A stretch of DNA of 43,956 nucleotides from Lysobacterales bacterium (GTDB lineage Bacteria; Pseudomonadota; Gammaproteobacteria; Xanthomonadales; SZUA-36), in assembly GCA_013042915.1 (NCBI GenBank), contig JABDPF010000096.1:1-43956 (forward strand), written 5' to 3'. The translations under genes and the position numbers were made by a program. A model generated the notes under the pieces. The model made no database searches, was not told the DNA's origin, and saw only the letters and a list, made by a program, of their open reading frames with translations. Shown piece by piece: positions 1-43,956 of the stretch (position 1 is its first letter; each line of letters opens with the position of its first letter).

Positions 1-45
1 TACCCGGTCGGTCGGGCGCCGCGTTGCGGTTGAGTTCGGAGCCGC

Positions 46-73
46 TTGTCGAACGGACAACGCCTGCTATGCT
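46..73 (+). promoter_or_regulatory. candidate sigma-70 promoter of the TIR pair
   Basis: A TTGTCG hexamer (46-51) and a TATGCT hexamer (68-73) are separated by 16 bases and lie 32 bases before the start codon at 106. Each hexamer matches its consensus at four of six positions, so this is a weak candidate chosen mostly for its place. Confidence 0.3.
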
Positions 74-105
74 TGAGGGAGTTTCAACACACAAGGAAAA
101 ATACG

Positions 106-552
106 ATGACGGGAGTCACACACGAACTGAGCTTTGAACCCAAGGACGACAAGGGCAGCAACAAGGGCGACTACGAGTTGTTCCTGGACCTTCAGTCCGG
201 CGACACCGTGGTGCTCACACCACCGCTCAACTGGATGTTTGCCGGGGTGAAAGTCTATGCCGCCACCGAGACCGAAGGTGCCGGTAAGCCGGTGCAGACA
301 CCGCAAGCCAAAAAAAATGACATCGCCTCATTGCGACAAGGTAATTTCAGCACGGTTTTTGCCAACTGGGACAGCAATCTGCCAGAGGGCTTCGAGGCGG
401 TGGATTTGCAGAGCGCCTACCAGGGCAGTCTCAAGTACACCGGCACCACCACCGGGTTTTATGAGTACTTGGTTTGGATCACCAGCGACGATAACGGCGA
501 CGACTTCATCGACCCCGGGCTCCGCAACCGCGGTACAGGCGGCGGTAACTAG
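106..552 (+). CDS. small unknown protein paired with a TIR protein
   Basis: The product is 148 residues and I do not recognise its family. An in-frame ATG exists 60 bases earlier, but the ATG at 106 has an AAGGA ribosome-binding site 8 bases upstream and is preferred. There is no signal peptide or membrane segment. The sequence alternates short hydrophobic and polar stretches (for example DTVVLTP and FYEYLVWIT), which suggests an all-beta fold, and it ends in an acidic, then glycine-rich tail (DDNGDDF near residue 130, GTGGGN at the end). It lies 11 bases before the TIR-TPR gene on the same strand, so the two are probably co-transcribed. It could be a partner, ligand sensor or substrate of the TIR protein; that is inference from position only. 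Confidence 0.75.
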   Translation: MTGVTHELSFEPKDDKGSNKGDYELFLDLQSGDTVVLTPPLNWMFAGVKVYAATETEGAGKPVQTPQAKKNDIASLRQGNFSTVFANWDSNLPEGFEAVDLQSAYQGSLKYTGTTTGFYEYLVWITSDDNGDDFIDPGLRNRGTGGGN

Positions 553-563
553 GGCCGTCCGCC

Positions 564-2636
564 ATGGCCGCCGGCAGGTCCCGGTACCAGGCGTTCATCA
601 GCTACGCGCATTCCGACCAGGACTGGGCCAAGTGGCTGCAAAAAGTACTGGAGCGGTTCAGCGTGCCACGACATGTGCGGCGCGATCGTCCGGAACTGCC
701 CAAGCGTCTTTTTCCGGTCTTCCGCGACCAGACCGAGCTGGCCAGTAGCGACAATCTTTCGGACTCCATCGTCGATGCGCTGGATCGGTCCGAACGGCTT
801 GTCGTCGTCTGCTCCCCGCAAGCGGCTGCTTCGAAATGGGTCAACGAGGAGATCCGCCTGTTCAAGAGCCGGTTCCCGTCGCGCCCGGTATTATGCCTGC
901 TGGTCGAGGGCAGTCCCGACCCCGAAAGCGCCGATTGCGGTTTCCCGCCCGCCTTGCTGGCGACCGGGGAGGGCAGGCCGCTTCCTGAGCCACTGGCGGC
1001 AGACCCGCGGGACAATGCGGACGGCAAAACCGGGGCGCGCTACAAGCTGATCGCCGGCATGCTGGGTGTCGGCATGGACCGGCTTCGCCAGCGGGAACAG
1101 CAACGCCGGATGCGCGTAATCGGCGCTTTTGGAACGGCCGGCTTTTTGCTGGCCGGCGTTATGGCCGTGCTGGCTTGGAACGCGAACAGGGCCCAGCAGG
1201 AAGCCGAACTGCGCAGGAGCCAGGCGGAGGATCTGATTGAATTCATGCTGGTCGACCTGCGCGATCAGCTCGAGCCGATCGGCAGGCTGAATATCCTGGA
1301 CTCCGTGGGCCAGCAAGCCATGCGTTACTTTCAGCAACTGGGTTCGCTGGGGTCCGAAGAAGAACGCCTGTCGCGCTCGATGGCCTTGAGGCAGATCGGC
1401 GAAGTCCGTGTAAGCCAAGGTGAATTGGACAAGGCCCTGGAGGCGTTTGAAGATTCCCGTCAACTGATTTCCGGACTGACCTCGGACAATCCCGAATCGC
1501 CACACTACCTGTTTGAATCGGGACAATCGGAATTCTGGGTCGGTTACGTCCATTGGGAGCGCGCGCAATTCGAGCGTGCGCTCGCGAGCATGGAGCGATA
1601 TCGAGACGTTAGCCTCGAGCTCAACCGGCGTTGGCCGGACGACGCAGATTACCGTATGGAGTTGACGTACTCCGACCAGAACCTGGCCGCCTTGTACCTG
1701 GAGTTGGGTGATCACGACAAGGCGCTCGAGTACATAAGGTCCGCGATCACGAATCAGAGGACGCTGGTCGCCGACCATCCCGACAACGGGGACTACGTTC
1801 TGGAACTCGCCAATGCCCTCTCCTGGTTGGGCAGCACGCTCATGGCACGCCGTGAGCTTGAATCCTCGGTCGGCGTGTTCAGCGAGGCAGAAGGCTACCT
1901 TTCGGTATTGAGCGGGCAGGAAATGGACGCATTCGTTACGGCCGCATTGTGTGACATAAAGCTGCTGCTGGCGTCGAGTTCCATGCTTACTGGAAAATAT
2001 GAAGTGACCACCAGGCAGCTTGCCGAGGCTCGCGACCTCTATCGTGAGTTGATCGTGGGCGATGTGACCAACGCCCTGTGGCAGGAAGGCCTGGCGCGAG
2101 CGCACATGGGGCTTGGCAACACCCGTGTCGCCCTGGGCGAAGCATTGAGCGGCAGCGAGAATTTCAAGGTAGCCATCGAGATCCTGCAATCCCTGGTCGA
2201 AGAAGATCCCAGCAACGCGACGTTCAGCATACGGCTGGCGCTGGCGCAGGCATCCATGGCCAACAGCCTGTCGCTGCAGGGCAGGCTTGCGGAGGCGAGC
2301 CGGCACCGTGACATCGCAATGGGAATGGCCGCGACATGGTCAGACCACGCGACCCGTGGAATCACCGGAAGTTTCAGGCTTGCACTGACCTGGGACCATA
2401 TCGGTGCAGTCGATCAGTCTCTGGGCGACCTCGAAACTGCGCGCGCTGCATGGGCACGGGCATTTTCCATTCTCGAGGACACTCAGCAGGATGCACTGAG
2501 CCACCAGGCGCTGCGGGCCCGCCTGTTGCATCGGCTTGGAAAGACCGAGGAAGCCGCTGCCCTGGAACTAGAAGTGATTGCTTCTGGCTTGAAATATTCG
2601 GGTTACCTTCCGGTAGCCGGCGATACGCAGCGTTAA
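564..2636 (+). CDS. TIR domain - transmembrane - TPR repeat protein
   Basis: The protein has 690 residues. An N-terminal TIR domain (about 7-115) opens with FISYAHSDQDW, carries FRDQTEL at 53-59, and contains SKWVNEE at 90-96. W92 and E96 form the WxxxE pattern in which the glutamate is the NAD-cleaving residue of enzymatic TIR domains. The linker contains EPLAADPRD and a LIAGMLGVG segment that are typical of a widespread bacterial TIR family. One membrane helix (about 185-205) follows a basic stretch, placing the TIR domain in the cytoplasm and the rest in the periplasm. Residues 210-680 are alpha-helical with recurring TPR-like pairs (A..Y..G....A...Y/F). Known bacterial TIR proteins act in antiviral NAD depletion or in signalling; whether this one does either is unknown. 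It follows an unknown small gene by 11 bases. Confidence 0.88.
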   Translation: MAAGRSRYQAFISYAHSDQDWAKWLQKVLERFSVPRHVRRDRPELPKRLFPVFRDQTELASSDNLSDSIVDALDRSERLVVVCSPQAAASKWVNEEIRLFKSRFPSRPVLCLLVEGSPDPESADCGFPPALLATGEGRPLPEPLAADPRDNADGKTGARYKLIAGMLGVGMDRLRQREQQRRMRVIGAFGTAGFLLAGVMAVLAWNANRAQQEAELRRSQAEDLIEFMLVDLRDQLEPIGRLNILDSVGQQAMRYFQQLGSLGSEEERLSRSMALRQIGEVRVSQGELDKALEAFEDSRQLISGLTSDNPESPHYLFESGQSEFWVGYVHWERAQFERALASMERYRDVSLELNRRWPDDADYRMELTYSDQNLAALYLELGDHDKALEYIRSAITNQRTLVADHPDNGDYVLELANALSWLGSTLMARRELESSVGVFSEAEGYLSVLSGQEMDAFVTAALCDIKLLLASSSMLTGKYEVTTRQLAEARDLYRELIVGDVTNALWQEGLARAHMGLGNTRVALGEALSGSENFKVAIEILQSLVEEDPSNATFSIRLALAQASMANSLSLQGRLAEASRHRDIAMGMAATWSDHATRGITGSFRLALTWDHIGAVDQSLGDLETARAAWARAFSILEDTQQDALSHQALRARLLHRLGKTEEAAALELEVIASGLKYSGYLPVAGDTQR

Positions 2637-2752
2637 AACCGCCCCCTCACTCGCCGATCGCCCGTCCGCTCGAGATCCTCAGGGCCGCGAAGAACCAACT
2701 CTACCGGCTCGCTTAATGAATTCAATAAAGTTTTCAAGGAAATTCAGAACAA

Positions 2753-2778
2753 TATGAACAAAACTGTGGCCCGACCCC
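2753..2778 (+). repeat. 26-bp direct repeat, left copy
   Basis: This 26-base sequence, beginning TATGAAC and containing TGTGG and CCGACCC, recurs with four differences at 3568-3593 in the same orientation. The two copies bracket the Spy/CpxP-like gene, 815 bases apart. The core resembles the GTGGTCCGACCC-type REP sequences of gammaproteobacteria, but no transposase is present. Confidence 0.6.
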
Positions 2779-2804
2779 ACCGCGTGTGCGAGTCGAAGCT
2801 GTCC

Positions 2805-2810
2805 TATACT
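2805..2810 (+). promoter_or_regulatory. candidate -10 box of the Spy-like gene
   Basis: A TATACT hexamer matches the sigma-70 -10 consensus at five of six positions and lies 75 bases before the chosen start codon. No good -35 hexamer is seen at the expected distance. A transcript starting here would carry the hairpin at 2828-2846 in its leader. Confidence 0.35.
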
Positions 2811-2832
2811 GTTGCGTCGCAATCAGGCTCTC

Positions 2833-2860
2833 GCCGCAGGCGAGAGTAGGGAAGCGAGAC
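2833..2860 (-). repeat. 28-bp dispersed element, copy 1
   Basis: The complementary strand of this stretch reads GTCTCGCTTCCCT followed by an ACTCTCGCC and CTGCGGC; it matches copies at 11791-11818 and 14132-14159 at about 26 of 28 positions, and 34021-34041 in part. Here it also overlaps a perfect hairpin (CTCTCGCC at 2828-2835, loop GCA, GGCGAGAG at 2839-2846). It ends 25 bases before the start codon of the Spy-like gene, so it should be in that mRNA leader. Confidence 0.65.
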
Positions 2861-2885
2861 TTCTTTATCAGTGCATGAGGTGACC

Positions 2886-3467
2886 GTGATAAGTGACTCT
2901 TCCGAAAGGCGGATCATGGTGAATGCCCTGGTCCTCGCCCTGACGACGGCCTTGCCCGCCTTCGCGCAAGCGACTGAATCGCCGTATACCTCGATCCAGG
3001 GGCGAGAGATCAAGGCGCTGTCGCAGGAGAGGGTCGACAGTTATGTTGAAGGTCATGGCATGGGGCTCGCCCTGGCCGCTGAGCTGAACGGTTACCCTGG
3101 CCCAAAGCATGTGCTGGAGCTCCAGCAGGACCTCGACCTCAGCGGTGATCAGAAAACTGCGACCAAGGCGATCTTTACCGAGATGAACATGGCCGCCAAG
3201 GCTCTCGGAGCCGAAATCGTCGCGCTCGAACTTGAGCTGGATCGTCTCTTCTCCTCGCGAGCGATGGACGACGAGACGCTGAGAGTCAAGACGGGACGAA
3301 TCGCGCAGCTCGAGGGAAAGCTGCGGGCCGCCCATCTTCTGGCTCACCTCAAGATGATGAACGTGCTGCGTACTGAGCAGGTCGAGCGTTATAGCCAGCT
3401 GCGCGGATACGGAAGTGGTGAACACCATGGGAACCACCATTCCATGAAGCATCACCAAAAAAACTAG
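2886..3467 (+). CDS. Spy/CpxP-like periplasmic protein with His-rich tail
   Basis: The GTG at 2886 is chosen because GAGG lies about 5-8 bases upstream and because the next candidate, the ATG at 2916, lacks such a site; both give a signal peptide (MVNALVLALTTALPAFAQA, cleavage after AQA or nearby). The mature part is strongly helical with a KHVLELQQDLDLSGDQ segment like the LTxxQ region of Spy/CpxP proteins, then a charged helix and a KMMNVLRTEQVERY segment. Family members are periplasmic chaperones or metal sensors that respond to envelope stress. The last 15 residues are unusually rich in histidine (EHHGNHHSMKHHQK), which suggests metal binding. The gene stands alone between two 26-bp direct repeats. 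The family call is by pattern only and could be wrong. Confidence 0.7.
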   Translation: MISDSSERRIMVNALVLALTTALPAFAQATESPYTSIQGREIKALSQERVDSYVEGHGMGLALAAELNGYPGPKHVLELQQDLDLSGDQKTATKAIFTEMNMAAKALGAEIVALELELDRLFSSRAMDDETLRVKTGRIAQLEGKLRAAHLLAHLKMMNVLRTEQVERYSQLRGYGSGEHHGNHHSMKHHQKN

Positions 3468-3567
3468 TCGGTGTGGATTCCACGGATTCTCCGAGCCTTG
3501 CTGGCTGAGCCGTCCGTGATCTGCAGGTCTGCTCAATGGGCTCGGGCCATCGAACAGAACCATGCTC

Positions 3568-3593
3568 TATGAACGAAGTTGTGGTCCGACCCT
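3568..3593 (+). repeat. 26-bp direct repeat, right copy
   Basis: It matches 2753-2778 at 22 of 26 positions in the same orientation (shared blocks TATGAAC, TGTGG and CCGACCC). It lies about 100 bases after the stop of the Spy-like gene. Confidence 0.6.
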
Positions 3594-3608
3594 GACCAGG
3601 ATCCGCCC

Positions 3609-3638
3609 AAAAAAAAGCCGCCTGGTTTATCAGGCGGC
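3609..3638 (-). terminator. rho-independent terminator of the TonB receptor gene
   Basis: On the minus strand an 8-bp GC-rich stem (GCCGCCTG / CAGGCGGC, 3617-3638) with a 6-base loop is followed at once by eight T residues (3616-3609). It lies 138 bases beyond the receptor stop codon. Confidence 0.85.
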
Positions 3639-3775
3639 TAATGGGCACACTAGAGTCCGTAGGGACCAAACTTTTGTTTCACCAAATCGTGACGCGAAGC
3701 CCCTGGATAAAACGAGTCTCCGTTCTTCGAGAAGGCCAGTGCATAGCTGTCACACTCATGTTGACTATTCGCCTT

Positions 3776-6727
3776 CTAAAAGCGGTAGCTGGCGCTGACA
3801 ACGTATCTGCGATCGGGGTATCCCACGAAACACAGGGGTCCGGATTTGCTCACGCAATGCTGGTAAATTTCATCTTCGAGAAGATTCACGCCTTCCAAGC
3901 CGACGTCAAAGTGCTCGTTGATGGAGTAGAAAATACTGGCATTGAGCTGTGCTCTGTCCAGTGTCCAAACGGGGAAGCTGAACGTACTGCTGCCACTCGT
4001 ATTGGCGCCGCCACCGAAGTCCTGGGTACGGAAAGCTTCGCGCCAGGTGTAGCGCATCCTCGCCGACAAGCCGTACTTTTCGTAGTACACGGTGAAGTTG
4101 TAAGCGTCTTCGGAGAAATCGAGCAGGCCCCTGTCCAGGCAGACGTCACCAAGGACCGCTTGTCCTCGGCCTGAAGTGCAATCTTCGACAGAACCGCCGC
4201 TGAAGTCCTGGATGGTGTAATTGGCAATCACACCGAAACCGGACGCCCAGCCGAGCCTGTCTTCCCACTCCGAGAAGTCGTACTGGAAGGCAAACTCGAA
4301 TCCGGACTGCGTCGTCGTTTCAGGATCGTTTCCGGGAATCGTGAAATCGACACACATGCCCAGCCGTTCCGGATCACCCAGGATGTTGGGGATGACGATG
4401 GGGTTATAAATACCACCGCCCGGACACGTGGGGTCGGTCTCACGGGCGAGACCACCTGGAACGGTGGGATCGGAAATCAGAGCTGCACCCTCGAAGTCGA
4501 TACCGAAGATGTTGGTGCGCTCTTTTCTGAAGTAACCCACACTCGCCACCGCTGCCGGTGCGAAATACCATTCGACCGAGAGATCAATGGAGTCCACTTG
4601 CTCGGGCTCGAGCCCGGGGTTTCCCAGTGCAACCACGGAGTTTTCCTGGTTGTCGAATTGGAAACCGGTCGCCAACTGGTTGAAATTGGGTCGCCTGATG
4701 TCCTCGGCGTAACCAAAACGAAGTATCAGATCTTCCATCGGCTCCGCAACCAGGTTGAACCGTGGCAGCCAGAATTCATAGCTACCCTTGGTTGACTGGA
4801 GTTGCCGATTTCCGTCTGCGTCCTCTGGCCCAAATCCGATCGATTCGATGTCGGTATCCACGTAACGCAAGCCCAGATTGCCGCGGAACATACCCCACAT
4901 GAAGCTTGCCTGCCCATAGAAAGCGGTGGTGTCTTCACGGATATCGTAGTACGAATTCTCCAGCGATCTCAGATCCACCTCTGCATTTTCAGGCTTGTCC
5001 GGATTGTGCGCGAGAACGGCCGCTTGCAGAATTTCCAGGGTACCCTGTGGGTCATTGAAGGCGCGGTTCGCATCGACGAGAAGGAAGTTTCGAATGAACA
5101 GGTTCCTGCCGTCGGCCGCATTGTAGTTGCCGGGACCCGGAATCAACAGTTCTTCAAACAGGAGTCCGTTGGGGCTGTCGACCATTCGGCTGAAGCCGCC
5201 AATCCGGTCTTCCCTGGCGTTGAACTCGCTCGAAGCTTCGCTGCGGCGAACGCCAAAATCCAGTTCCCCTATGCCAAACCAGTCAAGGACGTACGTGAAG
5301 TCCAGACGATAGGCGTCTTCGCTGTTGTCGGTTGTATCTCGACCCACGATAACCTGATCAAGAACCATGTTGGCCGGATCCAATAGATCCTCAGGCGACG
5401 GTGCGAACGGCGAATCGTAGTTGATGCCCCATGCCAGGGATTTATTGGACAAGTCATACGCAAAGGGCACGCAATTATCGTTACTGCTGCCGTCGAGGGG
5501 GCAGTTGGGGTTGATGAAATTGAGCGTCGTGCTCAGGTTGGGATTTTCCGTATCCGCACTTGTCGTGGCGTATTCAAAGCTGGCAAATAACCTGTCGCCT
5601 TCCCACTCACCTCCCAAGGCAAACAATTTACCGTCCGTTATCCGGGAACCGGTGTCGCTCGAGAACCGCAGGTTCGGATCGTCATCGTCCAGGTCGAGGT
5701 CAGGTTCGATAAAGCCCTTCAGTGCAGCCGGGAACTCGCCGGGACCAACGCCGAAATCTACGGTTTCGAACTCCGTAGGGATACTGACGTTTCTGAAGGC
5801 GCTCACACCGGAGGCCTGGAGCCTGTAACTGTCCTGGGCCCGATCCTGCTCATTGAAAATGGCATCGACATGAAACTTCAGGCTGTCGTTGGGCGCCCAC
5901 TCAAGGGTCGTCGCCAGGTTGGTCGTATCGTAAACGTCGTTTTCTCGCTCCTGGACCAGGAACTGGATGCCAAGAAATTCAGACGGATTGGAACCAGGGG
6001 GGCTGGCGCGGTTATCCCGGTCAGTACGGGGGCGGAACGACACGGCTTGCTGTTCGGTGTAGCTACCGCTGATGACGAAGCCAAATTCGCCTGCGCCGGT
6101 TTCCCAGCGGTTGCCAAATGCGCCGGAGAGTCTCGGCTGCCAGCCTTCGGTGCTGAGTTCGCTGTCTTCGAACTGCACCCGTGCGTGGGCCAGGATGTCG
6201 GTAAGTTGAAGCGGGCGGATCGTTTTCAGGTTGATGGTTCCGCCAACAGACCCTTCGATCGTTTTGGCTTCCGGGGCTTTGATCACCTCAACCGCTGAAA
6301 TAATTGCCGGATTGACGTCTTCGAAATTGATGCCGTTGCGGCCGGCACCTGAACCCACGGTGGATACCCCATTGATTTCGACGCGGTTTGCGTTTGTGCC
6401 GCGAATTTGAACACCCGTGCCGACACCGGCCCTGCGGGTAATCTGCACACCCGTGACGTTTTCCAGCACCTCTGCCAGGTTCTGGTCGGGCAGCTTACCG
6501 ATGTCTTCCGCATAAATGGCTTCGATCAGGTTATCAGAACTGCGTTTCGTTTCGATGGAGCTTTCGAGTGAGTCTCGGATACTTCCGGTAACGACCACTT
6601 CCTCCATCACCATGTCTTCGTTTGCGTCACCCTGATCTGTCGCTTGATCCTGGGCCATGGCCATCGGTGCGATGGTCAACGCAGATATGGACAATGCCAG
6701 TGTCCTTAAGATCTGTTCGGTGTTCAC
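3776..6727 (-). CDS. TonB-dependent outer-membrane receptor
   Basis: This 983-residue protein starts at a GTG with a GGAGG site 7 bases upstream. A signal peptide ends at about residue 25 (APMAMAQ). A TonB-box-like segment (EEVVVTGSI, about 42-50) precedes a plug domain with KLPDQNLAEVLENVTGVQI, GTNANRVEINGV and SVGGTINLKT, and then a long beta-barrel that ends in the aromatic residue needed for outer-membrane insertion (VVSASYRF). The plug sequence is of the large Xanthomonas/Caulobacter receptor class, many of which import plant or algal sugar oligomers, but the substrate cannot be read from the sequence. No transporter or enzyme gene lies beside it. The upstream gap has a good promoter overlapped by a repeated operator-like sequence, so the gene is probably substrate-induced. 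Confidence 0.93.
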   Translation of the reverse strand: MNTEQILRTLALSISALTIAPMAMAQDQATDQGDANEDMVMEEVVVTGSIRDSLESSIETKRSSDNLIEAIYAEDIGKLPDQNLAEVLENVTGVQITRRAGVGTGVQIRGTNANRVEINGVSTVGSGAGRNGINFEDVNPAIISAVEVIKAPEAKTIEGSVGGTINLKTIRPLQLTDILAHARVQFEDSELSTEGWQPRLSGAFGNRWETGAGEFGFVISGSYTEQQAVSFRPRTDRDNRASPPGSNPSEFLGIQFLVQERENDVYDTTNLATTLEWAPNDSLKFHVDAIFNEQDRAQDSYRLQASGVSAFRNVSIPTEFETVDFGVGPGEFPAALKGFIEPDLDLDDDDPNLRFSSDTGSRITDGKLFALGGEWEGDRLFASFEYATTSADTENPNLSTTLNFINPNCPLDGSSNDNCVPFAYDLSNKSLAWGINYDSPFAPSPEDLLDPANMVLDQVIVGRDTTDNSEDAYRLDFTYVLDWFGIGELDFGVRRSEASSEFNAREDRIGGFSRMVDSPNGLLFEELLIPGPGNYNAADGRNLFIRNFLLVDANRAFNDPQGTLEILQAAVLAHNPDKPENAEVDLRSLENSYYDIREDTTAFYGQASFMWGMFRGNLGLRYVDTDIESIGFGPEDADGNRQLQSTKGSYEFWLPRFNLVAEPMEDLILRFGYAEDIRRPNFNQLATGFQFDNQENSVVALGNPGLEPEQVDSIDLSVEWYFAPAAVASVGYFRKERTNIFGIDFEGAALISDPTVPGGLARETDPTCPGGGIYNPIVIPNILGDPERLGMCVDFTIPGNDPETTTQSGFEFAFQYDFSEWEDRLGWASGFGVIANYTIQDFSGGSVEDCTSGRGQAVLGDVCLDRGLLDFSEDAYNFTVYYEKYGLSARMRYTWREAFRTQDFGGGANTSGSSTFSFPVWTLDRAQLNASIFYSINEHFDVGLEGVNLLEDEIYQHCVSKSGPLCFVGYPDRRYVVSASYRF

Positions 6728-6779
6728 AAGTGCCTCCGCTGTGTAGATTGAAAAATTCGTTATTATTGTTTGAATCGTG

Positions 6780-6835
6780 TATATACCAATTAATTACTAT
6801 TTGTCAACCAATTTCACTGCATTATTGTCAACCAT
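6780..6835 (-). promoter_or_regulatory. promoter and tandem operator candidate of the TonB receptor gene
   Basis: On the minus strand a perfect TTGACA (-35, 6807-6802) is followed after 16 bases by TATATA (6785-6780), 52 bases before the receptor start codon. The -35 box lies inside the sequence TGGTTGACAA, and an exact second copy of this decamer occurs 24 bases upstream (6834-6825), where it has no -10 partner. A repeated motif over the -35 box with near-helical spacing suggests a binding site for a regulator. Confidence 0.6.
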
Positions 6836-6978
6836 TTTTGCCGTGAAATCGTAATAATTGGTCTATCCAATACATTGGGGTCGTAGCCTGCGAAGCGGTT
6901 GCCATGCCTTCTGCCTGTTCAGTTTTGAAGTTTCGGAGCAGAGGCCGATAGGGCAATTGCCGCATCGTACATTTCTCG

Positions 6979-7016
6979 ATGCCACCGCTAGCACTACTTT
7001 ATGCTACCGGTGGCAT
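6979..7016. repeat. 38-base interrupted palindrome in AT-rich gap
   Basis: ATGCCACCG (6979-6987) pairs with CGGTGGCAT (7008-7016); after one C-C mismatch TAGCA pairs with TGCTA around an 8-base loop. It is followed by TTTTA on the plus strand, but no gene on either strand ends nearby, so it is not an obvious terminator. It could be a structured leader, a protein site or a relic of a mobile element. Confidence 0.55.
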
Positions 7017-7344
7017 TTTATGTTTGTCAAACTTTTTTCGCGCTGATTGAACAAAGCGGCTCGCCAATCACCACCAAGGTGGATGTCTGGTTAAACCTGC
7101 TTTCGCGAAACCGTAAGCCAGAAATGATTCATTCAGACATGGACGAAAGGGGAAAATTAGAACCTGGGCGACCGAGGGCGTTTAAAATCAGTGGCATTCC
7201 AGAACCTGGAAAGAGCGAAATATCGTTTCTTCGCAACTTATATTCTTGTATTTTACGTTATTTACGCTGATTGGGTTTTACCCGACCCGGGTAGTGGCTA
7301 CCTGGCGGAGGAGCTCGCAACGCCGAACGATTCCGGGAGGAAGC

Positions 7345-8616
7345 ATGGAGTTTGAACACAGCGATAAAGTGAAGCGTCTGCAGCGTCGGTTGCTGGATTT
7401 CATGGAGGACCACGTCGAATCGCGCATGGCGCAGTGGCAGCGCGAGGTCCATGCCGGTACCTACCCGGTGTCGTTCATGGAAGACCTCAAGGCCCTGGCC
7501 AAAACCGAAGGCCTGTGGAACCTGTTTCTGCCGAACCTGGGCGACGACGAACCGGGCACGGGCCTGAGCAACCTCGAGTACGCACCGCTGGCCGAGATCA
7601 TGGGCCGGGTGCCGTGGGCGTCGGAGGTGTTCAACTGCAACGCCCCCGATACCGGCAACATGGAACTGCTGCACATTTTCGCCACGCCGGAACAGCGCGA
7701 GCGCTGGCTGCTGCCGCTGCTGCACGGCGAGATCCGGTCGGCGTTCGCGATGACCGAACCGGACGTGGCCTCCGCGGATGCCACCAACATCCAGACGCGC
7801 ATCGAGCGGCAGGGCGACGAGTACCTGGTCAACGGCCGCAAGTGGTTCATCACCAACGCCTCGCACCCCGATTGCCGATTGTTCATCCTGATGGGCAAGA
7901 CCGACCCGGACGGCGAGGACCGCCACCGGCAGCAAAGCATGATCCTGGTGCCGATGGACACCCCCGGCGTCGAGGTGCTGCGCAACATCCCCTGCTTGAA
8001 CCACGTATCGCCGGAGGGCCACAGCGAGGTCTTGTTCCGCAACGTGCGCTTGCCGGCCACCAGTCTGCTGGGCGCGGAGGGTGACGGCTTCATGATGGCG
8101 CAGGCGCGCCTGGGCCCGGGCCGCGTCCACCACTGCATGCGTGCCATCGGCATGGCCGAGCTGTGCCTGCAGCTGATGGTGGCCCGTTCTCGTGAGCGCA
8201 AGGTGTTCGGCCGCCACCTGTACCAGCACGGCTCGATCGCCGAGTGGATCGCCCGCTCGCGCATCGAGATCGAGCAGGCCCGCCTGCTGGTGCTGAAAAC
8301 CGCGGCCCTGATCGACGGCGGCGGCGCCCGCGCGGCGCGCAAGGAAATCTCGATGATCAAGGTGATCGCCGCCGGCCTGCTCACGAACATCGCCGACCGC
8401 GCCATCCAGGTCTTCGGCGCGATGGGGCTGAGCCCCGATACGCCGCTGGCCGACCTGTATACCGCGGGCCGGGCCTTGCGTTTCGTGGACGGACCGGACG
8501 AGGTTCACCTGCAGACCATCGCCCGGCTGGAAGCCCGCGATCAGCAGGACCAGCTGATGGCCGTGATGAAATACCTCCAGCCCTGGAATGGGGAGCCGCA
8601 AGGAGATAAGCGATGA
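7345..8616 (+). CDS. acyl-CoA dehydrogenase, ACAD10/11 type
   Basis: The ATG at 7345 follows a GGGAGG site and gives 423 residues, the normal size of the family. FAMTEPDVASADATN (about 133-147) is the FAD- and substrate-binding motif, followed by WFITNA, a GEGFxxxQxRLGPGR-like segment (GDGFMMAQARLGPGR), and GPDEVH near the C-terminus. The closest familiar proteins are the dehydrogenase halves of ACAD10/ACAD11, flavoenzymes that oxidise acyl-CoA and, with their kinase half, process 4-hydroxyacyl-CoA. The next gene encodes precisely that kinase-like half and overlaps this stop codon by four bases (ATGA), so the two are translationally coupled. Substrate chain length is not readable. An upstream in-frame ATG at 7246 is rejected because it would add a non-homologous leader. 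Confidence 0.92.
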   Translation: MEFEHSDKVKRLQRRLLDFMEDHVESRMAQWQREVHAGTYPVSFMEDLKALAKTEGLWNLFLPNLGDDEPGTGLSNLEYAPLAEIMGRVPWASEVFNCNAPDTGNMELLHIFATPEQRERWLLPLLHGEIRSAFAMTEPDVASADATNIQTRIERQGDEYLVNGRKWFITNASHPDCRLFILMGKTDPDGEDRHRQQSMILVPMDTPGVEVLRNIPCLNHVSPEGHSEVLFRNVRLPATSLLGAEGDGFMMAQARLGPGRVHHCMRAIGMAELCLQLMVARSRERKVFGRHLYQHGSIAEWIARSRIEIEQARLLVLKTAALIDGGGARAARKEISMIKVIAAGLLTNIADRAIQVFGAMGLSPDTPLADLYTAGRALRFVDGPDEVHLQTIARLEARDQQDQLMAVMKYLQPWNGEPQGDKR

Positions 8617-9626
8617 CGTCTGAAGTCACGTTACTCGATCTCGACCGCCTGGCAGGCCACCTCGGCCACCGCTTCGGACAGCTGGAGTCGGCGGAAAAAT
8701 TCAGCGGTGGGCAGTCCAACCCCACCTTCCGCCTCGTCACCAGCGAGGGCGATTTCGTATTGCGCCGGCAGCCACCCGGGACATTGCTCAAGTCCGCTCA
8801 TGCGGTCGACCGCGAGTACCGGGTTATGCGCGCGCTGGCCGATACGCCGGTGCCCGTGCCCGAGGTATACCACCTCTGCGAGGACCCGGAGGTCATCGGA
8901 TCCAGCTTTTTCGTCATGGAGTACTGCGACGGGCGCATCTTCTGGGAAGCCGCGCTGTCAGGCAAGGGGGCCAAGGAGCGAGGCGCCATTTACGAGCAGA
9001 CCAACAGGGTTCTGGCGCAGCTGCACATGGTGGACTTCGAGGCCGTGGGACTGGGCGACTATGGCCCGCGCGGCAACTACTACGAGCGGCAGTTCAGCCG
9101 CTGGAAGGGGCAGTACGAGGCGTCTGAGACGCGCACCATCGCCAGCATGAACGACCTGATCGCCTGGCTTGGCGCCAACCTGCCGCCCGACGACGGCCGG
9201 GTTTCGCTGGTACACGGTGACTACCGTCTCGACAACTTGGTGTTCCACCCGGACCGCCCGGAGATCATTGCGGTGCTGGACTGGGAGCTGTCCACGCTCG
9301 GCCATCCGCTGGCCGACCTGGCCTACCAATGCATGCTGCTCCGAATGCCGGCCGACGCCAAGCCGGTGGGCGGCCTGGCCGGCCTCGACCTTGCCGCGCT
9401 GGGCATCCCGGACGAGGAGGAATACGTGGCGAGCTACGCGGAGCGCACCGGCATCGAACCGGCGGGCAACTGGTCCTTCTACCTGGCGTTCAGCATCTTC
9501 CGGCTTGCGGCGATCATCCAGGGCGTGGTCAAGCGCGCGGCCGACGGCAACGCCTCCAACCGGCATGCGGCGCGGCTCGACGGTATGGTGGAATCGTTGT
9601 CGCGGATGGCCTTGAGCATCGTGTAA
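8613..9626 (+). CDS. APH-like acyl-CoA kinase, ACAD10/11 N-terminal type
   Basis: This 337-residue protein belongs to the aminoglycoside-phosphotransferase fold family. It has a glycine-rich loop with SGGQSNPTF (31-39), a VLRRQPPG strand (49-56), the catalytic loop HGDYRLDN (201-208) and the metal-binding DWE (223-225) followed by STLGHPLADLAY. In ACAD10/11 this domain phosphorylates the hydroxyl of a 4-hydroxyacyl-CoA so that the dehydrogenase partner can finish the elimination. The gene starts within the dehydrogenase stop codon (ATGA overlap), which supports joint function as a split version of the fused animal enzyme. Its last nine codons and the following bases are duplicated 2.27 kb downstream beside groEL. 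Confidence 0.9.
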   Translation: MTSEVTLLDLDRLAGHLGHRFGQLESAEKFSGGQSNPTFRLVTSEGDFVLRRQPPGTLLKSAHAVDREYRVMRALADTPVPVPEVYHLCEDPEVIGSSFFVMEYCDGRIFWEAALSGKGAKERGAIYEQTNRVLAQLHMVDFEAVGLGDYGPRGNYYERQFSRWKGQYEASETRTIASMNDLIAWLGANLPPDDGRVSLVHGDYRLDNLVFHPDRPEIIAVLDWELSTLGHPLADLAYQCMLLRMPADAKPVGGLAGLDLAALGIPDEEEYVASYAERTGIEPAGNWSFYLAFSIFRLAAIIQGVVKRAADGNASNRHAARLDGMVESLSRMALSIV

Positions 9627-9653
9627 AAAGGAACCCGCATGCGGAGCGGTCTT
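9598..9653 (+). repeat. kinase 3' end/terminator direct repeat, copy 1
   Basis: From TGTCGCGGATGGCCTT through the kinase stop codon and a GC-rich palindrome, this stretch matches 11864-11920 with about seven differences and one gap. In this copy the hairpin (ACCCGC...GCGG/AGCGGT) is degraded compared with copy 2. Confidence 0.8.
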
Positions 9654-9931
9654 TCGTATCCGCGGTCAGAAAGAATAAACCACGCAGTATTTGGGGTCAG
9701 GGTGAAAAATTTTGAATGGTTTGCTCTGACCCCAAAAGTTCTCAATTTTTTTCGCGCTTTAACGCCTATCGTGCGCTCAGCAAAGAGCGTTTATGCTGCA
9801 GCTTCAGGCCTGCCGTCTTAATACGGGTAAAATGACTTCTTCCAATCCCTGAGCGTCATTCAGCGATACGTGTTCGAATGATTGCTTTCAGGTAATTCGG
9901 AACCAACCGATCAAGGAGACCCCGGCCCCTG
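9627..9931. other. repeat-bearing gap after the kinase gene
   Basis: This 305-base gap holds the rest of the duplicated terminator (to 9653), a 47-base REP/MITE-like palindrome (9690-9736), and then an AT-rich stretch with a run of T (9745-9751) leading to the membrane-protein gene. I see no supported gene in it. Confidence 0.6.
9690..9736. repeat. 47-base REP/MITE-like palindrome
   Basis: The 11-base arms TTTGGGGTCAG (9690-9700) and CTGACCCCAAA (9726-9736) are perfect inverted repeats around a 25-base AT-rich centre. GGGGTCAG...CTGACCCC palindromes are common in gammaproteobacterial genomes that carry REP-associated transposases; none is present in this window. A run of seven T begins eight bases further on, so weak terminator activity is possible. 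Confidence 0.7.
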
Positions 9932-11287
9932 GTGGAAGATAAACGCAACGAAAAGCAGATTGAGTACAGGTCCGAGGCGATGGACCGGCTGCGCGACCGT
10001 ACCGATGAACTCGAGCTGATCATCTCGAGCCTCACGATCTTCGCGCTATTCTCATTACCCGGCTGGCTGTTCGACAAGATCGCCGACAGCTACACGCACC
10101 TGTCGTTGAGTCTGGCCATCGCCGGCAACCTGGGCATCACGCTGTTGACCGGCACCTGTTACGGCCTGGCGGCGTGTTTCGTGATACACCTGATGGCGCG
10201 CGCATACTGGGTAGGTCTGATCGGTCTGCGTACCGTATTTCCTGACGGAATCAACTGGAGCAAGACACCGGGGATCGGGCCGCTGGGTCGGCGGTACTAC
10301 CAGGATACGCTGCCCGATCTCGATACCGTCATCCGAAAAACGGATCGGATTGCATCGTCACTGTTCGCGGTGATCAGCATGTTGACGCTGGGCATTCTCT
10401 GGTTCGGCTCGATCCTGATCGGCATCCTGGTCGTGTCTGGCGCGATCGGCGCCCGTTTTGGCCTCACCAATGCCGGGACGGGCATCGGCTCGGCGGTGCT
10501 CCTGGTTCTGTTCATCGGCGTGCCGATACTCGTGTATGTGCTGGACGTGCAAATTGCGTCGCGCGTGCCCCGTGTCCGCGACAACCGCATTTTTGCTGGT
10601 GTTGTGCAATTCATGCGTCGTCTCGCGGGCCTGGCCTACCCCCAGCGCCTGGTCTTGCCGGTGCAGTTGACCCTGCAGAGCAATACGCGCCCGATCGTCT
10701 TCTTCGTCGCACTCACCCTCAGCGTTTTCGTCATTGTCGCCGTGGGCAGCACACGTGCTGCCGCATGGCGTAATTTCACGCTTTCCGGTGAGTTTTCCTA
10801 TCTCGACACAGATCTGGCCCGGGAAGGACTGAGCAGCACGCACTACGAGGATATGCCCAGCTCGTTCGACCGCTTGCGCGGCTGGCCGAGGGTCGACAGC
10901 TTCAGCCAGTCCGGTAGTTTCGTTCGCTTGTTCCTGCCCTACCAGCCGCTTCGGGATAATCTTGTTCTCGACCACCTCTGTGGCAGCGCCGAGGAAGCAC
11001 CGGACAGGGTAGATTGCTTGCGACAACTATGGACGGTTGGCATCGACGGAAACAAGGTCTCGATGGCGGATTTTGAGCCAGCCGAACGCGCCGATCTGGG
11101 AATGCGAGGGTTGATTGGTCTGGTGCCACTGTCCGGTCTCGAACCAGGTTTGCGCCGGATCGAGGTCGTGTGGAATCCCAGTGCGTCCGACGCAGCGGCC
11201 GCACTGGACGATCGTTACTCGGAGCTCAACCGCCGTTACGTAATTCCCATCGCTTTTTCACCAGCTTTCGAATTGTCCCTGGACTGA
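9932..11287 (+). CDS. unknown inner-membrane protein
   Basis: The product has 451 residues and no family I recognise. It starts at a GTG with AAGGAG 13 bases upstream; a CTG three bases earlier is an alternative. After a charged N-terminus (MEDKRNEKQIEYRSEAMDRL) there are about six hydrophobic segments, near residues 28-48, 55-85, 145-165, 170-190, 195-215 and 250-270. The C-terminal 180 residues are soluble, probably outside the membrane, with cysteines in HLCGS and VDCL, a segment GLEPGLRRIEVVW, and a terminal strand VIPIAFSPAF. The gene is followed by a DUF423 gene after 12 bases, and both lie in a segment bounded by direct repeats. The soluble domain may bind a ligand, but nothing indicates a reaction. 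Confidence 0.8.
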   Translation: MEDKRNEKQIEYRSEAMDRLRDRTDELELIISSLTIFALFSLPGWLFDKIADSYTHLSLSLAIAGNLGITLLTGTCYGLAACFVIHLMARAYWVGLIGLRTVFPDGINWSKTPGIGPLGRRYYQDTLPDLDTVIRKTDRIASSLFAVISMLTLGILWFGSILIGILVVSGAIGARFGLTNAGTGIGSAVLLVLFIGVPILVYVLDVQIASRVPRVRDNRIFAGVVQFMRRLAGLAYPQRLVLPVQLTLQSNTRPIVFFVALTLSVFVIVAVGSTRAAAWRNFTLSGEFSYLDTDLAREGLSSTHYEDMPSSFDRLRGWPRVDSFSQSGSFVRLFLPYQPLRDNLVLDHLCGSAEEAPDRVDCLRQLWTVGIDGNKVSMADFEPAERADLGMRGLIGLVPLSGLEPGLRRIEVVWNPSASDAAAALDDRYSELNRRYVIPIAFSPAFELSLD

Positions 11288-11299
11288 CTAGGAAGCCGA

Positions 11300-11692
11300 A
11301 TGCATGCGCCACCGGCCAATTCATTCACTGCACTTGGTGCGCTGGGCTGCCTTCTCGGTGTGGTCACCGGCGCGTTCGGCGCGCATGCCCTGGAGCAGAT
11401 GTTCTCGCCAGACCGACTGGATACGTGGGAAAAAGCGGTGGATTATCTATTTTTTCACTCGTTGGGCTTGTTTCTAGTGGGGATGCTCGACCGCTTCGAG
11501 TCCAGACCTTGCCATCGATGGACTGGCTTGCTGATGCTCGTTGGAATCGTGCTGTTCAGCGGCAGCCTGTTCGCGCTGGTGCTCAGCGGCGTGACAGCGC
11601 TGGGAATGGTCACGCCCTTCGGCGGCGTCAGCCTTATTCTCGCCTGGCTGTTACTGGGCATCTGTTATCTAAAGCCGGGGAAATCTGCGTAA
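11300..11692 (+). CDS. DUF423 small membrane protein (YgdD-like)
   Basis: A 130-residue protein with four predicted membrane helices. The N-terminal GALGCLLGVVTGAFGAHALE and the HSLGLFLVG and PFGGVSLILAWLLL segments are characteristic of DUF423 proteins, whose role is unknown. An AGGAAG site lies about five bases before the ATG. It follows the unknown membrane-protein gene by 12 bases, and the pair is probably an operon. Family members are usually found singly near housekeeping genes; here the gene is within the direct-repeat-flanked segment. Confidence 0.88.
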   Translation: MHAPPANSFTALGALGCLLGVVTGAFGAHALEQMFSPDRLDTWEKAVDYLFFHSLGLFLVGMLDRFESRPCHRWTGLLMLVGIVLFSGSLFALVLSGVTALGMVTPFGGVSLILAWLLLGICYLKPGKSA

Positions 11693-11790
11693 GCTTCCCG
11701 GTCAGCGTGGCCTGGACGCTTCGCTCTCTATTGGTTTTCTTCTTCCCTCGGCCGGGCACTGCAGAACAGCATCGCGAAGCCGAATAAGAC

Positions 11791-11818
11791 GTCTCGCTTC
11801 CCTGCTCCCGCCTGCGGC
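11791..11818 (+). repeat. 28-bp dispersed element, copy 2
   Basis: It reads GTCTCGCTTCCCTGCTCCCG followed by CCTGCGGC, and matches the element upstream of rep (14132-14159) with two differences in the same orientation, so the two copies flank groES-groEL as direct repeats. It also matches 2833-2860 on the opposite strand with two differences. Confidence 0.65.
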
Positions 11819-11863
11819 TCCTAAACCGCGTTTGTAGTGATACCGCTAAGTACGAGTCACCCC

Positions 11864-11920
11864 TGTCGCGGATGGCCTTGGGCATCGTGTAAAAAGAAAC
11901 CCCGCACGCGGCGGGGTCTC
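11864..11920 (+). repeat. kinase 3' end/terminator direct repeat, copy 2
   Basis: This stretch matches the end of the kinase gene at 9598-9653. Translated on the plus strand it still encodes LSRMALGIV and a stop, compared with LSRMALSIV and a stop in the real gene. No upstream coding sequence of a kinase remains. It contains an intact GC-rich hairpin that is probably the groEL terminator. Confidence 0.8.
11890..11917 (-). terminator. rho-independent terminator of groEL
   Basis: On the minus strand, a 7-bp stem (ACCCCGC/GCGGGGT, 11899-11917) with a five-base loop is followed by TTCTTTTT. It lies 47 bases beyond the groEL stop codon. It is T-poor on the plus side (TCTCTT), so it would stop plus-strand transcripts less well. 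Confidence 0.8.
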
Positions 11921-11963
11921 TTGGGTCAGGCTTTGAGCCTGGATAGCTGATCAGGCGACTGCC

Positions 11964-13616
<1,653 letters not shown>

Positions 13617-13650
13617 TTATTCCTCACTTGAATTCTGGTTGGAAAGGCGC

Positions 13651-13941
13651 TCAGCCTTCGATGATCGCCATGATGTCGTCTTCACGCATCACCAGCAGCT
13701 CGTCACCGTCGACCTTGACCTCGGTGCCGGCGTACTTGCCGAACAGCACGGTGTCGCCTTTCTTGACGTCCAGGCCACGCTGGTCGCCGTTCTCCAGGAC
13801 CTTGCCGTTACCCACGGCCAGGACCTCGCCGCGAATCGGCTTCTCCGCCGCGTTATCGGGAATCACGATCCCACCCGCGGACAGTTTTTCTTCCTCGACG
13901 CGCTTTACGATCACGCGGTCATGCAAAGGACGAAGTTTCAT
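13651..13941 (-). CDS. groES: co-chaperonin GroES
   Basis: A 96-residue protein of normal length that starts [14 protein letters not shown] and contains the mobile-loop region [18 protein letters not shown] and the C-terminal [16 protein letters not shown]. It forms the heptameric lid of the GroEL chamber. AGGAG precedes the ATG by seven bases. It is the first gene of the groES-groEL operon, with a sigma-32 promoter about 110 bases upstream. Confidence 0.99.
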
Positions 13942-14053
13942 TTTCGAATCTCCTAATAAATTGAATCGTTAGACTGCTTGGCGAAAAGGTTTGGCCTGCC
14001 CGCCGAATATCTGTCTGCTCACGGTCTTGCGCCGTATTGGCAGCCTGCGTGCG

Positions 14054-14082
14054 AAATGGGGTTAAAAAAAAATTATTTCAAG
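14054..14082 (-). promoter_or_regulatory. sigma-32 heat-shock promoter of groES-groEL
   Basis: On the minus strand CTTGAAA (14082-14076) is followed after 14 bases by CCCCATTT (14061-14054), which agrees fully with the RpoH consensus (CTTGAAA and CCCCATNT). The gap is mostly T. The expected start site is near 14046, giving a leader of about 105 bases. I see no CIRCE inverted repeat, so control is by RpoH rather than HrcA. Confidence 0.93.
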
Positions 14083-14131
14083 TGCCGACGGTGATTAAGT
14101 GCGCGGAATGGGGCCCGAAGTCCGAAAAAGA

Positions 14132-14159
14132 GTCTCGCTTCCCTGCTTGCGCCTGCGGC
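14132..14159 (+). repeat. 28-bp dispersed element, copy 3
   Basis: It reads GTCTCGCTTCCCTGCTTGCG then CCTGCGGC, and differs from the copy at 11791-11818 at two positions. It ends 47 bases before the rep start codon. Confidence 0.65.
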
Positions 14160-14206
14160 AGGATTCGTTTGTCGATGCCCGGCGAAGGTGTAGAATTCGC
14201 TCCTTC

Positions 14207-16210
14207 ATGTCGACCCCCTCCATCCAGCTCAACGATCAACAGCACGCCGCCGTGACCTATACCGGCGGGCCGCTGCTGGTGCTGGCTGGAGCCGGCAGTG
14301 GCAAGACACGGGTGATTATCGAGAAGGTCGTCTACCTGGTCGAGCAGCGAGGCCTGCCGGGCGCCAAGGTCGCGGCGATCACCTTCACCAATAAGGCTGC
14401 AAAGGAAATGAAGGAGCGGCTGGCCGGGCGCCTGGGTATCGAAAAAGCCAACGGCGTCACGGTCTCAACGTTCCATTCACTGGGCTGGCAGATCTTGCGC
14501 GCTCATCATGAGTTGCTCGGGTATCGCCCGGGCATCAGCATCCTGGACGAGAGCGATAGCCAAACCGTGGTGCGTGATCTGTTGCCGGAAGGAACGGCCC
14601 CGGAGATGGTGCGGCTGGCACGGGCCCAGCTCTCGCGCTGGAAAAACCACGCGCTGAGCTCGGGTGATGAAGGGGTGGGCGCCCAGAGCGCGGGCGAGGA
14701 GGCCATCTGGCGTCTGTACAGTCGTTACGAGGAACACCTCAAGAACCTCAACGCGGTGGATTTCGACGACTTGATCCTCCAGTCGCTTCGTGCACTCCAG
14801 GATGAGAACGTTCGGCTGCAATGGCAGCAGCGTATCCGCTATCTTCTGGTCGATGAGTACCAGGACACCAACGAGGCCCAGTACCGCTTGTTGCGTCTGC
14901 TCGCGGGCGAAGACGGGCGCCTGACGGCGGTGGGGGACGACGATCAGTCGATCTACGGTTGGCGCGGCGCCCAGCCCGAAAACCTGCAGCGGCTGGCCGA
15001 CGACTATCCCTCACTGGAAGTGATCAAGCTGGAACAGAACTACCGCTCTTGTGGAACCGTGTTGCACGCAGCGAATGCGTTGATTGCAAACAACCCGCAC
15101 GCCGTCGAGAAACGACTTTGGAGCGCCCTTGGCGATGGCGATGCCATTCGCGTGGTGCCTTGCGGAGATGAAAAGCAAGAGGCGGCGATGATCGCGGCGG
15201 AAATCCTGCACAAGCGGCATACCGGGCGGGGCAACTGGGGTGATTTCGCGGTGCTGTACCGCGGCAATCACCAGTCGCGCGTGCTCGAACAGGCCCTGCG
15301 TGAACAGCGGATTCCCTATCACCTGAGCGGTGGCACCTCGTTTTTCGAGCGGACCGAAATCAAGGACCTGATGTGCTACCTTCGCCTGGCCGTGAACCCG
15401 TCTGACAACACGGCCTTTCTGCGCGTGGTGAACACGCCGCGTCGAGACATCGGAGTGGCTTCCCGCGGGCACGTCGCGCAGTATGCCGGCACACACCGCA
15501 TCAGCCTGTTCGAGGCCGCCACCCGGGGGGCGTGCCGTGCGTCCCTGCCGGCGCGCAGCGCCCAGAGCCTGGCCCGTTTCTGCGACCTCGTCATCGCCAC
15601 CGGCGATCGAGGCCAGCGAGCTGATCCGATCGAGGCCGTGCGCGATCTGTTCGACGAGATCGAATACGAATCCTGGTTGCGCGAGCAGACCGAGAAACCG
15701 GTGCAGCTCGAGCGCCGCCTGGAGAACGTCCGGGAACTGGTCGCCTGGCTGCAGCGCCTGCACGAGGAGACGCCGGGGCAGGGCCTCACTGACCTGATGG
15801 GCCGCCTTTCACTGCTCACCAGCCTGGACAAGGACAAAGAACCCGAAGGCCAGGTAAGACTGATGACCCTGCACGGTTCGAAGGGACTGGAATTTCCTCA
15901 CGTTTTCCTTGCCGGGGTGGAGGAAGACCTGTTGCCGCACCGCAACAGCCTGGAGGAAGGGGCCGAGCAGGAGGAGCGCCGCCTTATGTATGTCGGCATC
16001 ACCCGTGCACAGTACTCGTTGACCCTGAGTTTCGCCAGGCAGCGCCGCCGCTTCGGCGAGCACGTCCGTTGCGAGCCCAGCCGGTTCCTGGACGAGTTAC
16101 CGGCCGAGCTTCTTGAGTGGAAAGGCGAGGATGAGGAAAAGGACCACGCCCGAACCCGCGAGCGCGCAGCGGTTCATCTCGAAAGGCTCAAGACCCTGTT
16201 TGGCGAGTGA
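14207..16210 (+). CDS. rep: ATP-dependent DNA helicase Rep
   Basis: This 667-residue protein is a UvrD/Rep-family superfamily 1 helicase that unwinds DNA 3' to 5' and clears proteins ahead of forks. It carries LNDQQHAAV (Q motif), the Walker A GAGSGKT (28-34), TFTNKAA-like AITFTNKAAKEM (motif Ia), LLVDEYQDTN (motif II), VGDDDQSIYGWRGA (motif III), LEQNYRSC (motif IV) and VRLMTLHGSKGLEFPHVFLAG and GITRAQ (motifs V and VI). Its size and the FEQN-free IELEQNYRS segment fit Rep better than UvrD, which is normally longer. The start at 14207 aligns with the family; an upstream in-frame ATG would add an unrelated leader. It ends 20 bases before the DUF5329 gene. Confidence 0.94.
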   Translation: MSTPSIQLNDQQHAAVTYTGGPLLVLAGAGSGKTRVIIEKVVYLVEQRGLPGAKVAAITFTNKAAKEMKERLAGRLGIEKANGVTVSTFHSLGWQILRAHHELLGYRPGISILDESDSQTVVRDLLPEGTAPEMVRLARAQLSRWKNHALSSGDEGVGAQSAGEEAIWRLYSRYEEHLKNLNAVDFDDLILQSLRALQDENVRLQWQQRIRYLLVDEYQDTNEAQYRLLRLLAGEDGRLTAVGDDDQSIYGWRGAQPENLQRLADDYPSLEVIKLEQNYRSCGTVLHAANALIANNPHAVEKRLWSALGDGDAIRVVPCGDEKQEAAMIAAEILHKRHTGRGNWGDFAVLYRGNHQSRVLEQALREQRIPYHLSGGTSFFERTEIKDLMCYLRLAVNPSDNTAFLRVVNTPRRDIGVASRGHVAQYAGTHRISLFEAATRGACRASLPARSAQSLARFCDLVIATGDRGQRADPIEAVRDLFDEIEYESWLREQTEKPVQLERRLENVRELVAWLQRLHEETPGQGLTDLMGRLSLLTSLDKDKEPEGQVRLMTLHGSKGLEFPHVFLAGVEEDLLPHRNSLEEGAEQEERRLMYVGITRAQYSLTLSFARQRRRFGEHVRCEPSRFLDELPAELLEWKGEDEEKDHARTRERAAVHLERLKTLFGE

Positions 16211-16230
16211 CGCCGGGTTATCCTGTGTGC

Positions 16231-16602
16231 ATGACACTCACCCGGACGGGCTTTGCAACATTGATCTTGACCGTGTTGTTCTTCGGCGTCTCCGCGCTGG
16301 CGGACGTGCCTGCGGGTCAGCGCTCCGAGGTTGACCACCTGATCGCGTACCTCGAGCACAGCGACTGCGTGATGATCCGCAATGGCAATCGCCATGCGGC
16401 GGACGAGGCCGCCGAACACGCACGCCGCAAGTACGAGCACTTCCGTGACACCATCAGCAGCACCGAGGAGTTTGTCGCGCGCGCCGCTACCCAAAGCCTC
16501 ATCAGCGGGCGGGTTTACCGGGTCCAGTGCCCGGGCGAGGAGCCGGTGCCGTCGGCCGAGTGGCTGCTGGCCGAGCTGGACCGCTACCGCCAAGAAAACT
16601 AG
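16231..16602 (+). CDS. DUF5329 small exported protein
   Basis: A 123-residue protein with a signal peptide ending at ALA (MTLTRTGFATLILTVLFFGVSALA in two parts) and a mature domain with EVDHLIAYLEHSDC, FIRNG-like MIRNGNRHAADEAAEHAR and SGRVYRVQCPG...PSAEWLLAELDRYR. This is the DUF5329/YfeK-like pattern; the role is unknown. The ATG at 16231 is preferred because it begins the signal peptide directly, although a GTG at 16207 that overlaps the rep stop codon would also be in frame. It probably shares the rep transcript. Confidence 0.8.
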   Translation: MTLTRTGFATLILTVLFFGVSALADVPAGQRSEVDHLIAYLEHSDCVMIRNGNRHAADEAAEHARRKYEHFRDTISSTEEFVARAATQSLISGRVYRVQCPGEEPVPSAEWLLAELDRYRQEN

Positions 16603-16649
16603 CGTCGGACTGCTCATACCGCAGGCGTGAGTTTGCCGCGGACTGTCCA

Positions 16650-16666
16650 GCCGCTTGTGAAGCGGC
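16650..16666 (+). terminator. possible hairpin after the DUF5329 gene
   Basis: GCCGCTT and AAGCGGC form a perfect 7-bp stem with a three-base loop, 47 bases after the stop codon. There is no T run, so it is at best a weak or rho-assisted stop. Confidence 0.3.
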
Positions 16667-16696
16667 CAGGGGCCCACGGCCTCCCGGCATTTGATC

Positions 16697-16724
16697 TGTA
16701 ACCTTTTCGTCACTACCGCGTTTA
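16697..16724 (+). promoter_or_regulatory. candidate self-regulated ECF promoter
   Basis: TGTAACC (16697-16703) and CGTTTA (16719-16724), 15 bases apart, resemble the GTAAC and CGT boxes of promoters read by group ECF sigma factors. They lie directly before the sigma gene, which would leave a very short leader. The match is loose. Confidence 0.3.
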
Positions 16725-16734
16725 TGCTTGTGGA

Positions 16735-17223
16735 ATGAGCAGGCAATTCAGACAGTGGGTGGACGAGTACCAGAACCAGGCATGGACCCTGGCGCGTTAC
16801 CTGCTTAAAGATGCCGCCGAGGCCGAGGACGCCTGCCAGGAAGCCTTCGTCAAGCTCTGGCACCACAGCGACGCCATCGACCCGGACAAGATCCGGCCCT
16901 GGCTGATGCGGGTGACCCGTAACCAGTGCCTCGACCGGCTTCGCCGCCGGCGCCCGACCGAAGAGTGGGCAGACTGGCACAAGCCCGACGAGGGGCCGGG
17001 CCCGTCAGAGGACCTGGCGGTTCAGCAACTCGGCGAGCGCCTGAAACATTCCATCAACGGGCTGCGCGAGCCCTACCGATCCCTGGTAGTGCTGCGTGAT
17101 GTCCAACAGCACAGCTACGAAGAAGTGGCGAGTGTGCTGGAACTGAGCCTGTCGCAGGTGAAGGTCTACCTGCACCGGGCGAGAAAGCAGTTACGCGAGC
17201 AGCTCGCGGAGGTACGACCATGA
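16735..17223 (+). CDS. ECF sigma-70 family RNA polymerase sigma factor
   Basis: The 162-residue product has only sigma regions 2 and 4, as ECF factors do. Region 2 includes DAAEAEDACQEAFVKLW (core binding) and PWLMRVTRNQCLDRLRRRR (DNA melting and -10 contact); region 4 includes PYRSLVVLRDVQQHSYEEVA, then VLELSLSQVKVYLHRARKQL, the helix-turn-helix for the -35 box. It overlaps the next gene, an anti-sigma candidate, by four bases (ATGA). Together with two DUF4252 genes it forms a compact four-gene operon in which each junction overlaps. The trigger is unknown; envelope stress is the usual role of this class. Confidence 0.93.
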   Translation: MSRQFRQWVDEYQNQAWTLARYLLKDAAEAEDACQEAFVKLWHHSDAIDPDKIRPWLMRVTRNQCLDRLRRRRPTEEWADWHKPDEGPGPSEDLAVQQLGERLKHSINGLREPYRSLVVLRDVQQHSYEEVASVLELSLSQVKVYLHRARKQLREQLAEVRP

Positions 17224-17669
17224 CAGACGAACGCAAGGAAATTCGCGACGAGCAGCTGGAAGCCATGCTGGCGGAACTCGAGGTCGAGCAGGCCCCGGCC
17301 AGCCTGACGCGCCGCCTGTACCGGATTCCCCAAGAGCAGCGAAGCCCCGGTGCGAAACCAGGCCGGAAGTGGCCATGGCACCGATTGCTGAGCCCCATGC
17401 CCGCGTGGGCGATGGCGCCGGCGTTGGCTGCCTTGCCCCTGCTCGTGCTGGCGGTCGCCCTGATGCAGAACCGCGGGCCGTCCGCCGAAGAGGTGGAGCA
17501 GGCACGTCAGGAACTGGCCGTCGCGTTCGCGTACATGGACCGGGTCGGGCTGCGCACAAGCGCGGAGATCCAGGAAGTCCTGGGCAGCGAATTGCGTCAC
17601 AGCGTCAAGCAACCGCTTTCCGAGCACCTGCCTTTTATCCAAACACATTTCCAGGAGGAAACCTCATGA
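17220..17669 (+). CDS. probable membrane anti-sigma factor
   Basis: The 149-residue protein has a charged N-terminal part (about 1-58) that would bind the sigma factor, one membrane helix (about 62-82, ending ALPLLVLAVALM) and a periplasmic tail of about 65 residues with a conserved-looking ELAVAFAYMDRVGLRT segment. There is no HxxxCxxC zinc motif. Its position immediately after an ECF gene, with ATGA overlap on both sides, is the main support for an anti-sigma role. Confidence 0.8.
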   Translation: MTDERKEIRDEQLEAMLAELEVEQAPASLTRRLYRIPQEQRSPGAKPGRKWPWHRLLSPMPAWAMAPALAALPLLVLAVALMQNRGPSAEEVEQARQELAVAFAYMDRVGLRTSAEIQEVLGSELRHSVKQPLSEHLPFIQTHFQEETS

Positions 17670-18202
17670 ACATTCCCAACGTATTCAAAAAAGCATTGCT
17701 TGCCGGCGCGGCTTTCCTGCTGGTCTCCGGTTCCGCACTGGCGCAGGAAGATGCGCTGAAAGGCTACCCCGGCTACGTCGACTTCGGCGAGTTGGTCGAG
17801 ATTTTCGGTGAGCCCACCGTTCAGATTGCCGTCGGCGAGTCCCTGCTCGGCCTGGTGGGTTCGCTCAGCGCCAAGGAAGACCCTGAGGCTGCTGCGCTGT
17901 TCAAGCGCCTCCAGGGCGTGCGCGTCAACGTGTTCGAAGATACCGACGGGTTGGCCGAGGGCATCGATTACGTGAAGAGCGTGTCGCAAAAGCTCAGCGG
18001 TGCCGGCTGGGAGTCCGTGGTCTCGGTGAATTCCGCCGATGAGCAGGTCCGCATTTTCATGATGATCAACGGCGACCGGGTCGAGGGCATCACCGTGATG
18101 GCCGTCGAGGAAACCGAAGCCGTGTTCGTGAACGTGATCGGCGATCTGAATCCCGAGGAACTCGAGCGCGTGATGGACAACTTTGATGTCGAACTCGATT
18201 GA
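17666..18202 (+). CDS. DUF4252 exported protein
   Basis: The ATG at 17666 has an AGGAGG site 8 bases upstream and overlaps the anti-sigma stop codon. The 178-residue product has a signal peptide (cleaved after SALAQ, about residue 26) and a mature DUF4252 domain with KRLQGVRVNVFEDTDG, WESVVSVNSADEQVRIFMM and FVNVIGDLNPEEL. DUF4252 proteins are exported, of unknown function, and often sit next to ECF sigma genes. The following gene encodes a lipoprotein of the same domain, and the two share the pattern LxGVR-x-V-x-E...INGDxV..GxxVxxxExExxxxNxxGxxxPE, so they are paralogues made by duplication. Confidence 0.87.
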   Translation: MNIPNVFKKALLAGAAFLLVSGSALAQEDALKGYPGYVDFGELVEIFGEPTVQIAVGESLLGLVGSLSAKEDPEAAALFKRLQGVRVNVFEDTDGLAEGIDYVKSVSQKLSGAGWESVVSVNSADEQVRIFMMINGDRVEGITVMAVEETEAVFVNVIGDLNPEELERVMDNFDVELD

Positions 18203-18773
18203 GGGGCATCGCTTCGCCACATGGCTGTTGGCCGCGGGTTTGTTGGCCCTGACGGGTTGCGGGATCACCGCACCGCGTGGAAACGACGGTTTCGCGGATC
18301 TCTCCTCGCTGGGAATGAGCGACACCGACCGGGTGATCAGCTTGTCCATCGGGCCGACGTTGCTGCGCTTCGCGGCCAGCCACATGGATGATGACGAGAC
18401 CGAAGTGAAGGACCTGTTGCGGAGCCTGGACGGTGTTCGCATCCGGGTATACGAAGTCAACGGCGACAGCCGGCGGGTGGCCGGGCGCATGGACCGCATG
18501 AGTGGCGAACTTCAGGCCGATGGCTGGGAGCCCGTGATGTTGATCCGTCAGGAAAACGAACAGGCGCACATGCTGCTGCGCATGGTCGACGATCGCATCT
18601 GCGGCATGACCGTGTTGGTGCTCGACGGTGAAACGGAGGCCGTGGTCATCAACCTGATGGGCGAGATTTCGCCCGAACACTTCGGTGACGTCATGGTCGC
18701 GCTGGATATGGACGCGGGTGGCGTGGACAAGGTCGAAGTGGCGGCTGAAGCCGGCCCGGGCAGCAGAGGCTAA
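18186..18773 (+). CDS. DUF4252 lipoprotein
   Basis: The gene starts inside the end of the preceding DUF4252 gene (17 bases of overlap); the ATG at 18186 is taken, with a TTG three bases earlier as an alternative. The 195-residue product has a signal sequence with the lipobox LTGC (ALTGCGIT), so it is a lipid-anchored protein. The domain repeats the key segments of its neighbour: LRSLDGVRIRVYEVNGD, WEPVMLIRQENEQAHMLL and VVINLMGEISPEHF. It may face the same compartment as the exported paralogue and act with it upstream of the anti-sigma factor; that is inference. Confidence 0.87.
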   Translation: MSNSIEGHRFATWLLAAGLLALTGCGITAPRGNDGFADLSSLGMSDTDRVISLSIGPTLLRFAASHMDDDETEVKDLLRSLDGVRIRVYEVNGDSRRVAGRMDRMSGELQADGWEPVMLIRQENEQAHMLLRMVDDRICGMTVLVLDGETEAVVINLMGEISPEHFGDVMVALDMDAGGVDKVEVAAEAGPGSRG

Positions 18774-18841
18774 GTGGTTGCGGGCGCACCCGCGCTCGCC
18801 TTTCCGTTGAAAATTGAGCGCGCTCGGCCCAGACTCTGGGC

Positions 18842-19264
18842 ATGCGAAATTTCTGCCTGGTGCTGGCCACACTGATCTGTACATCCTGCATGGCGCAGGA
18901 TCCCTATGTCGTTCTCAAGGGAGAACGTTTCACCGTCGACCTCGCGCAGACTTCCGAAGAGCAATCGCTCGGCCTGATGTTTCGGGAGGAGATGAGCGAC
19001 GATCACGGTATGCTCTTCATTTTTCCGGTCGAGGCCATGCGCAACTTCTGGATGAAAAACACCCGTATTCCGCTGGATATTTTTTACTTCGATGCCGATC
19101 TCGAGCTGGTCAGCGTTTCCGAGAACGCGCGTCCTTGCAAGACCCGGCGCTGCCCCACCTACCCGAGCAAGCGACCGGCAATGTACGTGCTCGAACTGAA
19201 CGCCGGTAAAGCGGCCGAGCTCGAAGCGCAGCCGGGCGACCGCCTGGAGCTGCATTTGAATTGA
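18842..19264 (+). CDS. DUF192 exported protein
   Basis: A 140-residue protein with an N-terminal export signal (MRNFCLVLATLICTSCMAQ); the ICTSC stretch is an imperfect lipobox, so it may be a lipoprotein or be cleaved after CMA. The mature part shows the DUF192 hallmarks: LAQTSEEQSLGLMFREEM, GMLFIFPVEAMRNFWMKNT, IPLDIFYFDADLELVSV and the AMYVLEL..G.A end. The fold is known, the function is not. It lies 68 bases after the DUF4252 lipoprotein gene on the same strand, so it may be part of that transcript, but there is a real gap. Confidence 0.88.
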   Translation: MRNFCLVLATLICTSCMAQDPYVVLKGERFTVDLAQTSEEQSLGLMFREEMSDDHGMLFIFPVEAMRNFWMKNTRIPLDIFYFDADLELVSVSENARPCKTRRCPTYPSKRPAMYVLELNAGKAAELEAQPGDRLELHLN

Positions 19265-19363
19265 TTCATAAGCCCGCGAGGAACAATGGATTCGCGGTGT
19301 GTAGAATTGTGGCAGAATGTTCTACCGAAAGATGAACGCGATTCATCGACTTGTTTTCGAGAA

Positions 19364-19384
19364 GCGCCGGCGGATTCCCGGCGC
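19364..19384 (+). promoter_or_regulatory. leader hairpin of the YegP-like gene
   Basis: GCGCCGG and CCGGCGC form a perfect 7-bp stem with a seven-base loop, ending 33 bases before the start codon. It could stabilise or control the mRNA leader. No run of T follows. Confidence 0.4.
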
Positions 19385-19416
19385 ACCATTTGTTTACCAA
19401 AAGAAAGGAGAAAATC

Positions 19417-19746
19417 ATGGCCGGCAAATTTGTCGTATTCAAGGGTAAGGACGGTAAGGATTATTTCAGGCTGAAAGCCGGGAACGGTGAGGTCATCTTT
19501 ACCGGCCAGGGCTACGCATCCCGCAAGTCCTGCCTCAACGGCATCGAGTCCGTGCGCAAGAACTCGCAGGATCCAGATCGTTTTGACGTTCGGACCGCCA
19601 AAAACGGCCGGACCTACTTCGTGCTCACGGCGACCAACGGCCAGGAAGTCGGTCGCAGCCAGATGTACAAGTCCGACAGCGGTTGCCGTAACGGCATGAA
19701 GTCGGTGACTAAGAACGCGGCGGACTCCGCAGTCGTCGAAGAATAA
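19417..19746 (+). CDS. YegP family DUF1508 protein
   Basis: The start follows AAAGGAG by six bases. The 109-residue cytoplasmic protein consists of two tandem DUF1508 repeats (about 5-50 and 58-104), each with a FxxxKxxDGKDYFxLKAxNGExI strand pair and a helix SRKSCLNGIESV or SDSGCRNGMKSV. Proteins of this type are small, abundant in some stationary-phase cells and of unknown role. It has its own leader and is not closely coupled to its neighbours. Confidence 0.9.
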   Translation: MAGKFVVFKGKDGKDYFRLKAGNGEVIFTGQGYASRKSCLNGIESVRKNSQDPDRFDVRTAKNGRTYFVLTATNGQEVGRSQMYKSDSGCRNGMKSVTKNAADSAVVEE

Positions 19747-19774
19747 GAAGCGGTAACACCCCCACGCCGGGCGG

Positions 19775-20548
19775 ATGAGAGACGCTTTGGGCGAAACGCT
19801 GAGGCTGGTGCAGATCAGCGATTGCCATGTGTCTTCCGACCCCGACGCCACCTATCGCGGACGAGACGCCGACAGCGGGCTGAAAAGCCTGCTGCCGGCC
19901 GTTTCGGCTTTCGGCCCCGATGCCCTGCTGCTGAGTGGCGACATCAGCGAAGACGCCAGCCCCGAGTCCTACCGGTGCGTTGCTCGCCGGGTCGAATCGC
20001 TGGGCGTGCCCGTCCTGGCCCTCCCGGGCAACCACGACGATCCAGGCGTGATGCGTTCGTTCTTTCCTGAAGGTCCGTGGGCCGGCCCCCTGTTTCGGCA
20101 TCAAGGCCATTGGCTGCTCGTGCTGCTGGACTCAACGGAGCGGGAGCGGATCGACGGTGTGATCGGGGTTCGACAAATGAAGGCCCTGCGCCAGGGCTTG
20201 GCCAGCAGCCCGGCCGGCCATGTGCTGGTGGCCCTGCACCATCAACCGGTCAATGTCGGTTCGCCCTGGATCGACAAGTATTCCCTGGAAGCGGGCGAGC
20301 GCCTGATGGACCTGTTGCGGTCCGATGGGCGCGTGCGCTGCGTGGCCTGGGGTCACGTTCACCAGGATTTCCGCGCCCGGCGCGAAGGCATGACGCTGCT
20401 GGGGGCGCCGTCCACCGTGGCCAACAGCCGGACAGGGCAGGAAAAATTTGCGCTCGACGATCTCGGGCCAGCCTGCCGTTGGCTGGAACTGGCGCCGGAC
20501 GGCACGGTCGACACCGGCCTGCTGAGCGCCAGGTCCGAAACCCAGTGA
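19775..20548 (+). CDS. CpdA-like metallophosphoesterase
   Basis: The 257-residue protein has the five calcineurin-type metal motifs in order: DCH (16-18), GD (55-56), GNHD (85-88), LHH (about 154) and GHVH (about 193). The overall plan with an N-terminal LRLVQISDCHV matches 3',5'-cyclic AMP phosphodiesterase CpdA, which hydrolyses cAMP to AMP; other class III phosphodiesterases cannot be excluded by sequence. It begins 28 bases after the YegP gene and converges with rubredoxin ten bases beyond its stop. Confidence 0.8.
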   Translation: MRDALGETLRLVQISDCHVSSDPDATYRGRDADSGLKSLLPAVSAFGPDALLLSGDISEDASPESYRCVARRVESLGVPVLALPGNHDDPGVMRSFFPEGPWAGPLFRHQGHWLLVLLDSTERERIDGVIGVRQMKALRQGLASSPAGHVLVALHHQPVNVGSPWIDKYSLEAGERLMDLLRSDGRVRCVAWGHVHQDFRARREGMTLLGAPSTVANSRTGQEKFALDDLGPACRWLELAPDGTVDTGLLSARSETQ

Positions 20549-20558
20549 ACGGTTCGGG

Positions 20559-20738
20559 CTAGACCTCCACCATCTCGAAATCTTCCTTGCCGGCACCGCA
20601 TTCGGGGCAGACCCAGTACTCCGGCACGTCTTCCCAGCGCGTACCCGGCGCGATGCCCTCGTCGGGCGCACCGGCTTCCTCGTCGTAGACCCAGCCGCAG
20701 ATGATGCAAACCCAACTCTTGTATTCGGTCTCACTCAT
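20559..20738 (-). CDS. rubredoxin
   Basis: A 59-residue electron carrier with the two CxxC knuckles CIIC (11-14) and CPEC (44-47), which together bind one iron. It also has [19 protein letters not shown] and a YWVCPEC segment as usual. The start at 20738 (MSETEYKSW) is chosen for length; an upstream in-frame ATG would add 19 residues without homology. Its partner reductase or acceptor is not in the window. It lies divergent from hemL. Confidence 0.95.
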
Positions 20739-20803
20739 AATTGTTCGCCTTGCACGTTCAAAAGGGGCGTAGTGTGCCACGACAGGCCGCCGCAATAAAC
20801 CGT

Positions 20804-20809
20804 TACAAT
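20804..20809 (+). promoter_or_regulatory. candidate -10 box of hemL
   Basis: TACAAT matches five of six -10 consensus bases and lies 38 bases before the hemL ATG. The best -35 candidate (ACGACA, 20779-20784) is 19 bases away, which is on the long side. Confidence 0.35.
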
Positions 20810-20846
20810 AGGCGCTTTATTTGACGCAGAATTTTCAGGAAAGCGT

Positions 20847-22133
20847 ATGGCCCCCAATCGCAGTAACGATCTTATCAACCGTGCCCGCGTTCACATTCCC
20901 GGCGGGGTTAATTCACCCGTTCGCGCATTCAACGGCGTCGGCGGCGAACCTTTGTTCTTCGAGCGCGCAGAGGGCGCCTGCCTGTACGACGTGGATGGCC
21001 GGTCTTACATCGACTACATCGGCTCGTGGGGGCCCATGATAGCCGGGCACGCCCATCCCCGGATTATCGAGGCGGTGCGCAACGCAGCGGGCAACGGGCT
21101 GAGTTTCGGCGCACCCTGCCCGGCGGAGGTGGAAATGGCGGAGCGGCTGTGCGAGATCGTTCCGGCCCTCGAGATGGTGCGCATGGTCAACTCCGGTACC
21201 GAGGCAACCATGAGCGCGATCCGCGTCGCGCGGGCAGCGACAGGCCGTGATCTCATCATCAAGTTCGAGGGTTGCTACCATGGCCACGCCGACAGCTTTC
21301 TCGTCAAGGCCGGCAGTGGAGCGCTGACCCTCGGCGTGCCGAACTCGCCCGGCGTGCCGGAGGCAGTGGCCGATCTCACGGTCACGCTGCCTTATAACGA
21401 CCTGGGCGCGGTGGCCAAGTGTCTCGAGGGCCGGGGCCCGGACGTTGCGGCGATCATCGTCGAACCCGTGGCCGGAAACATGAACTGCATCCCGCCGCTG
21501 CCCGGTTATCTGGACGGCCTGCGTGAACTATGTGATGAGCATGGTTGTTTGCTGATTTTCGATGAGGTGATGACCGGTTTCAGGGTGGCGCTCGAGGGTG
21601 CCCAGGGCCTCTATGGCGTCGCGCCCGACCTGTCCACCTTCGGCAAGGTGATCGGGGGCGGCATGCCGGTTGGTGCCTTCGGCGGTAAACGCGAATACAT
21701 GGAACTGGTGGCGCCCAGCGGTCCCGTCTACCAGGCGGGCACCCTGTCGGGCAACCCGGTGGCCATGGCCGCCGGCCTGGCCAATCTCGAACTGATTTGC
21801 GAGCCGGGCTTCTTTGACGCTTTATCGGCCAAGACGACCGAACTTCTCGACGGGGTCTCCAAGGCGGCCTCTGACGCCGGTGTCCCGTTCGCAACGACCC
21901 AGGCGGGCGGCATGTTCGGCTTGTTCTTTACCGACGAGGTCCGCGTGGTGAATTTTGCCGAGTCGGGCAGCTGTGACGTGGACGCGTTCAAGACCTTCTT
22001 CCATGGCATGCTGGAGGGCGGCGTTTACCTCGCGCCCTCCGCGTTCGAAGCGGGTTTCATTTCTTCCGCGCATACCGAAGAGCACATCGAGGCGACCGTG
22101 TCGGCGGCACGCGAGGCCTTCGCGCGCCTGTGA
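20847..22133 (+). CDS. hemL: glutamate-1-semialdehyde 2,1-aminomutase
   Basis: The 428-residue PLP enzyme converts glutamate-1-semialdehyde to 5-aminolevulinate in the C5 pathway of haem synthesis. It has [36 protein letters not shown] (phosphate binding), [18 protein letters not shown] (PLP ring contact, D239) and the PLP-binding lysine K267 in [17 protein letters not shown]. Length and motifs are complete. It is on its own promoter opposite rubredoxin. Confidence 0.97.
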
Positions 22134-22175
22134 GCACGATTTGATCCCTTATGAAAAAGGCTGAAGCGCGCCACC

Positions 22176-24158
22176 GTGGAAGGTGACTGGACACAGGAGC
22201 TGTTGAGCTGGCTCGGGGCCCACCCGGGATGGGGTGCGCTGACCATCTTCCTGGTCGCATTCCTGGAATCACTGGTGCTGATCGGCATCCTTCTGCCGGG
22301 CATGTTCATCCTGTTCGGAATTGGCGCCCTGGTCGGCCTGGGCGCGCTCGAGCTGATGCCGCTGTGGATCGCCGCCACGTTGGGTGCGTTCTGTGGGGAT
22401 TCGCTCTCCTATTATTTCGGCCACCGGTTTCGTGGCGCCCTGCTCGATGTCTGGCCCTTTTCACGTTACCCCGGCCTGATGGAGCGCGGGACGTTTTTCT
22501 TTCGCCGCCACGGCGCCAAGAGCGTGCTGACGGGACGGTTTATCGGGCCGCTGCGCCCCGTCATTCCCGCCGTCGCCGGAATGATGGGCATGAAGCCGCC
22601 TCGCTTCCTGGTGGTCGACAGCGTGGCCTGCGTGCTGTGGGCCCCGGCGTTTTTGATTCCGGGCATTCTGTTCGGCGCCTCGCTGGAAGTCGCTTCCGAG
22701 TACACCGGCCGACTCACGGTTATGCTGATTATCCTGCTGGTGCTGCTGTGGGTCACCTGGTGGGCGATCCGCGCAATATACGAACCGCTGGCCAGCCGGT
22801 CCGCGCGTTGGGTGAGGCGCTTTATACACTGGAGTCGTCGGCACCCGGTACTCGGACGGATCGCCGGCCCGTTGATCGACCCGGCCAGCCCCGAGGCGCT
22901 ATCGGTCGCCGTTACCGGCATCACGCTCGTCCTTGTTTTCTGGGCGCTGATCATGCTGCTCTTTCTCTCTCCCTTCTCCGACCAGCCCCAGGCGCTGGAC
23001 CAGGCCGTGCGGGACCTGGCCCTGTCGCTCAGGAACCACCTGGCGGATCCGGTCATGGTCGGATTGTCGCAGCTCTCCCGTTGGCAGGTTTCCGTGTTGC
23101 CGGCGCTGGGCCTCTTGTTGTGGTTGCTGGGGGCGGGCCGCAGGAAAGTTGCCATCCACTGGGTAATCGCCATCGGAGGCGGTGCGCTCTTGCACCTGCT
23201 GCTGTCTTGGGGGCTGCGCACCGCGCCCGAGGTGCTGCAACTGGAGAATCGCCTGCTGGCCAGCCCCAGCGCCGCGATGAGCCTGAGCACCGTCGTGCTG
23301 ACCTTTTTTGCCGTGATGGAAGCCGGTGAACTGGAACGGCGACATCGGCAATGGCCTTACCTGGCAGCGGCGTTGCTCCTGCTGTTGCTGGGTACCGCGC
23401 GGATTTACCTCGGTCTGGAGTGGCTCAGCGGTGCCTTGATGGGCGTGACCGCAGGGCTCGCCTGGACAGCCATCGTCGGCATCGCATATCGCCAGCGCGC
23501 CACCCGTCATTTTTCCGGAGGCGTCGCCAGCCTGATCTTTTACGGTATGTTCGCCGCCATGTTCGCGTGGCAGGTCAATGTGCACACCGAAAGCGATCTG
23601 ATGGCGCTGCAAGAGCCGCCGAAGACGCAGCAGCTCAGCGCCCGGGCGTGGTGGCAAGAGGAGTGGCGCCAACTGCCGGTCGACAGGACGTCGTTACCGG
23701 CGATGGCGTCCCGCAAATTCAACGCACAGGTCGCGGTGGAACCAACCCGGCTTTCGGGCTTGCTGCAGGCACAAGGCTGGGAGCAAGTACCCGATTCCGA
23801 CTGGCGCTGGTTATTGCAGGCCCTCAACCCCGAGCCCGATGCAGTGACCTTGCCCTTGCTGGGGCGTGCATACGAGGGGCAGGCCGAAAACTTGCTGTTG
23901 AAAAAAACCCTGGTCAGCGGCAATCGCATCCTGACGATCCGCTTGTGGGATTCCGGTTACCGCCTGACTCCTTCGGGCCAGACCCTGTACCTGGGGCAAT
24001 TATCGGAGGAGGTGTTGCGACGCCGTTTTTGGCTGTTCAGCTACTGGCGCGCCGTCCCGCTACAGGAATCCATGATCGGTCCGATCCGTGCCGCTCTCGG
24101 GCCTCTCGAACAAAAAATCGTCGGCGAGGACCTGCTGTTGGTCCGCGAACCACGCTAG
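22176..24158 (+). CDS. DedA - degenerate PAP2 - LssY-type fusion membrane protein
   Basis: A 660-residue protein starting at GTG. Residues 1-200 are a DedA/SNARE-associated domain with LIGILLPGMFILFGIGALVG, GDSLSYYFGHRF and RFIGPLRPVIPAVAG, the conserved acid and arginine motif of lipid scramblase-like DedA proteins. Residues 245-440 have the helices of a PAP2 phosphatase, but the catalytic motifs are lost: PSGH is PSAAM (364-368), and SRxxLGxHWxxD is ARIYLGLEWLSG (408-419), with the nucleophile region histidines replaced by A/M and E415 and the aspartate by G419. Residues 490-650 resemble the LssY C-terminal domain. It probably binds rather than cleaves a lipid phosphate. Its TAG stop shares the bases CTAG with the stop of the convergent gene. 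Confidence 0.88.
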   Translation: MEGDWTQELLSWLGAHPGWGALTIFLVAFLESLVLIGILLPGMFILFGIGALVGLGALELMPLWIAATLGAFCGDSLSYYFGHRFRGALLDVWPFSRYPGLMERGTFFFRRHGAKSVLTGRFIGPLRPVIPAVAGMMGMKPPRFLVVDSVACVLWAPAFLIPGILFGASLEVASEYTGRLTVMLIILLVLLWVTWWAIRAIYEPLASRSARWVRRFIHWSRRHPVLGRIAGPLIDPASPEALSVAVTGITLVLVFWALIMLLFLSPFSDQPQALDQAVRDLALSLRNHLADPVMVGLSQLSRWQVSVLPALGLLLWLLGAGRRKVAIHWVIAIGGGALLHLLLSWGLRTAPEVLQLENRLLASPSAAMSLSTVVLTFFAVMEAGELERRHRQWPYLAAALLLLLLGTARIYLGLEWLSGALMGVTAGLAWTAIVGIAYRQRATRHFSGGVASLIFYGMFAAMFAWQVNVHTESDLMALQEPPKTQQLSARAWWQEEWRQLPVDRTSLPAMASRKFNAQVAVEPTRLSGLLQAQGWEQVPDSDWRWLLQALNPEPDAVTLPLLGRAYEGQAENLLLKKTLVSGNRILTIRLWDSGYRLTPSGQTLYLGQLSEEVLRRRFWLFSYWRAVPLQESMIGPIRAALGPLEQKIVGEDLLLVREPR

Positions 24159-24754
24159 AGTTCTTCGCCCTGGAAACGAGGCATGACTTCGAGCAGCTGC
24201 TGCAAGCGGTCGATCGGGTTCTGGAATTCCAGCAAGTGCTGCTTTTCGATGCCGGACAACGGCAGCAATTCGGAAAGGCGGTAACCGACCCAGGTGGCGT
24301 CCTGCAGATCGTCGGGCGTGGAATGGGGATACTGTGCGCCGACTTTTTCCATGAACCGGGCCAGCACATCGCCCAAAACGGAGAAGGATTCCGGCAACTC
24401 GAGCGCGGGTGGTTCGGCCAGCGGGACGACTTCGGCGCGGAACAGGCCGTCGTCTTCCCGCCAGACCGATTCGGTGCGAAACCGAACGGTGCCGATGGTG
24501 GACACGCCCAGCAGTCCGTCCTCCAGCGTGTACCAGTCGACCACCTGGGCGTGGGTGCCCACCTGGGCGGGCTTTACGGGCGAGACGGCCTCCTCGCCCT
24601 CACGGATCAGGCAGATGCCGAATCCGCTGTCGTCGCGGGCGCAATCGCGGATCATCTTGAGATAGCGCTGCTCGAATATCCGCAACGGCAGTATGCCCCC
24701 CGGAAAGAGTACGGTCCGCAACGGGAACAGCGGGATTTCAGCCGTCTTCGCCAC
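24155..24754 (-). CDS. Lon N-terminal-domain protein (LonN-like)
   Basis: The 199-residue product is a lone Lon substrate-binding domain: IPLFPLRTVLFPGGILPLRIFEQRYLKMI is the classic start, and FGICLIREGEEA, GTHAQVVDW, GTVRFRT and PIDRLQQLLE follow. It lacks the ATPase and protease parts of Lon, and similar stand-alone proteins have no settled role. It starts with GTG inside the end of mpl (17 bases overlap), so it is translated from the adk-mpl operon, and its stop overlaps the convergent fusion gene by CTAG. Confidence 0.92.
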   Translation of the reverse strand: MAKTAEIPLFPLRTVLFPGGILPLRIFEQRYLKMIRDCARDDSGFGICLIREGEEAVSPVKPAQVGTHAQVVDWYTLEDGLLGVSTIGTVRFRTESVWREDDGLFRAEVVPLAEPPALELPESFSVLGDVLARFMEKVGAQYPHSTPDDLQDATWVGYRLSELLPLSGIEKQHLLEFQNPIDRLQQLLEVMPRFQGEEL

Positions 24755-26102
24755 GGAGCGCCTTGCAGAATCTTTCGGGGATGGAATCGAAGCCGCCGTT
24801 GCTCATGAACACCACAAGGTCGCCCGGTCGAACGGAATCCAGCATCTGTTCCAGCATGTCGCCGCTTCGGGAGACCACTCGCGCGGCGCCTTCGAGTGGA
24901 GCCAGCACCTCGACCGGATCCCAGTCGATGCCCTCACCGGTCAACACCCAGACGCGATCTGCCGCGGTCAGCGCCGGCGCCAACTCCTGGGCGTGCACGC
25001 TTGAACGCATCGTGTTGCTGCGCGGCTCCATGCCCACCAGGATGCGTGCGCTGGTCGCGTTGCGGCGCAGGCCTTCCAAGGTCAGGCGAATGGCGGTCGG
25101 GTGGTGGGCGAAGTCGCTGTAGACGCGGATGTCGTTTCCGTCGTGGATCAGCTCCAAGCGGCGCTTCACGCCGGCAAAGGAACCGAGAGCCTGGACGGCC
25201 CGACGCGCATCCGCACCGGCGGCGACCGCCGCGCCCAGGGCTGCGCAGGCATTCAATGCATTGTGTCGTCCGATCTGTCCCCAGGACATGCTCCCCAGCG
25301 ATTCGCCGTCACGCAGGAACTCGAGTTCGCTGCCGTCGGGGTGGATCCTTCGAACCTGCCAGTGGGCGCCGTCTTCCTCGGAGAAACGCTCGAGCTTGCT
25401 CCAGCAACCCATGTCGAGCACGGTCTCGACGCGCGGGTCCGCGCCGTTGCTGATGATCGTGCCCTTGCCCGGGATCGTGCGCACGAAGTGGTGGAACTGG
25501 ACCTGGATCGCCTTGATGTCGGGATAGATATCGGCGTGGTCAAACTCGAGGTTGTTGATGGTGGCGATCAGCGGGCGGTAATGCACCAGCTTCGCCCGCT
25601 TGTCGAAAAAAGCGGTGTCGTACTCGTCGGCCTCGACGACGAAAATCGAGTCGCCATCCCTGGCGGAGTAGCCGAAGTTACTCGGAATGCCGCCGATCAA
25701 AAAACCCGGGGCCAGCCCGGCCTCTTCCAGCATCCAGGCGATCATGCTGGAGGTCGATGTCTTGCCGTGGGTTCCGGCAACCGCAATCACCGTTTTGCCC
25801 TTAAGGTAGTTTTCGCCCAACCAGCGCGGCCCAGAGACATAGTCGATATCACTGTCCAGAACATATTCCACGGCGGGGTTGCCGCGGCTGAGCGCGTTTC
25901 CGATCACGACCAGGTCAGGGTGTGGCTGCATGCAGTCGGGTTCATACCCTTCATGCAATTCGATGCCCTCGGCCTTCAATTGCGTGCTCATGGGCGGGTA
26001 GGTGTGCTGGTCCTGGCCGGATACGCGATGGCCCGCGCGCTTGGCCAGCAGAGCCACGCCACCCATGAAAGTCCCGCACGCACCGAGAATGTGAATGTGC
26101 AT
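24738..26102 (-). CDS. mpl: UDP-N-acetylmuramate:L-Ala-gamma-D-Glu-meso-DAP ligase
   Basis: The 454-residue Mur-ligase-family enzyme reattaches recycled tripeptide to UDP-MurNAc in murein recycling. MHIHILGACGTFMGGVALLA (N-terminal UMP-binding loop), AVAGTHGKTSTSSM (ATP loop, about 108-120), GGIPSNFG, EADEYDTAFFDKRAKL and YSDFAHHPTAI are all present, the last being the Mur-ligase C-terminal motif. Length is typical. It follows the membrane-protein gene by four bases and overlaps the Lon-like gene by 17. Confidence 0.96.
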   Translation of the reverse strand: MHIHILGACGTFMGGVALLAKRAGHRVSGQDQHTYPPMSTQLKAEGIELHEGYEPDCMQPHPDLVVIGNALSRGNPAVEYVLDSDIDYVSGPRWLGENYLKGKTVIAVAGTHGKTSTSSMIAWMLEEAGLAPGFLIGGIPSNFGYSARDGDSIFVVEADEYDTAFFDKRAKLVHYRPLIATINNLEFDHADIYPDIKAIQVQFHHFVRTIPGKGTIISNGADPRVETVLDMGCWSKLERFSEEDGAHWQVRRIHPDGSELEFLRDGESLGSMSWGQIGRHNALNACAALGAAVAAGADARRAVQALGSFAGVKRRLELIHDGNDIRVYSDFAHHPTAIRLTLEGLRRNATSARILVGMEPRSNTMRSSVHAQELAPALTAADRVWVLTGEGIDWDPVEVLAPLEGAARVVSRSGDMLEQMLDSVRPGDLVVFMSNGGFDSIPERFCKALRGEDG

Positions 26103-26106
26103 CGTG

Positions 26107-26601
26107 TTATCCGAAAACCGTTCTGGAGAGCATCAGGTTGATGGTGAAGATCGTCACGGCCACCAGCACGCCGACGCCCATTTTACTTGAGAGCGCGTGG
26201 CGATAGATATGGCCATCGACAGCAAGGCTCCATAAAAACAACAGCAGGTACAGACCTGCAAGACCGGCCTGCGGCTGCTCCTTGTCGATCAGGCTGATGA
26301 GATAAAGAGACATCAGGCCAAACAGGAACCCGGTGCCGGACAGCGCGGCGATGGTCTGCGGCAACCGCTCCGTCAGCCCCCTGAAGTTGAGCAAAAGGCC
26401 GATGATGGTGAATTGCACACCGATCGCGAGCAACACGCGGGCGGCATAACCCTGCTCTTCGAGCACGTTGCCGGCGAGCAGGCCGCTGCCCAGGTAAATG
26501 GCTACCACGACCAGCATAAAGCGCCTGCTCACGGGCAGGTCCTGCGGTCCCGATTGGAACCGCAGCATATCCAGGAAAGAGATTAGCAGCCGTGCGATCA
26601 C
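26107..26601 (-). CDS. unknown four- to five-helix membrane protein
   Basis: A 164-residue protein that starts at GTG and has hydrophobic segments near residues 28-46, 52-70, 85-105, 115-133 and 142-160. The N-terminus (MIARLLISFLDMLRFQSGPQDLP) and central DKEQPQAGLAGLYLLLFLWSLAVDGHIYRHAL are not from a family I recognise. It sits between adk and mpl, four bases from mpl, so it is co-transcribed with them. Its association with murein recycling is only positional. Confidence 0.8.
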   Translation of the reverse strand: MIARLLISFLDMLRFQSGPQDLPVSRRFMLVVVAIYLGSGLLAGNVLEEQGYAARVLLAIGVQFTIIGLLLNFRGLTERLPQTIAALSGTGFLFGLMSLYLISLIDKEQPQAGLAGLYLLLFLWSLAVDGHIYRHALSSKMGVGVLVAVTIFTINLMLSRTVFG

Positions 26602-26632
26602 GGCCGGCGCGGGTCAAGATACACGGCGGGTT

Positions 26633-27205
26633 TCAGGAATCGCCTTGGATCTGGAGCACACCCCTGATGCGCTGGAAGACTTCCTCGATCGAACCGTCAC
26701 CGAGCACCCTGGACAGGATCCCCTTGTGTGCGTAGTAGTCCACCACCGGTGCCGTCTGATCGGCATAGACCTTGAGGCGGTTACGTACCGTTTCCTCGGT
26801 ATCGTCGCTGCGCCCCTCGAGCGCGGCGCGCTTGGCGATCCGCTGGACGACCTGCTCCTCGTCCACGTCGATCTGCAACGCTTCTTCCACCGGCTGGCCT
26901 AGACGTTCGAGCAAGGTGTCGAGCGCCTTGGCCTGAGCGATGTTGCGCGGGAACCCGTCGAGAATGAAGCCGGCGTCGCCGCCACTTCGCAGGCGCTGTT
27001 CGAGCAGGCCGAGCACGATGTCGTCGGAAACCAGTTCGCCCCGGTCCATCACTTGCTTGGCCTTGAGGCCCAGTTTGCTGCCCTCGGCTACCGCCGCGCG
27101 CAGCAGGTCGCCAGTCGATATGTGGTCCAGGTCCAGTTCCTTGACGATGAGCGCGGCCTGTGTTCCCTTGCCGGAACCGGGAGCGCCCATGATTACGATT
27201 CGCAT
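26633..27205 (-). CDS. adk: adenylate kinase (short form)
   Basis: The 190-residue enzyme interconverts ATP, ADP and AMP (ATP + AMP to 2 ADP). The Walker A is GAPGSGKGT (7-15), followed by HISTGDLLR (AMP binding) and FILDGFPRN. The lid (KRAALEGRSDDTEETVRNRL) is the short kind with no zinc-binding cysteines. It is first in the operon adk - membrane protein - mpl - Lon-like gene, and divergent from the PPi-phosphofructokinase gene. Confidence 0.97.
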   Translation of the reverse strand: MRIVIMGAPGSGKGTQAALIVKELDLDHISTGDLLRAAVAEGSKLGLKAKQVMDRGELVSDDIVLGLLEQRLRSGGDAGFILDGFPRNIAQAKALDTLLERLGQPVEEALQIDVDEEQVVQRIAKRAALEGRSDDTEETVRNRLKVYADQTAPVVDYYAHKGILSRVLGDGSIEEVFQRIRGVLQIQGDS

Positions 27206-27238
27206 TTCGGCTTACCTGTCTAATAGAATAAAGGGCTA

Positions 27239-27267
27239 ACGCTAACCGCTTGCCCTGTGCAAGTCAA
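27239..27267 (-). promoter_or_regulatory. candidate promoter of adk
   Basis: On the minus strand TTGACT (27267-27262) and TAGCGT (27244-27239) are 17 bases apart and 34 bases before the adk start codon. The -35 is good (5/6) but the -10 is poor (3/6). Confidence 0.35.
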
Positions 27268-27371
27268 TCAGGGTCAGGCCAATAAAACGCGCCTGAGCGA
27301 AGGCGCCTCGGGTCGCCTGGCGGAGTCGCGAAACCGAACACTCATTGCGAAGTTCAAGGAGCTCTAACGCC

Positions 27372-28631
27372 ATGAAGAAAAACCTGGTTTATGCACAGTC
27401 CGGCGGCGTCACGCCGGTCATCAACGCCACGGCCTGCGGGGTGATCGAAAAAGCCCGCGAGCACGGTGACAAAATCGGCAAAATCTACGCCGGCAAGGAC
27501 GGCATACTGGGCGTTTTGCGGGAAGAGCTGATCGACACCTCGCGCGAGAACAAGACGGCCATTACCGGGTTGCGTCATACGCCGGGCGGAGCTTTCGGGT
27601 CCTGTAGATACAAGCTCAAGGGCATCCAGGAAAACCAGCGCGAATACGAGCGTCTGGTCGATGTGTTCCGGGCCCACAACATCGGGTACTTCCTATACAA
27701 CGGTGGCGGCGATTCCTCCGATACCGCGCACAAGGTCTCGCAGATCAGCCAGAAGATGGGCTTCCCCGTGCAGTGTATCGGTGTGCCCAAGACCATCGAC
27801 AACGACCTCCCGGTGACCGACAACAGCCCGGGTTTCGGATCGGTCGCCAAGTACGTGGCGGTGTCCACCATCGAGGCCAGCCTGGACGTCGAATCGATGG
27901 CGTCGAGTTCTACCAAGGTGTTCGTGCTCGAAGTAATGGGCCGGCACGCCGGCTGGATCGCTGCTGCCGCGGGACTGGCCGCGCGCGAAGAGGGCGATCC
28001 GCCGCATATCATTCTGCTCCCCGAGGTGCGGTTCAAACAGCGCGAGTTTCTCAAGAAGGTCAAGCACGCGGTGGAAAATTACGGCTACTGCACGATCGTG
28101 GTCTCGGAGGGCGTGCAGGACAGCAGGGGAAAATTCCTGGCGGACGCCGGTACGCGTGACGCCTTTGGGCACGCCCAACTGGGCGGCGTGGCGCCGGTCG
28201 TGGCGAACCTCGTTCGCGACAAGCTGGGTTATAAATACCACTGGGCGGTCTCGGATTACCTGCAGCGCGCGGCTCGACATATTGCGTCGAAAACCGACGT
28301 GGAGCAGGCTTACGCCGTGGGCGCGGCCGCGGTCGAATTGGCGCTGGCGGGAAAAAGCGGCGTGATGCCCGTCATCAAGCGCGTGTCCAACAGCCCGTAC
28401 CGCTGGAAGATTGGCGAGACCACGCTGGGGCGGGTGGCCAATGTCGAGAAAAAGATCCCGAAAAGCTACATCACGACCGACGGATTCGGCATTACCGCGG
28501 CAGCGCGCCGTTACCTGGCGCCCTTGATCCAGGGCGAAGATTACCCGCCCTACGGCCGGGACGGTCTGCCCAAGTACGTTCGGATGAAGAAAGTACTGGC
28601 GAAGAAGAAGCTGGACGAATTCGACGTCTGA
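27372..28631 (+). CDS. pfp: pyrophosphate-dependent 6-phosphofructokinase
   Basis: The 419-residue enzyme is like the Methylococcus capsulatus PPi-phosphofructokinase, which phosphorylates fructose 6-phosphate reversibly with PPi and also acts on sedoheptulose 7-phosphate. It has AQSGGVTPVINAT at the start, GGGDSSDT (111-118), PKTIDNDLPVTDNSPGFGSVAKY (139 on, given in part), and MGRHAGWIA. The lysine before TIDND (K140) is the PPi-type residue; ATP enzymes have glycine there. The ATG at 27372 is 10 bases after AAGGAG; an upstream in-frame start is not supported. A shared terminator separates it from the convergent proton-pumping pyrophosphatase. Confidence 0.92.
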   Translation: MKKNLVYAQSGGVTPVINATACGVIEKAREHGDKIGKIYAGKDGILGVLREELIDTSRENKTAITGLRHTPGGAFGSCRYKLKGIQENQREYERLVDVFRAHNIGYFLYNGGGDSSDTAHKVSQISQKMGFPVQCIGVPKTIDNDLPVTDNSPGFGSVAKYVAVSTIEASLDVESMASSSTKVFVLEVMGRHAGWIAAAAGLAAREEGDPPHIILLPEVRFKQREFLKKVKHAVENYGYCTIVVSEGVQDSRGKFLADAGTRDAFGHAQLGGVAPVVANLVRDKLGYKYHWAVSDYLQRAARHIASKTDVEQAYAVGAAAVELALAGKSGVMPVIKRVSNSPYRWKIGETTLGRVANVEKKIPKSYITTDGFGITAAARRYLAPLIQGEDYPPYGRDGLPKYVRMKKVLAKKKLDEFDV

Positions 28632-28646
28632 ACCGCTTGCTGGCAT

Positions 28647-28675
28647 AAAAAAACCCCGCCGAGGCGGGGTTTTTT
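28647..28675. terminator. bidirectional terminator between pfp and hppA
   Basis: A CCCCGC/GCGGGG stem (28654-28669), extendable to seven pairs, is flanked by A residues on the left and T residues on the right, so it works for both genes. It lies 16 bases after the pfp stop and 22 bases before the hppA stop. Confidence 0.92.
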
Positions 28676-28696
28676 ATGGCTTGTCCGAAACGGCTG

Positions 28697-30826
<2,130 letters not shown>

Positions 30827-30991
30827 GAAGATGCACTCCCAAATAGAACGGTTTACAAAATTGCGCGCACTTTACCACAAACCCTCGCGGGCTTGACAGA
30901 ATTCAGCCGCTAAAACTGCTCCAAATCAATCAATTATCTTCGATAGCTGGTTGGGTGGTGGAGCGAACAGCGGCCAAGCAAAGTGGTCGCG

Positions 30992-32089
30992 TCACTGGAT
31001 TTCCGTGCGGGCATGCGCTCGCGTGCCATGGTCGTTGCTCATATAGTCGAGAGCCTCGATGGCAAGTCGATCCTCATCGATTTGCAGCGCGTCCATCAGT
31101 AAACGTGCCAGTCGCGGGTAGTTGGCGCGCTCCAGCAGATTGATCGAATCCAGACCGCAGAGTTGCCGCACCAGGGCGGCAGCAGCGCTGGTGTTGGCGG
31201 CCGGCCCGGACACGATGCTCGCCTTGAGGGTGGGGCCGAAGGCCGTCTGAACGCCCAGCACGGCATGCGGGTCGGTGGCGCATAGCACGGTAAAGCAGGT
31301 GCGGTCAGCCAGGTTTTCGACGACGGTCGCGCCGTTGTAGGGTTCAAGGGGCGATGCGCCGGATTCGACGACCAGCACCTCGGCGCCACATGCGGCGATG
31401 CGTGAAATCATCGTGTCGAAGGCCTTTCGGTAAATGGACTCTTTGCACACTGTGGACGGCAAACCGGCGTCGACGAAATCGAGCACGAAATCGGCTCCCG
31501 CGTCCCGGAACTGCAGGATTTCACGGTAGCGGGCGGCGCCGGTAAACTTGGCGGCGGCCACGTTCAGGCCCATGTACTTAAGCGCGCGGATGATCACCCG
31601 GCCGGCGGTGGTCTTGCCCGACGACATCGAGGTCCCGATCAACAGTATGACCGGGATATCCAGAGCGCGCGGCGGCACTGGCTGCACGAAGTCTCGCATC
31701 GAAACCTTGTTGCCACCGCGCACCACGTGGCCCTCATAGTTCATGTGCATCAGCGAAGGAAACATCGGCGCGAGCGAGGTCGATTTGCCCAACAGGCCGG
31801 CGCTGGTCAACGCCTCGAGTTCCTGGTCGGCGGCCCGCCAGTCGCCGACGCCCTCCAGCGTCGCGGCCCGTTTCCCCAATGCGCCGACCAGCAGATCTCC
31901 GCGCACCATCTCGGTCATACGGCCCGACTTGGTCTCGCATCGATACAGACGATTTTGCTCACCGGTGATGCGGCCCACGACGAAGTCTCCCGTCATCCAG
32001 GCAGACTTGGAGAGCTTTTTCACCTCGAAAGGTTGGTCCCAGAGATCGGAACAGCGGGTCACAGACGAGAAAAAATAGTGCGGAATCAT
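30992..32089 (-). CDS. P-loop protein of unknown function (DUF1611-like)
   Basis: The 365-residue protein starts at ATG 32089, which overlaps the M20 peptidase stop by four bases; a farther upstream in-frame start is rejected. The N-terminal 140 residues are a beta-rich domain with GDFVVGRI, KSGRMTEMVRGDLLVGALG and NYEGHVVRGG. Then comes a P-loop NTPase domain, LLIGTSMSSGKTTAG (Walker A 152-161), with FTGAARYRE, FVDAGLPST and VVESGASPLEPYNGATV, which resembles the C-terminal part of DUF1611 proteins and BioD-like synthetases. The last 80 residues are helical. It is the third gene of the flavin reductase - M20 - P-loop operon, so an ATP-dependent ligase or kinase acting on the peptidase's substrate is a fair guess but only that. 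Confidence 0.78.
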   Translation of the reverse strand: MIPHYFFSSVTRCSDLWDQPFEVKKLSKSAWMTGDFVVGRITGEQNRLYRCETKSGRMTEMVRGDLLVGALGKRAATLEGVGDWRAADQELEALTSAGLLGKSTSLAPMFPSLMHMNYEGHVVRGGNKVSMRDFVQPVPPRALDIPVILLIGTSMSSGKTTAGRVIIRALKYMGLNVAAAKFTGAARYREILQFRDAGADFVLDFVDAGLPSTVCKESIYRKAFDTMISRIAACGAEVLVVESGASPLEPYNGATVVENLADRTCFTVLCATDPHAVLGVQTAFGPTLKASIVSGPAANTSAAAALVRQLCGLDSINLLERANYPRLARLLMDALQIDEDRLAIEALDYMSNDHGTRAHARTEIQ

Positions 32090-33276
32090 GCGGCCTCCGT
32101 CACACAATCCTTCAGCGGCGGTGCCAGCAGAAGCATCACGAGAAGTGCAGCGCGCTCCAGCGTTGGCTGAAGCTGGAGGTGTTCGTGCCGGGCATGTGCC
32201 CCGTCACCCACCGCCCCCATGCCGTCCAGCGTGGCGGTGTAGAGACTGGTGAAGTTGCCGTCCGAGCCTCCTCCGGCGGTACCTTCTTCGAGCTCGAGCC
32301 CCAGTTCGTCTCCCAGGCGGCACGCGAGACGCCAGAGTTTGCGATTGGCGGGCGTGTGTTCGAGCGCAGGGCGGCCAAACAGTCCGTCGATAGTCAGCGA
32401 CGTGCCCGGCGTGGCCGGCTGCAGGCCCCGGATTGCCTTCTCGATGCGTTCGGCATCCTCGGCCGTTTCGACCCGCACGTCCACCACGGCCTGGCTGCTC
32501 GGAGCGATCACGTTGGGCCTCAGTCCGCCGTCGATGGTGCCCACGTTGACCGTCACGCCGCGTTCCAGGTCGTTCAGCGCGAATAACTCCTGGATGACGT
32601 GGGAGAGTTCCAGGATCGCGCTGGCGCCGCGGCCGGGATCCAGTCCGGCATGTGCCGCTTCGCCCGTGACCGTCACGGTGAACCGACCAATGCCCTTGCG
32701 GGTGGTCTTCAGTTTGCCTGACGGCCCCAGCGAGGGTTCGAGCACGAACACCCGGTCCATCGCCGGCGCGAGGCGCTCGATGTAACGGCGACTCTCGCGA
32801 CTTCCGATCTCCTCGTCGGAGTTGAAAAAGAGGTGTGGGGTAACCGACGGTTGCAGGCCGAAATGCCGTATGGCGTCCAGCGAGAGAAGCGCCTGTGCGA
32901 CACCACCTTTCATGTCGTAAACGCCGGGACCGCGAACCCGGTCGCCTTCGCGTTCAAACGGCATGCTTTCGAGCGTGCCTAAAGGCCACACCGTATCGAA
33001 GTGGCCCAGGATCAACTGCGCTGCGCCGCCATGGGTCCGGCGTGCCGGGCGGGCGTGCAGCATGCCCCCGCTTTTTCGGCCCGGAACGCGTTTGACCGCG
33101 AACGCCCTGTTCTCGAGTTCCGTGGCGATGATTTCCCGAACTTCCTTCTGCGCGGAAGGTACGTCCGAGGGAGACTCGGCGGCCGAGAGACGCTGCAGCA
33201 AGTCAACGAGGTGTTCCTCGCGGCTGGCCAGGTAGGCCAGCAGTTCATCTGCTGGGGGTAAAACGGGCGCTGTCAT
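32086..33276 (-). CDS. M20 family metallopeptidase (glutamate carboxypeptidase-like)
   Basis: The 396-residue zinc enzyme has the M20 ligands in order: LGHFDTVWP (H92, D94), GPGVYDMKGG (D121), NSDEEIGS (catalytic E155, ligand E156), VLEPS (E180) and GDGAHARHEHL (last histidine near 374). A dimerisation domain with KGIGRFTVTVTGEAAHAG follows. The set looks like Pseudomonas carboxypeptidase G2 and related aminoacylases that remove a C-terminal glutamate or similar residue. It is the middle gene of the operon and overlaps both neighbours by four bases. There is no signal peptide, so it is cytoplasmic. Confidence 0.93.
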   Translation of the reverse strand: MTAPVLPPADELLAYLASREEHLVDLLQRLSAAESPSDVPSAQKEVREIIATELENRAFAVKRVPGRKSGGMLHARPARRTHGGAAQLILGHFDTVWPLGTLESMPFEREGDRVRGPGVYDMKGGVAQALLSLDAIRHFGLQPSVTPHLFFNSDEEIGSRESRRYIERLAPAMDRVFVLEPSLGPSGKLKTTRKGIGRFTVTVTGEAAHAGLDPGRGASAILELSHVIQELFALNDLERGVTVNVGTIDGGLRPNVIAPSSQAVVDVRVETAEDAERIEKAIRGLQPATPGTSLTIDGLFGRPALEHTPANRKLWRLACRLGDELGLELEEGTAGGGSDGNFTSLYTATLDGMGAVGDGAHARHEHLQLQPTLERAALLVMLLLAPPLKDCVTEAA

Positions 33277-33884
33277 TTTTTCATGCCGGAGGGAAACGGG
33301 TAAGACAGGCTGTCATTGATGGTCGCAAACCGGCCCGGATTCAGGTAAGCCAGCAGCGGGGCCTGGTGAACCAGCGACTGATCGTCGCCATCGCCGTGGC
33401 GAGCCGCATCCTCGGCGACCCGCGCGGCAACCACGCGGCCGACCACGAGGCTGTTTTCGCCAAAGCCGTCGATGAGGCGATCGAGTTCGCACTCAAGGAA
33501 GGCGCTGCCGCTTTCGAGAAGCACGCCCGCGACCTTGGTCGCCGGAAACACCGGCAGGGCCAGCAGGGAAGGCTTCTCGTCATGCTCGTAGCGGGGTGCG
33601 GCGGCCAGGCTGGTCATGACAAGCTGAGTCGGCCGGGGATAGCTGACCGTAAAGACGCCGGTGCGTTTCAGGTTCGAATACGTGTGATGGCGAGGTGTGC
33701 AAACAAACGCATAGTAGTTGTCCCAGCCCAGGGGGAAGGCCATGTGCTTGGGCGCCAGGTCATGGCCGCCGTCTTCTTCCAGGGTGCCGATCAGTACCAG
33801 GGGGGCGACCCAAAAGAACCGGTCCCAGACCGGCTGGGAGGTGTCGAGTTCAACCAGTTTCTGCTGTTCTGCGGGGTGCTGCAT
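33273..33884 (-). CDS. flavin reductase family protein
   Basis: The ATG at 33884 follows GAGGAG by seven bases and gives 203 residues; an upstream in-frame start would add ten residues. The FMN-binding split-barrel signature is visible: PLVLIGTLEEDGGHDLAPKH, then AFPLGWDNYYAFVCTPRHHTYSNLKRTGVFTVSYP (given in two pieces here) and a C-terminal LAYLNPGRFATI. Members reduce flavin with NAD(P)H or use flavin for oxygenase reactions; the substrate is unknown. The stop overlaps the M20 start by four bases, so it is the first gene of a tight three-gene operon. Confidence 0.88.
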   Translation of the reverse strand: MQHPAEQQKLVELDTSQPVWDRFFWVAPLVLIGTLEEDGGHDLAPKHMAFPLGWDNYYAFVCTPRHHTYSNLKRTGVFTVSYPRPTQLVMTSLAAAPRYEHDEKPSLLALPVFPATKVAGVLLESGSAFLECELDRLIDGFGENSLVVGRVVAARVAEDAARHGDGDDQSLVHQAPLLAYLNPGRFATINDSLSYPFPSGMKK

Positions 33885-33988
33885 TCGTCTGCTCCTCGCG
33901 ATGGGCGGAGTCAATAACCCAGCCTAGACCGTACCGCCCGCGCCTGAAGCACGCCTTGACCTGGGACAAGACCGGGCAGGGGGCTCGG

Positions 33989-34041
33989 TCGCGAGAGCAG
34001 CCGCCTTTCGCGACGCAGTCGCGGGAGCAGGGAAACGAGAC
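33989..34041. repeat. dispersed element, copy 4, with internal direct repeat
   Basis: The minus strand of 34021-34041 reads GTCTCGTTTCCCTGCTCCCG then C, matching copies at 11791 and 14132 over 21 bases with one difference. Just upstream, TCGCGAGAGCAG (33989-34000) and TCGCGGGAGCAG (34019-34030) form an imperfect direct repeat with a period of 30. The element ends 25 bases before the cutA start codon. Confidence 0.6.
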
Positions 34042-34066
34042 TCCTTGTTTCCGGTAGAATCCTGCC

Positions 34067-34417
34067 ATGCACCCGATGTTCGTGGTTTTCTGCACCTGCC
34101 CGAACGACCAGACGGCAGGTGACCTGGCGGCCGCGCTGGTCGAGCGGCGTCTCGCGGCCTGCGTGAACGTCCTGCCGGGAGTCCGGTCTATTTATCGGTG
34201 GCAGGGCCAGGTGCACGACGATAGCGAAACCCTGCTCATCGTCAAGACCGGTCGAGCCGCGTACCCGGCACTCCAGTCGTGGCTGGCGAACGCTCATCCC
34301 TACGATGTACCCGAAATCATCGCCTTGCCGGTCGGGGAAGGTCTGCCGGCCTACATCGACTGGGTGGTGCAAAAAACGGCCGATCGAAACGAAAACAGCA
34401 GCGAGAAGAAAACATAA
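34067..34417 (+). CDS. cutA: divalent-cation tolerance protein CutA
   Basis: A 116-residue ferredoxin-like trimer-forming protein with VVFCTCPN, LVERRLAACVNVLPGVRSIYRW, ETLLIVKT and HPYDVPEIIALPV, the family signature set. The starting ATG at 34067 could instead be the second ATG at 34076. It is only four bases before dsbD, so the two are co-transcribed, an arrangement shared with E. coli. Its role in metal tolerance is established only for some species. Confidence 0.94.
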   Translation: MHPMFVVFCTCPNDQTAGDLAAALVERRLAACVNVLPGVRSIYRWQGQVHDDSETLLIVKTGRAAYPALQSWLANAHPYDVPEIIALPVGEGLPAYIDWVVQKTADRNENSSEKKT

Positions 34418-34421
34418 TCCG

Positions 34422-36677
34422 ATGAATAGAAAACTCCTCAACACGATGCGCGCCGGCCTGGTAGTTCTGCTGGCCGCTGTCGCATCACCCGCCCCGGCCA
34501 TCGACTTCGACGATGTGCGCGATTTCGAGGACGTTTTCGTCATTTCAGCCGAGGCCCCGGGACGCGATCGGGTCGTCGTCCGCTGGGCGATCGAGGACGG
34601 CTATTACCTGTACAACAACAAATTCCTGCGCTTTCGGTCCGACACCGCAGGCGTGGTGCTGGGCGAACCGGAAATACCGCCGGGAGAAACCGGCTTTGAC
34701 GAGCTGCTGGGCGAGGTCGTCGAAAAGTACCACGAGGAACTGGTGGTCACGGTTCCTTTGGTATCGGTGGAGCCGGGCGTGGATCGCCTGCAGCTCAAGG
34801 TCCGATCGCAGGGCTGCCTGGAGGACGAGCTCTGTTATCCGCCGACCACGCTGACGCTGGAGCTGGACCTGCCGTCCGCAGCGGATGAGGCGGCCCCTTT
34901 CGACAACCTGCTGGCGGGAGACTACCGCCCGCCCGCCTTGAACGCCGAGGAGGCGTTCGTTTACGAGTCCATTGGGTTCGACGCGGTCACGGCGCTGGCG
35001 CGATTCACCATCGAACCGGGGTACTACCTCTACCGCGATCAATTCATCTTTCGCGTGAAGGACAATGAAGGCGTCGAGATCAGGGGTGTGGCGTTGCCCG
35101 AGGGCGTGGTCAAGGACGATCCGGAATTTGGCCCGGTACCCGTTTTTTACGGGCAAGTCGAGATCCCGGTGAGCTTTGAGCGGTTCATGGATGGCGAGGC
35201 CATGGTCACGCTGGAAGCACAGTTCCAGGGATGCCGTGATGGCGACATCTGCTACCCGCCAATGTCCCGATCGGTTTCATTCACCCTGCCTGCCGACGGC
35301 AACAGCGCCGGCCCGGTGACGACCAAAAGCGATACGGCGATTGATAATGCTGCGGTGGCTGCCGCCCCGGTATCAGACCAGGACCGCCTGGCCGGCTTGC
35401 TGACGCGCAGCCCTGTCCGGGCGATCATCGCGTTTTTCATCGCTGGCCTGCTGCTCGCATTCACGCCCTGTGTTCTGCCCATGCTGCCAATCCTGTCCGG
35501 GATCATTGTCGGGCAGGGCGAGAAAATCACGACGATGCGCGCGTTCTGGCTCTCGCTGATATACGTGATGGCGATGGCCGTGACCTACACCGCAGCGGGC
35601 GTGCTGGCAGGCCTGTTCGGTCAAAACCTCCAGGCCATGTTCCAGAACCCCTGGGTGATCAGCGGTTTCGTGCTGATTTTCATCCTGCTGGCGCTGTCCA
35701 TGTTCGGTTTCTACGAGCTCCAGCTGCCGAGCCGCCTGCAGACGCGCCTGGCCGAGGCCAGTAACCGGCAGCGAGGCGGGCAATGGGTGGGCGTGGCCGT
35801 GATGGGCTTTCTCTCTGCGCTGATCGTCGGCCCGTGCGTGGCACCCCCGTTGATGGCAGCCCTGATCGTAATCGGCAGCTCGGGTGACGCGGTGCTTGGC
35901 GGAGCGGCGCTGTTCGCGATGGCGATGGGCATGGGTGTCCCGTTGATCCTGTTCGGTATTTCAGCAGGAAAACTGGTGCCCCGCGCCGGTGGTTGGATGG
36001 ACGCGGTGAAGGCCGTTTTCGGCGTCGGCCTGCTGGCATTGTCGATCTGGATGCTGGAGCGAATCCTTCCGGGTGGTGTCATCATGCTGATGTGGGGTGC
36101 GCTCGCCATCGCATGTGGCGTTTACCTGGGAGCTCTGGAATCCCTCGGTGCGGCGGCGACGGGCTGGCGCAAATTCTGGAAGTCCGCGGGCCTCATCCTG
36201 CTGCTGATCGGCATCCTGGAGATCGTGGGTGCGGCAGCCGGCGGGGACGACTGGCTCAAACCCCTCGGCGGTTTTCGTGCTCCTGCTTCGGGCGCCGCCG
36301 CCACCGGGCAGCACGCCGAATTTAAGCGTGTGAAATCATTGCAAGACCTGGACCAGGCCCTGGACGCCGGCCGGGGAAGCGGGACGATGTTCGATTTTTA
36401 CGCGGACTGGTGTATCGAGTGCAAACGGATGGAGCGCAACACGTTTCCCGCGCCGCGGGTGGCGGCGCTGATGGACGAGCTGCAGCTGCTGCAGGCCGAT
36501 GTGACCGCGAACGATGCGGTCGATCAAGCCCTGATGCGGCGTTTTGGCGTGATTGGGCCGCCGGCGATCCTGTTCTTCGACCGCAACGGCGAGGAAATGG
36601 AGGCCTACCGGCTGGTGGGGTACTTCGCTCCGGATGAGTTTGCGGAGCACCTCGAGCAGGTGTTGGCGGCGCGTTGA
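34422..36677 (+). CDS. dsbD: thiol:disulfide interchange protein DsbD, duplicated N-domain
   Basis: The ATG at 34422 lies four bases after cutA and starts a signal peptide (cleaved near residue 26, after APA). The 751-residue protein has two tandem N-terminal alpha domains: residues 28-150 with C132 and C138 (QGCLEDELCYPP) and residues 171-290 with C271 and C277 (QGCRDGDICYPP). The eight-helix beta domain (335-605) carries C350 (TPCVLP) and C472 (GPCVAPP), and the periplasmic gamma thioredoxin domain has CIEC (664-667). DsbD moves electrons from cytoplasmic thioredoxin to periplasmic thiol proteins. The usual DsbD has one alpha domain, so the duplicate is unusual. The next gene is a TlpA-like thioredoxin. 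Confidence 0.95.
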   Translation: MNRKLLNTMRAGLVVLLAAVASPAPAIDFDDVRDFEDVFVISAEAPGRDRVVVRWAIEDGYYLYNNKFLRFRSDTAGVVLGEPEIPPGETGFDELLGEVVEKYHEELVVTVPLVSVEPGVDRLQLKVRSQGCLEDELCYPPTTLTLELDLPSAADEAAPFDNLLAGDYRPPALNAEEAFVYESIGFDAVTALARFTIEPGYYLYRDQFIFRVKDNEGVEIRGVALPEGVVKDDPEFGPVPVFYGQVEIPVSFERFMDGEAMVTLEAQFQGCRDGDICYPPMSRSVSFTLPADGNSAGPVTTKSDTAIDNAAVAAAPVSDQDRLAGLLTRSPVRAIIAFFIAGLLLAFTPCVLPMLPILSGIIVGQGEKITTMRAFWLSLIYVMAMAVTYTAAGVLAGLFGQNLQAMFQNPWVISGFVLIFILLALSMFGFYELQLPSRLQTRLAEASNRQRGGQWVGVAVMGFLSALIVGPCVAPPLMAALIVIGSSGDAVLGGAALFAMAMGMGVPLILFGISAGKLVPRAGGWMDAVKAVFGVGLLALSIWMLERILPGGVIMLMWGALAIACGVYLGALESLGAAATGWRKFWKSAGLILLLIGILEIVGAAAGGDDWLKPLGGFRAPASGAAATGQHAEFKRVKSLQDLDQALDAGRGSGTMFDFYADWCIECKRMERNTFPAPRVAALMDELQLLQADVTANDAVDQALMRRFGVIGPPAILFFDRNGEEMEAYRLVGYFAPDEFAEHLEQVLAAR

Positions 36678-37234
36678 GCAAGCAATGGCCTGTCCTGCTG
36701 GCCGTGGCGCTGCTGGCCGCCGTGGCCGGATACCTGATCGCAAGGCAGCTCGGTGATGCCAATTCGATGCCGGCGGAATCATCCCGATTGGATGCCGAAT
36801 CCATGATTGGCCGGCAACGTCCCGATTTTGTCCATTCCGACCTGGAGGGTAACCCGGTATCGGTGGCCCGATACGACGGACAGGTGGTGCTGCTGAACTT
36901 CTGGGCCACGTGGTGCGCGCCGTGCGTCGAGGAAATGCCGATGCTCTCCGAAATTCACGAACACAACCGGTCGCGCGGGTTCGTCGTTGTCGGCATCGCA
37001 CTCGACGACCCGGACCGCGCCGCAGCTTTCGCCCGTGAGCGGGGTGTTTCCTATCCCATCCTGGTGGGCGAGGTCGACGTCGTGATGACGGGCCGGCGCT
37101 ACGGCAACGCCAGCGGCATGCTGCCCTACAGCGTGCTGATCGACGCCGAGGGGGTTATCCGATGGACCTACCTGGGGGCGCTCGAGGCCTCCGAGCTCGT
37201 GTCGCGAGTGGACCGCCTGGTCGCCTCCCACTGA
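36674..37234 (+). CDS. TlpA/ResA-like membrane-anchored thioredoxin
   Basis: A 186-residue protein with a TTG start that overlaps the dsbD stop (TTGA). One N-terminal helix (6-26) anchors a periplasmic thioredoxin domain with LLNFWATWCAPCVEEMPML (CAPC redox site) and a GMLPYSVLID cis-proline segment. TlpA/ResA proteins receive electrons from DsbD-type reductases and reduce apocytochrome c or other thiols. The immediate position after dsbD makes the partner obvious, although the final target is unknown. Confidence 0.92.
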   Translation: MSKQWPVLLAVALLAAVAGYLIARQLGDANSMPAESSRLDAESMIGRQRPDFVHSDLEGNPVSVARYDGQVVLLNFWATWCAPCVEEMPMLSEIHEHNRSRGFVVVGIALDDPDRAAAFARERGVSYPILVGEVDVVMTGRRYGNASGMLPYSVLIDAEGVIRWTYLGALEASELVSRVDRLVASH

Positions 37235-37329
37235 TCGATAAAACTGCTGAACGTGCCGCCAATTGTCTCGATTGGTGGACAAAATAGACGTGATCGTGCA
37301 GACTTTTCGCCTCGACCCGAGGGAATATC

Positions 37330-37770
37330 ATGGCAAAGATACTCGTACTCAACGGACCCAACCTGAATCTTCTGGGCCGCCGCGAGCCCGAACACTACGG
37401 TTATCGCACGCTGGCCGAAATCATGGAAGACCTCGACCGTTTCGCCGGCGCCTGTGGCCACGAATTGAGCTGGGTGCAGGAAAACAGCGAGGGCGTGCTG
37501 GTCGACGCGATACACACGGCGGCCAACGAAGGCGTGGACTACATGATCTTTAACCCGGCGGCCTACACGCACACCAGCGTTGCGCTGCGGGACGCGATGT
37601 TGGCCGTGCGAATACCGTTCGTCGAAGTTCACCTGACAGCGACGTCGGCCCGGGAGCCGTTTCGACAGGTGTCCTATTTTTCCGACATCGCCCTCGGTGT
37701 CATCACCGGTTTCAGGGGGGAGAGCTATACGCTTGCCCTGCAGGCGATCATCAACATCATCGAGCCCTGA
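37330..37770 (+). CDS. aroQ: type II 3-dehydroquinate dehydratase
   Basis: The 146-residue dodecameric enzyme dehydrates 3-dehydroquinate in the shikimate pathway. It has LNGPNLNLLGRREPEHYG, with the flexible catalytic loop (R and Y), NPAAYTHTSVALRDA and PFVEVHL (catalytic histidine). It lies immediately before accB-accC-prmA, the usual order in many gammaproteobacteria. A GAGGG site precedes the ATG by 7 bases. Confidence 0.97.
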   Translation: MAKILVLNGPNLNLLGRREPEHYGYRTLAEIMEDLDRFAGACGHELSWVQENSEGVLVDAIHTAANEGVDYMIFNPAAYTHTSVALRDAMLAVRIPFVEVHLTATSAREPFRQVSYFSDIALGVITGFRGESYTLALQAIINIIEP

Positions 37771-37809
37771 CGACGTCCGGTTGCGGCCGGGCAGGAGCGC
37801 ATTGAATCA

Positions 37810-38304
37810 ATGGACATCAGAAAGATAAAAAAACTCATCGAGCTGCTGGAAGATTCCAGCCTGTCGGAAATCGAGATTGTGGAGGGTGAAGAATCGGTAC
37901 GGCTGAGTCGGGGGGGCCAGGTGCCGGCTCACGGCATGCCGCCCAATTACTTCCTGCCCGCAGATGTCCAGGCCGCGGCCTGGTCCGCGCCGGCTCCCGC
38001 CGCCGCCCCGGCCGCGGCCAACGCCACGCCCTCGCCTCAGGAATCGCCTGAAGTCGAATCGGTGCCGGAAGGCGAGTTGGTGCGCGCGCCCATGGTGGGC
38101 ACGTATTACGCGGCCTCCACGCCCGACGCGGAGCCGTTCGTCTCGCTGGGCCAGCAGGTCAGCGAAGGCGAGACCATGTGCATCATCGAGGCGATGAAAA
38201 TGTTCAACCAGATCGAGGCTGAAGCCAGCGGCACGGTGGTCGCGATCCTGGTGGAGAACGGTCAGCCCGTTGAGTATGACCAACCCCTGTTCGTGATTCG
38301 ATAG
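37810..38304 (+). CDS. accB: biotin carboxyl carrier protein of acetyl-CoA carboxylase
   Basis: The 164-residue protein has an N-terminal helical part, a proline/alanine-rich linker (about 59-75), and a biotinyl domain in which [10 protein letters not shown] places the biotin-accepting lysine at K130. It carries the carboxybiotin between AccC and the carboxyltransferase. It is the first of the accB-accC pair, 39 bases after aroQ. Confidence 0.97.
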
Positions 38305-38313
38305 GGCGCGGGC

Positions 38314-39669
38314 ATGGCCGTTTTCGAAAAAATCGTCATCGCCAACCGCGGTGAAATCGCTTTGCGCATCCTTCGCGCCTGCCACGCCATGGGCATCAAG
38401 ACCGTGGCGGTGCACTCGACCGTTGACCGGAATCTCAAGCACGTGGCCATGGCGGACGAGTCCGTCTGCATCGGTCCGGCGCCGGCCATCGAAAGCTACC
38501 TGAATGTCCCGGCGATCATCGCGGCCACCGAGGTAACGGACGCGGTCGCGGTTCACCCCGGATACGGCTTCCTCGCCGAAAACGCGGATTTCGCGGAACG
38601 GATCGAAGAGAGCGGATTCGTCTTCATCGGTCCGAGACCGGAAACCATCCGGCTGATGGGAGACAAGGTCTCAGCGATCCAGGCGATGCGCGCGGCCGGC
38701 GTGCCCTGCGTCCCGGGTTCGGACGGCCCGCTGACGGAAGATGCGGCCGAGGCCAAGAAGATCGCCCGCAAGGTGGGCTACCCCGTGATCATCAAGGCCG
38801 CCGCCGGTGGCGGTGGCCGCGGCATGCGGGTCGTTCATACCGAGGCGCACCTCAACAACGCGCTGCAGCTGACGCGGCAGGAAGCGGGCTCGACCTTCGG
38901 CAATGACACGGTTTACCTCGAGAAATACCTGGAGAACCCGCGCCACATCGAAATCCAGGTGATTGCCGACGAGCACGGCAACGCGGTGCACCTGGGCGAG
39001 CGCGACTGCTCGACCCAGCGGAGGCACCAGAAAGTGATCGAGGAAGCGCCAGCGCTGGGCATCACGCCCGAGCAGCGCGAAGAGATCGGCGCCGTCTGCG
39101 TGGAAGCCTGCAAACGCATCGGCTACCGCGGGGCGGGAACTTTCGAGTTCCTCTTTGACGGCGGACGCTTCTACTTCATCGAGATGAATACGCGCATCCA
39201 GGTCGAGCACCCGGTTACCGAGCGCATCACCGGCGTTGACCTCGTGCGCGAGCAGATTCTGGTTGCGGCCGGCAAACCGCTGTCCTTCACCCAGCAGGAC
39301 ATCCAGATTCGCGGTCATGCCATCGAATGCCGCATCAACGCCGAGGACCCGGTTACCTTCATGCCCTGCCCGGGCCTGATCGAGGCCTTCCACGCGCCGG
39401 GCGGTCCGGGCATTCGCACCGAGACCCACATCTACGACGGCTACCGCGTTCCGCCCAATTACGACTCGATGATCGGCAAGATCATCGCCTTCGGCGAAAC
39501 CCGCGACCTGGCCATCGCCCGCATGCGCGTGGCGCTGGACGAGATGGTGCTCAACGGCATCAAGACCAACGTGGCCCTGCACAAGTGGCTGCTGCACGAT
39601 CCCGGTTTCCTGAAGGGCGGTTTCAATATCCACTACCTGGAAAAGCGTCTCGAAGAGCGCAGCGACTGA
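38314..39669 (+). CDS. accC: biotin carboxylase of acetyl-CoA carboxylase
   Basis: A 451-residue ATP-grasp enzyme that carboxylates biotin with bicarbonate and ATP. Visible motifs are [41 protein letters not shown] (ATP lid), [18 protein letters not shown], and [15 protein letters not shown] with the catalytic arginine region. It starts nine bases after accB and is followed by prmA after four bases. Confidence 0.98.
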
Positions 39670-39673
39670 CGCC

Positions 39674-40552
39674 GTGCCCTGGGTGGAAGTCTGCTTCAGC
39701 GTCGACCGCGAGGATGTGGCCGCCGCTGAACGCTGCCTTGAGGAACTCGGCGCGTTGGCTGTCACCCTTGAGGACGAAGCCGACCACCCCGTGCTGGAGC
39801 CGGGTCCCGGTGAGACCCCGTTGTGGCCCACGGTTCAGTTGCGCGGACTGTTCGAATCCGGTCTCGACCGCGAACGGGTGCTGACCGACCTGGCGGCGGT
39901 GCCGGGGGGAGAGCGACCGGGTGCCGTGCGCGTGCAGGAGGTTGGTGACCGCGACTGGGCCAGGGCCTGGATGGACCGTTTTCGCCCCATGTGTTTCGGC
40001 ACTCATCTCTGGATCGTACCCACCGGCATGTCGATCAAGCCCGACCCTTCCCATATCGAGATCCGCCTCGACCCCGGCCTGGCTTTCGGAACCGGCACCC
40101 ATCCCACGACCGCGCTGTGCCTGGAGTGGCTGGATGCTCAGGACCTGACGGGGTACGGCCTGGTCGATTACGGGTGCGGCTCAGGCATCCTCTCGGTGGC
40201 AGCTGCCCTGAAAGGCGCTGAGGAGGTGATGGCCGTGGACAACGACCCCCAGGCCCTGGAAGCTACCTCGATCAATGCCCGGCGTAACGCAGTGGACCGA
40301 AGAATAAGCGCGGTGTTGCCGGACGACTGTCATACCCGAAACGCCGACGTGGTGCTGGCCAATATCCTCGCCGGGCCGCTGATTGAATTGGCGGCGGTGA
40401 TTGCGGGATGCGCGAGGCCGGGGGGAAAGATCGTCTTGTCGGGGTTGCTGAGCGAGCAAGTGGACGGGGTGGTCGCCGCCTACCCGGATTGCGAGATCGA
40501 GGACGTCGTGACGCGGGAAGGTTGGGCGCGCGTGGAAATGCATAAATTGTAG
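39674..40552 (+). CDS. prmA: ribosomal protein L11 methyltransferase
   Basis: The 292-residue SAM-dependent enzyme trimethylates L11. It starts at GTG, four bases after accC. The N-terminal substrate-binding domain is followed by RLDPGLAFGTGTHPTTALCLEW (in part), LVDYGCGSGILSVAA (SAM site), and VVLANILAGPLIEL with the NxxA motif. The stop codon TAG lies inside the left arm of a REP palindrome (40548-40608), so the repeat supplies the end of the gene. Confidence 0.96.
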   Translation: MPWVEVCFSVDREDVAAAERCLEELGALAVTLEDEADHPVLEPGPGETPLWPTVQLRGLFESGLDRERVLTDLAAVPGGERPGAVRVQEVGDRDWARAWMDRFRPMCFGTHLWIVPTGMSIKPDPSHIEIRLDPGLAFGTGTHPTTALCLEWLDAQDLTGYGLVDYGCGSGILSVAAALKGAEEVMAVDNDPQALEATSINARRNAVDRRISAVLPDDCHTRNADVVLANILAGPLIELAAVIAGCARPGGKIVLSGLLSEQVDGVVAAYPDCEIEDVVTREGWARVEMHKL

Positions 40553-40608
40553 GAGCGACGCACGTCGCGAAACCCGGTAAAAGAATCGCGACTGGCGTCG
40601 CTCCTGCA
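40548..40608. repeat. REPIN (paired inverted REP) over the prmA stop codon
   Basis: The left arm TGTAGGAGCGACGCACGTCG followed by CGA (40548-40570) and right arm TCGCGACTGGCGTCGCTCCT followed by GCA (40586-40608) are near-perfect inverted repeats around a 15-base loop. Each arm contains its own small palindrome, as in REP sequences of pseudomonads and xanthomonads. It fills almost the whole space between the convergent prmA and methyltransferase genes, and could protect both 3' ends or stop transcription. Confidence 0.88.
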
Positions 40609-40616
40609 GTCGGGGT

Positions 40617-41552
40617 TTATCCCTCTTTCTGGCCGGGTATGGGGCCCCAGAGTTCGGCGTTTTTTTCCCATAACGACAACAGGTAGGGCCGGAACAGCGC
40701 GGCCTCGGAAGTATCCCCGAGTCCATCGATGTACGACAGCATCTCGGCAGGCGGCATCGTGCCGAACAGCACGTCCACCGATTGCGCGAACAGCTCCGCG
40801 TAGAGCGCCGAGTAGGCGATTTCGTCGCGGTTTTTTTCGATATGGGCCAGCCAGGAGGCGTGTTGCGCTGCATCCAGTTCCTTGCCCGCGACGATTTGCA
40901 CCGATTGCGATTCGTTGAAGTTGGCCAGTGTCTCGAAGCCGGCGTGGCTGACGTAGAGTTCGAACTCCTCGGCGGTGCAGAACTGGTTGCGGGCCACGTC
41001 CTTGCGCTGGCTTTGGTCGGCGCGTGACCAGACCAGCGGCTCGAAGGCCCAGCGGCGCCAGCCGATCGGGTGCGCGAGGTTCCAGGTCTCAACGAAGATC
41101 GCGCCGCCGGGGCGCACCACGCGGTCAAGTTCCCGCAGGTACAGGTACAGGTCCTCCTTGTCCATGTGGCAAAACACGGCAATGGAATAGGCCTTGTCGA
41201 ATTGATTGTCGTCGAGCATGGCCAGGTCGCTGCGTTCGAGCTGGTGGAAGTGCACGTTGTCCAGGTGCGCCATTCGCTCGCCCGCGTAACGGATCATGTT
41301 CTCGGAAATATCGACACCGGTCCAGCTGCCGCAGTGCGGCGCCAATTCACGTCCGATACGGCCGATGCCGCAGCCCAGTTCGAGCACATCGTCCGATCTG
41401 CTGATGTTCAGGGCGGCCAGCGTCTGGGCGGCGGACCAGCGACCGGTGTGACGCACGACGTCTTCGCTCTGACTACCGTCTACCGCCGAGATGGCCGACT
41501 CCGGAGAGCTCGCCTGGCGGTTCCAGAAATCCCTGTAGGTCGTCGTTTCCAT
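40617..41552 (-). CDS. class I SAM-dependent methyltransferase
   Basis: The 311-residue protein has a Rossmann SAM-binding domain in residues 45-175, with VLELGCGIGRIGREL (motif I), TGVDISENMIRYA and AYSIAVFCHMD (acidic loop and motif II), and VVRPGGAIFVE (motif III). The remaining 130 residues form a helical C-terminal extension I cannot assign. Substrate is unknown. It is 10 bases from ppa, which lies upstream on the same strand and may share its transcript. Confidence 0.9.
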   Translation of the reverse strand: METTTYRDFWNRQASSPESAISAVDGSQSEDVVRHTGRWSAAQTLAALNISRSDDVLELGCGIGRIGRELAPHCGSWTGVDISENMIRYAGERMAHLDNVHFHQLERSDLAMLDDNQFDKAYSIAVFCHMDKEDLYLYLRELDRVVRPGGAIFVETWNLAHPIGWRRWAFEPLVWSRADQSQRKDVARNQFCTAEEFELYVSHAGFETLANFNESQSVQIVAGKELDAAQHASWLAHIEKNRDEIAYSALYAELFAQSVDVLFGTMPPAEMLSYIDGLGDTSEAALFRPYLLSLWEKNAELWGPIPGQKEG

Positions 41553-41562
41553 GCGTCGTCGC

Positions 41563-42114
41563 CTACCAGTTCTCGGGCCGTTCAGGCAGGCTTTCGTAAC
41601 GGACTACCGAATCGACGATTTCCTGGCGCGCGGCTTCGGCGCTCTCCCAGCCCAGGATTTTCACCCACTTGCCCGCCTCGAGGTCCTTGTAGTGGTCGAA
41701 AAAATGGTGGATTTGAAGACGCAGCAGCGAATCGACGTCCTCCAGTTCCTGCACGTCGCGGTACAGCCCCGTAACATCGTCCGTCGGCACGGCGAGAACC
41801 TTGGCGTCCTCGCCGGATTCGTCTTCCATTCGCAGCAAGCCGACCGGCCGACAGGTCACGACCGCACCGTAGTTGATCGGCACCGGCATCACCACCATCA
41901 CGTCGGTGGGGTCGCCATCGCCGCACAGCGTATGGGGGACGTAACCGTAGTTGCACGGATAGTGCATCGCGGTCTTGAGCATGCGGTTGAGGAACAACGC
42001 GCCCGATTCCTTGTCCACTTCGTACTTGACGGCGGGGCTGTGCATCGGGATTTCGATGATCACGTTGACATCGTTCGGAACGTCGCGTCCGACCGGAACG
42101 TTCTGCAGGCTCAT
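41563..42114 (-). CDS. ppa: soluble inorganic pyrophosphatase
   Basis: The ATG at 42114 (MSLQNVPVG) is chosen because it matches E. coli PPase and follows GGAG by five bases; an ATG four codons earlier is a poorer fit. The 183-residue family I enzyme carries [35 protein letters not shown] (metal aspartates), EDAKVLAVP and [11 protein letters not shown]. It hydrolyses PPi and thus competes with the PPi-phosphofructokinase and proton pump encoded at 27-31 kb. It is divergent from tdk, with 55 bases between starts. Confidence 0.97.
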
Positions 42115-42169
42115 CGGGAGCTCCATGGGGTATTGGAAAGCCTTTCATTATATCTTTAAACTTCTCGGC

Positions 42170-42826
42170 ATGGCTAAACTCTACTTCTACTACTCGGCCA
42201 TGAACGCGGGCAAGACGACCGTGCTTCTCCAATCCGCGCACAACTACCGCGAACGCGGCATGAAACCCCTGCTGTTCACTCCAAGGCTGGATGATCGATA
42301 CCGTTCCGGCGTGATCCGCTCGCGGATCGGCCTCGAAGCGGAGGCGGTCGCGTTCGAGCGGGGGGACGACCTCTTCGAGCGCGTGCAGCACGATCTCGAG
42401 CAGGCGAACGTTCACTGCGTACTGGTCGACGAGGCGCAGTTCCTGAGCCGCGAGCAAGTGTTCCAGTTGACCGAAGTGGTGGATCGGTTGGACGTGCCGG
42501 TGCTGTGCTTTGGTCTGCGAACGGATTTCCAGGGCGAGTTGTTCGAGGGCAGCAAGCACCTGCTGGCCTGGGCAGACGAGTTGCAGGAATTGAAAACGAT
42601 CTGCCACACGGGCCGCAAGGCCACGATGGTGGTTCGGGTGGATGAGAACGGCTACGCCCTGCGCGAGGGCTCCCAGGTCGAAATCGGCGGCAACGACCGC
42701 TACGTCTCCGTTTGCCGGAGAGAATTCAAGGACGTGTATTTCGGTGGTCAACCGGTGCGCCTGATCGATCCCTTCCAGCGCCCGGCCGAGGACGAGCCGT
42801 CGGCGCAGGAGCCGCTGCTGGAGTGA
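42170..42826 (+). CDS. tdk: thymidine kinase with degraded zinc site
   Basis: The 218-residue protein is collinear with E. coli Tdk: [17 protein letters not shown] (P-loop), [14 protein letters not shown] (catalytic glutamate), [14 protein letters not shown] and [15 protein letters not shown]. The E. coli zinc site is C145, C147, C182 and H185; here these are C145, T147, C182 and E185, so two ligands are absent. The lasso and P-loop regions are intact, so activity is likely but zinc binding is doubtful. The tail from about 200 is acidic and proline-containing. The start lies 55 bases from the divergent ppa start. Confidence 0.93.
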
Positions 42827-42830
42827 CGAC

Positions 42831-43031
42831 ATGAGATTCTTGCTGGTTCTGATCATCGTGCTGTTTTTGGCCTGGAAGCTCTGGCCTGAACAACCCGTTC
42901 CCACGGCCGACGAGAGCTTCATCGGGCCGCAGTTGCAGCCGTTGCGCAAGGCGGAAAAAGTCGAGGACCAGTACATGGACGCGTTGGAGGAGAAAAACCG
43001 CCGTATCGAGGAGCAGTCCGACGGCGGCTGA
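42831..43031 (+). CDS. small single-helix membrane protein
   Basis: The 66-residue product starts four bases after tdk. A hydrophobic helix (RFLLVLIIVLFLAWKLW, 2-18) is followed by a short charged tail (VEDQYMDALEEKNRRIEEQ) with heptad-like spacing. I do not recognise a family. It is translationally close to tdk and ends 11 bases before mutM converges. Confidence 0.65.
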   Translation: MRFLLVLIIVLFLAWKLWPEQPVPTADESFIGPQLQPLRKAEKVEDQYMDALEEKNRRIEEQSDGG

Positions 43032-43042
43032 ACCCTCGCGCA

Positions 43043-43861
43043 TCAACGCTGGCAGCAGATGCAGTAGTAGCTCGATCGCTGCCCGATCACCTTGCGGCGG
43101 ATGGGCTGGCTGCATTGGAGGCAGGGTTGTCCCTCGCGTTCGTAGACCAGCAACTCCTGTGCGAAGTAGCCCGGGTTACCCTCTGAATCGAGAAAATCAC
43201 GCAGCGTGGTGCCGCCACGCCGAATGGCGTGCGCCAGCACGTCGCGAATGGCGGCGGCAAGCGCATCGTGACGTGCACGCGAGATGCGCCCGGCCGGGCG
43301 GGTGGGGTGAATGCCCGCCATGAACAGGGCTTCGGAAGCATAAATATTGCCTACGCCCACGACGATCTTGCCGTTCATGATGAAATTCTTGACGGCGCCC
43401 TTACGTCCTCTTGAGCGCTGCCACAGGTAGTGGCCACTGAATGTTTCAGAGAGCGGCTCCGGTCCCAGGTTTTTCAACAGGGGATGCTGCCCGGCCGGTG
43501 CGTCCCACCAGGTGAATGCGCCGAAACGGCGCGGATCGTGGAAGCGCACGCAGCGGCCGCTTTCCAGGACGATGTCGAAATGGTCGTGCTTGCGGGGGGC
43601 TTCGTCGGCATCGCAAACGCGCAGCGACCCCGACATGCCGAGATGAACGAGCAGCCCACCCGCTGCCCCCTGCATCTCGATCAGCAGGTATTTGGCGCGC
43701 CGCCGGCAGCGCTTCACCACGAGCCCCTCCGCCTTGCGGACCGCGTCCGGCACCGGCCATCGTAACGAGGGATTGCGCACGAGGATCTGCTGGACAGCCT
43801 GGTGGTCCAGGAAGGGCGCGATGCCGCGCAGGGTGGTTTCGACTTCGGGTAATTCCGGCAT
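43043..43861 (-). CDS. mutM: formamidopyrimidine-DNA glycosylase
   Basis: The 272-residue enzyme removes 8-oxoguanine and formamidopyrimidines. The invariant N-terminus MPELPEVETT provides the catalytic proline and glutamate, LVHLGMSGSL and KHDHFDIVL follow, and the C-terminal zinc finger (CLQC then CICC) is complete. The start is fixed by the catalytic proline at position 2. Unusually, no ribosome-binding site precedes it: an 11-bp hairpin and seven T residues end right before the ATG, so expression may be leaderless or dependent on read-through. Confidence 0.97.
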   Translation of the reverse strand: MPELPEVETTLRGIAPFLDHQAVQQILVRNPSLRWPVPDAVRKAEGLVVKRCRRRAKYLLIEMQGAAGGLLVHLGMSGSLRVCDADEAPRKHDHFDIVLESGRCVRFHDPRRFGAFTWWDAPAGQHPLLKNLGPEPLSETFSGHYLWQRSRGRKGAVKNFIMNGKIVVGVGNIYASEALFMAGIHPTRPAGRISRARHDALAAAIRDVLAHAIRRGGTTLRDFLDSEGNPGYFAQELLVYEREGQPCLQCSQPIRRKVIGQRSSYYCICCQR

Positions 43862-43867
43862 AAAAAA

Positions 43868-43894
43868 ATCGCGGCGGGACCGGCCCGCCGCGAT
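43868..43894 (-). terminator. terminator abutting the mutM start codon
   Basis: On the minus strand ATCGCGGCGGG and CCCGCCGCGAT (43894-43868) pair perfectly around a five-base loop and are followed by seven T (43868-43862), directly before the mutM ATG (43861). It probably ends a minus-strand gene further right. Confidence 0.9.
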
Positions 43895-43917
43895 TCCGTC
43901 AGGGACTCACTACCAGT

Positions 43918-43956
43918 TTACGGCGTGAATTCCAGTATTGCACCACTCAGGTCGTT
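43918..43956 (-). other. possible 3' end of a gene that runs off the window
   Basis: A strong minus-strand terminator at 43868-43894 implies a gene ending just to its right. In one frame the last codons read NDLSGAILEFTP and stop (TAA, 43920-43918); another frame reads CNTGIHAVNW and stop (TAG, 43912-43910). Neither is long enough to recognise or to prefer. Confidence 0.25.

What the first reader, a model, noticed from the sequence alone, without database searches (positions are those of the whole stretch)
9598..11920. Segment with two membrane-protein genes flanked by copies of the kinase 3' end
The last nine codons of the kinase gene, its stop and the following hairpin (about 56 bases) recur 2266 bases downstream as a direct repeat beside groEL. 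The right copy still encodes LSRMALGIV and stop but has no gene in front of it. The simplest reading is that kinase and groEL once converged on a shared terminator and a 2.27-kb segment with an unknown membrane protein and DUF423 was inserted at the 3' end of the kinase gene, in the manner of site-specific elements that duplicate a gene's end. No integrase is visible, so recombination between repeats is also possible.
Basis: partly seen in the sequence, partly recalled or inferred. Interest (0 to 1): 0.62.

Follow-up and report, generated by a model that had tools for sequence, protein, structure and literature searches.

The report
Recombination scar between kinase and groEL
Two membrane-protein genes sit between two imperfect copies of the last 56 bases of a neighbouring kinase gene, most likely a scar left when foreign DNA was patched in beside groEL by ordinary recombination rather than by a new mobile element.

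Summary
9598-9653 recurs at 11864-11919 (56 columns, 89%), far above chance, and no comparably strong gene-spaced repeat exists in the 1.48 Mb of this genome that I scanned. The right copy ends in an intact groEL terminator; the left copy's hairpin has decayed. Both copies therefore descend from one kinase/groEL convergent junction, and the 2.2 kb with an unnamed membrane protein and DUF423 now lies between them. No relative held shows a kinase-groEL junction, so the ancestral state is inferred, not seen. A site-specific element is not supported: there is no integrase in the segment, one XerCD-type recombinase in the genome, no phage or plasmid relative, and no sister element. A relative (G034) has an independent case: an unrelated gene between two groEL tails. 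A congener (G019) shows the corresponding groEL-Doc junction without it. The two tails differ by 7 synonymous changes out of 8, so both came from functional groEL lineages. Across 15 genomes the groEL 3' side shares almost no neighbours (2/105 pairs), the groES side nearly always (94/105). The best explanation is additive capture of related DNA by homologous recombination, a known kind of event; which side moved is unresolved.

The parts
8613..9626 (+). intact APH-family phosphotransferase ('kinase') that supplies the duplicated 3' end
   Evidence: PF01636 E 3e-55; preceded by an acyl-CoA dehydrogenase, whose homologue is also near the kinase in 69 of 80 GTDB kinase loci
9598..9653 (+). left copy of the repeat: last 9 kinase codons, stop, decayed terminator hairpin
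9690..9736 (.). GGGGTCAG...CTGACCCC palindrome (small interspersed family) just inside the segment
   Evidence: -25.8 kcal/mol, z -5.5; 22 half-sites in the genome against 1 for the reversed control
9932..11287 (+). 451-aa helical membrane protein of unnamed family
   Evidence: no Pfam or NCBIfam hit; homologues 51-54% in another family of the order, none in 36 same-family genomes; helical model with a C-terminal beta domain, pLDDT 74.7, no significant solved fold match
11300..11692 (+). DUF423 membrane protein, probably co-transcribed (12-base gap)
   Evidence: PF04241 E 1.5e-27
11780..11818 (+). copy of a ~35-nt interspersed repeat (about 27 matches in the genome)
11864..11919 (+). right copy of the repeat: 9 orphan kinase codons and stop, plus the intact terminator
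11894..11919 (-). groEL intrinsic terminator (predicted) inside the right copy
   Evidence: 12-bp stem followed by a T run, -20.4 kcal/mol, z -5.2
11964..13613 (-). groEL (groES at 13651-13941 on the same strand)
   Evidence: PF00118 E 1.2e-75

Best explanation
The repeat is a scar of additive homologous recombination. A kinase gene and groEL once converged on one shared terminator, in this lineage or in a close donor. DNA from a related bacterium carrying part of that junction then entered the chromosome. At one end it recombined through the conserved homologous sequence. At the other end it joined illegitimately, or it had circularised and entered by a single crossover. The old 3' end was therefore added to instead of replaced, leaving two copies with two genes between them. 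Afterwards the groEL-side copy kept its terminator under selection and the kinase-side copy lost it. Shown: the repeat, its edges, the intact and decayed terminators, the absence of an integrase and of a Y1 transposase, the lack of shared neighbours on the groEL 3' side in the family, and an independent case with a matching empty junction in a relative. Inferred: the kinase-groEL ancestor, which side was imported, the RecA-type mechanism, and uptake by transformation (only ComEC was checked).
For: Both copies contain kinase end plus groEL terminator. In relative G034 the groEL tail (about 238 bp) is repeated 1332 bp downstream around one unrelated gene. The right tail leads into the same Fic/Doc block (90% over 627 bp) that directly follows groEL in congener G019. 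The two G034 tails differ in 8 codons, 7 synonymous, which is unlikely for a decaying fragment (P about 4e-4 if 25% of changes were synonymous). Their post-stop bases match different congeners: TAAGGGA as in G025/G029 and TAAGCCA as in G019/G010. Genome pairs share an ORF within 5 kb upstream of groES in 94/105 cases but downstream of groEL in 2/105. ComEC is present. Published precedents: integrations at lacZ that duplicated 109-950 bp through single crossover (PMC3240628); Vibrio T6SS arrays in which an insertion shifts back an old effector 3' end, explained by homology-facilitated illegitimate recombination (PMC5361080); hotspots without mobility genes whose flanking core genes recombine often (PMC5635113).
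Against: No donor and no empty kinase-groEL site were found, because no second species of the genus is held. The window's repeat has only nine codons and one coding difference (Ser/Gly), too few for the synonymous test that works in G034. The G034 case supports the mechanism by analogy only; its cargo and duplication length differ. Variable gene order beside groEL may be general synteny decay, not a bounded capture site.
Confidence: 0.5

Rival explanations
1. Gene-order change by tandem duplication and loss: a block holding membrane protein-DUF423-ACAD-kinase was duplicated in tandem beside groEL, and deletions removed the left membrane-protein pair and all but the last nine codons of the right kinase.
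For: It explains a gene-end remnant and a direct repeat without foreign DNA. In genus g16 the membrane protein lies beside the Rep helicase, and that helicase is 2.8 kb away in the window, so the gene may be an old neighbour.
Against: No vestige of ACAD, kinase, membrane protein or DUF423 was found in the gaps or left of ACAD. In the parallel G034 case the tails differ at synonymous sites, as separate functional lineages would. The membrane protein is absent from 36 family relatives.
Confidence: 0.3
2. Site-specific integrative element (or its integrase-less remnant) that used the kinase 3' end as attachment site and rebuilt it with its own copy.
For: Direct repeats made of a gene's 3' end are the usual outcome of such integration; the left, gene-restoring copy is the one whose hairpin has diverged.
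Against: No recombinase in 2.2 kb; only one XerC/D-like Phage_integrase match in the genome; no match in phages, plasmids or viral contigs; the G034 case has other ends, other cargo and a duplication four times as long; no other strong repeat pair in 1.48 Mb.
Confidence: 0.08
3. Rearrangement driven by the GGGGTCAG palindromes (REP-like units and a Y1/RAYT transposase).
For: A palindrome begins 36 bases inside the left repeat's end; the same family lies inside both G034 tails and beside groEL in G019, G010 and G026.
Against: No Y1_Tnp gene in the 96%-complete genome; the palindrome is outside the window's repeat and absent from the right copy; few full palindromes (5 in 1.5 Mb); such units commonly lie at gene 3' ends anyway.
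Confidence: 0.05
4. Chance similarity or assembly error.
For: The window is from a draft of 105 contigs.
Against: Score 40 against at most 15 in shuffles; the copies differ from each other, so a collapsed or doubled read stretch does not explain them; no N in the region, unlike G010's doubled tail.
Confidence: 0.02

Closest known systems
Insertion with long target duplication (described for restriction-modification genes; Nobusato et al. 2000, as cited in PMC3874152)
   Same: Gene insertion flanked by long direct repeats of variable length (order of 100 bp), with no transposase or integrase required.
   Different: Here the cargo is two membrane-protein genes, not a restriction-modification system, and no empty site for this exact locus was seen.
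Homology-facilitated illegitimate recombination and single crossover of circularised DNA (PMC3240628)
   Same: One-sided homology and a duplication of the homologous end; the experiment gave 109-950 bp duplications.
   Different: The duplication here is shorter (56 bp remaining) and diverged; the mechanism is inferred from the anatomy only.
T6SS and Rhs arrays with orphan 3' ends (PMC5361080)
   Same: Intact gene, newly added downstream gene, then a leftover 3' fragment of the older gene copy with its old neighbour.
   Different: No toxin-immunity selection is evident; the gene concerned is a metabolic-type kinase beside groEL.
Recombination-driven hotspots without mobile elements (PMC5635113)
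   Same: High gene turnover beside a conserved gene and no mobility genes.
   Different: Here only one side of groESL is variable, and the far border of the variable region was not mapped.

Membership tests
Site-specific integrative element at a gene 3' end | tyrosine or serine recombinase encoded by the element | tested here: not met
   Only the membrane protein and DUF423 have supported homologues in the segment; single XerC/D-like match elsewhere. Serine recombinases were not searched genome-wide.
Site-specific integrative element at a gene 3' end | direct repeats (att) with the gene restored by one copy | tested here: met
   this feature is shared with the other models
Site-specific integrative element at a gene 3' end | same ends reused by other copies, or an empty site in relatives | tested here: not met
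   No other copy of the repeat in the genome, no other strong pair in 1.48 Mb; no kinase-groEL junction in relatives.
Insertion with long target duplication | long direct duplication of target sequence at both borders | tested here: met
   56 bp at 89%
Insertion with long target duplication | empty, unduplicated site in a close relative | tested here: inconclusive
   Not available for the window (no congener held); present for the parallel G034/G019 case.
Homologous-recombination capture (single crossover or HFIR) | the two copies derive from separate functional lineages | tested here: inconclusive
   Too few codons in the window; met in G034 (7 of 8 codon differences synonymous).
Homologous-recombination capture (single crossover or HFIR) | recombination and DNA-uptake functions in the host | tested here: inconclusive
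   ComEC found; RecA, DprA and pili not searched.
REP/RAYT element | Y1 transposase | tested here: not met
   no PF01797 match in the genome

The most novel reading that the evidence does not exclude
The 3' flank of groEL (shared terminator, with or without the GGGGTCAG palindrome) acts in this lineage as a preferred, integrase-free capture site at which incoming genes are added with duplication of the adjoining gene end, by a dedicated mechanism rather than by random recombination.
Probability: 0.08. Interest if true: 0.65.

Novelty: new member of a known kind. Interest (0 to 1): 0.3.

Why it matters
It is a readable record of how genes enter a chromosome without mobile-element machinery. The orphan gene end marks the border of an old import. 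Together with the G034/G019 pair it suggests that the groEL 3' flank in this family collects such scars, which could be scanned for in other lineages.

Tried and rejected
Empty kinase-groEL site in relatives: 61 genomes and 80 GTDB kinase loci, none. Phage, plasmid and viral origin of the membrane protein: no hits. Membrane protein and DUF423 as a conserved pair: never together within 1.5 kb in the loci searched. Vestiges of neighbours in the gaps, for duplication and loss: none above noise. Which kinase tail is ancestral: the Ser/Gly position is highly variable in relatives, so it does not tell. Second groEL tail in G010: a near-identical repeat right after an N, so taken as a scaffolding artefact. 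Function of the membrane protein: no family and no significant fold match. One PHROGs query failed on wrong coordinates and was not repeated. One search was a stray look-up that was not used.

Full report
Observation. The pair 9598-9653 / 11864-11919 is real: spacing 2266, 89% over 56 columns, score 40 against at most 15 in shuffled windows. In 1.48 Mb of the same genome only one other, weaker repeat of this spacing class was found. The left copy is the end of an APH-family kinase (PF01636) that follows an acyl-CoA dehydrogenase; a homologue of that dehydrogenase is also near the kinase in 69 of 80 kinase loci from GTDB. The right copy keeps nine codons and the stop with no gene in front.

Terminators. 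On the minus strand the right copy is a strong intrinsic terminator for groEL (-20.4 kcal/mol, z -5.2); the same part of the left copy no longer folds well (-6.8, z -0.3). Both copies thus descend from one junction at which the kinase and groEL converged on a terminator. The copy beside groEL has been kept and the other has decayed. The event is therefore probably not recent, or the copies came from already diverged strains.

The segment. It holds a 451-aa helical membrane protein without Pfam or NCBIfam match and a DUF423 protein. The membrane protein is absent from all 36 same-family genomes searched. Its best homologues (51-54%) are in another family of the same order, and 31 of 398 genomes of the order (the window's own included) have a match at E <= 1e-30. 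DUF423 is common in the family but not seen beside the membrane protein. GC content is somewhat lower than in most of the neighbouring coding sequence (about 0.55-0.61 against about 0.61-0.70). No integrase is present, the genome has one XerC/D-like Phage_integrase match and no Y1 transposase, and phage, plasmid and viral collections have no relative. The order is Lysobacterales, judged from one relative's public record title (L159).

Relatives. No kinase locus has groEL beside it, in 61 genomes or in 80 GTDB loci, so the ancestral junction could not be seen. In 15 family genomes the groES side shares an ORF within 5 kb in 94 of 105 pairs, the groEL side in 2 of 105 (the count includes any ORF of 80 aa or more, and a few contigs are short on one side). 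The groEL 3' side is therefore a place of gene turnover or synteny loss.

The parallel case. In G034 the end of groEL, a palindrome and the terminator recur 1332 bases downstream around one gene without known family. After the second tail comes a Fic/Doc gene block that in congener G019 directly follows groEL, 90% identical over 627 bp. This is a matching empty junction. The two tails differ in eight codons, seven of them synonymous, and carry post-stop bases typical of different congeners. A decaying fragment would be unlikely to show this pattern (P about 4e-4 at 25% synonymous). The tails come from two functional groEL lineages, so DNA from a related strain was probably added. A doubled tail in G010 lies next to an N and is treated as an artefact.

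Mechanism. The anatomy (intact gene, added gene, orphan 3' end, old neighbour) matches events ascribed to homology-facilitated illegitimate recombination in Vibrio T6SS arrays (PMC5361080). It also matches single-crossover insertions of circularised DNA that duplicated 109-950 bp in E. coli (PMC3240628). Insertion with long target duplication without transposase is known for restriction-modification genes (PMC3874152), and hotspots without mobility genes are linked to recombination at flanking core genes (PMC5635113). I prefer this reading at 0.5, duplication and loss at 0.3, a site-specific element at 0.08. Which side moved is open: in genus g16 the membrane protein lies beside the Rep helicase, which in the window sits just beyond groESL, so the membrane-protein pair may be the older resident and the groEL or kinase side the newcomer.

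Limits. No second species of the genus is held, the window repeat is too short for a synonymous test, and the G034 case is an analogy.

Noticed in passing
L197 8604-8841 and 9936-10166 (genome G034): groEL tail with palindrome and terminator duplicated around one unnamed gene; congener G019 has the uninterrupted groEL-Doc junction.
   Followed up: yes
window 11780-11818, 14122-14159, 2833-2865 (-), 34021-34049 (-): Interspersed ~35-nt repeat, roughly AAGGAGTCTCGCTTCCCTGCTCCCGCCTGCGGC, about 27 matches in the genome; identity unknown.
   Followed up: partly
window 9693-9733: Palindrome family GGGGTCAGAGTA..TACTCTGACCCC, 22 half-sites in the genome and also between groEL stop and terminator in several relatives, without a Y1 transposase in this genome.
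   Followed up: partly
L034, L035, L036: Homologues of the membrane protein are convergent neighbours of the Rep helicase; in the window the helicase lies 2.8 kb away beyond groESL.
   Followed up: partly
L196 (genome G010), just downstream of groEL: A near-identical second groEL tail begins beside a single N, probably a scaffolding artefact.
   Followed up: yes
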